IMG/VR virus record: IMGVR_UViG_3300015164_000001
Location: 1-56,246 of that record
Length of the DNA: 56,246 nt
Strand: one strand, 5' to 3'
Source of the DNA: a virus
Shown here in pieces: positions 1-56,246 of the stretch. The notes beneath the pieces are model-generated. The model did no database searches and was not told the origin of the DNA. It saw only the letters and a program-made list of their open reading frames with translations. Both the position numbers and the translations under genes were made by a program. How positions within the stretch are numbered: the first letter of the stretch is position 1; each line of letters begins with the position of its first letter.

Positions 1-1095
1 GACGTGGAACCGAACACGATCGCGCAGGCGCAGCAGGCCGCAAGCCTGCCCTTCATCGCCGGTCACGTCGCTCTCATGCCCGATGCTCACATCGGCATGG
101 GCGCGACGATCGGGTCAGTGATCCCGACTCAGGGGGCGATCATCCCGAGCGCGATCGGCGTTGATATCGGCTGCGGCATGATCGCGGTGCAGACGGACCT
201 GCGCGCCGAGCAGATGCCCGACTCACTGGACCGCCTGCTCTCCGAGTTCGGGCGCAGCATCCCCGCGGGCGTGGGGCAGGGGCACGGTACGGCACGTGAC
301 ATCGCAACGCCTGACCACTTCACGCAGAAGCAGCGGGCGACGGCGGAGAACCAGTACGGCTCGCTCGGCTCGGGCAATCACTTTGTGGAGGTCTGTCTCG
401 ACGAGGCCGAGTGCGTATGGGTCGTGCTCCACTCAGGCTCCCGCGGCATTGGCAACCAGCTCGCGAAGCAGCACATCGACGGGGCCAAGGCGCTGATGAA
501 GCGGTACTTCATCACGCTCGAGGATCCCGACCTCGCCTATCTCGTCGAAGGCTCCTACGAGTTCGGTGCCTACATCGCCGACATGCTCTGGGCGCAGGAA
601 TACGCGCTGGGCAACCGCGCCGCGATGATGGATGCCGCGCTCAATCAACTGTTCCGGTTCGTCGGCCACGGCACCGAGACGCTACGGATCAACTGCCATC
701 ACAACTTCACGCAGATGGAAAATCACCATGGGCGGAACGTATGGCTGACGCGCAAGGGTGCGATCAAGGCCGGCGTGGACGACCTTGGCGTCATCCCCGG
801 TTCGATGGGGACTCGCTCCTACATCGTGCGCGGCAAAGGCAACCCCGCCTCATATAACTCGTGCTCGCACGGCGCCGGCCGCCGGATGAGCCGATCGGCG
901 GCGCGCAAGACGCTGACGACGGAATCACTCGTCGAGGCGATGGCGGGCAAGACGTGGAATGCGGACCATGCGAAGGAGTTGCTCGACGAGCACCCGCAGA
1001 GCTACAAGGACATCGACCGCGTGATGGCCGACCAGTCCGACCTCGTGGAGGTGCTGCACACCCTGCGGCAAATCCTCAACTACAAGGGGTCCTGA
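1..1095 (+). CDS. rtcB: RtcB-family RNA ligase, 5' end cut by window edge
   Basis: RtcB joins RNA ends carrying 2',3'-cyclic phosphate (or 3'-phosphate) to 5'-OH ends, using GTP and Mn2+. The family signature is intact. MPDAHIGMGATIGSVIP is near residue 25 and VDIGCGM supplies a metal-binding Cys. GSLGSGNHF and HSGSRG follow. Near the C-terminus SCSHGAGRRMSR holds the His that is guanylylated in the family. The frame is open at base 1. A GTG at base 4 could start it, but relatives have about 20 more residues here, so the true start is probably outside the window. Between a MuF-like gene (if the contig is circular) and the capsid protease it is out of place for head assembly. It may repair RNA cut by host defences or act on phage RNA (inference). 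Confidence 0.9.
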   Translation, partial: DVEPNTIAQAQQAASLPFIAGHVALMPDAHIGMGATIGSVIPTQGAIIPSAIGVDIGCGMIAVQTDLRAEQMPDSLDRLLSEFGRSIPAGVGQGHGTARDIATPDHFTQKQRATAENQYGSLGSGNHFVEVCLDEAECVWVVLHSGSRGIGNQLAKQHIDGAKALMKRYFITLEDPDLAYLVEGSYEFGAYIADMLWAQEYALGNRAAMMDAALNQLFRFVGHGTETLRINCHHNFTQMENHHGRNVWLTRKGAIKAGVDDLGVIPGSMGTRSYIVRGKGNPASYNSCSHGAGRRMSRSAARKTLTTESLVEAMAGKTWNADHAKELLDEHPQSYKDIDRVMADQSDLVEVLHTLRQILNYKGS

Positions 1096-1099
1096 CCAC

Positions 1100-1105
1100 T
1101 AGAGT
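1100..1105 (+). promoter_or_regulatory. possible -10 element TAGAGT upstream of structured leader
   Basis: CTAGAGT just after the rtcB stop matches the -10 of the eight class A promoters, but the conserved upstream block is absent. A transcript would begin near 1112 and contain the structured segment that follows. Confidence 0.3.
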
Positions 1106-1106
1106 C

Positions 1107-1250
1107 GAGCCGTTGTCGGACGGAGGCTCTCCCAGGTTGCCGCTGGGGAAAACCCATCCTCGAAAGAGGGTGACGGACATTAGCCAAGGTCGCGAGTACG
1201 CCGGAGGGTGAGCTTAAGAACGAGGCGCCGGTACGCGCCTACTCCGTCCG
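1107..1250 (+). ncRNA. structured intergenic segment with possible pseudoknot
   Basis: Several helices are visible between rtcB and the protease gene. GAGCC (1107-1111) pairs with GGCTC (1125-1129). TGGG/CCCA (1144-1156) and CCTC/GAGG around a GAAA tetraloop (1158-1169) are adjacent. AGGCGC/GCGCCT spans 1223-1240. CGGACGGAG (1117-1125), mostly in the first hairpin loop, is perfectly complementary to CTCCGTCCG (1242-1250). That allows either a pseudoknot or an alternative closing stem. It could be a riboswitch-like leader, a small RNA or an elaborate terminator. Only one copy is present, so covariation cannot be tested. Confidence 0.4.
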
Positions 1251-1265
1251 ATGACACACAAGGTC

Positions 1266-1271
1266 TACGCT
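1266..1271 (+). promoter_or_regulatory. class B -10 (TACGCT), leaderless start of protease
   Basis: TACGCTCGC is followed after 8 nt by ATG at 1280. The same element and spacing precede genes at 18724 and 54599 and the two duplicated RNAs, which suggests a shared promoter type. No good -35 is visible. Confidence 0.5.
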
Positions 1272-1279
1272 CGCGGCCA

Positions 1280-2380
1280 ATGCCCTGGTCGGTCTTTGAG
1301 AACGCACAGCGCGAGTTCTGTGTCGTCAAGAGTGGGAGCACGACGCCGGTCTCGCCGGGCTCGTGCCACAAGAACAAGCAGGACGCGATCCGCCAGTTGA
1401 AGGCGCTCTATGCGAACGTGCCCGATGCGCAGACCGCGGCGATGAGCGAGGACTGGCCGCTCGATCCGCCGCTGGCATGGTTCACCGAAATGCCGGAGTG
1501 GTTCACCCCCGGCGACAAGGGGACCCTCATTACCGATGGCCCGGAGGCCGGGCGATTCGCTGCGACGGTAGCGCCGCGCGGGCAGTGCATCCTTGATGGC
1601 TCGGGCAAGTGCTGGACCGCGCCCTTCTCGCCGACGAACTACGAAGCGGCGATGCAGGGCGACACGGTGACCGCCGAGGGGTTCCTGATCCACACGGCGA
1701 ATATCGGCGGCGGCATCGGCCATGCCCCGCCGATGGCGAAGATGCGCCAGGCGATCGATCACTACAGCGCCACCATGAGCCAACTTCTCCGGGTGTCTTA
1801 CCAAGATCAGGACTCGCACATCATCGCGTTGGGCGCGGCGTGGCCCGATCTCAGCGACCGCGACATCCGAACGATCCAAGCCTCGGCACTCTCGGGCGAC
1901 TGGCGCTTCCGCCCGGAGCTGGACGCCTACGACCTCGCCGGCGCGCAACTTGTGAGCGTGCCCGGGTTCCCGTTGATGGCCCGCAAGCCCGCCTCGTTCC
2001 AAGCCATGCCCTACGCTGCATCCCTAACCGAAGATCACCCGGCCATCGTTGGTGGCTGGCTCGAGGAGGACACCATGCCCCCGACCCCTGTCATCCCGCT
2101 CAGCCCCGTCGAAGTCGAAGCCCTGCGCGCCATGCTCGCACCCGCGCAGACCGCCGCGTGCTCCTGCGGTGCCCATACGGCCGCCCCGCCGCCCCCCGAC
2201 GGCACCAACGCGCCCCCGATGCCGACGAAGGTCCCGGACGCGGCCGCGGGCCAAGTGTCGGCGGATGACTTCGCCGCGCTGACCGCTCGTGTCGAAGCGC
2301 TCGAAGCCGACGCCATGGACCGCCAGCTCTCGGAGGTCGATGCACAATTCGCTGCTCTCCCGGAGCCTGCAACCGCCTGA
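1280..2380 (+). CDS. putative capsid maturation protease
   Basis: The 366-residue protein resembles actinophage head-maturation proteases. It has a WFTPGDKGTLITDGPEAG block (about residues 75-95), a CILDGSGKCW block, TAEGFLIHTANIGGG, and SALSGDWR followed by LVSVPGFP, where a Ser is a plausible nucleophile. The C-terminal 100 residues are Pro-rich and end in a short coiled coil, perhaps a scaffolding tail. I chose ATG 1280, 8 nt after a TACGCT element, over an upstream GTG at 1208, because the protein then starts with the expected WSV motif. Its position before the capsid gene fits. Catalytic residues are inferred, not proven. Confidence 0.6.
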   Translation: MPWSVFENAQREFCVVKSGSTTPVSPGSCHKNKQDAIRQLKALYANVPDAQTAAMSEDWPLDPPLAWFTEMPEWFTPGDKGTLITDGPEAGRFAATVAPRGQCILDGSGKCWTAPFSPTNYEAAMQGDTVTAEGFLIHTANIGGGIGHAPPMAKMRQAIDHYSATMSQLLRVSYQDQDSHIIALGAAWPDLSDRDIRTIQASALSGDWRFRPELDAYDLAGAQLVSVPGFPLMARKPASFQAMPYAASLTEDHPAIVGGWLEEDTMPPTPVIPLSPVEVEALRAMLAPAQTAACSCGAHTAAPPPPDGTNAPPMPTKVPDAAAGQVSADDFAALTARVEALEADAMDRQLSEVDAQFAALPEPATA

Positions 2381-2399
2381 CGAATCGCTCACGCGACAC

Positions 2400-2434
2400 G
2401 AACGCCCGACCGGCCCGCCCCGCGTCGGGCGTTC
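2400..2434 (+). terminator. GC-rich terminator hairpin after protease
   Basis: GAACGCCCGAC (2400-2410) and GTCGGGCGTTC (2424-2434) form a perfect 11-bp stem with a 13-nt loop, 20 nt after the protease stop. There is no U-tract, as is common for actinobacterial hairpins. Confidence 0.6.
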
Positions 2435-2501
2435 GTCGCGTCTAGCCTTCGGTCGCGCCGTGTGGCGCACCATTTCCCGTGATGGGAAGAAGGAGGGCGT
2501 G

Positions 2502-2864
2502 ATGCCCCGAGAGTCAGTAACAGCAGTAGGCGGCAGCGAGTTCAGCATCCACGTCGGGTGGTCGCTGAATGGCTCGGTCCAAGTGGCGACCGAGATGGCC
2601 GATGGCAAGTCGATGTTTTGGCAGCTGCTCGGTAGTGACGCCGAACGGTTGGGGGCCGAAGTCCGCAAGGTCGTGGCCGAGGCCAATGAGCCGGGGCCAA
2701 AGCCGCTGGGGGACAACGCCATCGGCGAGAATGTCCTCAACGCCATCGACGTGATTGCTCCGACATATCGCGGGCTGTGGGCCGATCTCGACAGGGCAGG
2801 GGTGAACCGACTCATCCGCATTCTTCGCAAGGCACGGGATGCCGCCTTCGGGCGCGACGAGTAA
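2502..2864 (+). CDS. hypothetical protein
   Basis: The protein has 120 residues and an unknown function. ATG 2502 lies 5 nt after a strong AAGGAGGG site; a GTG immediately before it is too close. Sequence: an N-terminal half with VHVGW-like strands (FSIHVGWSLNGSVQVAT) and a helical C-terminal half rich in charged residues. It is flanked by hairpins on both sides and so is probably a single-gene unit. Confidence 0.7.
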   Translation: MPRESVTAVGGSEFSIHVGWSLNGSVQVATEMADGKSMFWQLLGSDAERLGAEVRKVVAEANEPGPKPLGDNAIGENVLNAIDVIAPTYRGLWADLDRAGVNRLIRILRKARDAAFGRDE

Positions 2865-2897
2865 CGTTCGGCAGCGAAGCGGTTGTGTCATGTGGCG

Positions 2898-2944
2898 ACG
2901 CCCCGAGCCGGCCCGTCCTTTGTGCGGGTTGGTCATCGGGGCGT
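2898..2944 (+). terminator. hairpin before the glycosylation island
   Basis: ACGCCCCGA (2898-2906) pairs with TCGGGGCGT (2936-2944), with further GC pairing inside. It ends about 25 nt before the class A -10 of the next operon and so separates the two transcription units. Confidence 0.5.
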
Positions 2945-2958
2945 GCGTCGCGTGAACG

Positions 2959-2975
2959 GTCCAACGCGCTAGAGT
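2959..2975 (+). promoter_or_regulatory. class A promoter box 1
   Basis: Sequence ending CCAACGCGCTAGAGT with the -10 TAGAGT at 2970-2975; GTG start 7 nt later at 2983. One of eight near-identical boxes in the window. No -35 similarity is visible. Confidence 0.7.
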
Positions 2976-2982
2976 CCGTTGC

Positions 2983-4080
2983 GTGAAGGTATTGGTTGTC
3001 CCGAGCGGCAACGATGCCAGCGCGGTCCTTCGGTTGATCTGGCCGGCGAATGGTCTGGCCGAACGAGGCCATGACGTGACCGTGACGGACCTGGGATGGC
3101 GCCTGGAGGTCTACACCGACGACGAGGGCAATCCGGTCGAACTAATGAACCAGCCGCGCTTCGATGTGATGGTCCTGCAACGCATGCAACTAGGGCGTCT
3201 GGTGCAGGCGATCCCGTTGCTGCAACGCGCCGGCGTGGCCGTTGTCGTCGACCTCGATGATGACTTCGAGCAGATCGACCGGAACAACGCGGCCTGGGCC
3301 GGTACCCAACCGCAGAATGATCGCGCTTACAACTATGAGCACCTGAAGCGAGCCTGCGCGACCGCCGATCTCGTCACGACCTCGACGCCGCTGCTGGCTG
3401 AGATCTACGCCAAGCACGGGCGTTCCGTCGTTGTGGCGAACCGCCTGCCGCGCCGGGTGTGCGAGTTCGAGCATGTCGAAGTCGACCCGCCGCGCATTGG
3501 GTGGGCGGGCGATGTCAAGACCCACCCGCGCGACTTACAGGTGACGCGCGGCATTGTGGCCCAGGTGCTCGACAAGACGGGCGCATCCTTTGTGCAGGTC
3601 GGACCGGGAGGCGCGGCGGCGCTTCTCGGGATCAAGCGCAGCGAGAGGCATCCGCACATGCGCGGCACACCGGAATGTTTCCCCGAGGAGATGGCGACGG
3701 GCTTCGTCCCCTTCGAGCAGTGGTACGCGTCGGTCAATGCGAACATCGACATCGGAATCGCACCGCTGGCTCCGACGCGCTTCAACGACTGCAAGAGTGG
3801 TCTGAAATTGCTGGAGCACTCTGCTCTGGGCATTCCCTGCGTGGTGACACCGACGCCCGACAACATGCGGCTCCACGCTCTGGGGATGGGCATCTACGCC
3901 CGCAAGCCGCGGGATTGGGAACGGGAACTGACGAAGCTGGCGACGGATGCCGGCTGGCGAGGGGAAGTCGCGGCCCGATCGAAGGAAGCGGCCCGTTCCG
4001 AGGTCCTCGAAGATCATCTGCATGAGTGGAGCGATGCATGGGAACTAGCGCGCGACCACCATCAGTGGCGTCGTGGATAG
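2983..4080 (+). CDS. GT4/GT-B-type glycosyltransferase
   Basis: The 365-residue protein has two Rossmann-like halves. The N-terminus (KVLVVPSGND...ANGLAERGHDVTV) resembles the acceptor side of GT-B enzymes. The C-terminal half (IGWAGDVKTHPRDL, then FVPFEQWYASVNANIDIGIAPL and CKSGLKLLEHSALGIPCVV) is the usual sugar-nucleotide side with its conserved K and E. It probably transfers a sugar to a virion or cell-surface acceptor, but the substrate cannot be read. GTG 2983 is 7 nt after a class A -10, so the mRNA may be leaderless. It heads a glycosylation operon inserted among head genes. Confidence 0.8.
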   Translation: MKVLVVPSGNDASAVLRLIWPANGLAERGHDVTVTDLGWRLEVYTDDEGNPVELMNQPRFDVMVLQRMQLGRLVQAIPLLQRAGVAVVVDLDDDFEQIDRNNAAWAGTQPQNDRAYNYEHLKRACATADLVTTSTPLLAEIYAKHGRSVVVANRLPRRVCEFEHVEVDPPRIGWAGDVKTHPRDLQVTRGIVAQVLDKTGASFVQVGPGGAAALLGIKRSERHPHMRGTPECFPEEMATGFVPFEQWYASVNANIDIGIAPLAPTRFNDCKSGLKLLEHSALGIPCVVTPTPDNMRLHALGMGIYARKPRDWERELTKLATDAGWRGEVAARSKEAARSEVLEDHLHEWSDAWELARDHHQWRRG

Positions 4081-4171
4081 CGGGTTCCGCGGCATCCTCT
4101 ATGGCTGCGCCTTCTCCCTGGTGCTCTGGGCTGTGGTGATTGGGCTGCTGCTCATCGGTCTAACGCGCTAG
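4073..4171 (+). CDS. 32-residue single-span membrane peptide
   Basis: GTG 4073 overlaps the end of the glycosyltransferase gene. It encodes MDSGFRGILYG and then a hydrophobic stretch of about 20 residues ending IGLTR. Its TAG stop lies inside the class A box upstream of 4181. Function unknown. A real gene is plausible because of the overlap and the clean membrane helix. Confidence 0.45.
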   Translation: MDSGFRGILYGCAFSLVLWAVVIGLLLIGLTR

Positions 4172-4174
4172 AGT
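4158..4174 (+). promoter_or_regulatory. class A promoter box 2
   Basis: GTCTAACGCGCTAGAGT, one mismatch to consensus, then 6 nt to ATG 4181. Confidence 0.7.
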
Positions 4175-4180
4175 CGGGGC

Positions 4181-4444
4181 ATGACAGAGACAACCGACGA
4201 GAACCGCGACCCGCCCGACTTCACGGAGTTGCAGATCATCGAAGGGCTGCAACTGCTGCTGGACATGGGGCTTCTTCATCAGGCCCGGCTGAATCCCGAG
4301 ACGAAGGAACGACCATGGGAACTGCGCTACGGCTCGCTCGATGCGGAGGGCGTCATGTACGAGATCCACTTCACGCGCGATGAGGCGGTCGCGTTCCTCG
4401 TTGGCACGCAGATCGCGCTGACGGATGTAATTGTCAATGCCTGA
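4181..4444 (+). CDS. hypothetical acidic protein
   Basis: 87 residues with an MTETT start like other class A-driven genes. It is mostly acidic, with a predicted helix-strand mix and no recognised family. It lacks a ribosome site and is preceded by a class A -10 at 6 nt, so translation is probably leaderless. Its stop overlaps the next gene by 8 nt. Confidence 0.7.
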   Translation: MTETTDENRDPPDFTELQIIEGLQLLLDMGLLHQARLNPETKERPWELRYGSLDAEGVMYEIHFTRDEAVAFLVGTQIALTDVIVNA

Positions 4445-5177
4445 CGCGTCCGTATGTGTGGTCTCGACAGCGCGCGAGTACAAGAACACGGGCGCCGGGG
4501 ACACCAGCCCGGCGATCCTGTCGTGGCTCACCTGGGGCGAGCGGTGGCGTGATGCCGGCCACCGCTTCTTCGCTGCGATCCAGCGCGACACCTACCACGA
4601 TGACGCCATGGAGGGGCTCGGCGAGATCGTGCGCTCGGTCGGCGGCACGGTGTGGGAGTTCCGCATTGACGAGGGGCTGAGCGAGATCAACAACAGCGCG
4701 CGGCTCGCGGGAATCACGATGGGCCGCAATCTGGCCCACGAGTTCGCGCAGCGCGACCCATCCATCACCCATCTCCTGTTCGTCGACAGCGACGTGACGC
4801 CGCCGGCGGACGCGGTGGAGCGGCTACTAGAGGTCTACGAGCGCTTCCCCGAGCATTCCCTCGTCGGCGGTGACATCACGATCTATGGATTGCATGGCGA
4901 AGCAGTGAAGGGCGCACCGAAGGCGTGGAACCTGCAAGAGCACTGGGTGAGCGCGGGCCTTCTCATGATGAGGCGTGATGCCTTCACGAAGCTGCGATGG
5001 CGATGGGACCTGATGTCGGGGATCACAGATGACCCCTTGATGGCCATGGACGCCGAGGCCATGGGCTTTGGAACGACGCTCTGTCGTCACTCCGTTGTCG
5101 GCCAGCACTTCCCGGCGAACCGACTGCCAGCCTTCGACCAGCGCGGTCACGATCTGTCCCTGTCGAAAGAGGTTTGA
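4437..5177 (+). CDS. GT-A-type glycosyltransferase-like protein
   Basis: 246 residues. The N-terminus SVCVVSTAREYKN resembles the nucleotide-binding start of GT2-like enzymes. LLFVDSDVTPPADAVERLL contains the DxD metal motif (DSD), and GGDITIYGLHG follows it. I chose ATG 4437 because the upstream TTG has no ribosome site. A paralogue lies at 6258 with the same layout (WGERW/WASW, RLDD/RIDE, LLF..D, VGG(D/E), LRWRWD, SDDP/TDDP). Together they suggest sequential or alternative sugar additions to a phage component. Confidence 0.7.
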   Translation: MPDASVCVVSTAREYKNTGAGDTSPAILSWLTWGERWRDAGHRFFAAIQRDTYHDDAMEGLGEIVRSVGGTVWEFRIDEGLSEINNSARLAGITMGRNLAHEFAQRDPSITHLLFVDSDVTPPADAVERLLEVYERFPEHSLVGGDITIYGLHGEAVKGAPKAWNLQEHWVSAGLLMMRRDAFTKLRWRWDLMSGITDDPLMAMDAEAMGFGTTLCRHSVVGQHFPANRLPAFDQRGHDLSLSKEV

Positions 5178-5182
5178 GCCGG

Positions 5183-5764
5183 ATGGCCTATCGCGAACGA
5201 CTGCGGGAGATGCCGACGTCCGAAGAGCTGGCGACGATGTACCGATCGCCGCACGACCACCGCCTCTACGGCGACGGCCACAGCCTGCGGGTCCATGCGA
5301 CGATCGGCGTGGCGAAGTGGCTCGCAGCCTCCCGCAATGCGCGGACGCTCGCCGATCTGTCGTGTGGCAACGCCGAGATCGCCCGCGCGGTCTCGCTGAT
5401 GGGAATGGCGATTCCGGTCCTCGGTGACTTCGCGCCGGGGTTTCAGTTGACGGGGCCGATCGAAGAGACCATCGAGGCGATCCACCCCGTCGACCTGTTC
5501 ATCTGCTCGGAGACCGTGGAGCACCTCGACGACCCCGACGCGGTGCTCGCCCGCATCCGCACGAAGGCGCGCCTGCTCATCCTGACGACGCCGATCGGTG
5601 AAGGCCCGGGCGGCAACCCCGAACACATCTGGGGCTGGTCACAGGAGGCGGTGGGCGAGATGCTGGCGGCGGCGGGTTGGACGACGTTGGCACGCGCCGA
5701 CCTGCAGATATCGAGTGTCGGTCCGATCGAAGGATATAATTACATGGTTTGGGCGTGCTGCTGA
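5183..5764 (+). CDS. SAM-dependent methyltransferase
   Basis: 193 residues with a class I methyltransferase core: LADLSCGNAEIAR (motif I), CSETVEHLDDPDAVL (the EHL-D motif of methyltransferase type 11/12) and LLILTTPIGEG. ATG 5183 is 10 nt after AAAGAGG; a TTG at 5174 that overlaps the previous stop is an alternative. Within a sugar island it most likely methylates a sugar or sugar nucleotide (inference). Confidence 0.75.
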   Translation: MAYRERLREMPTSEELATMYRSPHDHRLYGDGHSLRVHATIGVAKWLAASRNARTLADLSCGNAEIARAVSLMGMAIPVLGDFAPGFQLTGPIEETIEAIHPVDLFICSETVEHLDDPDAVLARIRTKARLLILTTPIGEGPGGNPEHIWGWSQEAVGEMLAAAGWTTLARADLQISSVGPIEGYNYMVWACC

Positions 5765-6261
5765 TGGCTGCTGCTGACCATCCGTATTACAAGCGGTGGG
5801 CGGGCATGGTTGGTCGATGCCACAATCCCAACGATCAGGAATACCACCGCTATGGCGCTCGCGGCATCACGGTCGTGACCGAATGGCGCGAGTCGGCGAC
5901 GTTCCTGGCCTATCTTGATGCCGAGCTGGGACCTTGCCCGACAGGCTGGTCCCTCGACCGCATCGACACAAACGGCAACTACGAGCCTGGCAACATTCGC
6001 TGGGCGTCTGCGGCTACTCAGCGACGCAACCAGCGTCGGGTCGAAGACCTGACCGACAAGACCGTTGGCCGTTGGACTGTGCTCGGTCGCGATCCGGATC
6101 GGTGGAGCTATTGGCTCTGCCGTTGTAATTGCGGAATCGCACGATCTGTCAGAGGCGTGAACCTCATGCGTGCCTATCGTGGGTTCCAGGGCCGAGGTCG
6201 CAGCACGTCATGCGGATGCGCTAAGCGCGAGCATCCCAACTGGAAGAAAGCGGCGTCGTGA
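5764..6261 (+). CDS. HNH homing-type endonuclease
   Basis: 165 residues. YKRWAGMVGRCHNPNDQEY and YHRYGARGITVVTEW form the typical N-terminal block. SLDRIDTNGNYEPGNIRWAS is the HNH-like active region with its conserved D, N and N. The C-terminal half has CRCNCG and CGCAKREH, a likely zinc-binding DNA-recognition part. It sits between two paralogous glycosyltransferase genes, overlapping both neighbours by a few bases, as expected for a selfish free-standing homing gene. Confidence 0.85.
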   Translation: MAAADHPYYKRWAGMVGRCHNPNDQEYHRYGARGITVVTEWRESATFLAYLDAELGPCPTGWSLDRIDTNGNYEPGNIRWASAATQRRNQRRVEDLTDKTVGRWTVLGRDPDRWSYWLCRCNCGIARSVRGVNLMRAYRGFQGRGRSTSCGCAKREHPNWKKAAS

Positions 6262-6956
6262 TCCTCATTGCGACCACGCTGACGACATTCGCGATGGCTG
6301 GAGAGGAAACTTGGGCCTCGTGGCTTCGCAACGCGGAGGCGATGCGGGAGAGCCACCCCGAGGGCGTCTCGTTCTTCGCCGCCATCGAGACCGATGCCCG
6401 CGGGCTGGAACCGTTCAAGCCGCTGCTGGCGCGGCTGGCCGAACTCGGCGGTGAGTGGTGGGAGTACCGCCTGGATGACCGCCGCACCAGCATCGGCACC
6501 TTGTCGAGGTTGCGCCATATCGTCTGCGGGCAGAATCTGTGCACGGACTTCGCGGTGGCGGCCGGCGCGTCGCATCTGCTCTTCCTGGCCGCGGATCTCG
6601 AACCCCCGCCCGACGCCATCCCCAAGCTCCTCGAACTGCAATGGCCCATCGTCGGCGGCGAGGTCACGACATACTGCCTCAGCGGCAAGCCGGTCGAGGG
6701 CTACGCCTTCCCGGTCGAGGCGCACATGGCCACCGCCGCGTTCGTGATGATGGAGCGGGCGGTGTTCAATCAACTCCGCTGGCGGTGGGATCGCGAGGCC
6801 GGGATGTCCGACGATCCGTGTCTGCACCATGACGCGCTGACGCTGCTCGGCATCGAGACCTACGTGCGCAAGGACTGCATCGGCATTCACCATCCGACGA
6901 GCATCGGGGCCATCGAGACGAGATTCCCCGGTCGTGACATGACGGTCTACCGATGA
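6258..6956 (+). CDS. glycosyltransferase-like protein, DxD altered
   Basis: 232 residues, a paralogue of the protein at 4437. The metal-binding DSD of that protein is AAD here (LLFLAADLEPPPDAI), so catalysis may be lost or metal-independent. The rest of the fold (VGGEVTTYCLSG, LRWRWDREAGMSDDP, GIHHPTS) is kept. GTG 6258 overlaps the HNH stop. It could be a regulatory or acceptor-binding partner of the active paralogue. Confidence 0.65.
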   Translation: MILIATTLTTFAMAGEETWASWLRNAEAMRESHPEGVSFFAAIETDARGLEPFKPLLARLAELGGEWWEYRLDDRRTSIGTLSRLRHIVCGQNLCTDFAVAAGASHLLFLAADLEPPPDAIPKLLELQWPIVGGEVTTYCLSGKPVEGYAFPVEAHMATAAFVMMERAVFNQLRWRWDREAGMSDDPCLHHDALTLLGIETYVRKDCIGIHHPTSIGAIETRFPGRDMTVYR

Positions 6957-7840
6957 GGACCGCGCTCGTGACCGGGCACCGTGGCTTCGTCGGGACGCAC
7001 ATCGCTCAGCGGCTGGCCGACGACGGCTGGATGGTGACGGGATGTGACATCGCCGACCACCCGCGCTATCGGCGCGACTGCCGTGACCTCTTCGCCACCG
7101 ACGACACGGTGTGGGATCTCGTCGTTCATGCGGCGGCCATCGTGGGTGGACGCCTGACGATCAGCAACGACCCGCTGGCGATCGCGGTGGACCTTGAGAT
7201 CGACGCCGCGATGTTCCGATGGGCAGTCCGCACGAAGCAGAAGCGCGTCGTCTACTTCTCGTCGAGCGCGGCCTACCCGACTCGCATGCAGGAAGGATCG
7301 TCGCCAAGGCCCCTGGCCGAGACTGATATGGATGTCGTCGACGGGCTCCTCGGCGTTCCAGACGCCGTCTATGGCTGGTCGAAGGTGACGGGTGAGCTGC
7401 TGGCGGCCTGCGCGGAGGCCGAGGGTGTGCCGGTCCACGTCTTCCGCCCATTCTCCGGCTATGGCCCCGGCCAGTCTCTCGACTACCCGTTCCCCACCTA
7501 TATCGAGCGGGCGCAGCGCGCATCGCCCGACTTCCATGTGTGGGGCGACGGGCGCCAAGTCCGAGACTTCGTGCATATCGACGATGTCGTCGGCTGCGTC
7601 ATGGCAGCGATCGATCAGGACTTCCGGGCGCCGCTGAACATCGGCACGGGCCGGCCGACGAACTTCAACCAGCTCGCCAAGATGTGCATGGCCGAGGCGG
7701 GCTACAGCGCCCCGATCTTCCACGACACGACGAAGCCGACGGGGCCGAGCTACCGGGTGGCTGACGTGACCCGGATGCTGTCGGTGTATGCCCCGAAGGT
7801 GTCGCTCGAGGAAGGCATCCGGCGCGCCCTGGCGTCCTGA
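6953..7840 (+). CDS. NAD(P)-dependent sugar epimerase/dehydratase (SDR)
   Basis: 295 residues, extended short-chain dehydrogenase type. TGHRGFVG near the N-terminus binds NAD(P). HAAA, YFSSSAAYP and YGWSK (catalytic Tyr-Lys) follow. RPFSGYGPGQ, the DFVHIDDVV block and IGTGRPTN match UDP-glucose epimerase/GDP-fucose synthase relatives. It should make the NDP-sugar used by the glycosyltransferases upstream. ATG 6953 overlaps the previous TGA. Confidence 0.85.
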   Translation: MRTALVTGHRGFVGTHIAQRLADDGWMVTGCDIADHPRYRRDCRDLFATDDTVWDLVVHAAAIVGGRLTISNDPLAIAVDLEIDAAMFRWAVRTKQKRVVYFSSSAAYPTRMQEGSSPRPLAETDMDVVDGLLGVPDAVYGWSKVTGELLAACAEAEGVPVHVFRPFSGYGPGQSLDYPFPTYIERAQRASPDFHVWGDGRQVRDFVHIDDVVGCVMAAIDQDFRAPLNIGTGRPTNFNQLAKMCMAEAGYSAPIFHDTTKPTGPSYRVADVTRMLSVYAPKVSLEEGIRRALAS

Positions 7841-7841
7841 T

Positions 7842-7873
7842 TTGACAACAGGGCCACGCGTCGTGTCTACAAT
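7842..7873 (+). promoter_or_regulatory. candidate promoter of capsid gene
   Basis: TTGACA (7842-7847) and TACAAT (7868-7873) match the sigma-70 consensus, but the 20-bp spacing is long. A GACCG-TGAA-CGGTC hairpin (7889-7902) lies in the leader, and an AAGGAG site precedes ATG 7971. This is the only near-consensus promoter in the window, fitting the most abundant virion protein. Confidence 0.55.
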
Positions 7874-7970
7874 CTGATCTAGCGCAGCGACCGTGAACGG
7901 TCGGCCGGTCCCGCCTTGAGCGGCTCGGGCAGCGATGTGAGTACACCCATCCTGCAAGGAGAGTCCCGCA

Positions 7971-9851
7971 ATGGACCGCATCACCGACCTGTTCTACGTA
8001 GTCCTCGAAGTCCTCGGCCGCCAGATCGCCCTATTCTCCGACGGCACCATCCTCCCGATGGTCCGCGGTGCCGAGGGCGAGACCGACGCCATCGCGGTCC
8101 CCGACGACCTCGGCGAGATGGACGAAGCCACGGCGCGCGACCTGCATACCAAGCTCGAGGAGCAGTTCCAAGCCAAGCGCAAGGACGCCGCCACCAAGGA
8201 GCAGGTCGAGGAACTTCGCCAGATCCGCGCCACCCAGGCCCGTCTCGCCGAGCGCGTGACGGCCATCGGCGCCGAGCAGGCCGAGATCGCCCAGGGCCTC
8301 TCGGAGATCGACGCACCATCCACCCTGCCCGAGATCACCGCCCCCGCGGCAGAGACCACGCCCGCAGGTGAGAACGGCACCGGCAACACCCCCGTTGCCA
8401 CGACTGTCCCGGCCGCGCCGGCCCAGGCGGCGAGCACGACTGCTCCGGTCACCGCCGGCATCGGCGTCCCGAACATCGGCGGCACCCAGTCCCCGGCCGT
8501 GCAGACCGCCGCGGCCACCGCTGCTCGGCCCCGCGTGTCCTACGTGGCCGCCGCCGGCCAGACCGACATCCAGGCGAACGCTCCCGTCGACTTCGAGCAG
8601 ATCGGCCTCATGATCGACCAGGCCAAGGGCCTCGACGGCTCCGCCGGCCCGGTCATGGCCCATGTCGCCAGCCTCCCCGGCTTCATGACGAACCCGGACT
8701 TCGCCGCGCTCGGCCTCTCCCGCGATGACGGGATAACCGCTACGGACCGCAAGATTGCTGACGCGGTCCTCGACTGGAAGATACGCACCGGCCGCGCCAA
8801 GCCATCCCAACTCGCGCAGGCCGGTCGCACCGCCGCCATCTGCGACCCGCTCGACATCATCCGCGAGATCCCCAACTGCGCGATGCAGGATGACCCGCTC
8901 GGCGACTCGCTCCCCCAGCGCCCCGCCGGCCGCCTCGGCTTCCAATTTACCCAGGCCATCTCGATCTCGGCTGTGTCCGCCGGCGCGACTGCGGGCTGGG
9001 GCGACACGCTCCAGTCCTTCGTCGACCCGGCGACCGTCTCGACGTGGAAGCCCTGCGTGGACATCGCGTGCCCGACGCCGCAGTCCATCCGCGCCGATGA
9101 GGTCGTGGCCTGCGCCCGCTTCGACGTGACCACGGAGATGTCCAACCCCGAGCGGGTGCAGGACGTGCTCGCCAAGCTGGCCGCCCTCCGGGTCCGCCTC
9201 CGCACGCAGAACCTCTTGCAGAAGATGGACGCCCTGTCGAGCCGCTACACCTTCGACACCGCCTTTGCCTATGGCGCCTTCCCCGGCATGGTGGAAGCAT
9301 CGATGTCGGTCATTGCCCGGGCCATCTACGCCGAGCGGCTCGATCCGGGCGACTATCAGTGCTATCTCCCGCCCGGGCTCCTGGAGACGATCGCCACCGA
9401 CCTCGCGGGTCGCGCCTTCAACACCGACGATCCCGCCGGCGAGCAGGAAGCACTCGAAGACGTGCGCAAGGAGGTCGAGAACGCCATCGGCATGAAGACC
9501 ATCCGCCTGTGGGACGTGGTGGCCGACTCCGGCGCGACGACCTCGCCGTTCGCCGCGCTCAACCCCCCGGGCTCCGGTGCCATCGCGCTGCCGTCCCTCG
9601 GTGGGGACGTGGCGAACCAGATCTTCCAGGTCCGCTTCATCGCCCCGGAGGCTGCGCTCTTCTTCTCCACCGGCGAGGAAAAGACGGGCTTGGAGTCGAG
9701 CCCCGAGCTCATGCGGCAGAACAAAGTCCAATTTTTCAGCCGCGAATGGGTAGGCTTGGCGAAGCACGGATGTCATCCGTGGTTCACCGTTGCGATGGAG
9801 CTGGACGGCAACGGCGCCCGGACCGGATTCAACACGCCGATCGTCGTATAG
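7971..9851 (+). CDS. major capsid protein with N-terminal scaffold-like domain
   Basis: 626 residues. Residues about 45-105 are a charged coiled coil; about 110-190 are Ala/Pro/Thr-rich. The rest is the likely HK97-type capsid core, with a long predicted helix around VLAKLAALRVRLRTQNLLQK and a C-terminal strand region. Length and layout suggest a fused scaffold or delta domain removed by the protease at 1280. AAGGAG precedes the ATG. It has its own promoter upstream and a strong hairpin downstream, as usual for capsid genes. Assignment rests on position, size and layout. Confidence 0.65.
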   Translation: MDRITDLFYVVLEVLGRQIALFSDGTILPMVRGAEGETDAIAVPDDLGEMDEATARDLHTKLEEQFQAKRKDAATKEQVEELRQIRATQARLAERVTAIGAEQAEIAQGLSEIDAPSTLPEITAPAAETTPAGENGTGNTPVATTVPAAPAQAASTTAPVTAGIGVPNIGGTQSPAVQTAAATAARPRVSYVAAAGQTDIQANAPVDFEQIGLMIDQAKGLDGSAGPVMAHVASLPGFMTNPDFAALGLSRDDGITATDRKIADAVLDWKIRTGRAKPSQLAQAGRTAAICDPLDIIREIPNCAMQDDPLGDSLPQRPAGRLGFQFTQAISISAVSAGATAGWGDTLQSFVDPATVSTWKPCVDIACPTPQSIRADEVVACARFDVTTEMSNPERVQDVLAKLAALRVRLRTQNLLQKMDALSSRYTFDTAFAYGAFPGMVEASMSVIARAIYAERLDPGDYQCYLPPGLLETIATDLAGRAFNTDDPAGEQEALEDVRKEVENAIGMKTIRLWDVVADSGATTSPFAALNPPGSGAIALPSLGGDVANQIFQVRFIAPEAALFFSTGEEKTGLESSPELMRQNKVQFFSREWVGLAKHGCHPWFTVAMELDGNGARTGFNTPIVV

Positions 9852-9865
9852 GCCCTCTGGATGAT

Positions 9866-9897
9866 GAGCGGATCGGGCCCGGCCTCCCGATCCGCTC
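9866..9897 (+). terminator. 12-bp hairpin after capsid gene
   Basis: GAGCGGATCGGG pairs perfectly with CCCGATCCGCTC around an 8-nt loop. It probably limits readthrough from capsid into downstream virion genes. It shares 9895-9897 with the next hairpin, so the two exclude each other. Confidence 0.7.
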
Positions 9898-9911
9898 TCA
9901 ATCCCTGAGAG
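9895..9911 (+). promoter_or_regulatory. hairpin covering the ribosome site of the next gene
   Basis: CTCTCA and TGAGAG form a 6-bp stem whose 3' arm contains the only Shine-Dalgarno-like sequence (GAGAGGGG) before GTG 9915. Together with the preceding terminator hairpin it could act as an attenuator. Confidence 0.4.
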
Positions 9912-9914
9912 GGG

Positions 9915-10877
9915 GTGGCCGACATTCCAGGAAATCCTGTCGAAGGTATCCGACCAGTAGCGCCGCGCCCCTCGCTCATCACGAGCTGCCGCAAGCTCTC
10001 CGACGCGGGTATCGATTACAAGCCCACGCTCGACGAGTACGGCATCCCGTCATCGCCGGGTTGGCAGCAGGGGATCACCTTCCGCGATACCTCGCTGATG
10101 GCCTCGGGCATCTGGCCCTATTCGCCGGGAAATGCCCACGCGGACAAGGTGGCGGCCGTACAGGCCACGGTGGCGGTGTTCATGCCATTCCAGATCTACC
10201 TGCCGGTGGCCTGTGATGACCTGACCTTCGCCCGCGACGCGGCACTCGTGGCCGAGGCGGAGAGCAACGCCGAAGCGGGGACGGCGTGGAACCTCGCCCG
10301 TGAACTGTGGACGGGCGCCACGGTCAACTCCGTGGTGGTCAACAATCCCTCGCTGCAGAACCCCTTCCCCGGCCCCGTAGGCGGTCCGGTGGGAGCGTTC
10401 CCGGCCGCCAACGTCATCGCCGGGCCTATCGACCCCGTAGTGGCCATGGGCAACCTCCTACAGGCATACGAGGACGCGACACAGCAGGGCGGGGCGATGT
10501 TCCATGTCCCCGCGATCGCGATTCCGTACCTGATGGCCGAGAAGGTCGTCGGCCAGGAGGGCGACCTCTACCGCGGCCCCGGCGGCTCGATCGTCGTGCC
10601 CGGTCCGGGCTACCCGACCACGGGCCCCACCGGCCCCAAGACGGCCGCGACGCCGACCGGAGTGGTCGCGGGGGCCAACCAGGCCTGGATGTACGTGACC
10701 GGCCCGGTCGAATACGACCTGACGCCGATCGTCATTCGCCCCGAGGCGCAGGAGATGCGGTTCTTCGATCCCCGCACGAACCTCTGGCGGGTGTGGGCCG
10801 AGCGCCAAGCCATCTACCGCTTCGATCCGACCAGTGTCTTCGCCGAGCTGATCACAGTTCCGCAGACGGGGATCTAG
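9915..10877 (+). CDS. virion structural protein, possibly second capsid protein
   Basis: 320 residues of unknown family. It has conserved-looking ends: SCRKLSDAGIDYKPTLDEYG at the start and ERQAIYRFDPTSVFAELI at the end. A Gly/Pro-rich loop (GPVGGPVGA, then PGPGYPTTGPTGPKT) lies in the middle. Its place directly after the capsid gene suggests a minor or second capsid component or an encapsulation protein. GTG 9915 has GAGAGGGG close upstream. Confidence 0.6.
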   Translation: MADIPGNPVEGIRPVAPRPSLITSCRKLSDAGIDYKPTLDEYGIPSSPGWQQGITFRDTSLMASGIWPYSPGNAHADKVAAVQATVAVFMPFQIYLPVACDDLTFARDAALVAEAESNAEAGTAWNLARELWTGATVNSVVVNNPSLQNPFPGPVGGPVGAFPAANVIAGPIDPVVAMGNLLQAYEDATQQGGAMFHVPAIAIPYLMAEKVVGQEGDLYRGPGGSIVVPGPGYPTTGPTGPKTAATPTGVVAGANQAWMYVTGPVEYDLTPIVIRPEAQEMRFFDPRTNLWRVWAERQAIYRFDPTSVFAELITVPQTGI

Positions 10878-11072
10878 GTGCGTGCGATGCCATTGGCAAG
10901 ATCTGCGGCCGAGCCTTTGAGGCGATGCAGTCCCGCCCGTGCGGCAGGAACCGATGGCGCCACCGCAGTGGGCCGACCGTCCACCCACCACGCCCTACCC
11001 GATGCCCGGCCAGGCCCCGCCGCCCGAACGACCGCAACCACCCGAACACGAACGACCCGAGGGAGCTAACCC
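10878..11072 (+). other. 195-bp interval with two uncertain reading frames
   Basis: Two frames are open. One starts with GTG 10878 directly after the previous stop and gives a 63-residue Arg-rich peptide ending at 11069. The other starts near 10954 (MAPPQWADRPPTTPYPM), is Pro-rich and natural-looking, but runs into the next gene without a stop. I cannot decide between them. A GAGGGAG site for the next gene is at the end. Confidence 0.3.
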
Positions 11073-11744
11073 ATGCAAGTCGACTGCCCGGTATCCATCC
11101 AAGCGTGCCGACTGCGCGTGGCACGCCTCGATCCGACCACTCGCGCGCCCGTGTCGGGCGCGACCTCGGGCTACGTCACCAACGCGTTCACCGAGGTCCG
11201 GTTCGCGCCCGAGCTGGAGACCGGCACGGTCATCGAGGTCAAGTCGGGCTGCGGCGACCTGCACAACCCCTACCGCGATCCCGACACCATCAAGCGCCTG
11301 GCGATCACAGTCATCCTCGAAGCGCCCGACCCCGAACTGCACGAGTTGTTCACCGGCTCGGGCCTGGTCACGGCGACGGGTAATACCATCGGCATGACGG
11401 GCCAGCGATTCGGCTCCCAACCCAACCACGTCTCCCTCGAAGTGTGGTCCAAGGCTGTCGTCAACGGGACGCAGGACTCGACCCTCATCGGCCTCACGCC
11501 ACTGCCGTGGCTGCACTGGGCCTTCACCGATGTGCAGTTGCAGATGGGGGAGAAGCTGCTCGACAACGGCCAGGTCCTCAACTCCTTCACGGGGTTCGGC
11601 GTCGAGAACCCTGCATGGGACGACGGGCCCTTCGGCGACTGGCCCGCGAGTGCATCTCCGCTGCTCGCATCGTGGGGCGTGTTCCGCGATGCGAACATCC
11701 CGGCGAGTGCATGTGGGTACCAAAACGTGCCTGTGTTCGTTTAG
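11073..11744 (+). CDS. virion protein, paralogue 1 of tandem pair
   Basis: 223 residues, preceded by GAGGGAG. It is clearly related to the next gene over its whole length: DCPVSIQAC, TNAFTEVRF, GCGDLH, DPELHEL, IGMTGQRFG, PNHVSLEVWSKAVV, PWLHWAF, GEKLLDNGQ, SACGY. All-beta sequence, typical of tail tube or head decoration proteins. A tube, fibre-base or decoration role is equally possible. Confidence 0.65.
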   Translation: MQVDCPVSIQACRLRVARLDPTTRAPVSGATSGYVTNAFTEVRFAPELETGTVIEVKSGCGDLHNPYRDPDTIKRLAITVILEAPDPELHELFTGSGLVTATGNTIGMTGQRFGSQPNHVSLEVWSKAVVNGTQDSTLIGLTPLPWLHWAFTDVQLQMGEKLLDNGQVLNSFTGFGVENPAWDDGPFGDWPASASPLLASWGVFRDANIPASACGYQNVPVFV

Positions 11745-11756
11745 CCGCGGCCATCA

Positions 11757-12509
11757 ATGCAGACCGACTGCCCGGTGTCGATCCAGGCGTGCGCGCTGCG
11801 CGTCACGCGGCTTGATCCGATCACCCGGCGCCCGGTCGACGGCAGCGACGCGGCCTACATCACCAACGCGTTCACGGAGTTCCGCTTCAGCCCCGAGACC
11901 GACCCCGGAACGCTGATCGAGACGCGGACCTCCTGCGGCGACCTCCGGCGCTACCGCGATCCGGAGACGGTGAAGGGATTATCGGTAGCGCTCATCACCG
12001 AAGGCCCCGACCCCGAATTGCACGAGCTGCTGGTGGGCGCATCACTCATCGCGTCGGCCGGCGCGACCATCGGCATGAACGGCCAGCGCTTCGGTGCGGT
12101 GCCCAATCACGTCTCACTCGAAGTGTGGTCCAAGGCGGTCGTTGGGGGACGGCAGGCGAGCGTTCTGCCATGGCTCCATTGGGCGTTCCCTGACGTGGTG
12201 GTCCAGATCGGTGAGCGTCTCTTGGACAACGGGCAAGCATTACAGCCCTTCACCGGCTTCGCCATCGAGAATCCCCTCTGGGGCCAGGGTGCCTTCAACG
12301 ACTGGCCGCCAGGAGGGACGCCGCTGCTCTCGGCGTGGGGCGTCACGCGGTCGGCCACGCTACCCACGAGCACCTGCGGCTACGTCAGCGTGACGAACGC
12401 CTCGGGCCTCGACGGCGGCGTGGTGCCCGCGGCCTACATCCGCACCGTTGACGCCGGCGCGCCGACCACGACCACATTTGCTACGAAGTACGACGGAGGT
12501 TCGCCATGA
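11757..12509 (+). CDS. virion protein, paralogue 2 of tandem pair
   Basis: 250 residues, paralogue of the preceding protein with an extra C-terminal stretch of about 30 residues (GGVVPAAYIRTVDAGAP). The core motifs match position for position, so the pair arose by tandem duplication. No ribosome site is obvious before ATG 11757, so it is probably coupled to the upstream gene. The extension may let it contact the tail-spike protein encoded next. Confidence 0.65.
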   Translation: MQTDCPVSIQACALRVTRLDPITRRPVDGSDAAYITNAFTEFRFSPETDPGTLIETRTSCGDLRRYRDPETVKGLSVALITEGPDPELHELLVGASLIASAGATIGMNGQRFGAVPNHVSLEVWSKAVVGGRQASVLPWLHWAFPDVVVQIGERLLDNGQALQPFTGFAIENPLWGQGAFNDWPPGGTPLLSAWGVTRSATLPTSTCGYVSVTNASGLDGGVVPAAYIRTVDAGAPTTTTFATKYDGGSP

Positions 12510-14074
12510 CGGCCGGCCCTGATCTGATCCAATTGCGACGAGGGACCAACGCTCAGTGGGCGGCGGCGAATCCCGTGCTCGCCGCGGGGGAGAAGGGGGT
12601 CACTCTCGACGCGCCGCTGATCGAGAAGACCGGCGATGGGGTGACCGCGTGGAGCGCGTTGCCGGTTACGGGAACGGCGACGTTTGAGGCAGGTATCGGG
12701 ACGGTCCTTTACGTTGATCCAGCGGGCAGCGATGCCAACTCGGGAAAGATTCAGGCGTTACCGAAGCAGACCATCGCAGCGGCTATCGCCGCCTTAGCGG
12801 GTGGGGTTGGAGAGATTCGCCTAACTCCCAACGCCAGTTTCACACCGGCAGCCGGGATCACCTTTGACGTGGCGAAGGTGCGGATCGTCGGAAAGAAGAA
12901 CGTCCTTGATTTCTCTGCCCTGGTGGAGGGGACGGCGGTAGCTCTCACAAGTTCTGCCAATGCTGGTGGCGCTTCCTACAACCTGCGGTCGGCTGGTCCG
13001 CCTCTACGGGGCGTGGAGATAATCGGCTCTAGCCGAACCAATGCAGTTACGGGCCTATCCGTTGCCGCTGGTGCTGGCAACGAACTAGCCCACATCAAGG
13101 TCACCGACGATGTGGTCGTGCATGGATTCGGCACCGGGTTATCGCTCGGTTCCAACGCCCACAACCTTGAGTTCGGAATCAGTATCTACTCATGCGGTCA
13201 CGACATTGACGACGCGGCTGCCGTTGCCAACGCTGGCGAGCGGATCGTGTTTGTGGGTGGGGCGTTCTTCAACTCTCTGCTCGTCGGTTACTTCCGCAAC
13301 GGGTCGGCCGATTATGTCTTTCTCGGGTCGTCGTTTGACTACAACGTGGCCATATTCGATATCAATGGCCCGCCCGTCACTTGTTCGGGATGCCACACCG
13401 AAGGGAATGACGCCAACTACGGGGCTAACTACCCCTTCGTGATCGCAGGCACAGGCAGCCTCGCCTACGAGGGCGGCATTATCACCGGCCCCGTCAATAA
13501 CATTCCCGCCTATGTGAACTGCACGGGCGCGAGTGCTCGGGCCTCATTTGTAGACATTCGGCTAAATTGGGCCAACGCTTCGGCCGCACCGTTCTCTGTC
13601 GGAACGGGCGCTTGTATGAAGTCCACCGTTCAAACGCTTCGGCCTTTCGCTAAGAACACAGCGACAGCGGACACGGTGTTGCCGACAGCGGTGGTAACGA
13701 CTGTCGCCCTCGGCAACACGATCATCGACACCGAAAAGTTCTACGCAGCGGGTCAACCGAACCGACTCACGGCGCCCGCTCCAGGCTTCTACGAAGTGAA
13801 GCTCAGTTGCACCATGACCAACGCAGCAGGTGGCACCGTGCGTCAAATATGGGGCGCTATCAACGGGAGCGATGCGGCAAGGGTCGGGCAACTGCAAACC
13901 TTCCCGACAGCGGCTGGCGACTTCACCTACCGAGCGAGCGAGGTTGTGTACCTCAACACGGGGGACTATGTAGAACTTCACGTTTTTCACGACCAAGGCG
14001 GCAACCTTGCCGCCAAAGGGACTGGCGGCGGGGTCAACTGTCCTCCCGCTATCTCACTGTTGAGGGTTTCGTGA
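12506..14074 (+). CDS. tail spike/fibre protein
   Basis: 522 residues in three parts. Residues 1-40 (LIQLRRGTNAQWAAANPVLA) match the N-terminal particle-binding domain of the Mtd/fibre type. Residues 70-370 begin LYVDPAGSDANSG and continue as Gly/Asn-rich parallel beta-helix repeats, as in pectate-lyase-like spikes. The C-terminal 120 residues (TEKFYAAGQPNRLTAPAPGFYEV) look like a TNF/C1q-type head. It should bind or degrade host surface glycans. Its base composition looks less GC-skewed than that of its neighbours, consistent with acquisition. ATG overlaps the previous stop, with GGAGG upstream. Confidence 0.75.
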   Translation: MTAGPDLIQLRRGTNAQWAAANPVLAAGEKGVTLDAPLIEKTGDGVTAWSALPVTGTATFEAGIGTVLYVDPAGSDANSGKIQALPKQTIAAAIAALAGGVGEIRLTPNASFTPAAGITFDVAKVRIVGKKNVLDFSALVEGTAVALTSSANAGGASYNLRSAGPPLRGVEIIGSSRTNAVTGLSVAAGAGNELAHIKVTDDVVVHGFGTGLSLGSNAHNLEFGISIYSCGHDIDDAAAVANAGERIVFVGGAFFNSLLVGYFRNGSADYVFLGSSFDYNVAIFDINGPPVTCSGCHTEGNDANYGANYPFVIAGTGSLAYEGGIITGPVNNIPAYVNCTGASARASFVDIRLNWANASAAPFSVGTGACMKSTVQTLRPFAKNTATADTVLPTAVVTTVALGNTIIDTEKFYAAGQPNRLTAPAPGFYEVKLSCTMTNAAGGTVRQIWGAINGSDAARVGQLQTFPTAAGDFTYRASEVVYLNTGDYVELHVFHDQGGNLAAKGTGGGVNCPPAISLLRVS

Positions 14075-14076
14075 CC

Positions 14077-14271
14077 ATGAATAAGCGAGACGCTCTGGCG
14101 AAGGCGATGGCTGAAGCGATCACATGGTCGTGCATCGACATTCAAAACGGCGATGTCGAGGGAACTTGGCTGATGACGTTGACGGAGTTGGCCCAGGAGA
14201 TGCTCGACACCTTCCACGAAAAGGTATGCGTGAAGGAAACGAAGTGTTGTTGCGGCAAGGCCGACGAATGA
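14077..14271 (+). CDS. small hypothetical protein with Cys-rich tail
   Basis: 64 residues, acidic and helical (MAEAITWSCIDIQNGDVEG), ending in KETKCCCGKADE. GTG 14071, overlapping the spike stop, is an in-frame alternative; ATG 14077 is better spaced from TTGAGGG. Function unknown. It may assist the spike, whose gene it follows directly. Confidence 0.6.
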   Translation: MNKRDALAKAMAEAITWSCIDIQNGDVEGTWLMTLTELAQEMLDTFHEKVCVKETKCCCGKADE

Positions 14272-14342
14272 CTCGGCACAAACTGATGGTTCAGCCTGAC
14301 GCCGTTGTCACACCCCGCACGTACCTTCTGGTCGACAACTGA
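14268..14342 (+). CDS. 24-residue peptide
   Basis: ATG 14268 overlaps the previous TGA (ATGA). It encodes MTRHKLMVQPDAVVTP and eight more residues. Coupling is the only support. The 60 bp after it hold a small hairpin (CAGCG/CGCTG) and no other gene. Confidence 0.3.
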   Translation: MTRHKLMVQPDAVVTPRTYLLVDN

Positions 14343-14404
14343 AACGGCCCCCGCCAGCGTTGGAGCGCTGACGAGGACCTCGACCACAGGAGAGTTGACC
14401 TCCA

Positions 14405-15346
14405 ATGGACCGTGCCTCTGACCGTACTGTCGCCCTCGTCCCGATCGTCGTATCCCCGGGCGAGCGACGTTCGTCGTCGTCGTATCAACTCGCCAAGCTC
14501 GGCTGGCTGAGCCAGTTCTCGGCCACCACCCGCGAGACGTATGAAGTCAAGATGCGGATCTGGGAACGCTGGTGCACGGCGCACGCCCTCGATCCGCTCG
14601 GCGCCACCCGCGCCGTCATCCAGACCTTCGGTGTCGACCTCGAGCAACGGGGCCTCATGCCGGCCACGCGCGCGAGCTATCTCTGCACCCTGAAGTCGTT
14701 CTATGGCTGGTGTGAGGAGGAGGAGGTCATCGACCGCAACCCGGCGAGTCGCGTTCGGCTACCGACGATCGAGGACCACGTCCAGCGCCCCTACCTCGAC
14801 CGGCCCGAAGCCGCCCGGTTCCTGGCCGCCGCCCAGGTGACTCGGATCGACCTGCGCCTGCGTGACCATGCCCTTGCTTGTATCCTCGTCCTGAATGGTT
14901 TGCGGGTGTCGGGGCTGTGCGACCTCAACATCGAGACAATGAACCACGAACGCGGCCACCAGACGATCGTCGTCACGACCAAGGGCAGCCGAATCCAGAC
15001 GATCCCGATGGCTCCAATGACGTACTGGGCGCTGATGGCCTACATCGGCGAACGCACGCACGGCCCGGTATTCCTCGGCGCCAACGGCAAACGCATCACC
15101 CGCGAGACGGTCCGTCACCGCGTGCAGGCGATCACGCGCAAGGCCGGCATCAACAAACGCCTATCGCCGCACTCTTGTCGGAGGTCGTTCGTGACCGGGG
15201 CCCTCGACGCCGGCGTGCCACTGCGCGATGTCCAGGCCGCGGCGATGCACAAATCGGCGGCGACCACGGAAACCTATGACCAAGGGCGCAAGTCGCTGGA
15301 TGCTCACCCGACCTACGTGCTCGGCGGTCACTTCTCCGGCGGCTGA
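14405..15346 (+). CDS. tyrosine recombinase/integrase
   Basis: 313 residues with an N-terminal SAM-like core-binding domain (about 30-115) and a catalytic domain. All active-site residues are present: R167 (NGLRVSG), K193 (TTKGS), H256 and R259 (SPHSCRR), H282 (AAAMHKSAAT) and Y291 (ETYDQG). It lies within virion genes, between the spike operon and a minor structural gene, not near the lysis or early region. No repressor or excisionase is recognised in the window. It could integrate the phage, resolve multimers or rearrange neighbouring fibre DNA. Confidence 0.88.
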   Translation: MDRASDRTVALVPIVVSPGERRSSSSYQLAKLGWLSQFSATTRETYEVKMRIWERWCTAHALDPLGATRAVIQTFGVDLEQRGLMPATRASYLCTLKSFYGWCEEEEVIDRNPASRVRLPTIEDHVQRPYLDRPEAARFLAAAQVTRIDLRLRDHALACILVLNGLRVSGLCDLNIETMNHERGHQTIVVTTKGSRIQTIPMAPMTYWALMAYIGERTHGPVFLGANGKRITRETVRHRVQAITRKAGINKRLSPHSCRRSFVTGALDAGVPLRDVQAAAMHKSAATTETYDQGRKSLDAHPTYVLGGHFSGG

Positions 15347-15355
15347 TCCGCGCTC

Positions 15356-15361
15356 TACACT
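15356..15361 (+). promoter_or_regulatory. possible -10 (TACACT) after recombinase
   Basis: TACACT lies 10 nt past the recombinase stop, and a GGAAAGG ribosome site with ATG 15390 follows. It would restart transcription of the tail genes. No -35 is convincing. Confidence 0.35.
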
Positions 15362-15389
15362 CTGAGCACCTGAAGGAAAGGTAATTCCC

Positions 15390-15995
15390 ATGGCCGCTCT
15401 GACCCCCGCTGACGGGAACAAGATCCTCGATGCCGAACTGCGCGCCGTCGCCTACACGGGGCCAGCATCGTTGTTCGCCGGGCTCCACATCGGGGACCCA
15501 GGAACGACGGGCGCGAATGAGATCACGGGGGGCTCCTACGTGCGCCAAGCGGTGGCATTCGGCGCTTCGGCCGGTGAAGCATCGGCATCGTCGAATGCCC
15601 AGACCTTCAACGGGATGCCCGCGACCCCGGTCACAACGCTCGCCGCGCCGGTGACCGCCATCGCGACAACGATCACCACGACGAGCGCGGTGGGCTTCCC
15701 CGTCGCCGGTCAGTACAAGATCATCGTCGACACCGGGGTGAACCTCGAAAAGATGCTCGTCACAGGCGGGTTCGGTACGACGACGCTGACCGTCACACGC
15801 GGCATCGACGGCACCGCAGCCGTTACGCACCTGCTCGGCGTAGCCGTGGCCGGGACGGTCTGCTTCCTGTCGCTGTGGGATGCGAACGCCGCGGGTGCGG
15901 TGCACTGGGCCGGACCGGCAACCCCGGCAACGGCATACGGCGCGGGAGACACGGCTTCTCTCCCCATTGGGGCTGTAGTAGCCACGATCGTCTAA
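15390..15995 (+). CDS. phage structural protein
   Basis: 201 residues, Ala/Thr-rich and all-beta. The N-terminus (NKILDAELRAVAYTGPASLF, LHIGDPGTTGANEITGGSYV) is a widespread phage block usually annotated as a minor tail or fibre-associated protein. The middle has a Val/Ala/Thr-rich segment resembling a virion beta-sandwich (TTLTVTRGIDGTAAVTH). GGAAAGG precedes the ATG. Confidence 0.65.
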   Translation: MAALTPADGNKILDAELRAVAYTGPASLFAGLHIGDPGTTGANEITGGSYVRQAVAFGASAGEASASSNAQTFNGMPATPVTTLAAPVTAIATTITTTSAVGFPVAGQYKIIVDTGVNLEKMLVTGGFGTTTLTVTRGIDGTAAVTHLLGVAVAGTVCFLSLWDANAAGAVHWAGPATPATAYGAGDTASLPIGAVVATIV

Positions 15996-16011
15996 GCGCG
16001 GCTGGCCCAAG

Positions 16012-17163
16012 ATGGCTACGTCATCGCTGAAGGTCACCACCGCTCTCGCAACGGTCGGTCTCGCCCGTCGCCCCGGATCCATGGCCTCGGTCGAGACGAT
16101 CACGACGACGCTGGCGGGGTCGAGTCTCGCCCGGATGCGCGCGCCACTGACCGCCTCGCCCGGGGCGCAGGTGACACTCAGCGCCGCCGGGCTGAAGCGC
16201 ACCCAGATTCTCGGTGCGCCGCCGTCCACCGTCACAGCGCTGTCCACCGCGGGCCTCACGCGGATCGTGGCTCCATTGACAGCGCAGTTGCACAGCGCGA
16301 TGCCTCTCGCCGGAGTGGGGCTGACACAGCGTCACATTGAGGCCGGCGCGCTGTCCACGACGACCGTTCTCCAGGCGGCTACCCTCCGACGAGTCGGGCC
16401 GCTCGCGTCCGCTCCGTTGGCGACCGTCACGAATCTCGCCGCAGTCGGGCTCGCGCACTCCGAGGCGCCCGAGAACGCGGCTCTCGGGATCACGACGGCA
16501 CTGAGTGCGATCGGGCTCGTCCGCATCGCCGCGCCTGAAGCATCGGCTCTCGCGGCTCAACCCCGGCTCGCGGCGCTCGGGCAGTTCCGCAGCCCCCCGC
16601 CGTTGTCTCCGGCACTGAAGACCACGATGGCGCTCGGCGGCGTTGGCATGACGCGCGGCCTGCAAAAGTCAGCCGCACTACCTGTCGCGCTGAACCTGGT
16701 CGCCACCGGCCTCGGGCGCGTCGTTGCTCCACTTACCGCATCGGTCCGCTCCACCATGACCCTGACGGCCACCGGCCTCTCGGACACACCGAGCACCAGT
16801 GGTGTGCTGCATATTTCCGCGCTCCTTACTGCGACGAGCCTTGCCCGACTTCCGGCCGCGGCCCTCGCCAGTCTCACGACCCATCTCTCACTAGCCACCA
16901 GCGGCCTGGTCCGGTCGCCACCGCCTTTGCACGTGCAGACGGCCTCCGTCGTTGCCCGACTGCAAATCACGGCTCACTTCTTCCACCGCGAGTGCGGCAC
17001 GCTGAGCGTCATCGAGACCAGCGGCACGGCTTCGGGCTCGCAACGGGTCGGTGCCGCGACCGCGGATCAGCGCTCGGGAGCCGTGACCACCGACGAGCGC
17101 TCAGGGGGAGTGGCCGTGCTCATGCGCTCGGGCGCGGTCACGGTAGTACCGTCGTGTCCGTGA
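16012..17163 (+). CDS. repeat protein, likely beta-solenoid virion component
   Basis: 383 residues. From about residue 5 to 310 it consists of some 14 degenerate repeats of about 22 residues around a core T-x-L-x-A-x-G-L-x-R, for example TVTALSTAGLTR, TMPLAGVGLTQ-like, TNLAAVGLAH, TTALSAIGLVR and TMTLTATGLSD. The C-terminal 70 residues have a different short repeat (RSGAVT, RSGGVA). I know of no named family. Regular spacing suggests a solenoid spacer or fibre. It ends overlapping the next gene. Confidence 0.6.
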   Translation: MATSSLKVTTALATVGLARRPGSMASVETITTTLAGSSLARMRAPLTASPGAQVTLSAAGLKRTQILGAPPSTVTALSTAGLTRIVAPLTAQLHSAMPLAGVGLTQRHIEAGALSTTTVLQAATLRRVGPLASAPLATVTNLAAVGLAHSEAPENAALGITTALSAIGLVRIAAPEASALAAQPRLAALGQFRSPPPLSPALKTTMALGGVGMTRGLQKSAALPVALNLVATGLGRVVAPLTASVRSTMTLTATGLSDTPSTSGVLHISALLTATSLARLPAAALASLTTHLSLATSGLVRSPPPLHVQTASVVARLQITAHFFHRECGTLSVIETSGTASGSQRVGAATADQRSGAVTTDERSGGVAVLMRSGAVTVVPSCP

Positions 17164-17441
17164 ACACGTGGGGTGCCGGAGCCACCGTCTGCATCGACTA
17201 TTCCGTGAAGGATTGCAATGGCGCCTTGACCAACCCCGTCAGCCAGACATTCACCATTCGCAAACCCGACGGGACCACGGCCGTCATCGTCCCAGTGAAC
17301 ACCGGGCTCGGCGCCTACTCGGCCCAGATCGAGACCGCGCCCGGTCAGGAAGGGCAGTGGTGGTGGAGTCTGGTCACCGAGGACCCGGACACGACCGACG
17401 ACGATTCATTCGTGGTAACGCGTCACGCGGCGATGGTCTGA
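17160..17441 (+). CDS. small beta-sandwich virion protein
   Basis: 93 residues: NTWGAGATVCIDYSVKD, then FTIRKPDGTTAVIV and GQWWWSLVTED, a pattern of Ig-like domains found in phage head-tail regions. GTG 17160 overlaps the previous TGA; GTG 17154 is an alternative. It sits just before the adaptor gene. Confidence 0.6.
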   Translation: MNTWGAGATVCIDYSVKDCNGALTNPVSQTFTIRKPDGTTAVIVPVNTGLGAYSAQIETAPGQEGQWWWSLVTEDPDTTDDDSFVVTRHAAMV

Positions 17442-17442
17442 T

Positions 17443-18243
17443 ATGGCCGTCATCTTCGGCCCCGACCCGGTGCCCACGGACTGCGCGTCGTGGGTCAGAC
17501 CCGAGACTCTCGGGTTTCTCGAACTCGTGGACGATGTGGGCCACCATGTCGACCTCACCTTGGTGTGCTGTGCGGCGGCCAAGGTGCTGCATGAATTGAG
17601 CGGTCGTCAGTTCGGCATCGAGAAGGTCCTGGGCGCGCGCCCGGTCCGTATCAGTGACGGCTGCGGGTGCGGAGGCGTATACGCCGCGGGGTACTCGGGG
17701 TGGTTCGGCGGCGGGCTGTGGAACGGATGGATGGGCGGGGGCTGCGGATGCGGGGACGCGCGCGCCTTCGTGATACCGGGTCCGGTGGTGCGCTCCATCG
17801 ACGCCATCACCATCGACGGCGCGGTGCTCGCATCTTCGGCCTACGTCCTTTACCGCGACAATCTTCTCGAGCGGATCGACGGGCGATCATGGCCCTATTG
17901 CTGCCAAGTCTTGAGCACGCCCGCGGGTCAGCCAGGCTCGTGGTCGATCGACCTGACGTGGGGCGTCGACGTGCCCGCGGACGGGAAGGTCGCGGCGATC
18001 GAGCTCGCGGCCCACATCGCCAACGCGCTGACGGGCGGCGACTGCCAACTGAACGACCGCGTCACGCAGGTCATTCGCTCGGGCGTGTCGATGACCCTGC
18101 TCGACCCGGCGATGTTCCTCAACGGCGGCAAGACCGGGCTCTACCTCTGTGATCTGTTCCTGTCGGCGGAGAACCCCTACGGCCACCGCTCGCGGCCTTC
18201 CGTGAGCCATCCGCTGCTCAGCCGCCTCGCCGTCCCCCGGTGA
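17443..18243 (+). CDS. head-to-tail adaptor
   Basis: 266 residues, matching the actinophage adaptor family: VLHELSGRQFG, a Cys/Gly-rich insert (CGCGG...GGGCGCGD), VRSIDAITIDG, a LLERIDGRSWPYCCQ block, then WSIDLTWGVDVP, VIRSGVSMTLLDP and SAENPYGHRSRPSV. It binds the portal ring and prepares it for the tail. The Gly/Cys insert at about residues 65-100 is longer than I expect. It is followed directly by the neck and tail-completion genes. Confidence 0.8.
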   Translation: MAVIFGPDPVPTDCASWVRPETLGFLELVDDVGHHVDLTLVCCAAAKVLHELSGRQFGIEKVLGARPVRISDGCGCGGVYAAGYSGWFGGGLWNGWMGGGCGCGDARAFVIPGPVVRSIDAITIDGAVLASSAYVLYRDNLLERIDGRSWPYCCQVLSTPAGQPGSWSIDLTWGVDVPADGKVAAIELAAHIANALTGGDCQLNDRVTQVIRSGVSMTLLDPAMFLNGGKTGLYLCDLFLSAENPYGHRSRPSVSHPLLSRLAVPR

Positions 18244-18701
18244 CCAACCGCATCGAGACCGAGGGCGAGCACATCCTGAGCGTGTGCATCGCGGCCATGA
18301 CCGCGGCGGGGGTGGACCTGCCCAAGCGCCAGTACTTCTCGCCCTGCCCGCCCATCGCCGAATGCGACCAGCTCGTCGTGTGGTTGTCGCGGATCTTCTT
18401 CGGCTCCCCCGGCGCCGAGCAGGCCGCATCTGCTCACCTGCAAGGGCCGCGCTCGTGCGAGTTCGGAGTCGTCGTGTACCAATGCCTTCCGACGCCAACC
18501 GCTCAGGGTCGTCCGCCATCCGGATCGGCATGGGGGAAGGCGGCCATGCTCCTCACTGACCAAACCGCGGCGCTGTACCTCGGGCTCATGGCCGATGTGG
18601 TGGCGCGCGGGTGTCGGGAGTACGCGGTGGGCGTCCTGACGACGCTGGCCGATGAAGGCGGGCTCGGCGGATTCGCCACGGTCTACCAATCCGCGCTCTG
18701 A
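18240..18701 (+). CDS. neck/tail-completion protein (putative)
   Basis: 153 residues. AAMTAAGVDLPKRQYFSPC and CDQLVVWLSRIFFG, followed by SCEFGVVVYQCLPTP, fit the small connector or stopper proteins encoded after adaptors in actinophages. GTG 18240 overlaps the adaptor stop. A role in closing the head-tail joint is inferred from position. Confidence 0.6.
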   Translation: MTNRIETEGEHILSVCIAAMTAAGVDLPKRQYFSPCPPIAECDQLVVWLSRIFFGSPGAEQAASAHLQGPRSCEFGVVVYQCLPTPTAQGRPPSGSAWGKAAMLLTDQTAALYLGLMADVVARGCREYAVGVLTTLADEGGLGGFATVYQSAL

Positions 18702-18710
18702 GCGGCGTTG

Positions 18711-18716
18711 TACGCT
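18711..18716 (+). promoter_or_regulatory. class B -10 (TACGCT)
   Basis: TACGCTCGC then GTG 18724 after 7 nt, with no Shine-Dalgarno, so a leaderless start for the gp10-like gene. Confidence 0.5.
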
Positions 18717-18723
18717 CGCCCCT

Positions 18724-19131
18724 GTGGCGAAGGTGACGATCAACAAGGGCGCGCTGAACCAGGTCCTCTACGGCTCGGGCGGGCCGGTCTATCGCCACAT
18801 CGCCGAGAGCGGCCTCCGCGTGCAGCAGGAGGCGCGACGACTGGTGTCGGGGCCGCTGCTCAACGTCCGCACCGGACGGGGCCGAGCGGGCATCGTGAGC
18901 CGTATGGGCGTCAACGGGCGCGGCCCGGTGGCGACCATCTCCACGTCGCCGGAGACGGGCTACATGGCCGCGCTGCACGAGGGGACCCGGCCCCACATCA
19001 TCACCCCGAAGAACGCCCGGGTGCTGGCCTTTAAGGTCGGCGGGAAGCAAGTCTTCGCGCAGATCGCTCACCATCCGGGCACAACCCCGCGGCGCTTCCT
19101 GTTGGAAGCGGCCAAGATCCTACGGAGGTAA
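18724..19131 (+). CDS. HK97 gp10-like tail component
   Basis: 135 residues. The N-terminal half is helical with RVQQEARRLV. RTGRGRAGIV and TGYMAALHEGTRPHIITPKNARVLAF form the recognisable gp10-like core, ending PRRFLLEAAKIL. I chose GTG 18724 because it lies 7 nt after TACGCT and gives the usual short N-terminus; an upstream frame extension from 18652 overlaps the previous gene. Confidence 0.7.
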   Translation: MAKVTINKGALNQVLYGSGGPVYRHIAESGLRVQQEARRLVSGPLLNVRTGRGRAGIVSRMGVNGRGPVATISTSPETGYMAALHEGTRPHIITPKNARVLAFKVGGKQVFAQIAHHPGTTPRRFLLEAAKILRR

Positions 19132-19135
19132 TCGC

Positions 19136-19546
19136 TTGCCCAAGTTCCACATCGACCTGTCGGACGGCAGCCCGAACCCCAATGACCCGATCGAGGTGGA
19201 GTTCGACGACTCCACCTTCATCTGCCAGGACCGCCAACCGGCGGTAGCCATCGCGGACTACACCATCATCCCGGCCAAGACCGCGGCCACCATCGCCTTC
19301 ATCCGCCGCTGCATCCGCCCAGAGGACACCGAGCGTTTCGACGCGCTGCTGGCCGACAAGGACCGCGTGGTCGAGGCCGAACATCTCGATCAGGTAATGG
19401 GCTGGCTCTTGGAGACGTATACCAACCGCCCTACCGTGCGGCCCTCGGACTCATCCGATGGGTCGCCGAAGAGTGGGAGTTCCTCCGGGGACACTTCGAC
19501 CTCGAAGGTATCGACCCCAGTGCGCTTGATGGCCGAAGGCTCCTGA
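19136..19546 (+). CDS. tail assembly chaperone (G-type, short product)
   Basis: 136 residues starting with TTG 19136, 7 nt after GGAGG. Acidic N-terminal domain (FHIDLSDGSPNPN) and helical core (FIRRCIRPEDTERFDALL, LDQVMGWLLETY). The C-terminus becomes Ser/Pro-rich after TNRPTVRPS, where the -1 frame takes over in the longer product. Position directly before the tape measure is diagnostic. It keeps the tape-measure protein soluble during tail assembly. Confidence 0.75.
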   Translation: MPKFHIDLSDGSPNPNDPIEVEFDDSTFICQDRQPAVAIADYTIIPAKTAATIAFIRRCIRPEDTERFDALLADKDRVVEAEHLDQVMGWLLETYTNRPTVRPSDSSDGSPKSGSSSGDTSTSKVSTPVRLMAEGS

Positions 19547-19734
19547 ACATCTCCTACGCCCTACTCACGCGCAACATGACACCCGCGGAGCGGTACGCGC
19601 TCGACGAGCGGCTCGCGGCAGAACCGACGCCGCCCAAGTTCGGGGCGGATTGGGGCGCGAACGACGACGCGCAGGCGGGCCAGGACGCGGCCCTAGCCAT
19701 GCTCGGTATCTCGCTCGAGGAACTTCCCGCATGA
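19382..19734 (+). CDS. frameshifted C-terminal part of tail assembly chaperone
   Basis: The -1 frame relative to the previous gene is open from before 19382 to TGA 19732-19734. It has no good start of its own and reads RAALGLIRWVAEEWEFL, FDLEGIDPSALDG and AMLGISLEELPA. This is the T-type part normally made by -1 ribosomal slippage. The slip must fall between 19382 and about 19440; no textbook X XXY YYZ heptamer is visible, and CGCCCTA near 19428 is only a candidate. Start shown is the beginning of the overlap. Confidence 0.7.
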
Positions 19735-21689
19735 CGATCGTGGGCGTCGTCGAGCTCCAGGTCCAGGCGATCACCGAGCAACTGGAGAAGGAACTCACAT
19801 CCAAGCTCAAGAGCGCGGCGGCGAAGGCCGAGAGCGTGGCGAAGATCAAGCCGCAGGTGGAGACCAAAGAGGCCGAGGGCGCGTTCGCCAAGTTCGGCTC
19901 GTTCATCCAGGGTCATCTCAGCTCTTTCGCCGGCAAGTCCAACGTTGCATCCCAGGCATTGGGCGAATTGGAGAAGGCGGGAATCGGCGCAGGAGCCGCT
20001 ATCGGCGCATCGTTCGGTGGGGTGGCGCTCGCCGCGGTGGCGAAGTTCGCCGAGGTCGGGATCAAGAACTTCCTCGACCTGACAGGCGAGATTCGCCGGT
20101 TCAAGACGGTGACCGGCTCGACGGCGGAGACGGCATCGTCGTTCGTGGTCGCGCTGCACGACCTTGGCGTGGAACCCGACGCGGTGGCGAAGGGGTTCTT
20201 CAAGCTGTCCAAGGAGATCGCCGCGGGCAAGGGAACGCTGGCCGACTTCGGGATCGAGACCGCCCGCAACAAGGACGGCAACATCGATCTCACCAAGACG
20301 TTCCTGAACATCGCCGATGCGGTCCACAAGGAATCCGACGCCACGGTGCGCAACGAGATCGTCTTCAAGGCGTTTGGCCGCGCCGGCCTTGGGTTGCTGC
20401 CCATCCTGTCCAAGGGCTCGGAGGAACTCGGAAAGTATCTGAAGCTCGCGCAGGAGCGTCACGAGTTGTTCAGCGACAAGGACCTCAAGACAGCGCGCGA
20501 CTTTGGGATCACCCAGCGCGAATTGAAGGGCTCGGTCGAAGCTCTGTCCATCGCCTTCGCCAAAGACCTGGTGCCGACCCTGGCGAAGGTGCTCGGTGGC
20601 GTGACTGTGGTGATCGACAAGGCCAACGACCTCACGTCGGCGGTCGGCGGTCTCTCCGGTGTGTTCAAGGTCGTCGCCTTCGCGGCCACGAGCGGGTTCT
20701 CTTCTGCGCTGGAGAAACTGGGCAAATCCCACGCCGATACACAGAAGCGGGCGGCCGAGTTGGACAGCCAACTCAAGGAGGAACGCCAGACGCTGGAGGA
20801 GGGGACCAAGGCGGCGGCGGACAACGCCAAGGCCATCGACGACATCCAGAACGCCCAGGTGGCGCTCATCGACACCCAGTTCCGCTATGAGCGCGCTCAG
20901 CGTGGACTACAGAAGGCCACCGAGGCGGTAGCCACGGCCACCAAGGACGCCCTGACGGCAATCCATGACCACGGCATCGCATCCACCGAGGCCCACGACG
21001 CCGACGTGAAGCTCAAGGATGCGCAATTGGGCGTGACCGAATCCGCGGTCGCCCAGGCCAAAGCGGCGGCGGATCTCAAGGTGGAACAGGACGCGGCGAA
21101 CGGGATCATCGACGACGCTGCCACGAAGAACAAGCTCCTGAAAGATGAGCTCCTGAAGTTGGCGGGCACCCTTGCTCCCAATGATCCCCTACGGGCGCGC
21201 ATCCTCGGATTCGCGAACGAGATCAAAGACGCCACGGCGAACCGGGATATCTCCATCACCATCGCCGATGAGGAGGCGCGCAGCCAGTTCAATCGCCTGG
21301 AGCACGACATCAAACAGCCGATCTCGGTGCCGATCGAGTTCTCGATCAGACAGATAGCCGAAGTCAGCCAAGCGTTCCTGGCGAACCATCCCGAGTTCGT
21401 CCGTAGGGCCGAAGGCGGAGACGTGCGCAAGGGTCAGCCGGTGATCGTCGGCGAGAAGCGCCCTGAGTTGTTCATCCCCGACTCGAATGGGCGCATCATT
21501 CCCTCGGTGCCGACCGGGACCAACAGCGGCACGCCACTATCGCCCACCATCACCATCAATGCCTCCTTCGGACCGGGGACCAACGCCGATGACTTCTGGC
21601 GAGAGATGGAGAACATCGCCGAGGGACGGGTGCAGGCCTTCGCGCAGAAGGTGACCGCGGGACGCCTCGCCGGAGTGGGGACGCGATGA
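19731..21689 (+). CDS. tape measure protein
   Basis: 652 residues, the longest protein of the window. It has alternating coiled-coil segments (about 15-60, 340-480), a hydrophobic Ala/Gly-rich stretch (about 85-115), and the typical C-terminal GEKRPELFIPDSNGRIIPS. ATG 19731 overlaps the chaperone stop. It sets tail length; at roughly 1.5 angstrom per residue a tail near 100 nm is expected. Confidence 0.9.
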   Translation: MTIVGVVELQVQAITEQLEKELTSKLKSAAAKAESVAKIKPQVETKEAEGAFAKFGSFIQGHLSSFAGKSNVASQALGELEKAGIGAGAAIGASFGGVALAAVAKFAEVGIKNFLDLTGEIRRFKTVTGSTAETASSFVVALHDLGVEPDAVAKGFFKLSKEIAAGKGTLADFGIETARNKDGNIDLTKTFLNIADAVHKESDATVRNEIVFKAFGRAGLGLLPILSKGSEELGKYLKLAQERHELFSDKDLKTARDFGITQRELKGSVEALSIAFAKDLVPTLAKVLGGVTVVIDKANDLTSAVGGLSGVFKVVAFAATSGFSSALEKLGKSHADTQKRAAELDSQLKEERQTLEEGTKAAADNAKAIDDIQNAQVALIDTQFRYERAQRGLQKATEAVATATKDALTAIHDHGIASTEAHDADVKLKDAQLGVTESAVAQAKAAADLKVEQDAANGIIDDAATKNKLLKDELLKLAGTLAPNDPLRARILGFANEIKDATANRDISITIADEEARSQFNRLEHDIKQPISVPIEFSIRQIAEVSQAFLANHPEFVRRAEGGDVRKGQPVIVGEKRPELFIPDSNGRIIPSVPTGTNSGTPLSPTITINASFGPGTNADDFWREMENIAEGRVQAFAQKVTAGRLAGVGTR

Positions 21690-23569
21690 CCCTTCACCTG
21701 TTGCGACCAACCGGGTCGACCGGCCTCGTCGGCTGGACGTTGGTGGGTGCGGCTAACGCTGTCGCTGCATTGAGTGACGCCTCCGACGCGTCCTACGTCA
21801 GCGCCGGTGTCGGTGCCCAGAGCTATCTGACGATCGCACTGGAGGATGCAACGGACGGGATGATCCCGCCCTCCGCGCAGGTCCGGTTCGTGCTGGAGCG
21901 GTATCGGATCAGGCGCGCTGCAGGCGGGACGGTTCTAGGCGGGTCCCTGCGACTCGGTACTTCGCTTGTCCCATCCGCCGTCATCCCGGTCACAGCAGCC
22001 TTCGTCACTTACGCGGGTTCGGCAGCATTGTCGGCTGCTCCCGATGGTGGGGCGTGGTCCAACCGCCACGACGGCACCTACAGCGGCAACGGCGTAATCA
22101 ATGCCTTGGAGGCGCTGCTAGTTCGCGATCCGAACGCCTTGGACGCGCAATTCGCAGAGGTAGACCTCGTGGTGTCGGTGAACGAGGCGCCGAACAGCAC
22201 CCGGGCTCCTGCCGATGTGGTGACCACGAGCGGCTCGTTGAACATTACGAGTGCACGCGAGGCCGCCTTCCGTGCTGATGACGTGGGGAAGCCGATCACT
22301 GGAGTAGGAATCCCTGCTGGATCGACGATCGCCACCGTCACGCCCGCGTCTGATCCATCGCGGGCATCTTCTGCCACTCTCTCGGCTGGTCACGCAGCAA
22401 CCGCATCGGGCACGATCACCGCCACCATTGGCGTCCTGACCTGGATCACCGGCCCGGCTGATCCGGACACGACCACCAGTCGCCCGACCGTCTCGTGGAC
22501 ATATACCGACCCTGAGGGAGATATTCAGGAGCGATACCGGGTCAAGATATTCTCCGCCGCCCAGTACAACGCACCCGGGTTTCTGCCATGGGGTTCCACC
22601 AGTGCGACCGGGGTCAGCACGCCGGCATCGGCATCGACGTGGGACTCGGGCGAGGTGCTGAGCGCGGCGACCTCGGCTGTGGTCGGGGTCGATCTGACGA
22701 ACGGTGTGACCTATCGGGCATATGTAGCCGTGGCCGACGCCGGGAGCGGGGGGCGCTACAACGTCAGCCCCGACTACGCCACTGCATCGTTGCAGACCTA
22801 TCAGCAGTTCACGATGGCACTGACGCCACCGCCCAATCCCACCCTCATCGCCGCTCCCGACACCGCCAACGCGCGGGTGGTGCTGACGATCACGGCTGGG
22901 GCCGGGAATCCGACGACCGAATACTTCATCGTGGAGCGCAGTGACGACGGCGGAATGACCTGGGTTTATGTTCGGGGCGGCAAGATGCTGACCAACCCGG
23001 CATCCGGAACCGCGCCGCAGACCCTCTACGACTACGAAGCACCGCGCGATACCTCCCTCCTCTACCGCGCCCGCTCGGTCGACACCGGGACGGGACAGGT
23101 TGTCGCCTCGGGCGAAACCCAGGCCGGACCCCTCACCCTCAGTCCGAGCACCGACTCCTCGGCGTGCGTGTCCTGGCTCAAGTCGGCCAGCAACCCGGCG
23201 CTGACCATGGTCGTCATTCACGCCGATACCCGCTTCGAGAGCCGATCATCGGAGAACTCCACGGCCTATGAGACCGAAGGCCGGGCCGATCCCATCATCC
23301 ACGCCGGGACGGTGCGGAGCGAGAGCTTCAACGCTCTCTCGTTCAAGTTCGACACCGATGCCCAATGGCACGCCTTCGAGGCCCTGCGCGCGTTGAAAGA
23401 ACCGCTCCTGTTCCAAACGGCCTTCGGCGACAACGGACTGGAGCAGTATTGGGTCAGGCTCGGACCGGACCGCTCGGTGATCCGCATGTCGTCGAATCGG
23501 ATGCACAACTCACAGGACCGCCAAGTCACCGTGCCCGCCCGCGAGGTCCGTCGCCCGACGGTGACCTAG
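21686..23569 (+). CDS. minor tail protein with fibronectin-like domains
   Basis: 627 residues. The N-terminal 170 residues are a jelly-roll-like domain (QSYLTIALEDATDG, VRFVLERYRIRR). Two fibronectin-type III-like units follow (about 250-360, PTVSWTYTDPEGD; about 370-480, YFIVERSDDGGMTW). The C-terminal 140 residues (FKFDTDAQWHAFEALRALK, GLEQYWVRLG) resemble distal tail proteins. It follows the tape measure with an ATGA overlap, as distal tail or tip proteins do. Confidence 0.7.
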   Translation: MTLHLLRPTGSTGLVGWTLVGAANAVAALSDASDASYVSAGVGAQSYLTIALEDATDGMIPPSAQVRFVLERYRIRRAAGGTVLGGSLRLGTSLVPSAVIPVTAAFVTYAGSAALSAAPDGGAWSNRHDGTYSGNGVINALEALLVRDPNALDAQFAEVDLVVSVNEAPNSTRAPADVVTTSGSLNITSAREAAFRADDVGKPITGVGIPAGSTIATVTPASDPSRASSATLSAGHAATASGTITATIGVLTWITGPADPDTTTSRPTVSWTYTDPEGDIQERYRVKIFSAAQYNAPGFLPWGSTSATGVSTPASASTWDSGEVLSAATSAVVGVDLTNGVTYRAYVAVADAGSGGRYNVSPDYATASLQTYQQFTMALTPPPNPTLIAAPDTANARVVLTITAGAGNPTTEYFIVERSDDGGMTWVYVRGGKMLTNPASGTAPQTLYDYEAPRDTSLLYRARSVDTGTGQVVASGETQAGPLTLSPSTDSSACVSWLKSASNPALTMVVIHADTRFESRSSENSTAYETEGRADPIIHAGTVRSESFNALSFKFDTDAQWHAFEALRALKEPLLFQTAFGDNGLEQYWVRLGPDRSVIRMSSNRMHNSQDRQVTVPAREVRRPTVT

Positions 23570-24691
23570 TTGCAATCCCGTAGTACGACCTTCGATCGCG
23601 CTGTCGTGGACGGCGGGCGGCCGTTGGTGACCATCGACGTCTACCGCAACAACCTGGCGGTGGTGCTCAACCTCCCCTTCGTCGGTGATCCCACAATCCA
23701 GGTCGACTCGACGGCCGCCATCCGGCGCTCGGGCACCTTCACCATCGCGGACGAGGACGGGACGCTGACGCCCAAGATGGCATCCGATCACCTCTCCCCG
23801 TTCGGCTCCGAGTTGCGCATCCGCTCGGGCTGGACCTACTCGGACGGAACCACCGAGCAGATCCCCGTCGCAGTCCTGCGGGTCACCGCGGCGGAGACTG
23901 CCGATGTCGGCTCGATCACCCTGACCGCTCAGGACCGCGCCACGGTCGTCACCGAGGCACGCTTCGAGGTCCCGTGGGTCGTGGCCGCGGGCACTGCTCT
24001 CGATGCCGCCATCTACGCCATCGTGGCCCGCACCTTCCCCGGCGTGACGTTCACCGCGGATTCGTCCGCAGCTGGGATCGCCGTCCCCCTGACCGTGTAC
24101 GAAGAGGGTGACCGCAGCGGCAATCCGTGGCAGAACTGTCAGGACCTCGCCGCCGCCTACGGCTATGAGACGTTCTTCGCTCCGGACGGGTCCCTCGTCC
24201 TACGGGTGGTCCCGAACCCACTGACATCGCCCTCCGCGTGGGACTACTCCCCTGGCGCGGATGCGCTCCTCATCGCGGCGGCGAATCAGATGTCGTCCCA
24301 GTCGGCGCGCAACGTGGCGATCGCCATCGGCGAGGGTCCGAACATCGCGGTCCCCATCCGTTCGTCTCGAGAGATCACAGACCCCGCCAGCCCGCTCTAC
24401 CCGCCGTCCTTCGGCTACCGCTCGCCCGTGTTCTTCGCCTCCCCCCTGCTCGACACCCAGGCCAAATGCGATCAGGCGGCTACGTCCCTCCTGCAACGCC
24501 ACGCCGGGGGATCGGAGCTGCTCGGCTTCACCGCCGCGCCCCATGTCGCCCATGACGCGGGGGACGTGGTGCGGGTGGCCGATCCAGTCCTGGCCGGCGG
24601 CGAGGCGTTCGTGGTTCTGCGCTCCTTCGCCATGCCCATCACGTCGCGCGGCGCCGTCACTTACGCGACCAACGCCCGGAGGACCTCGTGA
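23570..24691 (+). CDS. minor tail protein, DUF5047-like
   Basis: 373 residues. VDGGRPLVTIDVYRNN, STAAIRRSGTFTIADEDG, LSPFGSELRIRSGW and LRVTAAETADVGSITLTAQD match the tail-hub family DUF5047. The start is TTG 23570, directly after the previous stop, so translation is probably coupled. Such proteins form the tail tip that contacts the cell. Confidence 0.75.
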   Translation: MQSRSTTFDRAVVDGGRPLVTIDVYRNNLAVVLNLPFVGDPTIQVDSTAAIRRSGTFTIADEDGTLTPKMASDHLSPFGSELRIRSGWTYSDGTTEQIPVAVLRVTAAETADVGSITLTAQDRATVVTEARFEVPWVVAAGTALDAAIYAIVARTFPGVTFTADSSAAGIAVPLTVYEEGDRSGNPWQNCQDLAAAYGYETFFAPDGSLVLRVVPNPLTSPSAWDYSPGADALLIAAANQMSSQSARNVAIAIGEGPNIAVPIRSSREITDPASPLYPPSFGYRSPVFFASPLLDTQAKCDQAATSLLQRHAGGSELLGFTAAPHVAHDAGDVVRVADPVLAGGEAFVVLRSFAMPITSRGAVTYATNARRTS

Positions 24692-25326
24692 GCGACCTCG
24701 GGGATTTCCTGGCATCGGAGCAGAACCCGAGCGCACCGAGCGTGGCTCGGCGCTTCGGCACGGTGAGCGCGGTCAACGCGGGGCCGCCACAGACGGTAGA
24801 TGTGGTGCTGGCGCTGTCGGGGATAACTCTGCCCGCCGTAGCAATCCTCTCGTCCTACGCGCCGGTGGCGGGGGATGCGGTGGTGGTGGACTTCGTGGAG
24901 AACAAGCCCCTGGCCATCGGCGCGGTCGGCGCAGGGCGAGTGGGCACGCTCGGCTATGCCCAAGTCACCGCCAACCAAGGCGGCATTAGCACTGCGACCG
25001 ATCTGACCGGACTGTTCGTCGCCGTAACCGTGACAGCCGGTCGCCGTATTCGGATCTCGGCCTCCGGCTTGACCGACCGCACGGTCGCTAACGGCACGAA
25101 CAGCTTGCTGATCCAAGAGGGCGCAACTCAACTCCAGGAAATCAACACCCAGCCGCTTTACGGAAACGCCGCTCAGCATTATGGCGCCGTCATCCTCACT
25201 CCGACTGGTGGCGCGCACACCTACAAACTGGCGTTGTTTCGGGTTACCGGCACGGGAACTATCAGCTTGCAAGCGGCCGCGACCTTTCCCGCTTTCATTC
25301 TGGTGGAGGATGTGGGAACCGCCTGA
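24688..25326 (+). CDS. minor tail protein
   Basis: 212 residues in two domains. Residues 20-75 (VSAVNAGPPQTVDVVLALSG, GDAVVVDFVENKPLAIGAV) resemble the OB-like domain of phage baseplate or tip proteins. Residues 85-212 are an all-beta, Thr-rich domain ending FPAFILVEDVGTA. GTG 24688 overlaps the previous stop. It is the last intact tail gene. Confidence 0.65.
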   Translation: MSDLGDFLASEQNPSAPSVARRFGTVSAVNAGPPQTVDVVLALSGITLPAVAILSSYAPVAGDAVVVDFVENKPLAIGAVGAGRVGTLGYAQVTANQGGISTATDLTGLFVAVTVTAGRRIRISASGLTDRTVANGTNSLLIQEGATQLQEINTQPLYGNAAQHYGAVILTPTGGAHTYKLALFRVTGTGTISLQAAATFPAFILVEDVGTA

Positions 25327-25327
25327 G

Positions 25328-25361
25328 CCGCGGTGGCGGAGAGGCCAACCCGCTGGCGCGG
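25328..25361 (+). terminator. hairpin at end of tail operon
   Basis: CCGCG (25328-25332) pairs with CGCGG (25357-25361) and inner GCGG with CCGC. It directly follows the last tail gene. Confidence 0.5.
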
Positions 25362-25367
25362 TACGGT
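25362..25367 (+). promoter_or_regulatory. possible -10 (TACGGT) before lysin remnant
   Basis: TACGGT is 6 nt before GTG 25374, the same leaderless spacing as other starts. Confidence 0.35.
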
Positions 25368-25373
25368 GACCGG

Positions 25374-25663
25374 GTGGGCTATTACCTCCTGGACCATCCC
25401 AACCCGCACGCGCCGAAAAAGCCGGACGGGCAGTACTGGGGATATCCGCTCCGCCAGGGGACCGTGCTTGCTATCACCATTCACATAACCGCATCGATCC
25501 AAAGGTTTCTCTCAGCAGGGCGTCGGCGCCCCAAGAGCGAACGACATCAACACTCACACGCACAACTACACCACGTCTACCGATGCGACCAGTGCAGGCT
25601 CCTCTGGCACCGGCGCCAACATGCCCCCGTATCTCGCGCTGCTCCAGATAATCAAGATCTGAG
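25374..25663 (+). pseudogene. amidase 5' fragment fused out of frame to tail-collar 3' fragment
   Basis: GTG 25374 begins YYLLDHPNPHAPKKPDGQYW and YPLRQGTVLAITIH, the usual N-terminus of actinophage N-acetylmuramoyl-L-alanine amidases. After about 40 residues homology stops. From about 25490 another frame reads KGFSQQGVGAPRANDINTHT, HNYTTSTD and GTGANMPPYLALLQIIKI-stop (25661-25663), the C-terminus of a tail-collar protein. The amidase frame continues as Arg-rich nonsense to 25784. This is a recombination scar joining two broken genes, beside an intact replacement lysin. Confidence 0.6.
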
Positions 25664-25674
25664 TGCGCAGCGGT

Positions 25675-25680
25675 TACTCT
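25675..25680 (+). promoter_or_regulatory. -10-like TACTCT before acidic peptide
   Basis: TACTCT is 6 nt before ATG 25687. The same hexamer is 8 nt before the small terminase gene at 46083. Confidence 0.4.
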
Positions 25681-25686
25681 GCCGCT

Positions 25687-25806
25687 ATGAGCGAAACCAG
25701 CGAACCCGCACCCGAAGAGACGACAGAAGAGGCGGCACCCGTCGAAGAGGTCGATACGCCGGAACCGGACGAAGCCGAGGCTGACTCCGCACCTGATCCC
25801 GAGTAG
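25687..25806 (+). CDS. 39-residue highly acidic protein
   Basis: MSETSEPAPEETTEEAA continues with Glu/Asp/Pro to the end; there is no basic residue. It is probably unstructured. No ribosome site, but a TACTCT element at 6 nt suggests a leaderless start. It ends 3 nt before the endolysin. Function unknown; a DNA-mimic or chaperone-like role is only a guess. Confidence 0.5.
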   Translation: MSETSEPAPEETTEEAAPVEEVDTPEPDEAEADSAPDPE

Positions 25807-25809
25807 CTC

Positions 25810-26688
25810 GTGACGCTCCGCGGGCTCGACTACAGCAACGGGCGACCGCGCGCCTCGGCGGTCAAGGCGGCGGGATTCGCAGCGGTGCTCAGGTACCTCT
25901 CCCACACGCCCTACAAGAATCTGACCCTGGCCGAGGCGGGTGACATGATCGCCAACGGCGTTGACGTTGTTGCCGTTTGGGAGACCGTCGCGGACCGCGC
26001 GCTGGCGGGAGCAACCGCGGGCAGCGACGACGGCAAGGCAGCAAAGCGCCAATACGAGACGTGTGGCGCGCCCGCCGAGGCCGCGATCTTCTACGCCGTC
26101 GACTTCGACGCGCAGCCGTCGCAATTCGCTGCCATCCAGCGATATCAGGACGCGTTCTTCGCGGCCATCGCCCCGCATCCGGGCGGCGTCTACGGCTCCT
26201 ACGCCGTCGTCGAGCACTTCGTCGGCACCGGAGCGACCTACGCGTGGCAGACGGTGGCCTGGTCCCACGGCAAGCGCAGCCCGAAGGCGCACATCTTCCA
26301 GATGACCGGCTACGTCACCGTCGACGGCGTGACGTGTGACCGCAACGAACTGACCGCCCCCTATGGCGGCTGGGCCGGAGTCGCGCCCCCGCCGCCTGCC
26401 CCGCCCGCCCCTGTCCACATGACCATCCAAGGAGTCCCTATGGGCCGCATCACGATCACGATCCCGACCGACGCCGTGGGCGATGGCGATGCCTTCATCT
26501 CCGCGGCCGACAAGTTCGGCGCCATCAGCGGCGCAGGCGTACATGACAAATACGACCCCGCCACCCACGACCCGGACTCGATCGTGGTCCCGATCGGGGC
26601 GCGTGACGACGGAGATCACTTCACGGCGGTGATCGCCCACGGCCCGCCCAACGCGCAGGTGACCACCTGGGCGCTCGTGGCGGACTGA
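25810..26688 (+). CDS. endolysin, DUF1906 glycoside-hydrolase-like
   Basis: 292 residues. Residues 1-190 form a DUF1906 (Rv2525c-like) TIM-barrel: RGLDYSN with a probable catalytic Asp at 7, FAAVLRYLS, AIFYAVDFDAQPSQ, GVYGSYAVVEHF and FQMTGYVTVDGVTCDRNEL. A Pro-rich hinge (APPPPAPPAP) leads to an 85-residue C-terminal domain, probably wall-binding. An internal AAGGAG and in-frame ATG at 26440 mark the beginning of that domain. It lies at the head of the lysis genes and should cleave peptidoglycan. Confidence 0.75.
   Translation: MTLRGLDYSNGRPRASAVKAAGFAAVLRYLSHTPYKNLTLAEAGDMIANGVDVVAVWETVADRALAGATAGSDDGKAAKRQYETCGAPAEAAIFYAVDFDAQPSQFAAIQRYQDAFFAAIAPHPGGVYGSYAVVEHFVGTGATYAWQTVAWSHGKRSPKAHIFQMTGYVTVDGVTCDRNELTAPYGGWAGVAPPPPAPPAPVHMTIQGVPMGRITITIPTDAVGDGDAFISAADKFGAISGAGVHDKYDPATHDPDSIVVPIGARDDGDHFTAVIAHGPPNAQVTTWALVAD
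26440..26688 (+). CDS. internal start: separate C-terminal domain of endolysin
   Basis: AAGGAG at 26429-26434 is 5 nt before ATG 26440, in frame with the endolysin and exactly after its Pro hinge. It would give an 82-residue protein (MGRITITIPTDAVGDGD...). Some phage lysins are known to make such a second product that assembles with the full-length enzyme. The GTG of the full gene has no site this good. Confidence 0.5.
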   Translation: MGRITITIPTDAVGDGDAFISAADKFGAISGAGVHDKYDPATHDPDSIVVPIGARDDGDHFTAVIAHGPPNAQVTTWALVAD

Positions 26689-27077
26689 TGTGGGCTGTCA
26701 TCACGCTGACCACCACCCAGGCATGGGTCGGTCTCATAGCCACCGTCTGCGGCATCCTCGCGTTTCTGGGTAAGAGTGTCGTCGGGAGATTCATGATCCG
26801 CCAACTCATCACCGACCCGATCAACGACAGCCTCGACAAGAAGCTCTACCCACTCGTACAGGCCACCGTGGCGGCCCAAGGCGCGGCGGAAGCGGCCAAG
26901 CGGGCATCGGCGGCCGCGCAGGACGCGGCAGCGGAGACACACCGGGGCATCGCCAACCTCGACGTGCGGATTGCCCGCCTCGAAGCCGACTCCATGCCCG
27001 ATAATGGAGGCTCGACGCGTGACCTGCTCGAACGAATCGCCGCGTCTGTAGGCGCCGACCCGAAGCCCTCGAACTAA
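26688..27077 (+). CDS. membrane protein with coiled-coil tail, holin-like
   Basis: 129 residues. One membrane span (about 10-32), then an Ala-rich amphipathic coiled coil (AAQGAAEAAKRASAAAQDAA) and an acidic C-terminus. Its place directly after the endolysin (ATG overlapping TGA) suggests a lysis role: holin, antiholin or membrane anchor. One span is few for a classic holin. Confidence 0.55.
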   Translation: MWAVITLTTTQAWVGLIATVCGILAFLGKSVVGRFMIRQLITDPINDSLDKKLYPLVQATVAAQGAAEAAKRASAAAQDAAAETHRGIANLDVRIARLEADSMPDNGGSTRDLLERIAASVGADPKPSN

Positions 27078-27090
27078 GGAGTCCTCCTAA

Positions 27091-27243
27091 ATGTCCCAAC
27101 TCCGCCTCGTCCTCGCCATTCTCGCCATCCTCTGTGGGCTCGGCGTTCTTTTCGTTGCGTTGAAGACCAACGACGTGAAAGTTCTCGCGGTCGGGCTCAT
27201 CCTGGCCGCGGTAGCGATCATCGTGGACCGCTCCGCTCCGTGA
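27091..27243 (+). CDS. 50-residue two-span membrane protein, candidate holin
   Basis: MSQLRLVLAILAILCGLGVL, a short polar turn (KTNDVK) and a second hydrophobic segment (LAVGLILAAVAIIV). AAGGAG precedes it by about 10 nt. The size and hairpin topology fit small class II holins. Confidence 0.55.
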   Translation: MSQLRLVLAILAILCGLGVLFVALKTNDVKVLAVGLILAAVAIIVDRSAP

Positions 27244-27716
27244 CCCAACGGCCGCGCTCCCGCCACGTCATCGCGGCCGGCGCGTTCGTTGTCGCCTCCT
27301 CCGTTGGTGCAGCCGCGGTCTCCATGCATCACGGGCCGGCGCCGGTGCTCGCCACCATCCCCGGCGCGCTGAATCCCGACGTGACCCAGAGCAATGTGGG
27401 CGTGACCATCTGCGTCCCGAACTGGACCGCATCGGTCCGCCCATCATCGGGCTACACGTCCTCGCTCAAACAGCAGCAGATGGCCGACCTCGGCTACCGC
27501 GACCGCGACCCGAGTCATTTTGAGGAGGATCATCTCGTCCCGCTCGGTGCTGGCGGCCAGCCGACCGCGCCATCGAATCTGTGGCCCCAACCACGAGGTC
27601 AGGCCAAGCGCGACGACCCGCTCGAGACCAAGATCCAGCGGGCCATCTGCGCCGGCCAGATCACCTTGGCGGAGGGCCAGCGCCAGATCACCGACTACAA
27701 ACGCCGTAACGGATAA
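27240..27716 (+). CDS. secreted HNH/His-Me-finger-like protein
   Basis: 158 residues. Signal-anchor-like helix at about 9-28. The C-terminal half, DRDPSHFEEDHLVPLGAGGQ and APSNLWPQPRG, matches a secreted family related to HNH nucleases (the DHxxPL...NLW pattern). GTG overlaps the previous TGA. In a lysis cassette it could degrade released host DNA or affect the wall. Confidence 0.6.
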   Translation: MTQRPRSRHVIAAGAFVVASSVGAAAVSMHHGPAPVLATIPGALNPDVTQSNVGVTICVPNWTASVRPSSGYTSSLKQQQMADLGYRDRDPSHFEEDHLVPLGAGGQPTAPSNLWPQPRGQAKRDDPLETKIQRAICAGQITLAEGQRQITDYKRRNG

Positions 27717-27728
27717 GGAGCCCCAGCC

Positions 27729-27983
27729 ATGAGCACCAAGCCCGCATCCCTCCTCGCGACCGAGCCCGTCGCCATCATCGGCGCACTCATGGCGTTTCTG
27801 CAGTCGGCGTTCGTCGTGGTGTCCGTGTTCAATATCGTGACCCTCGACGGCCAACAGCAGGCGGCCGTCCAAGGGCTCCTGACGACGGGCCTCGGGCTGA
27901 TCGGCGCGTTCTACGCTCGGGGCAAGTCCGTGTCGCGGGCCACCCTCGACCAGCTCGGCAATGGGGCACCACCCGCGCCGTAG
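27729..27983 (+). CDS. two-span membrane protein, holin candidate
   Basis: 84 residues. Spans at about 14-38 and 46-63 (GLLTTGLGLIGAFYARG), then a polar tail. AAGGAG is 6 nt before the ATG. Similar small proteins occur in actinophage lysis cassettes and are often called holins. Three membrane proteins in a row leave it open which is the holin. Confidence 0.6.
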   Translation: MSTKPASLLATEPVAIIGALMAFLQSAFVVVSVFNIVTLDGQQQAAVQGLLTTGLGLIGAFYARGKSVSRATLDQLGNGAPPAP

Positions 27984-27990
27984 GAGGTCC

Positions 27991-28020
27991 TTGACCCTCG
28001 CTAGTCCAGCGCGCTAGAGT
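27991..28020 (+). promoter_or_regulatory. class A promoter box 3 with -35
   Basis: TTGACC (27991-27996), 18-bp spacer ending GTCCAGCGCGC, TAGAGT (28015-28020), then 7 nt to ATG 28028. The best complete promoter of the set, giving the geometry for the others. Confidence 0.8.
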
Positions 28021-28027
28021 GGCGCCT

Positions 28028-28225
28028 ATGACAACGACCAGCATCCCTTACGAGGACCTCGCCCAGTTCCAACGGGCGCCCGAGGACCAGCCCGTCCACT
28101 TCGAGTGCGTCCGCTGCCAGGACGGCATAGCCCGCGAGGACGCCGCGCAAGGCTCCGATGGCGTCCTGTGCCCGCGGTGCGCCGAGCACGAGATCCGCGC
28201 CGGTGGACGCGTGTCGTTCCGATGA
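28028..28225 (+). CDS. small zinc-ribbon protein
   Basis: 65 residues starting MTTTS, driven by a class A promoter. CVRCQDG and CPRCAEHE supply two CxxC knuckles about 20 residues apart, a zinc-ribbon pattern. ATG 28028 is 7 nt after the -10; a GTG within the -10 is excluded. First gene of a run of small early-type genes. Confidence 0.7.
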   Translation: MTTTSIPYEDLAQFQRAPEDQPVHFECVRCQDGIAREDAAQGSDGVLCPRCAEHEIRAGGRVSFR

Positions 28226-28602
28226 CCGCCGTCCCCGGAAGCATCGAGAAGGTCGTCGAGGACGCCGTTCGCGCCCAGGTGCAGCAGATGATCGTGACCT
28301 CGCTGGAGTCGGTCGACGGGCTGACCGCTCGCATTGTCGCCGGAGCGATGCAGGCAAAGGTCAAGGATGGCTACCACGAGACGGTGTTCATCGAGAAGAT
28401 ATGCCGCGAGGCCGTGCAAGAGGCGGCACAGACCGCGGTGAAAGAGTGGATCGTCGAACAACGCCCGATGCTCATGGCCGAGATCAAGCGTCAGTTGTCT
28501 GCTCAGAAGGCCGGAGTCGCACAGGCGCTCGTCGAATCGCTGGCGAAGTCTGCAGCGAACGCGTACACATTCAAGGTCGAGATCGGCAAGGCCGAGTCAT
28601 GA
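28222..28602 (+). CDS. hypothetical helical protein
   Basis: 126 residues, almost entirely amphipathic helix (VEDAVRAQVQQMIVTSLESV, REAVQEAAQTAVKEWIVEQR). ATG overlaps the previous stop. No family recognised. The pattern suggests an oligomeric coiled-coil protein. Confidence 0.65.
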   Translation: MTAVPGSIEKVVEDAVRAQVQQMIVTSLESVDGLTARIVAGAMQAKVKDGYHETVFIEKICREAVQEAAQTAVKEWIVEQRPMLMAEIKRQLSAQKAGVAQALVESLAKSAANAYTFKVEIGKAES

Positions 28603-28664
28603 CGCGGCGAGTGTTCAAGTACCCATTGCTACTAAGGACGTGGGCAAGCCGCGCGAGCCGATGA
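28599..28664 (+). CDS. 21-residue basic peptide
   Basis: MTRRVFKYPLLLRTWASRAS plus Arg. It overlaps both neighbours with ATGA junctions, which is the only support. Its position suggests a coupling peptide. Confidence 0.3.
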   Translation: MTRRVFKYPLLLRTWASRASR

Positions 28665-28750
28665 AAGGTTCGACCGCCGCGGTTGTCGCGCTTGTGTCCC
28701 TCGCTCAGATCGCGGGCGTCCTATTCATCGGAACGGGGCACCTGCGATGA
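28661..28750 (+). CDS. 29-residue membrane peptide
   Basis: MKGSTAAVVALVSLAQIAGV then FIGTGHLR: one membrane helix. ATGA overlaps on both sides. Confidence 0.4.
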   Translation: MKGSTAAVVALVSLAQIAGVLFIGTGHLR

Positions 28751-28914
28751 CCGTCGCCCTGCCCGCCGTCATCATCGCCCTCATCGGCTTCACCGGAGGA
28801 TGGGTGGCCCACGCCATGCACATGGCGCGCCTCCGCGAGCAACGGCGCTACCCGCGCCACACCTACCCGCGCAGCGTCCCGCCGACGCGCAAAAGAATGG
28901 ATCGGATCAACTGA
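28747..28914 (+). CDS. 55-residue membrane protein
   Basis: N-terminal membrane helix (LPAVIIALIGFTGGWVAH), then a strongly basic cytoplasmic tail (RLREQRRYPRHTYPRS). Overlaps both neighbours. The charge pattern places the tail inside the cell. Confidence 0.5.
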   Translation: MTVALPAVIIALIGFTGGWVAHAMHMARLREQRRYPRHTYPRSVPPTRKRMDRIN

Positions 28915-29141
28915 TGGGACAAGCCCTCTCTGTCATAGCCTCCGGCCTCTTCGCGGTCATCATCGCCGCTGTGGTCTTCGCGCTGTACTTCCTGCCCACC
29001 ATCGTCGCGGTCGCGACCAAGAGCCGTCACTCCGCGGCGGTGTTCGTCATCGACCTGTTCTTCGGCTGGACCTTTATCGGGTGGGTCGTCGCGCTGGCGA
29101 TGGGCGTCAGTGGTCAGCCCGTTCGCCCCGATCAGCGATGA
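28914..29141 (+). CDS. superinfection-immunity family membrane protein
   Basis: 75 residues with two membrane segments. ALYFLPTIVAVATKSRH, then VFVIDLFFGWTFIGWVVALA, match the Imm superinfection-immunity family (T4 Imm type), with its conserved YFLP and GWT-IGW motifs. In T4 the protein stops DNA entry of a second phage; that role here is inferred. It ends an operon of tiny membrane proteins that may work with it. Confidence 0.75.
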   Translation: MGQALSVIASGLFAVIIAAVVFALYFLPTIVAVATKSRHSAAVFVIDLFFGWTFIGWVVALAMGVSGQPVRPDQR

Positions 29142-29452
29142 CCGACAGTCACGCTGGCGCGATTCCGCACGAGTTCCATGACGCCTTCTGTTGGCTGCAG
29201 AACGAGGCATTCTGCGCGTGTGACCGCGCCCGTGGTCACTTCGGGCCGCACTCGTGGGAACTGCCCGTGGACACGCAGGTGTGGGTCAAGCGCGAGCTTT
29301 ACGAGGCTGTGTGGCAGGCGTGGGAACTGGCACGCGACGGGCTGACAATCATTGCCCAAGAGGGATCAGCCCTCGCTCGGCAGGAGCGACAACTGGCGGG
29401 CGTCATCCTCAGATCAGCCGGTTTGGCGATCCCTGAACGGCGGCCGTCTTGA
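29138..29452 (+). CDS. hypothetical protein
   Basis: 104 residues. CWLQNEAFCACDRARGHFG has two Cys and His that might bind metal. The rest is helical (LYEAVWQAWELARDGL, a heptad-like stretch). The stop overlaps the next TTG start. No family recognised. Confidence 0.6.
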   Translation: MTDSHAGAIPHEFHDAFCWLQNEAFCACDRARGHFGPHSWELPVDTQVWVKRELYEAVWQAWELARDGLTIIAQEGSALARQERQLAGVILRSAGLAIPERRPS

Positions 29453-30042
29453 CGCTGTTCGACGAGCCCGAACTGCCCCCTCACCTGAGAGCCGGGGATG
29501 GGCCGGACCCGGAGGCCGAGGCCGTCATCTCCGCTCTGGCGCGGGTATTCGGGCGCCAGCCGTGGCGGATCGGAGGCGAGCGCGAGGCGGAATGGTGCGC
29601 CAACCGCTGGGCCGCGGCCAAGGCGACGATCGACGCCATCGACGCCCATGCCGACGAGTACGCGCAGCGCATCGAGGAATGGCGCAAGGCCCGCACCGCC
29701 GAGGCCGAGCGGACGGTCGCGTGGGCCTCGGCGCATCTCACGCGGTGGCTGGAGCGCGAGCACGAGGCCGACCCAAAAGTCCTGTCCCGCAAGCTGCCAT
29801 CGGCCACCGTCGCCTCCAAAGCCGGCGGGGAGCGATGGGAGATACACCCCGACCTGTTCATCCCTTGGGCTCTAGTGAACGGCCGGACCGATCTGCTCAA
29901 GATCACGCCCGCACTCAACGAAGCGAAGAAGGCGCTGGAGCGCAAGGACGACCAGGCCATCGACCCGGACACGTCCGAGCTGATTCCTGGCGTGATCGTG
30001 GAGGATTCGCCTCGCTCCTTCCGCGTGGACCCGGCCCGATGA
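29449..30042 (+). CDS. Gam-like host-nuclease inhibitor (putative)
   Basis: 197 residues. A long helical hairpin at about 40-110 (AAAKATIDAIDAHADEYA, TVAWASAHLTRWLEREHEA) leads to SRKLPSATVASKAGGERWEI and IPWALVNGRTDLLKITPALN. This arrangement matches Mu Gam-like proteins that coat linear DNA ends against RecBCD/AddAB. Starts with TTG overlapping the previous TGA. It would protect replicating or injected DNA. Confidence 0.6.
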   Translation: MTLFDEPELPPHLRAGDGPDPEAEAVISALARVFGRQPWRIGGEREAEWCANRWAAAKATIDAIDAHADEYAQRIEEWRKARTAEAERTVAWASAHLTRWLEREHEADPKVLSRKLPSATVASKAGGERWEIHPDLFIPWALVNGRTDLLKITPALNEAKKALERKDDQAIDPDTSELIPGVIVEDSPRSFRVDPAR

Positions 30043-30049
30043 GCGATCT

Positions 30050-30241
30050 ATGGTCCATCAACTGATCGAGCACAAGGGACTCGGCTCTAACGGTGGCGCG
30101 CCCTACCTGCTGTCGGCACGGTGCGGTCAAACGGAGCGCCGAGTTTCTCTGAACGTGCCGTTCCCCGAGTCCTTCACTGGCTGGAGCAGTCGAGTCACCT
30201 GCGATGCCTGCCGCAGACGCGACGTAGCCCTCGCTTCCTGA
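30050..30241 (+). CDS. Cys-containing small protein, copy 1 of module
   Basis: 63 residues, 44 of 62 aligned residues identical to the protein at 38417. Shared VHQLIEHKG, APY.LSARCG, FPESFTGW and SRVTC..C. The CxxC plus an upstream Cys could bind zinc. Its stop is followed by a 6-bp hairpin (TCCTGA/TCAGGA), a TACGCT element and the duplicated RNA. Gene and RNA were copied together, so the protein may bind or serve the RNA (inference). Confidence 0.7.
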   Translation: MVHQLIEHKGLGSNGGAPYLLSARCGQTERRVSLNVPFPESFTGWSSRVTCDACRRRDVALAS

Positions 30242-30257
30242 GTGTCAGGAGGAGGGC

Positions 30258-30263
30258 TACGCT
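30258..30263 (+). promoter_or_regulatory. class B -10 (TACGCT) of RNA copy 1
   Basis: AGGGCTACGCT is conserved in both module copies. A start 7 nt later (30271) fits the leaderless spacing used elsewhere. Confidence 0.5.
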
Positions 30264-30270
30264 GTCTCGC

Positions 30271-30603
30271 AGTGCGACGAGAAACCCACCGTATCAACGA
30301 ACGCTGACTGACCGGGCAGTGCCCGACGACATCAGCCCGATCCACTGCTGAGTGGGTGGGATCACCCGTTATCGAACCTGTGGTCTGCTGAACGGAGACA
30401 CCGCTATTCCCGGCCGAGAACGCTGGCAAGGAGCGAAGTCCGTCGGCCCGGTGTGAACCGGCAGGCGCGTTTCTGACACGAAAGTCAGGGAGGGTGGCGG
30501 TCGCTAATCCATAACGCTGCCGTTGGTTGCAGGCTTCGGGACCTTTCATTGCTGACTACGGCTTCGGCTTTGCCATTCGCTTCCCTGATCACAGGCGAAT
30601 GGG
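30271..30603 (+). ncRNA. candidate novel structured RNA, copy 1
   Basis: About 335 nt without a credible protein gene. Helices: CGGGC-AGT-GCCCG near its 5' part; GGGTG/CACCC around GGAT; CCGGC/GCTGG (30410-30426); CCGGT-GTGA-ACCGG (30448-30461); CTGAC/GTCAG; AACG/CGTT; and CCATTCGC/GCGAATGG (30573-30602) at the 3' end. Compared with copy 2, paired bases change together (G-C to A-U, U-A to C-G, C-G to U-A) while the tetraloop stays GNRA. It is not recognisable as tmRNA, RNase P, 6S or a self-splicing intron. Confidence 0.75.
30272..30307 (+). CDS. 11-codon leader-like ORF at RNA 5' end, copy 1
   Basis: GTG CGA CGA GAA ... TGA encodes MRRETHRINER, starting one base after the predicted transcript start. 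Copy 2 has an 11-codon ORF of the same length at the same place (MGREAHDTSGD). The shared R-E-x-H is weak evidence; it may be chance. Confidence 0.2.
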   Translation: MRRETHRINER

Positions 30604-30642
30604 GGATGAGACGCGGGGTGGGGGAACTGGTCCCGATAGTCC

Positions 30643-30672
30643 TTGCGTCGCTCTAGTCCAGCGCGCTAGAGT
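30643..30672 (+). promoter_or_regulatory. class A promoter box 4 with -35
   Basis: TTGCGT (30643-30648), 18-bp spacer with AGTCCAGCGCGC, TAGAGT (30667-30672), 6 nt to ATG 30679. Confidence 0.75.
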
Positions 30673-30678
30673 GATCGC

Positions 30679-30900
30679 ATGACAATGACCCGCAGAGAAG
30701 AGCCCACGCAACAGCCCGAGCGCGCCATCGTCGGGCACTGCCCCGAGTGCGCGCGGGTGGTCATCCTGTGCAACAACCACGAGTCATGGCCCCTCGTCGT
30801 CTGCCATTGCGGATGGGAGGGCGGGACCGATGGCATCGTGAACCGCGTCCGGGTCGAGAACGGCGGCCGCATCGTCGACCAGCAGCACTCCGACTTCTGA
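30679..30900 (+). CDS. zinc-ribbon protein
   Basis: 73 residues beginning MTMTRREE. CPEC (about 22-25) and CHCG (about 43-46) frame VVILCNNHESWPLVV, a compact zinc ribbon. Leaderless class A start. First gene of the operon reaching WhiB. Confidence 0.7.
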   Translation: MTMTRREEPTQQPERAIVGHCPECARVVILCNNHESWPLVVCHCGWEGGTDGIVNRVRVENGGRIVDQQHSDF

Positions 30901-31076
30901 TGAGTGTCGCCCCGACTTTCCACGACGCCGCCAAGCGCTCCGTCGTCACCCTGCCCGACCATCGCACCGCGCGCCTCGTGTTCGTGGCTCGCAAGGGGAA
31001 CACGGCGCGCGTGCAACTGGAGAGCGGCGCCTTCCTCAGCGTCAAGGCCGACTCTCTCAAGGTGGAGGAATCGTGA
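30900..31076 (+). CDS. hypothetical SH3-like small protein
   Basis: 58 residues, mostly beta (RTARLVFVARKGNTARVQLE), with an alternation typical of small barrels. ATG overlaps the previous TGA. Function unknown. Confidence 0.6.
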   Translation: MSVAPTFHDAAKRSVVTLPDHRTARLVFVARKGNTARVQLESGAFLSVKADSLKVEES

Positions 31077-31288
31077 CGACCTATGTGCTGGTCGAAGTCG
31101 GATGCATCGAGTGCGGGGATGACACGCTCGTCCGTGCGCTGACCGACGAGCTGCCCGCCGATGCGCTTGTCGTCCATCCCGGTGACAGCGTGGAACTGAC
31201 CTACCACGCCTCGCTGATCGCGATCCCCGTCACACCCGAGGCGCAAAATCCGAGCATGGCCCCTTCCCCGAAAGAGAGCACCCAATGA
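31073..31288 (+). CDS. hypothetical protein
   Basis: 71 residues, GTG start overlapping the previous stop. Beta-rich N-terminus with a single CIEC pair (VGCIECGDD), then an acidic, Pro-rich tail. No family recognised. Confidence 0.6.
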   Translation: MTTYVLVEVGCIECGDDTLVRALTDELPADALVVHPGDSVELTYHASLIAIPVTPEAQNPSMAPSPKESTQ

Positions 31289-32193
31289 CCGCCACCGAGA
31301 TCGCCACCATGGATGGGGCACCGCTGCCCGTCACCCGTTCCACGATGCCCGTCCGCCAGTCGCCCGCCGCCCTGGCCGAGCAGGCCCAGGAGATCCGCGA
31401 GGTCATGCGCGCCGTGCTCGTGGAGAACACCGACTACGGCGTGATCCCCGGGACCAACAAGCCATCGCTCTACAAGAGCGGGGCGGAATGGCTGCTCAAG
31501 TGGGGCGGCTTCGGGCATCGTCTCGAGCCGGTCGAGGTCGAGCGCGACGCCGACGGGCGCAAGTACGGCGTGACCTATCGCTGCACCGTGACCCTGCTGT
31601 CGGATCCGAGCGCCATCGTCTCAACTTGCGACGGATACGCAGGGATGGACGAAGATCGGTTCTGCCAGTCCGTCGAGGAACTCATGGCGAAGGAGAAGGC
31701 CAACGCCACGAAGTACAAGCGCGCGGCGGCCGAGTGGAAGTGGGCCGCGCCCTACCGAGCGCCGTGGAACTCCGTGCTCAAGATGGCGGAGAAGCGCGCT
31801 CTGGTGGGAGCCACGTTGCAGGCCTGCGCCGCCTCCGGGCTCTTCACGCAGGACATGGAGGATCATGCGCCGGCCGGCGTCCGTGAGCCAACCGAGCCTA
31901 CGGACTGGTTCGTCGCCAACGGGTGGGACGATGGAGACGCCGAGGAGGACGCCCACCACCGGGCCCTGATGGCCCGCCACAAGGCCCTGAGTGAGACGCC
32001 TCGGGCCGACTTCGATGGATGGGCCGCGGCCAACGGCATCGACCTGAAGAAGGCCCTCAAGCGCGAGCAGTGGGAGCAGGCGACGACCTACATTGACGCT
32101 CTCGCCGGCCAAGCCGTGGAGGACGCCACCGGCGACGAGACCACAGTCGAGAGCGGCAACGGGAGAGGGGAAGAGCCCGAACCCCGCCCTTGA
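31285..32193 (+). CDS. conserved phage protein of the VIPGT/KPSL family
   Basis: 302 residues. NTDYGVIPGTNKPSLYKSGA and EWLLKWGGF form a block seen in many phage and plasmid proteins encoded near recombination genes. YRCTVTLLSDPS and WNSVLKMAEKRALVGATLQA follow, the latter like the C-terminal helix of single-strand annealing and ssDNA-binding proteins. The last 110 residues are acidic. A role in DNA recombination is likely but unproven. Confidence 0.6.
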   Translation: MTATEIATMDGAPLPVTRSTMPVRQSPAALAEQAQEIREVMRAVLVENTDYGVIPGTNKPSLYKSGAEWLLKWGGFGHRLEPVEVERDADGRKYGVTYRCTVTLLSDPSAIVSTCDGYAGMDEDRFCQSVEELMAKEKANATKYKRAAAEWKWAAPYRAPWNSVLKMAEKRALVGATLQACAASGLFTQDMEDHAPAGVREPTEPTDWFVANGWDDGDAEEDAHHRALMARHKALSETPRADFDGWAAANGIDLKKALKREQWEQATTYIDALAGQAVEDATGDETTVESGNGRGEEPEPRP

Positions 32194-32819
32194 TCGGGGC
32201 CAGTGAGGCGGATCCGCCGCCGCCTCCTGGCCCCGAACCCCCGAAGGTCGAGCAGCTCGTCGAGAACCTCGAAACCGCCGCCGCCGCGGCCAAGGAAGCC
32301 CGCGAGGCTCAGATTCGCCCTGAGACGCCCCAGGAGCCGAGCGCGCCAACCACCGCGCCCGAGGCCCCCGAGAGCCACAGCGGCGAAATCCCGGCCCGAT
32401 CCGAGGCGAATCGCTGCGCCTGCGGTGACACTGGTTCGATCAAGGGCGAGCGATGCCCGTTCTGTGAGATGCCCCCTTGTCGCTTCTGCGGCTCCGTCGA
32501 CGAGCCGCGGGCATGGTGCGGATCCGAGCTCGGCATGGCCGACGACATCGCCGACCCCCGCGCCGAGTGCGTCGACGAGAAGGCGTGCGCGGTGCGGGAT
32601 GCCATCGCCTCCGCCCCCGACGGCGAGTACACGCCGGCACCGAGCGATGACCCGACATCGGCACCCGAGGCCTGCCCGCTCTGCCATAGCTCACGCGCCA
32701 CGCTGGTGTTCGTCCCGCCGACCCACCTCGAGGATTCCGGCCAGTGGCGTTGCCAGAACGGGTCCGCCTGTAAAAGCCGCCAACAGTTGGCCCAGGCGCG
32801 GGAATCATTGGGCGAATGA
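32190..32819 (+). CDS. multi-zinc-finger protein with Pro-rich arm
   Basis: 209 residues. TTG start overlaps the previous TGA. N-terminal 80 residues are Pro/Ala/Glu-rich and probably disordered. CACGD, CPFCEMPPCRFCG, CGSE, CPLCHSS and CQNGSAC then supply three or more likely zinc sites. Could bind nucleic acid; no family recognised. Confidence 0.6.
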   Translation: MIGASEADPPPPPGPEPPKVEQLVENLETAAAAAKEAREAQIRPETPQEPSAPTTAPEAPESHSGEIPARSEANRCACGDTGSIKGERCPFCEMPPCRFCGSVDEPRAWCGSELGMADDIADPRAECVDEKACAVRDAIASAPDGEYTPAPSDDPTSAPEACPLCHSSRATLVFVPPTHLEDSGQWRCQNGSACKSRQQLAQARESLGE

Positions 32820-33064
32820 GAGAGCGGCCCACCTGGATGATCTATGGAAACTGCGTGGGTCTCGCCCCGGCCACGTTCTACCCATCGCCGCACGACCTGA
32901 CCGGCGAACTCATGGCGAAGGCGATCTGCGCCGAGTGCCCGGTTCTGTCTCCGTGCCGAACGTACGCCCTAGACAACGACGAATCGGGCGTTTGGGGGAT
33001 GACGAGCGAGGCGGAGCGGCGCGCGATGACGAAGCGGACTAAGAAGCTCCTGCGGGCACAGTGA
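32816..33064 (+). CDS. whiB: WhiB-family transcriptional regulator
   Basis: 82 residues. Four Cys at 13, 38, 41 and 47 (CAECPVLSPC) hold the [4Fe-4S] cluster of the family, and ESGVWGM is the conserved G(V/I)WGG turn. A basic C-terminus (RRAMTKRTKKLLRAQ) binds DNA. WhiB proteins are actinobacterial and act with sigma-A region 4; phage versions reprogramme host or phage promoters. It is a candidate activator or repressor of the class A promoters (inference). Confidence 0.88.
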   Translation: MRERPTWMIYGNCVGLAPATFYPSPHDLTGELMAKAICAECPVLSPCRTYALDNDESGVWGMTSEAERRAMTKRTKKLLRAQ

Positions 33065-33231
33065 GCGCCGAGCCCGTCTCGAAGTTCGCTCTGATGAACC
33101 AGGGCTGGCCGATGCCGGCGCAGCACGGCACCCGTTCGCGGTATCGCAAGGGCTGCAAGTGCGACTGGTGCCGCGAGGCCGAGGCGACCTACCGGGCCCG
33201 CTATCGCGAGCGGCTGGCCCGCTCGAAGTAA
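33061..33231 (+). CDS. small zinc-knuckle protein
   Basis: 56 residues. HGTRSRYRKGCKCDWCREAE, then a basic helix (YRARYRERLARSK), is a pattern common in actinophage small proteins. GTG overlaps the whiB stop. Probably nucleic-acid binding. Confidence 0.65.
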   Translation: MSAEPVSKFALMNQGWPMPAQHGTRSRYRKGCKCDWCREAEATYRARYRERLARSK

Positions 33232-33277
33232 TCCCACAGGCTGAGCCACCCGTCCGCGCACTAGTCGCGGTAGCGTG

Positions 33278-33302
33278 CTCGCGTACACCTTCGGGACGCG
33301 AG
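33278..33302 (+). promoter_or_regulatory. leader hairpin with TAGCGT upstream
   Basis: CTCGCGT (33278-33284) pairs with ACGCGAG (33296-33302). A TANNNT element (TAGCGT, 33271) precedes it. With the terminator hairpin immediately after, this may be an attenuator ahead of the replication genes. Confidence 0.35.
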
Positions 33303-33303
33303 A

Positions 33304-33331
33304 CACGCCAGCCGCTCGACTGGCTGGCGTG
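33304..33331 (+). terminator. 10-bp terminator hairpin
   Basis: CACGCCAGCC and GGCTGGCGTG, an 8-nt loop and GCTCT after it. Ends the WhiB operon or attenuates the next. The remaining bases to 33404 hold no gene. Confidence 0.7.
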
Positions 33332-33404
33332 CTCTAGATCGGTCCCGGCTCAGGAGGGGATCTCAGATCATGGTCAGGAATGTAGCAAAGGCCAGTGACA
33401 AGCC

Positions 33405-34157
33405 GTGAGCGCGGAAGCGACTGGATGGGTCTACCGCCATTCGCCATTCAGGGGAGCCGTGTTCGCGGTTCACCACGCCATCGCCGATTCAGTGAACGAC
33501 CAGCACGACAACGAGTTCTGGATGGCCGTTGGTCGCCTGGCTGAGAAGTGTCGGTTGACCCGGCGCACGGCAGGTCTGGCTATGGCGACTCTGGTTGCAG
33601 AGGGGTACGTAGATATCACGGACGGTGATCCTGTAAATGCCGCGCGACCAGTCCGGTATCGCTTCCTATTCCCCGAGTCGCCAGTGGTGTTCGAGGGAAG
33701 GCGGGTGCGTGATCCACGCAACCTGGTGCGCAGCAATCACGCACCAGGTGCGCAATCCACGACACCGGAGGTGCGAACTGACAACGCACCCATAGAACCC
33801 AATAGAGAACCCAAGCTAAAAACCCAAGCAGAGAATGGTCAGTTCGATGCCTTCTGGATGGCCTATCCGCGCAAGGTCGCGAAAGGCGATGCGCGAAAGG
33901 CGTACGCCAAAGCCATCCAAACCGCCGACCCCGAGATAATCACTCTCGGTGCTCATCGCTTGGCGAACGATCCGAACCGCGTGGACAAGTTCACACCGCA
34001 TCCGGCGACGTGGCTGAACGGCGAACGATGGAATGACCCGCCGTTGCCGTCGACGCTGAGCCCCGTCCGCTCGGGGCCTTCACAGAACGGCATCACTGGA
34101 GCGGGCCCACGCACGATCACCGTCACGCGCCCAGCGAAACGAGATCCCCGTGGATGA
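33405..34157 (+). CDS. replication initiator-like helix-turn-helix protein
   Basis: 250 residues. The N-terminal 110 residues form a winged-helix (FWMAVGRLAEKCRLTRRTAG, ATLVAEGYVDIT), as in DnaD/initiator proteins. A polar linker leads to FDAFWMAYPRKVAKGDARKA and TPHPATWLNGERWND, the C-terminal helicase-loading motif of phage initiators. The next gene encodes the matching ATPase. It probably opens the phage origin, which may lie in this gene or its leader. Confidence 0.75.
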   Translation: MSAEATGWVYRHSPFRGAVFAVHHAIADSVNDQHDNEFWMAVGRLAEKCRLTRRTAGLAMATLVAEGYVDITDGDPVNAARPVRYRFLFPESPVVFEGRRVRDPRNLVRSNHAPGAQSTTPEVRTDNAPIEPNREPKLKTQAENGQFDAFWMAYPRKVAKGDARKAYAKAIQTADPEIITLGAHRLANDPNRVDKFTPHPATWLNGERWNDPPLPSTLSPVRSGPSQNGITGAGPRTITVTRPAKRDPRG

Positions 34158-34803
34158 TGAACCCCGCAAGGTCGACGCCGGCCCGCTCACCGCCCGATTG
34201 GAAGCGGTGCAAGCCAAGGCCCGCGAACGGGGGTACGCCGAGCCCGAGCCGGTGAGGATGTACCAGCCCACACCGGAGGATCAGGAGCGGACGCGCTGGC
34301 AACGATGGGCGCCGCAGAAGTTCCACGCGGCGGAGTTGGGCACGCTCGATCCGGACGGGCGCGCCATCGCCGATGACTGGCTGGCCGATCCGACCGTGAA
34401 CCTGATCCTCTCCGGCCCCGTGGGAGTGGGAAAGACCCATCTGGCCTTCGCCATCTGTCGCAAGCTGCTCACCGTCGTAGGGCGGGTGTCGTGGTGGCCG
34501 ACGGTGGAGTTGCTCGATGCTCTCCGACCAAGCGATGACGGCGCGGTCGACATGCGTGGCCTAGTCGAAGAACGGGTGCTGATGCTCGACGACCTCGGCG
34601 GGGAACGGGCGAGCGACTGGACGCGCGAGCGGCTCTACTCGCTCATCAATCGTCGCTGGATGGAGGAACGCCCACTCATCGTCACCGTCAACACCGACAC
34701 GGCCGGCTTGGTGGAGGCGATCGGCGAACGGTCCGTAGACCGGCTGCTCGACGGCGCGGTATCAGTCAGGCTCGCAGGCGCAAGTCGAAGGGAGCGGGCA
34801 TGA
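34150..34803 (+). CDS. DnaC-like helicase loader ATPase
   Basis: 217 residues of the AAA+ DnaC/IstB type. Walker A GPVGVGKT, Walker B LMLDDLGGE, sensor TVNTDTAG and the arginine-finger region SVDRLLDGAVSVRL. GTG 34150 overlaps the initiator gene. It loads the host or phage helicase at the origin. Confidence 0.85.
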   Translation: MDDEPRKVDAGPLTARLEAVQAKARERGYAEPEPVRMYQPTPEDQERTRWQRWAPQKFHAAELGTLDPDGRAIADDWLADPTVNLILSGPVGVGKTHLAFAICRKLLTVVGRVSWWPTVELLDALRPSDDGAVDMRGLVEERVLMLDDLGGERASDWTRERLYSLINRRWMEERPLIVTVNTDTAGLVEAIGERSVDRLLDGAVSVRLAGASRRERA

Positions 34804-35063
34804 GCGGGAAAGACGCCGCGGTAGAGGCCCTGGTGGAATCGGCCGCGATCGCGTCGGCGGACTGTGCAGATTGGCAAGGCACGCCGTCGATCCTGCTTGC
34901 CAAGGCTCTGGTCCTTGCTACTCGCCAGAACTTGGAACGGGCCGCCATGCCAGACATGGACCCGGAGGACCAGTTGTGGGCTCTGGCACAACTTGAGGAC
35001 GTACCGAAGGCGGCGGCTGGGATGGTGGTGAATCTCCATCGTCCGTCGCCAGAACCGCGCTAG
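34800..35063 (+). CDS. hypothetical protein
   Basis: 87 residues, helical and acidic (VEALVESAAIASADCADW, EDQLWALAQLEDVPK). ATG overlaps the helicase-loader stop; its TAG lies inside the class A box of the next gene. Could be an accessory of replication. Confidence 0.6.
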   Translation: MSGKDAAVEALVESAAIASADCADWQGTPSILLAKALVLATRQNLERAAMPDMDPEDQLWALAQLEDVPKAAAGMVVNLHRPSPEPR

Positions 35064-35079
35064 TCCAATGCGCTAGAGT
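35063..35079 (+). promoter_or_regulatory. class A promoter box 5
   Basis: GTCCAATGCGCTAGAGT, one mismatch, 7 nt to ATG 35087; the spacer overlaps the stop of the previous gene. Confidence 0.7.
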
Positions 35080-35086
35080 GCCCGCA

Positions 35087-35620
35087 ATGACCGCGACCAT
35101 CGTCGGACTGGACCTCAGCCTCACGGGCACGGGTATCGCCACCGAGGACGGCGAACAACTCGCCGCATTCCCGAAGCTGCGGGGTCTGGAGCGCATCGTC
35201 TCCATCCGTGACGCCGTGCTCAAGGAGACGAGTAACGCCGACCTCGTGGTCATCGAGGACTACGCCTTCTCGCGCGCCGCCAGCCATGCTCACGAGCTGG
35301 GCGAGCTAGGTGGCGTGGTCAAGGTGGCGCTGCGCGAGGAAGGCATAGCCGTGGTGCTCGTCGGCCCGAGCGCCCTCAAGAAGTGGGCGACTGGCAAGGG
35401 AAACGCGACGAAGCCCGACATGCGCATGGCGCGGCTCAAGCGCACCGGCGTCGACGAGCGCGACGACAACAAGAACGATGCGTGGTGGCTCCGCCAGCTC
35501 GCGCTCTACGCGTACGGCGACGAGTCACTCCACCTGCCCGCATTGCAAGCCGCGGTGGCCGGCGCGCTGACGTGGCCGCAACTGCGCCCGCTCGACGATC
35601 CACCCGCCCGAACCGACTGA
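35087..35620 (+). CDS. RuvC-like Holliday-junction resolvase
   Basis: 177 residues, RNase H fold. Acidic residues: D9 (VGLDLSLTGTG), E57 (VVIEDYAF) and the C-terminal D126/D131 (DDNKNDAWWL). ATG 35087 follows the class A -10 by 7 nt. It resolves branched DNA before packaging. Confidence 0.8.
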   Translation: MTATIVGLDLSLTGTGIATEDGEQLAAFPKLRGLERIVSIRDAVLKETSNADLVVIEDYAFSRAASHAHELGELGGVVKVALREEGIAVVLVGPSALKKWATGKGNATKPDMRMARLKRTGVDERDDNKNDAWWLRQLALYAYGDESLHLPALQAAVAGALTWPQLRPLDDPPARTD

Positions 35621-35634
35621 GAGAGAGAACCCCA

Positions 35635-35967
35635 ATGGCTGACAAGCTCACACGCTTCGAAGGACAACCCGTGAAGGCCGCGCGCCTGAAGGTGAATGGG
35701 CTCTCGTCCTCGATCGACGAAGCACTCCACGTCGGCGACATCGGCTATGCCGTCATCGAGTACGAGCTCGGCGAAGTGGGCCATGTCAACGACGACAAGA
35801 TCGGGCTCATCCGCGTGCACAAGGCGAACCTCATCCGCCACGCCTCGATGGAAGGCCCGGACGCCCGCTTCATCCTCGACGCCGCGGACGAAGCCCAGCG
35901 GCTGGCCGAGGAAGCGGCGAGCGGCATCTCCCGGTTGCCCCTAGAACCGGACGCGGCGGCTCAATGA
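35635..35967 (+). CDS. hypothetical protein
   Basis: 110 residues. Beta-rich N-terminal half (DIGYAVIEYELGEVGHVN), helical acidic C-terminal half. GAGAGAGA precedes the ATG. No family recognised; it follows the resolvase in one operon. Confidence 0.65.
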   Translation: MADKLTRFEGQPVKAARLKVNGLSSSIDEALHVGDIGYAVIEYELGEVGHVNDDKIGLIRVHKANLIRHASMEGPDARFILDAADEAQRLAEEAASGISRLPLEPDAAAQ

Positions 35968-36233
35968 CCCCGCGGCGCTATCGCAAGAAGCCAGTTGTCA
36001 TTGAGGCCATCCAGTTCGACGGCAATTTCGATGAGGTCGAAGCATTCGTTGGCGGCGACGCAGAGTTTCGTGACGGCCAGCTTGTGATCGCCACGCTGGA
36101 AGGAGCGATGCGGGCTGATCCGCACGACTGGATCATCCGCGGCGTCAAAGGCGAGTTCTACCCGTGCAAGCCCGACATCTTCGCCGCTACCTACGAAGCG
36201 GTCAACGCTCTCGGAGCGGTGGTGGAATCGTGA
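35964..36233 (+). CDS. PGDYG-family protein
   Basis: 89 residues. YRKKPVVIEAIQFDG at the start and DWIIRGVKGEFYPCKPDIF match the PGDYG family found in many phages. Biochemical role unknown. ATG overlaps the previous stop. Confidence 0.8.
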   Translation: MTPRRYRKKPVVIEAIQFDGNFDEVEAFVGGDAEFRDGQLVIATLEGAMRADPHDWIIRGVKGEFYPCKPDIFAATYEAVNALGAVVES

Positions 36234-36457
36234 CCCCCAAGCAGGCCGAACGCGCCCTGGTGGCCATCGGCAAGCGCCTCCAGGCCAACAAGGACGACGA
36301 AGCGCGGCTCTTGACCGAGGTCGAGGACACGGTGTACGAGGCCCGAGCGGCCGGCGTGGAGTGGGCCGCGATCCCCGGCCTGTTGGGCAAGTCGCGCTCG
36401 GGGTGCCTGGCCTACTACGCGCGGGCCAAGGCGCGGCGGGAAGCGGCTACGGCGTGA
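36230..36457 (+). CDS. hypothetical HTH-like protein
   Basis: 75 residues. The C-terminal half, VEWAAIPGLLGKSRSGCLAY, resembles a helix-turn-helix. GTG overlaps the PGDYG stop. Possibly DNA-binding. Confidence 0.55.
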   Translation: MTPKQAERALVAIGKRLQANKDDEARLLTEVEDTVYEARAAGVEWAAIPGLLGKSRSGCLAYYARAKARREAATA

Positions 36458-37729
36458 AGCTGACTGAAGGGTCGCTCTGTACGGGATACAACGGCCTGGG
36501 TCTCGCGGTGGAGTCGGTGCTCGGGACCGAGCTCGCGTGGTATTCCGAGCTCGATCCGCACGCGTGCAAAGTGCTCAAGACGCATTACCCCGACGTGGCG
36601 AACCTCGGCGACCTGACCGCGCTCGACTGGGAAGGCGTGCCGCGAGTGGACGTGATCACCGCTGGCTATCCGTGCCAGCCGTTTCAGCCACGCCGGCCAG
36701 CGCAAAGGAACCGACGATGAGCGCCACCTCTGGCCCCACATCGCCGTCGCCTTGGGGGTACTTCGACCCTCGCTTGTCGTGCTCGAAAATGTCGCTGGAC
36801 ATCTTTCCCTCGGATTCGATGTCGTCCTCTCCGACCTTGCCGCCTTGGGGTATGTGGGACGGTACGGCGTTGTACGCGCTTCCGATGTCGGCGCGTGCCA
36901 TCAGCGCGCCCGACTCTTCGTTGTTGCCAAGTCCAACGACCAGCGATGCGAAGGGGCCATCTCCGAACCACGGCGGGACGACCGCCGAAGCCATCCGCGA
37001 CCTCCTGCCGACACCATCGGCGGGGAACTTCAACGACGGGGAATCGGTGGAGTCATGGACCGAGCGCCGGGACAAGCTGGCGGCGACTCATCAGAACGGG
37101 AACGGGATGGGGACACCGCTGTCGATAGCGGTGCGGACCTTGCCGACGCCGACCGTGGGCGACGCGAAGAACGCTCGGAACTCGACCGCCACTCGCCACA
37201 GGACACCGCCGACAGGAATCCATGCGGGCGACACGCTGACGGACGCCCTGGTGCCTCTGCTGCCGACGCCACGAGCGGCCCGGGGTTCATCATCGACCGA
37301 GACGGTGAACCTGCTCCCAACTCCGAGACGGGGGGGGGACGGAGGGACTGCGGAGCACTCGGACCTGTCGGGAGTGATCAAGATGCTTCCGACCCCGATG
37401 GCGAGACTCGGGGACAACCGTGGAGCGCAGGCGAAGCGGTACAAGAACCCGGAGCGGTCGAACGATCTGGACGACGCGATCGCGTGGATTGGGGAGACTA
37501 CGGCCCCGCCATCGAGCGACACGCTGCCGTCCTCGGACGGGATGCTCCCGTTCCAACCGATGATCGTGGACGTCTTGCTCCCCGATTCGTGGAGTGGATG
37601 ATGATGCTCCCCGAGGGCTGGGTGACCGACGTGGTGACCCGCCGACCGGCTGCACTCAAATGCCTCGGCAACGGCGTGGTGCCGCTCCAGGCGGCGGCGG
37701 CGCTGCGGGAGCTACTGCTCGCTCCTTGA
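36454..37729 (+). pseudogene. C5-cytosine DNA methyltransferase with +1 frameshift at catalytic motif
   Basis: Frame 1 (GTG 36454 to TGA 36720, 88 aa) has SLCTGYNGLGLAVE (motif I), ELDPHACKVL and AGYPCQPF. At CCGTTTCAG one extra T breaks the frame. With it removed the protein continues SHAGQRKGTDDERHLWPH, LVVLENVAG (motif VI), CHQRARLFVV (motif VIII), a long hydrophilic ADA-rich insert, FVEWMMMLPEGWVTD and CLGNGVVPLQAAAAL (motif X). Both halves are well preserved. So this is a recent break, a sequencing error in TTT, or a programmed +1 shift. The second half overlaps the gene at 36717. Confidence 0.75.
36717..37601 (+). CDS. LPTP-repeat protein overlapping the methylase in another frame
   Basis: 294 residues in a third frame inside the methylase. 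ATG 36717 has AAAGGA 7 nt upstream and overlaps the stop of the methylase N-terminal part (ATGA). It reads coherently: SPWGYFDPRLSCSKMSLDIF, PTLPPWGMWDGTALYALPMS, then five units of LL/ML/TLP(S/T)P followed by Asp/Gly-rich text. This family is known beside phage C5 methylases; function unknown. The LPTPT units correspond to ADAD units in the methylase frame, so the DNA seems to code twice. Confidence 0.6.
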   Translation: MSATSGPTSPSPWGYFDPRLSCSKMSLDIFPSDSMSSSPTLPPWGMWDGTALYALPMSARAISAPDSSLLPSPTTSDAKGPSPNHGGTTAEAIRDLLPTPSAGNFNDGESVESWTERRDKLAATHQNGNGMGTPLSIAVRTLPTPTVGDAKNARNSTATRHRTPPTGIHAGDTLTDALVPLLPTPRAARGSSSTETVNLLPTPRRGGDGGTAEHSDLSGVIKMLPTPMARLGDNRGAQAKRYKNPERSNDLDDAIAWIGETTAPPSSDTLPSSDGMLPFQPMIVDVLLPDSWSG

Positions 37730-37755
37730 CCGCCGTCAGTCCAACGCGCTAGAGT
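37726..37755 (+). promoter_or_regulatory. class A promoter box 6 with -35
   Basis: TTGACC (37726-37731, overlapping the methylase stop), 18-bp spacer ending GTCCAACGCGC, TAGAGT, 7 nt to ATG 37763. Confidence 0.8.
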
Positions 37756-37762
37756 TGCCAGC

Positions 37763-38038
37763 ATGACAACGACCCAAGCGCCTGACACCTTCCGCGACGT
37801 GATCAAGGCCACCGACCGTGGCGGCTATCTAGTTCGGAGCGCCTCCCGTCGGCTGCTCTGGTGGATGGTGTCCACCGAGGACGGCAAGGCCACCTGCGGC
37901 TGCGAGTTCGGCCAGACCATCACCGCCGTGTCGCAGAGAGCCTGTCGCCATCAGCGTCGCGTGCTGGCCTTCGTCAACGACGAGAACGCCCGCATGGCTC
38001 GCCCCGTCATGGCCCCGAACTACGCGGCCTTCGAGTGA
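37763..38038 (+). CDS. SWIM-type zinc-finger protein
   Basis: 91 residues starting MTTTQ. ATCGCEFGQ and RACRHQRRVLAF give the CxC...CxH pattern of SWIM fingers, which bind DNA or proteins. Leaderless class A start. Confidence 0.7.
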   Translation: MTTTQAPDTFRDVIKATDRGGYLVRSASRRLLWWMVSTEDGKATCGCEFGQTITAVSQRACRHQRRVLAFVNDENARMARPVMAPNYAAFE

Positions 38039-38403
38039 AGATCAGCCTCACCCGCCGCGCCGCCGCGCCGTTGACCTTCGAGGGGGAGCTGCTCGCCGAA
38101 GTGTCGAGCGACGATGGCGCGAAGGACCGCTTCACCGTCGTCGCCATCTTCCGCCGCACCGATGAGACCGAGGGATGGGTGCTTCACACGCGCGGCGTCT
38201 CGCGCCTGAGCGACGAGTTGGAACTGTCCGATGCCGTGACCTGCGTGCTCGCCGAGGACGTGGTGCGCGCCCTGATGAAGTCGGACTCCTCGAGCGGGAC
38301 GAGGCGGTACTACATGACGGAACTCGGATTGGAACTGCTGGCCGAAGCGGCCGAGGTCGACGAGCGGCTCGCGGTGCTGGCCGAGGTCGAGGACCTGGTG
38401 TGA
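38035..38403 (+). CDS. hypothetical protein
   Basis: 122 residues. N-terminal beta half (FEGELLAEVSSDD, FTVVAIFRRTDETEGW), C-terminal acidic coiled coil (LLAEAAEVDERLAVLAEVE). GTG overlaps the previous stop. No family recognised. Confidence 0.6.
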   Translation: MKISLTRRAAAPLTFEGELLAEVSSDDGAKDRFTVVAIFRRTDETEGWVLHTRGVSRLSDELELSDAVTCVLAEDVVRALMKSDSSSGTRRYYMTELGLELLAEAAEVDERLAVLAEVEDLV

Positions 38404-38416
38404 TGTGGCATCCGTT

Positions 38417-38605
38417 GTGCACCAACTGATCGAGCACAAGGGCGAAGGGGCGAACGGCAACGCGCCATACCGACTGTCGGCGCGCTGCGGTCATAGCGAG
38501 CAACGCCGGACGCTCGCTGAGTCGTTCCCCGAGTCCTTCACCGGGTGGGCATCGCGAGTGACCTGCGAAACCTGTCTCAAGCGCGACGTAGCCCCCGCAT
38601 CCTGA
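38417..38605 (+). CDS. Cys-containing small protein, copy 2 of module
   Basis: 62 residues from GTG 38417 (in-frame GTG 38405 is an alternative). Paralogue of the protein at 30050 with the same RCG and CxxC. It has one more His (RCGH) that would complete a zinc site; copy 1 has Gln there. The RNA follows as in copy 1. Confidence 0.7.
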   Translation: MHQLIEHKGEGANGNAPYRLSARCGHSEQRRTLAESFPESFTGWASRVTCETCLKRDVAPAS

Positions 38606-38622
38606 TCGGCAGGAAGGAGGGC

Positions 38623-38628
38623 TACGCT
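38623..38628 (+). promoter_or_regulatory. class B -10 (TACGCT) of RNA copy 2
   Basis: GGCTACGCTGGCTCGC then A at 38636 after 7 nt, as in copy 1. Confidence 0.5.
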
Positions 38629-38635
38629 GGCTCGC

Positions 38636-38671
38636 ATGGGACGAGAGGCTCACGATACATCGGGCGACTGA
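38636..38671 (+). CDS. 11-codon leader-like ORF at RNA 5' end, copy 2
   Basis: ATG exactly 7 nt after TACGCT encodes MGREAHDTSGD. Same length and place as in copy 1; significance uncertain. Confidence 0.2.
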   Translation: MGREAHDTSGD

Positions 38672-38971
38672 CGCGCCGGGCAGTGCCCGATGACATCAGC
38701 CCAACTCACCGCGTAGAGGGTGGGATCACCTGATATCGAAACCTGTGGTCTGCTGCGATTCGGGACACCGCTATTCCTGGCCGTGAACGCCAGCAAGGAG
38801 CGAAGCCGAGCCAGCCCAGCGCAAGCTGGCGGGCGCGTACCTGACACGAAAGTCAGGGAGGGTGGCGGTCGCTAATCCATAACGCGGCCGTTGGTTGCAG
38901 GCTTCGGGACCTTTCATTGCTGACTACGGCTTCGGCTTTGCCATTCGCTTCCCTGATCACAGGCGAATGGG
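38636..38971 (+). ncRNA. candidate novel structured RNA, copy 2
   Basis: About 335 nt without a protein gene. Helices correspond to copy 1: CTGGC/GCCAG (38777-38793) and CCAGC-GCAA-GCTGG (38816-38829) carry paired substitutions relative to copy 1. CCTGAC/GTCAGG and the 3' CCATTCGC/GCGAATGG stem (38941-38970) are kept. The variable loops are in helices, the constant bases in the 3' half, as expected of a folded RNA. Confidence 0.75.
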
Positions 38972-39004
38972 GCAAGGGCGCGGGCGTTGTGTAAGGCTCG
39001 CGGG

Positions 39005-39496
39005 ATGGCCTCGAAGTGGGTGGCCGCGCTGGTGCTCGTTTCGCTGGGGATGGCGGGATGCGGCAGGACCCACGGCGCGCGCCCGGACACGATCTGGACC
39101 CGCTCAGTCCCGCCGCCCGCCGCGGTCAACGACTACGACCAGCGAGGATTCGACCTAGAACTCGCTCTCCGCTCGCTGGCGGCCCGCGACGCCCTGATAC
39201 CGCGCTCGGGCCATCCGAACGCACCACGGGCAACCAGGGGCACTCCACGGAGCCGAATCGGTGGGGATGTGCTGAGTCGCATCGCCCAATGCGAGAGCCA
39301 CGGCAATCCGACGGACGTGAACCGCACGAGCGGCGCCGGTGGGATTTATCAGTACTTGCCGTCGACGTGGAACAACTACGCGGGCTTCGCCCGAGCGCAG
39401 GACGCCCCGCCCGAAGTACAGGAGGCACGGGCCCGCGCCGACCTCGCCCGCATCGGGACGCGCCCATGGGCCTCGTCGCGGCATTGTTGGGGCTAG
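39005..39496 (+). CDS. lipoprotein with transglycosylase/Rpf-like domain
   Basis: 163 residues. Signal peptide with lipobox-like GMAGC at about 16-20. The C-terminal 75 residues, VLSRIAQCESHGNPTDVNRT, GAGGIYQYLPSTWNNYAG and QEARARADLARIG, match resuscitation-promoting-factor/lytic-transglycosylase domains; E in CES is the likely catalytic acid. It could remodel peptidoglycan during lysis or DNA entry. It is unusual for a phage to encode it as a free lipoprotein away from the lysis genes. ATG 39005 follows TAAGGCT by about 9 nt. Confidence 0.75.
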   Translation: MASKWVAALVLVSLGMAGCGRTHGARPDTIWTRSVPPPAAVNDYDQRGFDLELALRSLAARDALIPRSGHPNAPRATRGTPRSRIGGDVLSRIAQCESHGNPTDVNRTSGAGGIYQYLPSTWNNYAGFARAQDAPPEVQEARARADLARIGTRPWASSRHCWG

Positions 39497-39505
39497 TCGG
39501 GAGCG

Positions 39506-39522
39506 GTCCAACGCGCTAGAGT
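39506..39522 (+). promoter_or_regulatory. class A promoter box 7
   Basis: GTCCAACGCGCTAGAGT exactly, 7 nt to ATG 39530, which begins only a 9-codon ORF. Confidence 0.7.
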
Positions 39523-39529
39523 GGACCGC

Positions 39530-39559
39530 ATGACACTGACCCGAACCAAGGCCCGCTGA
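39530..39559 (+). CDS. 9-codon leaderless ORF
   Basis: MTLTRTKAR-stop. It keeps the MT-T start of class A genes and overlaps the next ATG (TGATG). Probably a decayed gene start kept to initiate ribosomes, or a leader peptide. Confidence 0.35.
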   Translation: MTLTRTKAR

Positions 39560-39723
39560 TGGGCCGCCGCCCGCGCTTCAAAGTTCACTTCGCGATGGCC
39601 GACGACCTGCGCACCGCGTGTCAGGAGACGCTCAACGACGTGGCGCGCTCGACTCGCAAAGTGCAGGAGACGACCTGCGCTCGCTGTTTGGCTCACGACC
39701 TCGTGAAACTGGCGGCGCGCTGA
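39559..39723 (+). CDS. hypothetical basic protein
   Basis: 54 residues. FKVHFAMADDLRTACQETL and TTCARCLAHDLVKL with one CxxC. Overlaps the mini-ORF and the next gene. Confidence 0.5.
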   Translation: MGRRPRFKVHFAMADDLRTACQETLNDVARSTRKVQETTCARCLAHDLVKLAAR

Positions 39724-39941
39724 TGGCCTCCAGCCTCCAGTACGGCGACACCTGCGGCGAGGGAACGCCGTATGGCTGCGGGCGCGGCATCCCGGACGGC
39801 GAGCGCGCCCACATCGTCGTCAACGGCCGCAAGCCCATCCGCGCCGGCGAGTCACCGCACGTCCTCTTCCATTTGGACTGCTGCGTCTGCTCGACGCATC
39901 CCGAGCGGGTCGAGCCGTGGAAGGCCAAGGTCAACGCGTGA
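39723..39941 (+). CDS. Cys-rich small protein
   Basis: 72 residues. DTCGEGTPYGCGRGIPDGE and HLDCCVCSTHPER supply six Cys and two His. Likely zinc-binding; function unknown. Confidence 0.55.
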   Translation: MASSLQYGDTCGEGTPYGCGRGIPDGERAHIVVNGRKPIRAGESPHVLFHLDCCVCSTHPERVEPWKAKVNA

Positions 39942-39979
39942 CAACGCCCAAGCGGAGCCTTTTGTGTCACGTCCGATGA
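39938..39979 (+). CDS. 13-residue peptide ORF
   Basis: GTG overlapping the previous TGA; MTTPKRSLLCHVR, ending in an ATGA overlap with the next gene. Support is only coupling. Confidence 0.25.
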   Translation: MTTPKRSLLCHVR

Positions 39980-40197
39980 AGCTCAAACGAGGGATGAAGC
40001 AGCCCCCTAACCCACCTGCATCAGCAGGGAGCGTGCCGCAACCTCCGCCGCCGCCGCTTGGCTCGGGCGATAGGGATGCCCGCTGTGTCTGTGGACACAT
40101 GGGAATGCACCATCGCGCGCTACATCTCGGAAATCGCATTTGCGGTTTGGGGTCATGTCCTTGTGCTGTGTTCCGAACCAGTGGAGGAAGCTCGTGA
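39976..40197 (+). CDS. Cys-rich zinc-binding protein
   Basis: 73 residues. Pro-rich N-terminus (about 10-30), then CVCGHMGMHHRALH and ICGLGSCPCAVF, a zinc module frequent in small actinophage proteins. Confidence 0.6.
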   Translation: MKLKRGMKQPPNPPASAGSVPQPPPPPLGSGDRDARCVCGHMGMHHRALHLGNRICGLGSCPCAVFRTSGGSS

Positions 40198-40418
40198 GCG
40201 ACGAGTCCTATTCGTTCTCGATCGGTGGACTGTATGACAGCCCAGTCGAGAATCCCGACCGCCCGAACCGAATGTTCATGCGCCTCGCTCGCAGTTTGCA
40301 TAACGAGTTATGCGATCACCAGGAGAGGTGCGGATGGTACGCCGAAGGTCGGGAGAATTGGGAGGGTATCTGTCATATCCGTTGGTACGACATCGCCGAA
40401 CGGATATATCCATCGTGA
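40194..40418 (+). CDS. hypothetical protein
   Basis: 74 residues. ARSLHNELCDHQERCGWYAE has Cys/His that may bind metal. GTG overlaps the previous stop. Confidence 0.5.
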   Translation: MSDESYSFSIGGLYDSPVENPDRPNRMFMRLARSLHNELCDHQERCGWYAEGRENWEGICHIRWYDIAERIYPS

Positions 40419-40561
40419 GCATCCGCCCGATCTTCGCTTGGTACGACCTGTGGGTGGGTGTATTCGTCGATCGTCCGAAGCGGCGGATCTACATCTTCCC
40501 GATCCCTTGTGTCGGGCTAGTGCTCACCTGGAGGTCGCAGTCGCTTGAGTGGCGGCCTTGA
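40415..40561 (+). CDS. small conserved phage protein
   Basis: 48 residues: FAWYDLWVGVFVDRPKRRIY and IFPIPCVGLVL, a block common in phage early regions, all beta. GTG overlap. Confidence 0.6.
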   Translation: MSIRPIFAWYDLWVGVFVDRPKRRIYIFPIPCVGLVLTWRSQSLEWRP

Positions 40562-40810
40562 GTGGCGGCCACGAGTCCGGTCGAGGGCATCGGCGTGGTC
40601 GAAGCGATGACGCCGCCCGCTCGCGTACTTCCGCCGTTCGATTACCTCACCGGGCTGGCGTCAACCAAACGGATCTGCGGTGAGCCGCTCGTCGTTGCCT
40701 CGGGTGCCGAGGGCGTGGTTCTCAGATCGTCATCGGTCTACGTCTGCACGAAGCCGGACCCGTGCCCATTGCATCCACGAAAGGGAGAACGACGATGGCC
40801 TATCCAGTGA
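40562..40810 (+). CDS. hypothetical protein
   Basis: 82 residues. Hydrophobic middle (LPPFDYLTGLAS) and CGEP...CTKPDPCPLHPRK at the end, perhaps a zinc site. The 3' end overlaps the next start by 16 bp. Confidence 0.45.
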   Translation: MAATSPVEGIGVVEAMTPPARVLPPFDYLTGLASTKRICGEPLVVASGAEGVVLRSSSVYVCTKPDPCPLHPRKGERRWPIQ

Positions 40811-41067
40811 CCGAAACATGCCACGACTGCGGGGTCGAGTATCCGTACCCCGTCAGCCACCATCACGTCGACGAGGAGTGCCAAGCCAATCAAAAGGCAG
40901 ATCGGTCGGAGCTGCTTGCCACCCTAGGCATCGACTTCGACGCCACCGAGGCTGAGGTGCTCGAAGAAATACGTAACAACATCTTTCGTGGACCGCTGTC
41001 AACGCTAGGGGCTAAGGGCGCAGGCGAGATCGCTAACGCCGTCTGGCGTAAGGCGTTGGAGGGGTGA
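40795..41067 (+). CDS. zinc-finger protein
   Basis: 90 residues. ETCHDCGVEYPYPVSHHHVD and EEC give a probable zinc finger. The C-terminus (AGEIANAVWRKALEG) resembles the end of the proteins at 50028 and 43163. GGGAG is upstream. Confidence 0.6.
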   Translation: MAYPVTETCHDCGVEYPYPVSHHHVDEECQANQKADRSELLATLGIDFDATEAEVLEEIRNNIFRGPLSTLGAKGAGEIANAVWRKALEG

Positions 41068-41627
41068 CGGGCTACGGCAAAGATGTTGGCGCGGTAGAGG
41101 CGGTATCGCTGCACTGGCGACTGCTCCTAACTCGCGTGCCCTACTACTGGAGGCACCGCCGGTGGATCGGCCTGGCGCGGTCGGTGCTCTGGTTCGTCCT
41201 CGGTCACTGTGGCGAAGACTGCATGGAGTGCGGAAGTCGCTACCGGCTCTGGTGGTCGCCGCAGCCGTTGTGGAACGAACTCATGCCCTCTACCGGAGGG
41301 CTGCTGTGTCTGGATTGCTTTGACGCCAAGGCCAAGGCAAAAGGCATTCTCGTCCACTGGTCGCCAATTGTCGTCAGCCGCAACAAAGTGCCAACAACGA
41401 ATCATTGGTCCGATCCGGTGCGAGATCGGCTGCTGGTCGGGGACCTAGATCCTGACTCGTACGAGCGCGGTCCGGCTCCTATCTGGCAGACGGTCGGTGA
41501 CGCGCTCGGTTGGGATCTGCCGTCCTACTATTACGACGGCGCGTTCCCGCGTAGCGAACGAATCTGTTCTGAGCCTTCCATCGTCGAGCAAAATGCGATG
41601 GGCGTGCGAACGGGCACGCCGTGGTAG
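41064..41627 (+). CDS. hypothetical protein with zinc-ribbon
   Basis: 187 residues. A hydrophobic amphipathic N-terminus (HWRLLLTRVPYYWRHRRW), CMECG...CLDCFD (about 53-90) forming a ribbon, then a Tyr/Pro-rich tail. The largest of the local small proteins. Overlaps the previous gene. Confidence 0.55.
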   Translation: MTGYGKDVGAVEAVSLHWRLLLTRVPYYWRHRRWIGLARSVLWFVLGHCGEDCMECGSRYRLWWSPQPLWNELMPSTGGLLCLDCFDAKAKAKGILVHWSPIVVSRNKVPTTNHWSDPVRDRLLVGDLDPDSYERGPAPIWQTVGDALGWDLPSYYYDGAFPRSERICSEPSIVEQNAMGVRTGTPW

Positions 41628-41629
41628 GC

Positions 41630-41651
41630 ACAAACCGAGGCGCAGCCATGA
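41630..41651 (+). repeat. gene-junction repeat 1
   Basis: ACAAACCGAGGCGCAGCCATGA. Noncoding upstream here, because the previous gene stops at 41627. Confidence 0.8.
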
Positions 41652-41911
41652 GCGCCCGCTACGTCGAGCATGGTCCGCTCTCATATCAGCAGCACACCGA
41701 CTGGCGATGCTCCACGGCGGCATGGCGGCGAGGGAAGTGGCGGCCTGTCGTAAGCGTTCGCTTCGGCCGCGCTGCCAAGCCGGCGATCGGCATCTTCCTC
41801 GACAGGGACGAGGAAGGGACGTGGATGCTCGCCATCGCAGGGATCGTGTTCGATGTGATGGCCCAACTGACGGGACCGTGGCAAGTGACACACACCGAGG
41901 CGCAGCCATGA
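41648..41911 (+). CDS. hypothetical protein ending TEAQP
   Basis: 87 residues. Mixed alpha/beta (AIGIFLDRDEEGTWMLAIAG). GAGG of the junction repeat is the ribosome site; the protein ends VTHTEAQP, encoded by the next repeat. Confidence 0.6.
   Translation: MSARYVEHGPLSYQQHTDWRCSTAAWRRGKWRPVVSVRFGRAAKPAIGIFLDRDEEGTWMLAIAGIVFDVMAQLTGPWQVTHTEAQP
41890..41911 (+). repeat. gene-junction repeat 2
   Basis: ACACACCGAGGCGCAGCCATGA, coding for THTEAQP of one gene and start of the next. Confidence 0.85.
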
Positions 41912-42114
41912 GCATGAACGACGGGCGCACCAGGCCGCGATCGGCAGAACTCGACGCGGTAGGGGCTGAGTTGCTCAACCTACGAGCGGAGAACGAACGT
42001 CTGCTTTTTCTGCTCGACGAGGCGCATGGCGTCGTAACTGGCTGTCGGGAGTGGCGCTGCGGTTGCAAGAGCGAGGCGCTGTTCTACCTGGCACAAACCG
42101 CGGCGCAGCCATGA
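41908..42114 (+). CDS. coiled-coil protein ending AQP
   Basis: 68 residues. A leucine-zipper-like helix (ELLNLRAENERLLFLL), then CREWRCGCKSE, and the junction-encoded tail TAAQP. Confidence 0.55.
   Translation: MSMNDGRTRPRSAELDAVGAELLNLRAENERLLFLLDEAHGVVTGCREWRCGCKSEALFYLAQTAAQP
42093..42114 (+). repeat. gene-junction repeat 3
   Basis: ACAAACCGCGGCGCAGCCATGA, one difference in the GAGG part. Confidence 0.85.
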
Positions 42115-42386
42115 AGTGTCGATGCGTCTGGCATGGCGTCAATTGCAAAAAGGACGCTACCCAAGAGGACGGACTGTGTGACTGGTGCGGTGAGCGTCGA
42201 GTCGATGACTTGAAGAACAACCCGTTCGCCATGTGGAGTATGCACGGCGAGTTTCTTGGCCTCGGTGGCGGCACCGCTACCGGCTACAACCACCAAGCCG
42301 GTTGGGACTCAATCCCTGACAGCGTTCGGCCAACGGCCTGCTGGATGGAACAGAAGCAAGTGACGCACACCGAGGCGCAGCCATGA
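42111..42386 (+). CDS. Cys-rich protein ending TEAQP
   Basis: 91 residues. CRCVWHGVNC and CDWCGER near the start suggest a zinc site; the rest is Gly-rich. Tail QVTHTEAQP is encoded by the next repeat. Confidence 0.6.
   Translation: MKCRCVWHGVNCKKDATQEDGLCDWCGERRVDDLKNNPFAMWSMHGEFLGLGGGTATGYNHQAGWDSIPDSVRPTACWMEQKQVTHTEAQP
42365..42386 (+). repeat. gene-junction repeat 4
   Basis: GCACACCGAGGCGCAGCCATGA. Confidence 0.85.
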
Positions 42387-42649
42387 GCGACTTCTACAGC
42401 ACTGAGGCGCGGGAGAACACGCTGAAGGCTCTTGACGACGCTGCCGAACTCCGCTCGCCCGATCTCGTGGTCGGCTTGCAGCGCGAGCGAGTGCCGATAA
42501 TGACCTACGCCGACGCTTACTACTGGTCGTGCCGGGTGTGCGGCTGGCTAGGAACGGGCCTCGGATCAATCGACTCAGCACAGGCCGAGGGCGCCACACA
42601 TTGGCGCGGCGAGCACGCACGCGAGTTCGACATCGAGGCGCAGCCATGA
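42383..42649 (+). CDS. hypothetical protein ending EAQP
   Basis: 88 residues. Helical N-terminus, then YYWSCRVCGWLG and HWRGEHAREF, possibly a C2H2-like finger. Tail FDIEAQP. Confidence 0.6.
   Translation: MSDFYSTEARENTLKALDDAAELRSPDLVVGLQRERVPIMTYADAYYWSCRVCGWLGTGLGSIDSAQAEGATHWRGEHAREFDIEAQP
42628..42649 (+). repeat. gene-junction repeat 5
   Basis: Only the core GAGGCGCAGCCATGA is kept. Confidence 0.75.
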
Positions 42650-42882
42650 GCGCCTACACGCCGCCGGACCTGCATCCTGGGCGGTGTCTGAATCACCGCA
42701 TGGTGGGGACCGAAGTGCTGCGTTGTATCGACTACGAGAACGCCGAGCATGTCTGCCACTTCATCGTGCCGACACACACGATAACGAGCGGGCATCTTGG
42801 TCCTTCGACCATCTACTACAAGCGCCCAGCCGAGCCGTGGGTCAAGCCTGGCGACCTGACACAAACCGAGGCGCAGCCATGA
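42646..42882 (+). CDS. hypothetical protein ending TEAQP
   Basis: 78 residues starting MSAY. CLNHRMVGTEVLRCIDYENA then HVCHFIVPTHT: possible Cys/His metal site. Tail LTQTEAQP. Confidence 0.6.
   Translation: MSAYTPPDLHPGRCLNHRMVGTEVLRCIDYENAEHVCHFIVPTHTITSGHLGPSTIYYKRPAEPWVKPGDLTQTEAQP
42861..42882 (+). repeat. gene-junction repeat 6
   Basis: ACAAACCGAGGCGCAGCCATGA, identical to repeat 1. Confidence 0.85.
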
Positions 42883-43166
42883 GCGCCTATCCCGCTGACG
42901 AGGACTTCGTGGTCGACATCGGCGACCGCCACTTCCTGATGGAGTGGGGAACGTCTGATCCACCGTTCGAGGTTGTCGGCTACCTGTGGCACCACGACGG
43001 GCCGACGCCACGGTGCAGGTCGTGGGGTTGGTTCGGGCGCAAGGACGGCAAAGAGTCGGGGCATCGCATTGTGTCGCACGACCCGCTCACCGTCGAAGGC
43101 TCGCTGATCTGCGAGGACTGTGGCGACCACGGATTCATTCGCGAAGGGCGATGGGTGAAGGCATGA
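42879..43166 (+). CDS. hypothetical protein
   Basis: 95 residues starting MSAY like its neighbour. Beta-rich middle (FEVVGYLWHHDG) and a terminal CEDCGDHGFIREG. Its own 3' end lacks the TEAQP tail. Confidence 0.6.
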   Translation: MSAYPADEDFVVDIGDRHFLMEWGTSDPPFEVVGYLWHHDGPTPRCRSWGWFGRKDGKESGHRIVSHDPLTVEGSLICEDCGDHGFIREGRWVKA

Positions 43167-43351
43167 GCCGAGTGTCCGCGCTACGAGAGCAGGCCCGTGA
43201 GGCCGCCAAGCAACGCTATCTAGCGCCTCCGTGGCAAGAACTGGCGAGTGAAAGTGCCGATGCCGCCAGCGACGTGTGGCAGCCCGAGGTCGAACGCCTG
43301 CGTGCGGCGCTGGCATCGAAAGTGACACAAACCGAGGCGAGTGCGGAATGA
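43163..43351 (+). CDS. helical protein sharing a module with 49248
   Basis: 62 residues. SALREQAREAAKQRY and ADAASDVWQPEVERLRA are almost repeated in the protein at 49248. Ends VTQTEASAE, a variant of the junction tail. Confidence 0.6.
   Translation: MSRVSALREQAREAAKQRYLAPPWQELASESADAASDVWQPEVERLRAALASKVTQTEASAE
43323..43351 (+). repeat. gene-junction repeat 7, diverged
   Basis: GACACAAACCGAGGCG is kept; the 3' half has changed to AGTGCGGAATGA. Confidence 0.65.
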
Positions 43352-43569
43352 CCGTCGACCCCGAAGTCACGGACCACCGCCTGCGCACCCCGCCGAGCCT
43401 GACCGACCGAGACAAGGCGGTCGGACTCCGTTGCCCGTCGCGCTCCCCCGCGCTTGGTCTGCCCTGCGCCCGCGTGCCGCACCTGGCCGAGGAGCACCAC
43501 GTCGGCGCGATCGCGGATCAGAGGACTACGCCGCCGACGCTGCTGTGGTATCGGTGGTCCGATGGCTGA
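43348..43569 (+). CDS. hypothetical protein
   Basis: 73 residues. C-P-S-R-S-P..C and HLAEEHH might bind metal: LRCPSRSPALGLPCARVPH. No family recognised. Confidence 0.5.
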   Translation: MTVDPEVTDHRLRTPPSLTDRDKAVGLRCPSRSPALGLPCARVPHLAEEHHVGAIADQRTTPPTLLWYRWSDG

Positions 43570-43807
43570 CGAGGGCGATGCCGAGGCCATCCTGAATGCT
43601 CTACGGGGACGACCGAGGCGCCTGCCGTGGGCCACTTACAGCGGTAACGGCTATCGGCGTGTCGATCGGGGCGCCATCGCATCAAACGAGGTTGCTAGAG
43701 CACGGGGCCGCGCGCTGTCCCGCTTGAAGGCTGCTCATCCCGACGAGTTCGAGCGGTACTACATCGACGAGCAGTGGAAGATCGCTGCCACGGATGCGTC
43801 AGCATGA
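43562..43807 (+). CDS. hypothetical basic protein
   Basis: 81 residues, helical and basic (ARARGRALSRLKAAHPDEFE). ATG overlaps the previous stop. Likely nucleic-acid binding. Confidence 0.55.
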   Translation: MADEGDAEAILNALRGRPRRLPWATYSGNGYRRVDRGAIASNEVARARGRALSRLKAAHPDEFERYYIDEQWKIAATDASA

Positions 43808-44172
43808 TCCGCCGCCGTAAGCCCCTCGCGCGCACCGCCCTGAAGCGCACGCGAAGGACGCGCATCGCGCCAGTCAGTGCCAAGCGCGCGGCACTGGCCG
43901 ACGAACGGCGCGCCTTCGTGGCCGAGATCCTGCACAAGCGCGCCTGGTGCGAAGCCTGCCTGGCGCTGTCGGGCCATGACCGCGTGGTGAACATCCGCCA
44001 TGCCGTCGACGTGCATGAACGCTGGACCCGCGCGCAAGGCGGGCCGATCGTCCCGAGCCAAGGACTGACGCCGGAGATGGTCGTCGCCGTCTGTCGTCAG
44101 TGCCACGATTACATCCACGACCACCCCGCCGCGGCCATCCAGCTCGGTTTGTTGCGCGGCGTCCTCGGATGA
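43804..44172 (+). CDS. HNH endonuclease-like protein
   Basis: 122 residues. Basic N-terminus, then WCEACLALSG, VDVHERWTR and VCRQCHDYIHDHP, a zinc-stabilised HNH arrangement. HNH proteins near terminase genes often assist packaging by nicking DNA; TerS lies about 1.9 kb downstream here. Overlaps both neighbours. Confidence 0.7.
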   Translation: MIRRRKPLARTALKRTRRTRIAPVSAKRAALADERRAFVAEILHKRAWCEACLALSGHDRVVNIRHAVDVHERWTRAQGGPIVPSQGLTPEMVVAVCRQCHDYIHDHPAAAIQLGLLRGVLG

Positions 44173-44531
44173 TGACCACCTGCCCCCATGGCGACCCGAC
44201 GTGCCCGTGTCCCGACTTCGTTGAGGGCCGGTACGACCCATGTCACTACGAAGGCGCGGACGCGATGGAGTGCCCGACGATCCCGAACATGACGGCGATC
44301 GGAGCCTGGGCGCACTGCCACGTCGAGGGGTGCTCATGGCGAGCCAGCGTCAGAGGCGGTCGCACCATCGGCGAGTGTGGCCTGATAAAGCTCGGGCTAC
44401 CGCCTGCGATGGTGACACCTGATGGCGAACGGGTTTGGTCGATGACCCAGGCGCGGCCGGGACTGATCGGGTGGGCGTGTGGATGGTTGCGGACGCCGCT
44501 GAACGTTGGATGGCGGGAGGTACCTGAGTGA
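44169..44531 (+). CDS. Cys-rich protein
   Basis: 120 residues. TTCPHGDPTCPCPDFVEGRY and CHVEGCSWRASVRGG: several Cys/His that could form two zinc sites. Starts ATGATG after the HNH stop overlap. Confidence 0.55.
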   Translation: MMTTCPHGDPTCPCPDFVEGRYDPCHYEGADAMECPTIPNMTAIGAWAHCHVEGCSWRASVRGGRTIGECGLIKLGLPPAMVTPDGERVWSMTQARPGLIGWACGWLRTPLNVGWREVPE

Positions 44532-44692
44532 CCATCCCCAAGCGCTGCGAGAAATGCCGTCGCCGGCTGTTCGACGGCGAGTACCACATCTGTGAGCGCG
44601 AGGACGCCCCGAAGCCCAAGCCACCGCGCAAGAACACCACGGGTGAGCTACGCCCTCGCCGGCCCCTGAGCGCTCAGTGGATCGACGAATGA
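44528..44692 (+). CDS. small zinc-ribbon protein
   Basis: 54 residues: KRCEKCRRRLFDGEYHICE then a basic Pro-rich tail. GTG start and ATGA junction with the methylase gene. Confidence 0.6.
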   Translation: MTIPKRCEKCRRRLFDGEYHICEREDAPKPKPPRKNTTGELRPRRPLSAQWIDE

Positions 44693-45969
44693 GCTACGCC
44701 GGGAGTGCCATCGTCATCCGCGGCAACGCCTCCTGCCTGCCACTACCGGACGCGTCGATAGACATGATTTGCACCTCGCCTCCATATTTCGCCCTGCGTA
44801 GCTATCGCGACGGCGACGAGCACTACGACGGCCAGGTCGGCTCCGAGGCCACACCACAGGCGTTCCTCGAGGCACTGTGGGCCTGCACTGCGGAATGGTG
44901 GCGCGTGCTCAAGCCGACCGGGTCGCTGTGGGTCAATCTCGGCGACAAGTACGCGGGGAGCGGTGGCCACAACAACTCAGGGATCAGCGACAAGAGCACG
45001 CTGCGAGGGAATGGACACGTCGGCGGCGTAGGCGAGGCGGGCCCGACCAAGATCAAGTCGACGCTGCGCTCGGCTCCTGACCGCTACAACCAGGAGAGCG
45101 ACGGCATCCGCCCGAAGTCGCTCATGGGCCTGCCGTGGCGCTACGCCATCGGGTGCATCGACCGCGGGTGGATACTGCGACGCGACCTCGTGTGGAGCAA
45201 GCCCAACGGATTACCGGAGAGCGTCACCGACCGCTGCCGCTCGAGCCACGAGTACTGGTTTCATCTCACGAAGCAGGGGCGCTACTTCGCGGCGATGGAT
45301 GAGCTGCGGGAGGAACTAGCACCCAAGACGCTGACTCATCGCGGTGGCGGCGAATCATGGGGCAACGAATCGAACCCGGACAACAACTGGGGCGACGCCA
45401 AGGTTCGCACGCCTGACGCTAGGGGCAAGCTCCCCGGCTCGGTGTGGACGATCCCGATGGAGCCGCTGACGATCTCCGACGACGTGCGGGCGCACTACAA
45501 CCTGCCCGACCACTTCGCCGCCTTTCCTCAGGAGTGGCCGCGGCGGCTGATCCTCGGGTGGTCGCCGTCGGGCATCTGCGTCGAGTGTGGCGAGGGGCGG
45601 CGGCCGGTGGCATCGAAGGAGCTTGTCGGCGGGTCGCCAAAGGGCGAGCGGGACTACCGACGGCTTGCCAATGGGAGCAACGGCGGCGTGGAACGTCCGC
45701 TGCCTGGCGGAAGCAACGAGGTCACCATCACCGGCTACGCCTGCGCGTGTCCGACGCCGGACGCACCGAGCCGCCCAGCGGTCATCCTCGACCCCTTCGG
45801 CGGCACGGGCACTACCGCGGGCGTAGCGCGCACGCTCGGGCGCATCGGCATCTCCGTGGACCTGAGCATGGACTACTGCCGCCTCGCGAAGTGGAGGATC
45901 TTCCGCTCGGGCCACTTCGCCAAGACCGAGACCCGCACCCACGCCGACCGCGCGCAGGTGCTCTTCTAG
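44689..45969 (+). CDS. DNA methyltransferase (N4-cytosine/N6-adenine type)
   Basis: 426 residues. Motif IV TSPPYF near residue 25 precedes motif I DPFGGTGTT (about 365), the beta-type order. SLWVNLGDKYAGSG and LPWRYAIGCIDRGWILRRDL (about 145) are typical. Between them a possible Zn cluster (CVECGEG...CACP) may help target recognition. ATG 44689 overlaps the previous stop; GTG 44677 is less likely. It modifies phage DNA against restriction. A second, broken C5 methylase lies at 36454. Confidence 0.85.
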   Translation: MSYAGSAIVIRGNASCLPLPDASIDMICTSPPYFALRSYRDGDEHYDGQVGSEATPQAFLEALWACTAEWWRVLKPTGSLWVNLGDKYAGSGGHNNSGISDKSTLRGNGHVGGVGEAGPTKIKSTLRSAPDRYNQESDGIRPKSLMGLPWRYAIGCIDRGWILRRDLVWSKPNGLPESVTDRCRSSHEYWFHLTKQGRYFAAMDELREELAPKTLTHRGGGESWGNESNPDNNWGDAKVRTPDARGKLPGSVWTIPMEPLTISDDVRAHYNLPDHFAAFPQEWPRRLILGWSPSGICVECGEGRRPVASKELVGGSPKGERDYRRLANGSNGGVERPLPGGSNEVTITGYACACPTPDAPSRPAVILDPFGGTGTTAGVARTLGRIGISVDLSMDYCRLAKWRIFRSGHFAKTETRTHADRAQVLF

Positions 45970-45990
45970 CTCTGAACCACCGAAGACGAG

Positions 45991-46010
45991 CGGCGGGAGC
46001 GCCCCGCCCG
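45991..46010 (+). terminator. hairpin after methylase
   Basis: CGGCGGG and CCCGCCCG form a 7-bp stem around AGCGC. Ends the left-to-right small-gene operon before the terminase genes. Confidence 0.5.
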
Positions 46011-46068
46011 ACCCCCAGCCGATCACGCCCATGAAACGGCTCTCTGCAACGCGCGCAACGGTGACGCA

Positions 46069-46074
46069 TACTCT
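46069..46074 (+). promoter_or_regulatory. -10-like TACTCT before terminase
   Basis: TACTCT is 8 nt before ATG 46083, no Shine-Dalgarno; leaderless start likely. Confidence 0.45.
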
Positions 46075-46082
46075 GTAGTCCG

Positions 46083-46559
46083 ATGCCCCAACGCGCGTTC
46101 TACAGCGATGAGCAACGTGCCGAAGCGTTGCGGCTCTACGAAGAGGTAGGCCCAGCCGAAGCCTCCCGCCGCTGCGGTGTCCCGAATGCGACCATCCGGT
46201 CATGGGCGAGCCGCGCCGGCCTTGGCAACAGTGGTGAACCGAAAACCCTCCCCGCTCGCCAGCGTGCTTTGGAGCGATGGGAGACGAGACGGCTGACCGC
46301 GGCCGACGAGTTCGGGGACGCGGCGGCGCAGATGCGCGAGCACGCGCTCAAGGCGGCCAAGGCCAAGGATGAGAAGATGCTTCGGGCCTCGGCGGTGGCC
46401 GCCGGGATCTTCACTGACAAGGCTCAGCTCCTGAGCGGCAACCCGACGGAACGACTGGACTGGGCCAAGCAGGCGACGAGCGACGAGCGAGCCCAACGCC
46501 TCGCCGGCCTGGTGGATGAACTGGCAAAGCGGCGGGAGGCCAAAGCCGCCGAGCAGTGA
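46083..46559 (+). CDS. terS: terminase small subunit (putative)
   Basis: 158 residues. N-terminal helix-turn-helix (AEASRRCGVPNATIRSWASR) binds the packaging site; a helical oligomerisation core and acidic C-terminus follow. It directly precedes terL and overlaps it. Confidence 0.75.
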   Translation: MPQRAFYSDEQRAEALRLYEEVGPAEASRRCGVPNATIRSWASRAGLGNSGEPKTLPARQRALERWETRRLTAADEFGDAAAQMREHALKAAKAKDEKMLRASAVAAGIFTDKAQLLSGNPTERLDWAKQATSDERAQRLAGLVDELAKRREAKAAEQ

Positions 46560-47929
46560 CCACCGCGGAAGCCCTGGCCGCGCTCCTGCCTTATGCCACC
46601 CCCGACGAACTGAACGAACTGGACCTGCTTGTTGCCTTGGCCGAGGAGGACCGGCGCCGAGCCGAGTCCGAAGCCCCCGAGCGCGGACGATGGGAACCCC
46701 TGCCCCATCAGATTCCACCCGAAGGCGACTGGCGCTACTGGATGCTCCTCGCCGGCCGTGGCTCGGGCAAAACCGACGCCTGCGCGGCGTACTTCGACGA
46801 CTACCTGAGCACCCACCCCGGCGAGCGCGGGCGCATCATCGCTCCGACGATCGGTGACGCGCGAGAGGCGTGCGTGGAAGGGCCATCGGGCATCCTGGCC
46901 CACAATCGGTCTGTCCAGTTCAATCGGTCATGGGGAGAGCTCACCTGGCCCAACGGTGCCCGGGCCCGGATCTTCGGCGCCTTCACGCCGAACGACGTAG
47001 AGCGTCTGCGCGCTGGCGGCAATGCGAACCTCGACTGGTACGAGGAACTGGCGGCTTGGCGGCAGATGGAGGATGCATGGCGACAAGCCGACCTCGGATT
47101 GCGCCTCGGCTGGCGACCGCATGGGGTCATCTCGACCACGCCCAAGCCGCGCCCGCTCATCCGTCGCCTGGTGGAGCAGTTCGCCAATGGTGATCCCCTG
47201 GTGGCGATCACGAAGGCGGCGACCTACGACAACCCCCATCTGGATGCCTCGGTGCGCGAGCGGTTCCGCCAGCAGTACGAGGGGACGCGCCTCGGGCGCC
47301 AGGAGTTGGACGCCGAGATCCTCGAGGACGTAGAAGGCGCTCTGTGGTCATGGGAGATGCTCGAAAAGCCGGGCGCGCGCATCCTGCCAGGGGAGGCACC
47401 GGGAATGCGGCGGGTGGTCGTGGCCGTCGACCCGTCCTGGGGCACGACGCACGACGAGTGCGGGATCGTCGTCGCGGGTGTGGGCTTCGACGGTCGTGGC
47501 TATGTGCTGGACGACCGCTCAGCGCGCACGACACCATCGGCCTGGGGCGCCATTGTGAAGGACGCTTATCACCATTGGGAGGCCGATCGCATCCTGGCCG
47601 AGGTCAACTTCCAAGCCGAGCAGGTGCGTCTCGTCATGCAAACGACCGACCCCCATCTGCCCTATCAGGAGCTACGGGTGAGCCGCTCCAAGGTGCTCCG
47701 GGCCGAGCCCGTTGTCGCGCTCTACGAGCAAGGGCGCGTGAGTCACGTCGGGCGCTTCGCCGGCCTGGAGCAGCAGATGACGGAATGGGTGCCCGGAGAG
47801 TCCGACATCTCGCCGGACCGCGTCGACGCGCTGGTGTTCGCCCTCTCCGCGCTCATGCTCGACGCAGGTGGGCCGGGCGGATCGGCGGCGGACTATCTCG
47901 CCAACGCGGCTTCGTGGAGGCGGCGCTGA
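46556..47929 (+). CDS. terL: terminase large subunit
   Basis: 457 residues. Walker A LLAGRGSGKT (64-73), Walker B/E in LDWYEELAAW, coupling motif STTPKP, then an RNase H-like nuclease domain with VVAVDPSWG (first Asp), LAEVNFQAEQV and DRVDALVFAL. Packages DNA into the prohead through the portal. GTG overlaps the terS stop. Confidence 0.9.
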   Translation: MTTAEALAALLPYATPDELNELDLLVALAEEDRRRAESEAPERGRWEPLPHQIPPEGDWRYWMLLAGRGSGKTDACAAYFDDYLSTHPGERGRIIAPTIGDAREACVEGPSGILAHNRSVQFNRSWGELTWPNGARARIFGAFTPNDVERLRAGGNANLDWYEELAAWRQMEDAWRQADLGLRLGWRPHGVISTTPKPRPLIRRLVEQFANGDPLVAITKAATYDNPHLDASVRERFRQQYEGTRLGRQELDAEILEDVEGALWSWEMLEKPGARILPGEAPGMRRVVVAVDPSWGTTHDECGIVVAGVGFDGRGYVLDDRSARTTPSAWGAIVKDAYHHWEADRILAEVNFQAEQVRLVMQTTDPHLPYQELRVSRSKVLRAEPVVALYEQGRVSHVGRFAGLEQQMTEWVPGESDISPDRVDALVFALSALMLDAGGPGGSAADYLANAASWRRR

Positions 47930-47936
47930 AGGCGGG

Positions 47937-47942
47937 TAGAGT
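47937..47942 (+). promoter_or_regulatory. -10-like TAGAGT after terL
   Basis: GGGTAGAGT without the GTCCAAC block. Transcript from near 47949 would have a 40-nt leader and a GGAGAAG ribosome site before ATG 47993, so it is a leadered relative of class A. Confidence 0.35.
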
Positions 47943-47992
47943 GAGGCTACGGCTGAAGGTCCGGCCGAGTACCCAACACGAACGGAGAAGTC

Positions 47993-48319
47993 ATGTCCGA
48001 AACACCCCGCTCCATCTCGCCCGCCCTGACGGTGGACGCGCCGAAGTCCCTCGTGGATCACCTAGCCGAGGCCCGCGGTGATCTGAATGTGGCATGGCTC
48101 GCGCTGTCGACGGTGCGCTACATGCTCGATCCTGAGGGCATCCCGGTGGCCGATGGTGTAGTGCCCGATCCCCACACTGTGGCGCAGCTCGCATCCGACA
48201 TTGCCGCGCGATCGCGCGCTTTGGTTGAGCTGGCCTGCACCTGCCGCGGCCTGCTGGGCGAGTTCTACCCCGATGCGGTCCCGCAATCCTCCGAATGGCC
48301 GGACGCGGCGGTAGTCTGA
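47993..48319 (+). CDS. hypothetical protein
   Basis: 108 residues, helical throughout (VDHLAEARGDLNVAWLALST, QLASDIAARSRALVELAC), with CTC near the C-terminus. Good ribosome site. No family recognised. Confidence 0.65.
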   Translation: MSETPRSISPALTVDAPKSLVDHLAEARGDLNVAWLALSTVRYMLDPEGIPVADGVVPDPHTVAQLASDIAARSRALVELACTCRGLLGEFYPDAVPQSSEWPDAAVV

Positions 48320-48335
48320 GGCCACAACGAAATGT

Positions 48336-48366
48336 GCTCCCGCCTCGGGGTGAACCGAGCGGGAGC
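48336..48366 (+). terminator. hairpin before nuclease gene
   Basis: GCTCCCG/CGGGAGC and CTCGG/CCGAG with one bulged C, 12 bp in all. Confidence 0.6.
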
Positions 48367-48388
48367 GTGACCGGAAGGGTTGGTTCCG

Positions 48389-49027
48389 ATGGCTCGAAAG
48401 ACTACCCGTGCAGAATCCGAATTGCGCGATGAGTTGGCGAATATGGCTGACGCCGCTGATTGGACCGTCACCAAGGAATATCGTCTGACTCTTGCTGACA
48501 AGAGGGAATGGGGCCGAGTCGACCTGCTGCTGGAGAGAGACGGGCGAACGGTCGTGGTGGAGTGCAAGCGTGGAATCCATCGTCTGCGCGAACTGCGTCA
48601 AGCGCTGGAGCAAGTATCGGGTTATGGCCGATGGATGCACGCCGACGAGACGTGGTTGATATGCGACGCCACTGGCTTTGCATCCGGGTTCATGTTGGAG
48701 GGGATCTACAACGTCCGACTCGGCACGCCGCGCGACTTCATTGCTTGGACCGGAATGGAATTAGACGCGCCGGCGCCACCTGAGCCAGAGATGATGAAGG
48801 TCTACATCTGGACCATTGCAGCGAATGGTGCCGACTCCTTCGCTATTCGCCGCCTCATGGATACTCTGCATGAAGGGCTGTTGTTCGTCGAGGGGGCTCG
48901 TGAATGGCACCTGGACTACGAGTTGCCATGGGCCTACGAACGCAAACTGAGGCGATGGGGCGCCGTTGTTACAGAGATAGAAGTTGCGCAGGGATCCTAC
49001 GATCCGAATTATCGGATGTGGCCGTGA
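48389..49027 (+). CDS. PD-(D/E)XK-like nuclease
   Basis: 212 residues. The N-terminal domain has WGRVDLLLERDGRTVVVECK, the D...E-x-K core of restriction-type nucleases, followed by RQALEQVSGYGRWM. C-terminal 90 residues (KVYIWTIAANGADSFAIRRL) are of unknown type. GGAAGGG precedes the ATG. May act in DNA repair, recombination or defence. Confidence 0.65.
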   Translation: MARKTTRAESELRDELANMADAADWTVTKEYRLTLADKREWGRVDLLLERDGRTVVVECKRGIHRLRELRQALEQVSGYGRWMHADETWLICDATGFASGFMLEGIYNVRLGTPRDFIAWTGMELDAPAPPEPEMMKVYIWTIAANGADSFAIRRLMDTLHEGLLFVEGAREWHLDYELPWAYERKLRRWGAVVTEIEVAQGSYDPNYRMWP

Positions 49028-49209
49028 CCCGACCATGGAATTGGAAGACACGAGTCATCCATCCCCCCGCCCCGAGGCCCGCGGGCAAGGCCGACTGCCC
49101 CGGCTGCCGCGCGCTGGTCGATGAGATCGGGCGTTATCGCCCAGGCTTCTGTGGGCCAGATTGTGCGGTCAAGGCGGCGCGCGATGCCTGGATCAAGAGC
49201 AGCGGATGA
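49024..49209 (+). CDS. small zinc-finger protein
   Basis: 61 residues. DCPGCRALVDEIG and FCGPDCAVKAARDAW: FLZ/zinc-ribbon-like Cys pairs. GTG overlaps the nuclease stop. Confidence 0.6.
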   Translation: MTRPWNWKTRVIHPPAPRPAGKADCPGCRALVDEIGRYRPGFCGPDCAVKAARDAWIKSSG

Positions 49210-49224
49210 CCGCGACTTCGCCGA

Positions 49225-49241
49225 GTCCAACGCGCTAGAGT
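49225..49241 (+). promoter_or_regulatory. class A promoter box 8
   Basis: AGTCCAACGCGCTAGAGT, 6 nt to ATG 49248. Confidence 0.75.
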
Positions 49242-49247
49242 CGGCGC

Positions 49248-49757
49248 ATGACAACGACCCCCGAACTACGAGAGCAGGCCCGCCAAGCCTCATCGCGTTG
49301 GCTGCGCTCTAGTCCGCCCGAGCCAGCGTGGAAGGCGAAGAACAGCGCTGCACTCGCCGACGAAGCCATCGACGCCATCACGGGACGCATAGCCGACGCC
49401 GCATCGGACGTGTGGCAGCCCGAGGTCGAGCGCCTGCGGGCCGAGAACGAACGGCTCGACGCCGCCATGGCAGATCGACGCTATGCGACCGTCTATGAGC
49501 GCACTGCGTGGATGCATGACACAGGCGAGCACAAGGACAGCGAGTTTCCCTACGGCTATTGCCCACGCTGCGAGGTAGAGCATCCCGAAGGGCTGGTTGC
49601 CCAACTGCGGGCCAGAGCGATCCCCGCCGAGGACGCGGCGCTGGTGGCGAAGCATCTGCGGTTCACCGCTGGTCTGATGGGGCGCAACGTCGAGACTGAG
49701 CGCCGTCGCCTGCTGGCGATTGCCGAGCAACTGACGAAGGGGAGCACCGATGCCTGA
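49248..49757 (+). CDS. mosaic helical protein with zinc site
   Basis: 169 residues, MTTTPELREQARQASSRW. Residues 45-70 (IADAASDVWQPEVERLRAEN) repeat the protein at 43163; residues 125-169 (DAALVAKHLRFTAGLMG) match the start of 50028. YCPRCEVEHPE between them may bind zinc. Class A leaderless start. Confidence 0.65.
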   Translation: MTTTPELREQARQASSRWLRSSPPEPAWKAKNSAALADEAIDAITGRIADAASDVWQPEVERLRAENERLDAAMADRRYATVYERTAWMHDTGEHKDSEFPYGYCPRCEVEHPEGLVAQLRARAIPAEDAALVAKHLRFTAGLMGRNVETERRRLLAIAEQLTKGSTDA

Positions 49758-50031
49758 GCAGCCAACACTCCACGACGCCATCGCCGCAGCACCGTGTATC
49801 CATGCCGCCGTTTATCAAGGCAGTTTCACGCGGCGTGACGGTTCTTATTCAACTGAGTACGAAGACAAAGGCTGTGCAGCCGGTGGTCGCAAGTTGCGCC
49901 AACATCCTGAGTGCGTTACCGCCGCCGTCATCGCTTGGCTGGACGAGCAGAAGTTATGGGATTGCGTCGATCGGAACTGTTCCGGGCGCACCATCGCCAC
50001 CTTGAAGCAACGAGCAGGAGGCGAGTCGTGA
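49750..50031 (+). CDS. hypothetical protein
   Basis: 93 residues. Scattered Cys/His (CIHAAVYQ, GCAAGGRKLRQHPEC) and a helical C-terminus. Overlaps the previous gene. Confidence 0.55.
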   Translation: MPEQPTLHDAIAAAPCIHAAVYQGSFTRRDGSYSTEYEDKGCAAGGRKLRQHPECVTAAVIAWLDEQKLWDCVDRNCSGRTIATLKQRAGGES

Positions 50032-50291
50032 CCAGCGACGACACGGCATTGGTAGCGCGAGCGTTGCGCTTCGCAGCAGGGAACGTGCATTTCGGCTCTT
50101 GGGTTCAAGCTCAGGCAGTGACCGACCTAGCCCGCCAACTGGAATCCGGCGAGGTCGTGCTGATGCGGGCGCTGGACTTTGCGGCGATCCGTGAGGAAGT
50201 CCGTCAAGTGACGAACCGAACATTTCATGCCGAGACAGTTGCTGCTACTTCGAATGTGTGGCAAAAGGCGATCGAGAAGGCGATGCAGTGA
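50028..50291 (+). CDS. helical protein sharing modules with 49248
   Basis: 87 residues. DDTALVARALRFAAGNV resembles the C-terminal module of 49248, and AATSNVWQKAIEKAMQ resembles ASDVWQPEVERL and the end of 40795. GTG overlaps the previous stop. Confidence 0.6.
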   Translation: MTSDDTALVARALRFAAGNVHFGSWVQAQAVTDLARQLESGEVVLMRALDFAAIREEVRQVTNRTFHAETVAATSNVWQKAIEKAMQ

Positions 50292-50512
50292 GCACTGGGG
50301 CCGTAGAGGAGCACGCCCATGCATGGCAGGCGCATGGACTCGTGCGGGAGCGCGCGGAGCAATGCTCGCCCTGCTCAAGGTTGGATGATGTGCTCTATAA
50401 CGCCGTGTTTGCCGTCCAGTCCTGCGCTTGCGGGAAGGTCAAGCGGACCCACGTCGCCAACGAGAATATGCGTCGTCGTGGCGATGATCTACGGAAGGCA
50501 GCGCGGCGATGA
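50288..50512 (+). CDS. zinc-ribbon protein
   Basis: 74 residues. QCSPCSRLDDVLYNAVFAVQ and SCACGKVKRTH: CxxC and CxC pairs about 20 residues apart. GTG overlaps the previous stop. Confidence 0.6.
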   Translation: MSTGAVEEHAHAWQAHGLVRERAEQCSPCSRLDDVLYNAVFAVQSCACGKVKRTHVANENMRRRGDDLRKAARR

Positions 50513-50865
50513 CCGGTTCCGCATTTCTCGTACTCGCGACCATCGCCCTCGCGTCTTATCGCGTGCAGCGCTTCATCACCGCCGACTCCCTGACCGATCC
50601 GCTACGTGCCTGGCTTTGGAACCGCGCGTTCACCGAGGGGGGCTACGACGCGCAGGCCGACCGCATGACGATCGTGAAGCGGTCGCGGGCATGGTGGTAT
50701 CCCTACGAACTGCTGCGGTGCTCCTGGTGCTCCGGCGTGTGGACGAGCGCCGCGGGATTCGCGCTCTGGACCTGGGCGCCGTGGTCGTGGCTCTGGCATC
50801 CTGCCGTGATGATCGCAGCCGTCTCAGGGATTCAAGGATTCATCGGATCGAGAAAGGACGCGTGA
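50509..50865 (+). CDS. DUF1360-family membrane protein
   Basis: 118 residues. ASYRVQRFITADSLTDPLR near the start, then the signature CSWCSGVWTSA and two hydrophobic segments. DUF1360 proteins occur in Gram-positive bacteria and phages; function unknown. Confidence 0.8.
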   Translation: MTGSAFLVLATIALASYRVQRFITADSLTDPLRAWLWNRAFTEGGYDAQADRMTIVKRSRAWWYPYELLRCSWCSGVWTSAAGFALWTWAPWSWLWHPAVMIAAVSGIQGFIGSRKDA

Positions 50866-51479
50866 TGGAAGAGATCGTCGAACGCCTCTGGCGGAAGATT
50901 GCCGCGGCCGGATGGATGATCGACGTGCTGCTGGTCACCGCTACGCCCGAAGAGAATCCAGAGCATTCCGGGATGTTCTGCGTCCGCATCGGCCAGAACC
51001 AGGGCTACGGATGGACGGCTCCGAGGAACGGCCAGAGCATCTATCGCCCGACTCTCGTGGACGCCATGACCGAGGCTGACGGATTCGTGGAGGTATGGCT
51101 GAGGCCGTGGGCGTTCGACACCGATCGCCCCACTGACGCGCGGGACGTGGACATCTTCACCGCGGATGAGGACCAGATCTGGCTGGGCCGGATGTCGTAT
51201 CGCGAAGTCGCCCAGCGTGTGGTGGACGATCACAACGCATCGCTTGAGGGAGGGGACCACCGCGAGCAAGCCGACACCATGGCCGCGCGAGGGTTGCTGT
51301 CGCCTGAGCAGGCAAGCGAAGGGATCACGGCCGAGCGCGTGCAGGTCGGGTGGGTCCGCTTCGACGGCGACGAGTTCCACGACTTCCGCTACTTCAGTCC
51401 CGACGATCGACACCGTTCGGTCATCATCGCCGCGCTGAACGGCCTCCCCGTCTACGTCGACCGAACGGAGGGCATGTGA
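50865..51479 (+). CDS. hypothetical protein
   Basis: 204 residues. Beta-rich first half (WMIDVLLVTATPEENPEHSG), acidic helical linker, and a C-terminal VGWVRFDGDEFHDFRYFSP. AAAGGA precedes the ATG. No family recognised. Confidence 0.65.
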   Translation: MEEIVERLWRKIAAAGWMIDVLLVTATPEENPEHSGMFCVRIGQNQGYGWTAPRNGQSIYRPTLVDAMTEADGFVEVWLRPWAFDTDRPTDARDVDIFTADEDQIWLGRMSYREVAQRVVDDHNASLEGGDHREQADTMAARGLLSPEQASEGITAERVQVGWVRFDGDEFHDFRYFSPDDRHRSVIIAALNGLPVYVDRTEGM

Positions 51480-51646
51480 TGGCAAGGTTCAGGATCACGC
51501 CGCTAGCTGGCGAGCCCTTCGTTGTGGAGGCCGACAGCGCGGGTGAGGCGAGGCGAAAGGGCCATGAGCAGATGCGCGGCGAGAAGCGGAGCGGGACCGT
51601 CATCTGGCGTTGCGACGAACTGACCCGGACAGGAGAATCCGCATGA
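51479..51646 (+). CDS. small hypothetical protein
   Basis: 55 residues. ARFRITPLAGEPFVVEADSA and a basic helix, resembling a small DNA-binding beta-alpha unit. ATG overlaps the previous TGA. Confidence 0.55.
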   Translation: MARFRITPLAGEPFVVEADSAGEARRKGHEQMRGEKRSGTVIWRCDELTRTGESA

Positions 51647-51852
51647 AGCGCGCCGTGCAAGCCGTGACCCTCCTCGCCATCGCGCTCTGGCTGGCCTGCT
51701 TCGCCTCCGCGCAGTTCGCCATATGGAACACCGCGCGGCGCGGGGACTGGACTATCGAGTTCTGGACGTTCGGCGGCTTCGCGGCAGCGTTGTCGTTGCT
51801 CGCGTGGGCCGGCTGGGCGCTGCTTCCGCCTCCGGAGCCGCCCGCGTCCTGA
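51643..51852 (+). CDS. two-span membrane protein
   Basis: 69 residues. Membrane segments at about 5-28 and 42-62, with the loop NTARRGDWTIEF between. AGGAGAA upstream. Function unknown. Confidence 0.55.
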   Translation: MKRAVQAVTLLAIALWLACFASAQFAIWNTARRGDWTIEFWTFGGFAAALSLLAWAGWALLPPPEPPAS

Positions 51853-51872
51853 CCCCTCGGCGCGTCAGGCGT

Positions 51873-51878
51873 TACGCT
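51873..51878 (+). promoter_or_regulatory. class B -10 (TACGCT) before portal
   Basis: CTGACC (51849-51854), 18-bp spacer, TACGCT. The leaderless position 7 nt later is ATC 51886, in frame with the portal. Confidence 0.5.
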
Positions 51879-51927
51879 CGCGCTCATCGCCTACTGGTCC
51901 AAGCCGCGCCCGCGCCCGAACCCCAAC

Positions 51928-53490
51928 GTGCCGCGCGTACTCAACGCGCAACCTCAGGCGCAGACAGCGGCGGTGAGGGTCGCTGGTCAAAAGTGGAGCC
52001 ACGTTGCTGCTCGGACTCATCAGGCGTGGCAGGACCGGGCAGACTTCTTCAGCGACAATCTCGGACTAGTCCGCTTCAGCAATGGGCTCCTGGCCCAGGC
52101 CGGCGCCCGGTGCATCCTCACCGTGGAGAAGCTCGTCGATCCCATCGGCGACATATGGGAGCCGATCGACGAACGGTTGGACCGCGTGCCGGCGGAGGTC
52201 CTGCGTCAATATAAGGGGAAGTACCACGAGACGCCCGGCGACCTCGTGGCCGCGCAGATCTGGCATTACAAGAGCAGAGGTTCGGCGTGGCTCACCGTCG
52301 CGGCCGACCCCGATGGCGGCCTCGACTGGGGCATCCGATCGGATCGAGCGATGGACTTCCGCACCCACGACGTGAGGGTCATGGATCTTCCGGGTGGCTC
52401 GATCGCAGACGGGACCGCCTTTATCCTCCCTCGAGAGCAGGTTGTGCGCCTATGGCAGCCGGACCCGACGTGGCCCCTGTATGCGACGAGCCACATGAAG
52501 GGAGTTATCGCGGACTGTGAGCGGTACTGGGCGCTGGCCCGACGCATCCGCCGCGAGGCCGAATCGGTACTCATGAACGGACTGCTGTTCACGCCGGACT
52601 ACGCGCATCCACCCCGCCGCACCAGCGGTGACCTTTCGCCTGACGATCAGCTTTCCAAGTTCGACGAGGACCTGTACCGCATCGCCGAGATGGCCTGGCA
52701 CGACGACGACTCCGTAGCGGCTATCGCGCCTCTGAGCGTTCACTACGGCTCGCCGAACAACTCGCGCGACCCGATGGCCCCGACCTACGTCTACCCCGGC
52801 CGGGTACTCGATCCCAACGGCATCAAGTACCGCGAGGAGGCGGCGGAGAACATCGCCCGCGGGCTCGACCTGCCGACGCAGTTGGCCATTGGTGGCGCGG
52901 GGATGACCAAGCAGGGGGCGGGCGGGCATTGGGCAAGCTGGCTTCTCGAAGAGAGCTTCGTCAAGACGGCCATCAGCCCGACGATGGACAAGGTGACCCA
53001 CGCCGATCTCACCGCCGCCATGTTCCGCCCGACGCTGCGCAAGCTGGCCGAGCAGGGCGCTTGGAACGGCAACGAGAACCTCTACCGCGTGGGCTATGAC
53101 CCGACGCCGATCATCGTGCATCCCGACCGGGGCGCGACGGCGATCACGATGTACGGCGCCGGGCTCCTGCGGTCGCTGCCTGTCCTCGAGGCCAACGGCT
53201 TCAATCCCTCCGACGCCCCCTCGGCGGAGGAACTGGCCCAGATCATCGAATCACTGCGCGGCATCCACGGTCGCCAGGCGGAGCCGATCACGCTCACTAC
53301 GGGCCCGCTCGGACTGGCCCAGGACCAGGGGATTTCGGGACCGGGCGCGCAAGGGCTGACGGCCGTGGGGCCGAGCAATGTGCGCGAACTGCCGCCGGGC
53401 TCGCCGACCATGGCCGCGCTGTCCTCCGCCTTGACGCCTCACGCGACCGAGGTAGAAGCATGGCTCGACGACGCGTGGGTGCCCGTCTAG
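51928..53490 (+). CDS. portal protein
   Basis: 520 residues by the GTG start; 534 if translation begins at the rare ATC 51886. N-terminal helical stem region, YWALARRIRREAESVLMNGL, RDPMAPTYVYPGRVLDPNG, YREEAAENIARGLDLPTQLA and an HWASWLLEESFVKTAISPTM block. C-terminal Pro/Gly-rich tail. Twelve copies form the DNA entry ring in the prohead. No Shine-Dalgarno is visible at GTG 51928, so the start is uncertain. Confidence 0.8.
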   Translation: MPRVLNAQPQAQTAAVRVAGQKWSHVAARTHQAWQDRADFFSDNLGLVRFSNGLLAQAGARCILTVEKLVDPIGDIWEPIDERLDRVPAEVLRQYKGKYHETPGDLVAAQIWHYKSRGSAWLTVAADPDGGLDWGIRSDRAMDFRTHDVRVMDLPGGSIADGTAFILPREQVVRLWQPDPTWPLYATSHMKGVIADCERYWALARRIRREAESVLMNGLLFTPDYAHPPRRTSGDLSPDDQLSKFDEDLYRIAEMAWHDDDSVAAIAPLSVHYGSPNNSRDPMAPTYVYPGRVLDPNGIKYREEAAENIARGLDLPTQLAIGGAGMTKQGAGGHWASWLLEESFVKTAISPTMDKVTHADLTAAMFRPTLRKLAEQGAWNGNENLYRVGYDPTPIIVHPDRGATAITMYGAGLLRSLPVLEANGFNPSDAPSAEELAQIIESLRGIHGRQAEPITLTTGPLGLAQDQGISGPGAQGLTAVGPSNVRELPPGSPTMAALSSALTPHATEVEAWLDDAWVPV

Positions 53491-53571
53491 GGGCTAGTCT
53501 CTAGAGCGGTCGGCCTGGCGTACGCCCGTCGCATCCATGTCGAGTAGGAAGTCAACGACAAGGAGATAGCG

Positions 53572-53898
53572 ATGATTCGTGCCAAGTTCTTTATCCGAAC
53601 GACTTCGGCCTACGCCGTGGGCAATGGGTCCGTGGAGTTGATACCGGCCACCCGCGGTGCTGAGAACGCGCAATGGGCTGCAGCCACGCCCTCGGGCAAG
53701 ATCGAGATGACGATCAATAACCCTCCGGCTTTCCAGTGGTTCGTGGATCGCCTCGGCCGCGAGGTCTACATCGACATCACCGAGGCCGATGACTTCACCG
53801 ATCCCAAGACGCACGACTTCGTGCTCTTCGAGCAGGAAGGGCACTACAACAGCGGCCGGTGCCTGCACTGTTCGATGGACGAGGCGGCGCACGCGTGA
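53572..53898 (+). CDS. hypothetical beta-rich protein
   Basis: 108 residues. RAKFFIRTTSAYAVGNGSVE and GKIEMTINNPPAFQWFVDRL are mostly strands; CLHCSMDEAAH ends it. AAGGAG upstream. Such proteins are common in actinophages between portal and capsid genes. Confidence 0.65.
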   Translation: MIRAKFFIRTTSAYAVGNGSVELIPATRGAENAQWAAATPSGKIEMTINNPPAFQWFVDRLGREVYIDITEADDFTDPKTHDFVLFEQEGHYNSGRCLHCSMDEAAHA

Positions 53899-54098
53899 CG
53901 GAGGATCGCACGCCGTCGCGCCTGCGGCCACGTCGAGAGCGGGCTGTGGCGAGCGGCTTCAACTGGCTCCCGCCAGAGCAGGTGCCCGGCGCCATCTTGC
54001 CTGCGTCAGTGCAGCGGGAGTTGCAGGAGAAGCTCCGTCGTTTCACCGAGCACAACCAGCGTGCGCGCGTGGAAGGAGCGTCCTATGTCATCTACTGA
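53895..54098 (+). CDS. hypothetical basic protein
   Basis: 67 residues. Basic N-terminus (SRLRPRRERA), helical C-terminus (ELQEKLRRFTEHNQRARVEG). GTG overlaps the previous stop. Confidence 0.5.
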   Translation: MTEDRTPSRLRPRRERAVASGFNWLPPEQVPGAILPASVQRELQEKLRRFTEHNQRARVEGASYVIY

Positions 54099-54372
54099 CC
54101 GAGGATGGGAGTGCCCCGTCTGCCATGCGTGCTACGCGCCACACATCGCACGGTGCGTCGACTGCCCGCCAGCGAAGCCGCTGCGCGAGCGGGTCAGCTA
54201 TCCGGGGATCCGATTCCCCAAGCCGGACGAGACACCGCCAGAAGTGGTACGGAACCTCGTGCTTCAGCAACAGATCAAGCAACGACGGGCAGACATGGGC
54301 TTCCACCAGCGGCTCAACCACCGGATGCACGTCGATAGGTCCGTTCTTGACCGGCTAGCCACACAGGACTGA
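54085..54372 (+). CDS. zinc-ribbon protein
   Basis: 95 residues. WECPVCHACYAPH and RCVDCPPAK form a ribbon; a helical basic C-terminus follows. AAGGAG upstream; overlaps both neighbours. Confidence 0.6.
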   Translation: MSSTDRGWECPVCHACYAPHIARCVDCPPAKPLRERVSYPGIRFPKPDETPPEVVRNLVLQQQIKQRRADMGFHQRLNHRMHVDRSVLDRLATQD

Positions 54373-54581
54373 TGCCCGCGTCGCGCTGGACATGGCGACC
54401 GCGGGCTGAACTGTGGGACGACCGCATCGCTCACATCGAACTCGACGCCGATGCTTTCGACACACCGGACGGTGACAACGACGACGTGGCACGGCTCGTG
54501 CTGACGGCGCCGCGCGATCGCTGTCGCCTGCCGTGCGATTCGCTCAAGGTGCACGAGATAGACCCCGGAGCCCGGCTCTAG
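54372..54581 (+). CDS. small hypothetical acidic protein
   Basis: 69 residues. ELDADAFDTPDGDNDDVARL is acidic; one Cys pair (RCRLPC). ATG overlaps the previous stop. Confidence 0.55.
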   Translation: MPASRWTWRPRAELWDDRIAHIELDADAFDTPDGDNDDVARLVLTAPRDRCRLPCDSLKVHEIDPGARL

Positions 54582-54584
54582 GCG

Positions 54585-54590
54585 TACGCT
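54585..54590 (+). promoter_or_regulatory. class B -10 (TACGCT) before HAD gene
   Basis: TACGCTCGC, 8 nt to ATG 54599, no ribosome site. Confidence 0.5.
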
Positions 54591-54598
54591 CGCAGTCA

Positions 54599-54970
54599 AT
54601 GCCTGAACTGGTCTATGGCTTTGACATCGACGGGACCATTACCGCCGCGCCCGAGGCCATGCGCGAACTGATGGCGGCGCTCATCGAAGCGGGGCACCAT
54701 GTGGCCGTGCTCACCGGCAGCATGGGGCACGTCGGCCCCGACACTGACCACCGGGACAAGCGCACCACGCAGTTAGAGGCGCTGGGCATCCACGGAGGGA
54801 CGCACTACGACTCGCTGTCGTGCTATGGCGATGGACCAGACGCGGTAGCGAAGGAGAAGGCCGCGGAGGCCGGACGAACGGGGATGGCGATGATGTTCGA
54901 GGACTCACTGCAATACGCGCTCCATATCGCCGCGCATTGTCCCGTGATGGTGATGTATCCCCGTGGCTGA
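54599..54970 (+). CDS. HAD-superfamily phosphatase-like protein
   Basis: 123 residues. GFDIDGTIT (D9, D11 nucleophile and acid), LTGSMGH (motif II) and MMFEDSLQYALHIA (motif IV). A compact C0-type HAD, perhaps a nucleotidase. Leaderless start. Overlaps the next gene. Confidence 0.75.
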   Translation: MPELVYGFDIDGTITAAPEAMRELMAALIEAGHHVAVLTGSMGHVGPDTDHRDKRTTQLEALGIHGGTHYDSLSCYGDGPDAVAKEKAAEAGRTGMAMMFEDSLQYALHIAAHCPVMVMYPRG

Positions 54971-56246
54971 GTCGATCAGCATCCCGAGCGCCGTCGCGGC
55001 CACGGTCACCGCGGCCCTGACCGCGCGCCACGAACGCCAAGGCATTGCCGGGATGACCCGCACTGCCGCCCTGACTGCGGTGGAGTTGGCCCAGTCCCCG
55101 ATCACCTCGCCCGAGGTCGTGCGCCGCGTGGCCGACTGGCACGCGCGCCACCCCGACGCCATCGCCCCCGATGGCCGCTCGACATTGCTCGGAGGGGTGT
55201 GGGGCGGACGCGCGGGACGGGATTGGGCGATGGAGATGGCGGGGCGGATGGCTGCGGTCGCGCCGGCGAAGCCCGACGCACCGATAGCCTCTGGGCTCGC
55301 AATCGTGGCCGCCGACACGGGGCGCGTGCTCCTGCTGCAACGGGCGCTCGATCCGACCGACCCCGCCAGCGGCAAGTGGGAGTTCCCGGGCGGGCATGTA
55401 GACCCCGGTGAGGGCGCGCTAGAGGCCGCCCAGCGCGAGTTCGCCGAGGAGGTCGGCAAGCCGCCACCGGGCAAACTGGCGGGCGACTGGTTCAGCCCGA
55501 ACGGCGTCTATCACGGCTTCATCTTCGTGGCGCCGACCGAGGCCGAGGTCGACTGCAACATCGACCACGAGGACCGCCACGTCCTGAACCCCGACGACCC
55601 GGACGGCGACTGCATCGAGGTCGTGGCGTGGTGGGCGGTGGATGATGCGCGCGACAACCCCGTCATGCGCGCCGAGATGAGCAGCACGCCATGGGATCAA
55701 CTGAAGGCGGTCGGCGATGCGAAGGTGGCATCGCTGCCGGCGACCTCGACCTGCGAATACTGCTCGCAGCCCGCGACCAAGGCTCTACTTCACGCTGAGG
55801 GTATGGCGTATGTCCCCGTCTGCGATGCACACGAGGCGAAGGGCAAGGCGGCCATCGGTGCCGACGAGTTGTCGGGCACGCGGCCGTTCACCGGCGCCGT
55901 ATCCGAGCCGCTGGACATCATTCGCACGATCCCCGGCAACCAGAAGCGCCCGAAGCTCCAGCGCCTCTCCAAGCGCCTGAACCGCATCGATGCCGACCTG
56001 CGATCCAAGCTCCGCGCCGGCGCCGAGGTGGCCATGGCCGACGGACTACGGCGAGCGGGGGTGAAGGTAACCCAACGGGCCCAGAAGCGGTCCAAGGCCG
56101 TGCAGGCGAGCGTGGGCGCGTGCGACGGCCACTACCCGCCCGGAGTCCTAGCCGCGGCGGGGATCACCGAGCAGGAAGCCCTGGCCTACGCGTTCGACAC
56201 CTACGGCGAGAAGGCGGACCGCTGGATCACCGCGGCGAACGGCCAG
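54963..56246 (+). CDS. MuF-like head protein with NUDIX domain, 3' end cut by window
   Basis: 428 residues to the window edge. An N-terminal helical domain (VRRVADWHARHPDAIAP, LLGGVWGGRAGRDWA) leads to a NUDIX hydrolase (about 108-235) with an intact box, FPGGHVDPGEGALEAAQREF followed by AEEVG. A CEYCSQPA...CDAHE zinc site and LQRLSKRLNRIDADLRSKLR follow, like actinophage MuF or head-morphogenesis proteins. NUDIX fused to a structural gene is unusual. The frame at 56246 runs on into base 1 in the frame of rtcB. Confidence 0.7.
   Translation, partial: MAESISIPSAVAATVTAALTARHERQGIAGMTRTAALTAVELAQSPITSPEVVRRVADWHARHPDAIAPDGRSTLLGGVWGGRAGRDWAMEMAGRMAAVAPAKPDAPIASGLAIVAADTGRVLLLQRALDPTDPASGKWEFPGGHVDPGEGALEAAQREFAEEVGKPPPGKLAGDWFSPNGVYHGFIFVAPTEAEVDCNIDHEDRHVLNPDDPDGDCIEVVAWWAVDDARDNPVMRAEMSSTPWDQLKAVGDAKVASLPATSTCEYCSQPATKALLHAEGMAYVPVCDAHEAKGKAAIGADELSGTRPFTGAVSEPLDIIRTIPGNQKRPKLQRLSKRLNRIDADLRSKLRAGAEVAMADGLRRAGVKVTQRAQKRSKAVQASVGACDGHYPPGVLAAAGITEQEALAYAFDTYGEKADRWITAANGQ

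Follow-up and report, generated by a model that had tools for sequence, protein, structure and literature searches.

A duplicated cassette with a small Cys protein gene and a candidate structured 3'-UTR RNA in the genome of a putative actinophage

HEARO, the omega RNA of IscB, is encoded beside its protein partner. To our knowledge, no function has been assigned to GOLLD or ROOL, nor has a protein partner been identified for ROOL. Both are large, structured noncoding RNAs encoded by phages, with many helices and of unknown function (PMC12286853), and the bacterial OLE RNA, which is also structured, has six or more proteins as binding partners (PMC12286853). Symmetric kissing loops have been reported for OLE and GOLLD (PMC12286853). 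In addition, HK022 has two similar put RNAs, which are located downstream of PL and PR (PMC9378689).

The locus reported here belongs to the 56,246-base virus record IMGVR_UViG_3300015164_000001 (IMG/VR), which was analyzed over its whole length and is referred to below as the window. It probably encodes a structured RNA that belongs to none of the Rfam families and is linked to the gene of a small protein, and this RNA may constitute a new RNA family.

Genomic context and organization of the cassettes

In phage records, the nearest match to the terminase of the virus was the one of Streptomyces phage mu1/6 (46% identity), the matches of the portal were almost all to actinophages (23-28% identity), and a WhiB-family regulator is encoded by the phage at 32816-33064 (Pfam, E=2.9e-16). 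Therefore, according to these predicted proteins, the host is very probably an actinobacterium. The comparisons of terminase and portal with phage records did not reveal any close cultured relative. The window also contains tandem duplicated genes (11073-11744 and 11757-12509) with a DNA identity of about 72-77%, and a motif of 22-26 nt, ACACCGAGGCGCAGCCATGAGC, which occurs at least five times between 41609 and 42888, at the starts of successive genes, and resembles start-associated sequences of mycobacteriophages. The noncoding stretch 33233-33400 has strong inverted repeats, ACGCCAGCCGCTCGACTGGCTGGCGT and CGCGTACACCTTCGGGACGCG, which are possibly a terminator or another small RNA.

The two cassettes, located at approximately 30024-30604 and 38388-38972, each consist of the small gene and about 365 nt of noncoding DNA and form direct repeats, 8.4 kb apart, with homology over about 580 bp. 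A preliminary description of this DNA had placed two copies of a gene and RNA module here, and the alignment of copy 2 with copy 1 (blastn, E=1e-112) bore this out. According to the alignment of 30030-30700 with 38385-39040 and a repeat search, the homology starts about 26 nt 5' of the small gene and stops 2 nt past the terminal hairpin (30604 and 38972, respectively), with none clear further on. No third copy was present in the window.

The surroundings of the cassettes are not the same. Directly upstream of cassette 1 there is a Gam-like gene (29449-30042; Mu Gam-like, Pfam E=1.3e-07), for the product of which tblastn did not reveal any relative among the phages of the collection, and cassette 2 is preceded by two small ORFs. 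Downstream, RNA copy 1 is followed by an ORF of 73 aa (30679-30900) without Pfam match, and RNA copy 2 by a protein with a transglycosylase (Rpf-like) domain and a lipoprotein-like N terminus (38987-39496), for which tblastn against the phage collection gave no relative. DnaC-like and RuvC-like genes are located between the two cassettes.

A promoter-like motif of 17 bp, GTCYARCGCGCTAGAGT, was found on the + strand at 30656-30672, 52 nt past RNA copy 1. It is one of eight copies in the window, where 0.22 would be expected by chance, and all of them are on the + strand, with starts at 2959, 4158, 28004, 30656, 35063, 37739, 39506, and 49225. In the cases read, the motif lies a few bases 5' of an ATG. 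It resembles a phage promoter in which TAGAGT would be the −10 element and from which nearly leaderless transcripts would start.

The small Cys protein gene of copy 1 (30050-30241, + strand) encodes 63 aa and that of copy 2 (38405-38605, + strand) 66 aa when read from the GTG at 38405, although an alternative GTG start at 38417 fits copy 1 better. The proteins share 44 of 62 aligned residues, the same figure as given in the preliminary description, and C-G, C-x2-C, an N-terminal H and FPESFTGW are invariant between them. The coding part showed 51 base differences in 186 (27%), distributed as 10, 13, and 28 over the three codon positions, with pS 0.49, pN 0.20, and dN/dS 0.29. Given this distribution over codon positions and the low dN/dS, comparison of the copies indicates that the small gene encodes a real protein under purifying selection, and, in view of the pS, the duplication is not recent. 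No family in Pfam, PHROGs, NCBIfam or PADLOC was found for the small protein, including known RNA-binding, zinc-ribbon, and nuclease families. Its predicted structure was of low confidence (pLDDT 51.5), and the matches in PDB to designed ankyrin repeats, which covered about 20 residues, were judged spurious.

Conservation and predicted fold of the noncoding part

The noncoding part comprises 363 nt in copy 1 (30242-30604) and 367 nt in copy 2 (38606-38972), slightly more than the approximately 335 nt initially proposed, while its noncoding status was maintained. In this regard, coding of a protein in the RNA region was rejected because G+C content by codon position was flat across it and the two copies are separated by one- and two-base indels. 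The 5' two thirds (30242-30472) are about 20% different between copies, which is below the synonymous sites of the adjoining gene. At 30473 the divergence falls sharply, from about 20% to 1/132, and stays so through to the end of the homology. The resulting near-identical block of 132 nt on the + strand (30473-30604 in copy 1 and 38841-38972 in copy 2) has its only difference at 30518 (T) and 38886 (G), so that the single base difference initially seen over the last 130 nt or so was recovered, together with the far greater divergence of the coding part (27% against 1/132). As read from two sequences, which cannot separate the two causes, this identity may come either from very strong constraint or from a conversion tract. 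Template and variable repeats of a diversity-generating retroelement were rejected, since the differences are not confined to adenines.

The fold was derived with RNAalifold on the two copies and with a model limited to local helices. The candidate structured RNA extends on the + strand from the stop-codon hairpin P1 to the terminal hairpin P14 (30223-30604 in copy 1 and 38587-38972 in copy 2), and the helices of the model are P1, P2, P3 (CGGGC-AGU-GCCCG), P4, P7, a branched core formed by P8-P13, and P14. Hairpin P1 spans the stop codon of the small gene both in copy 1 (30223-30261) and in copy 2 (38587-38626) and was in both far more stable than shuffled sequences (z −5.0 and −4.3, respectively). 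In P7 (30403-30434 and 38770-38801 in the local-helix model), one pair is compensated between copies and another one changes between G-U and G-C. The branched core occupies 30435-30537 in copy 1 and 38802-38905 in copy 2, and within it the P10 hairpin is CCGGU-GUGA-ACCGG in copy 1 (30448-30461) and CCAGC-GCAA-GCUGG in copy 2 (38816-38829), all on the + strand. Its GNRA tetraloop is retained despite changes at two of the four loop bases. P14 is located at 30573-30602 and 38941-38970 (+ strand), with the palindromic sequence UGAUCA in its loop.

The local-helix model contains 88 pairs, of which three are compensated and nine have a one-sided change that creates or removes a G-U pair, with no pair broken; this last count is biased, as the same two sequences had served to select the structure. 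Two of the compensated pairs are in the P10 hairpin and one is in a second helix, CCGGC:GCUGG in copy 1 and CUGGC:GCCAG in copy 2. These are the two helices for which paired substitutions had been described, with a preserved GNRA loop in the first of them, and both exist and covary in that way. When partners were slid by one to three columns, pairing dropped to 27-46%. With the local model held fixed, about 6% of random relocations and 58 of 500 shuffles also attained three compensated pairs.

In view of this bias, a fairer test was applied, in which each substitution of copy 2 was reassigned at random to a position with the same base and the consensus was refitted every time. For the full RNA, only one of 120 such controls reached the observed consensus energy. 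For the 3' domain, the energy was reached by 19 of 400 controls and the number of compensated pairs by 3 of 400; for the 5' part, the energy was reached by 7 of 400, and there was no excess of compensated pairs. Additionally, the consensus energy was better on the + strand than on the other one, both for the whole RNA (−125.2 vs. −120.7 kcal/mol) and for the 3' domain (−83.9 vs. −71.2 kcal/mol), a strand preference that agrees with the orientation of the gene. The folding energy of the single sequences was not decisive: copy 1 was unremarkable, with z −1.4 for the whole RNA and −0.3 for the core domain, and copy 2 gave −2.8 and −3.7, respectively. The long-range pairing also differs, as each copy prefers another global fold.

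The preliminary description had taken the paired changes as an indication of selection for an RNA fold. Since the noncoding part is better conserved than synonymous sites and its helices are kept, and in agreement with the refitting test, such selection is supported by the comparison of the copies, moderately, because only two paralogous sequences are available. Conserved secondary structure with compensatory changes, the features by which structured noncoding RNAs of phages are recognized, was accordingly found to a moderate degree in these two sequences.

Searches for relatives and weighing of explanations

None of the 4227 models of Rfam matched the window at its gathering score, and ARAGORN found no tRNA or tmRNA gene in it, in line with the earlier view that the RNA belongs to no known family. 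GOLLD, ROOL, OLE, HEARO, tmRNA, RNase P, 6S, and group I and II introns did not reach their Rfam thresholds, and a permissive Rfam search of both copies gave only chance matches (E of 1 or higher). Nothing credible was obtained by blastn against phages and plasmids or by tblastn of the small protein against phages. Scans of IMG/VR with patterns of 40, 23, 19, 16, and 15 bases, with the protein and with its alignment, gave only chance matches, and the contig of one 19-base match had no further similarity. An 18-mer scan of genome contigs gave eight matches, approximately the estimated chance expectation, none of them with extended similarity and the longest being of 27 nt, in Arthrobacter. The covariance model did not give any credible match in 13 terminase-related virus records, in prophage-like regions of two genomes or in about 800 actinobacterial genomes; one match, to 90 nt of the 244-position model, was rejected as expected by chance over 396 genomes, and over these the protein alignment gave one chance-level match within a larger frame. 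It must be considered that exact-pattern scans are insensitive to divergent relatives, that several of the virus records are fragments and that close relatives of this record may have been excluded from the searches. Given this limited sensitivity, the negative result does not amount to evidence of absence, and, with no homologue found, it would be premature to speak of a new RNA class.

We favor, with a probability of about 0.6, a duplicated actinophage cassette in which the 3' UTR of the small Cys protein gene contains a compact, multi-helix RNA of about 380 nt that acts in trans. The cassette would be transcribed inside a + strand operon, the strong hairpin P1 at the stop codon would free or protect the RNA, and its 3' end would be at hairpin P14; against this reading, none of the sigma-70-like or terminator-like sites was specific to the RNA. 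It would then be a stable phage RNA whose action during infection is in trans, the conserved work being done by the 3' core P8-P14, and the adjoining small protein may bind it. Small gene and RNA are linked in both copies of this one genome, and the RNA is assigned to the upstream small gene because this gene is constant while the downstream genes differ. For the same kind of reason, the RNA is unlikely to be a riboswitch or leader of the gene that follows it, as the two copies precede unrelated genes, the 73-aa ORF and the transglycosylase-domain protein. A ribonucleoprotein of the RNA and the small Cys protein is plausible and compatible with their co-duplication. To go further, to a new class of phage ribonucleoprotein in which the 63-66 aa protein and the 3'-UTR RNA form a particle that acts in infection, is duplicated as a unit and possibly self-associates through the UGAUCA of P14, would be tentative.

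The main rival is a structured 3' UTR acting in cis, on the stability or processing of its own transcript or in antitermination or pausing similar to that of HK022 put, which we regard as rather unlikely. Each copy is part of a run of + strand genes and is situated between two occurrences of GTCYARCGCGCTAGAGT, P1 goes across the stop codon in each of them, and HK022 likewise has two similar put RNAs per genome (PMC9378689). Nevertheless, the RNA is always paired with the protein gene, no terminator-like site was found on the + strand around it, and its length of about 380 nt contrasts with the approximately 70 nt of put. Moreover, copy 1 is about 2.2 kb past the preceding GTCYARCGCGCTAGAGT and 52 nt before the next one, whereas put is near its promoter. 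A put-like antiterminator, with about 70 nt, two stems and a position near a promoter, was thus rejected by length, number of helices, and spacing of the motif.

The near-identity of the 132-bp block lends itself to two further explanations. The block could be a site for recombination, replication or packaging, the identity of which is maintained by gene conversion or by DNA-binding constraint, with helices that are incidental; the single difference in a cassette otherwise diverged by 20-27%, the direct repeats 8.4 kb apart and the Gam-like gene just upstream of the first of them, with DnaC-like and RuvC-like genes in between, would suit such a site. However, compensated and wobble-type changes with preservation of the GNRA loop occur outside the identical block, and the unit includes a constrained protein and about 580 bp of homology rather than one site, so that we consider a DNA-level element improbable. 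Less probable still is an ectopic duplication without function in its noncoding part, the 3' portion of which would have undergone gene conversion recently: the sharp step at 30473 from about 20% to 1/132, maintained to the end of the homology, fits such a tract, but 30242-30472 also diverges less than synonymous sites and retains its helices.

Comparison with described systems

A compact RNA co-duplicated with one small protein would be a tractable system, with less than 600 bp per cassette, for studying what such RNAs do, and, if its fold is confirmed, it would represent a family so far missing from Rfam, in a phage lineage without close cultured relative. Like HK022, this phage has two similar structured RNA elements in its genome, although those of HK022 are of about 70 nt with two stem-loops, are near early promoters (putR about 270 nt past the start site) and act without dedicated protein factors. 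HEARO and IscB also present an RNA next to a protein gene, which here encodes 63-66 aa without nuclease family match, and the RNA has no Rfam match. OLE is a structured RNA with protein partners, as may be the case here; however, OLE is cellular and not from a phage, there is no sequence or Rfam match to it, and nothing links the small Cys protein to its partners. The palindromic UGAUCA in the loop of P14 recalls the symmetric kissing loops of OLE and GOLLD, a likeness that is only a lead, since a palindromic hexamer is not rare in a loop of this size (chance estimated at about 14%). With GOLLD and ROOL the candidate shares its nature of structured noncoding RNA with many helices encoded by a phage, and it differs from them in its length (about 380 nt, compared with 659 nt for ROOL env-120 and more than 800 nt for many GOLLD members), in having neither a match in Rfam nor a tRNA in the window, and in being accompanied by a co-duplicated protein gene.
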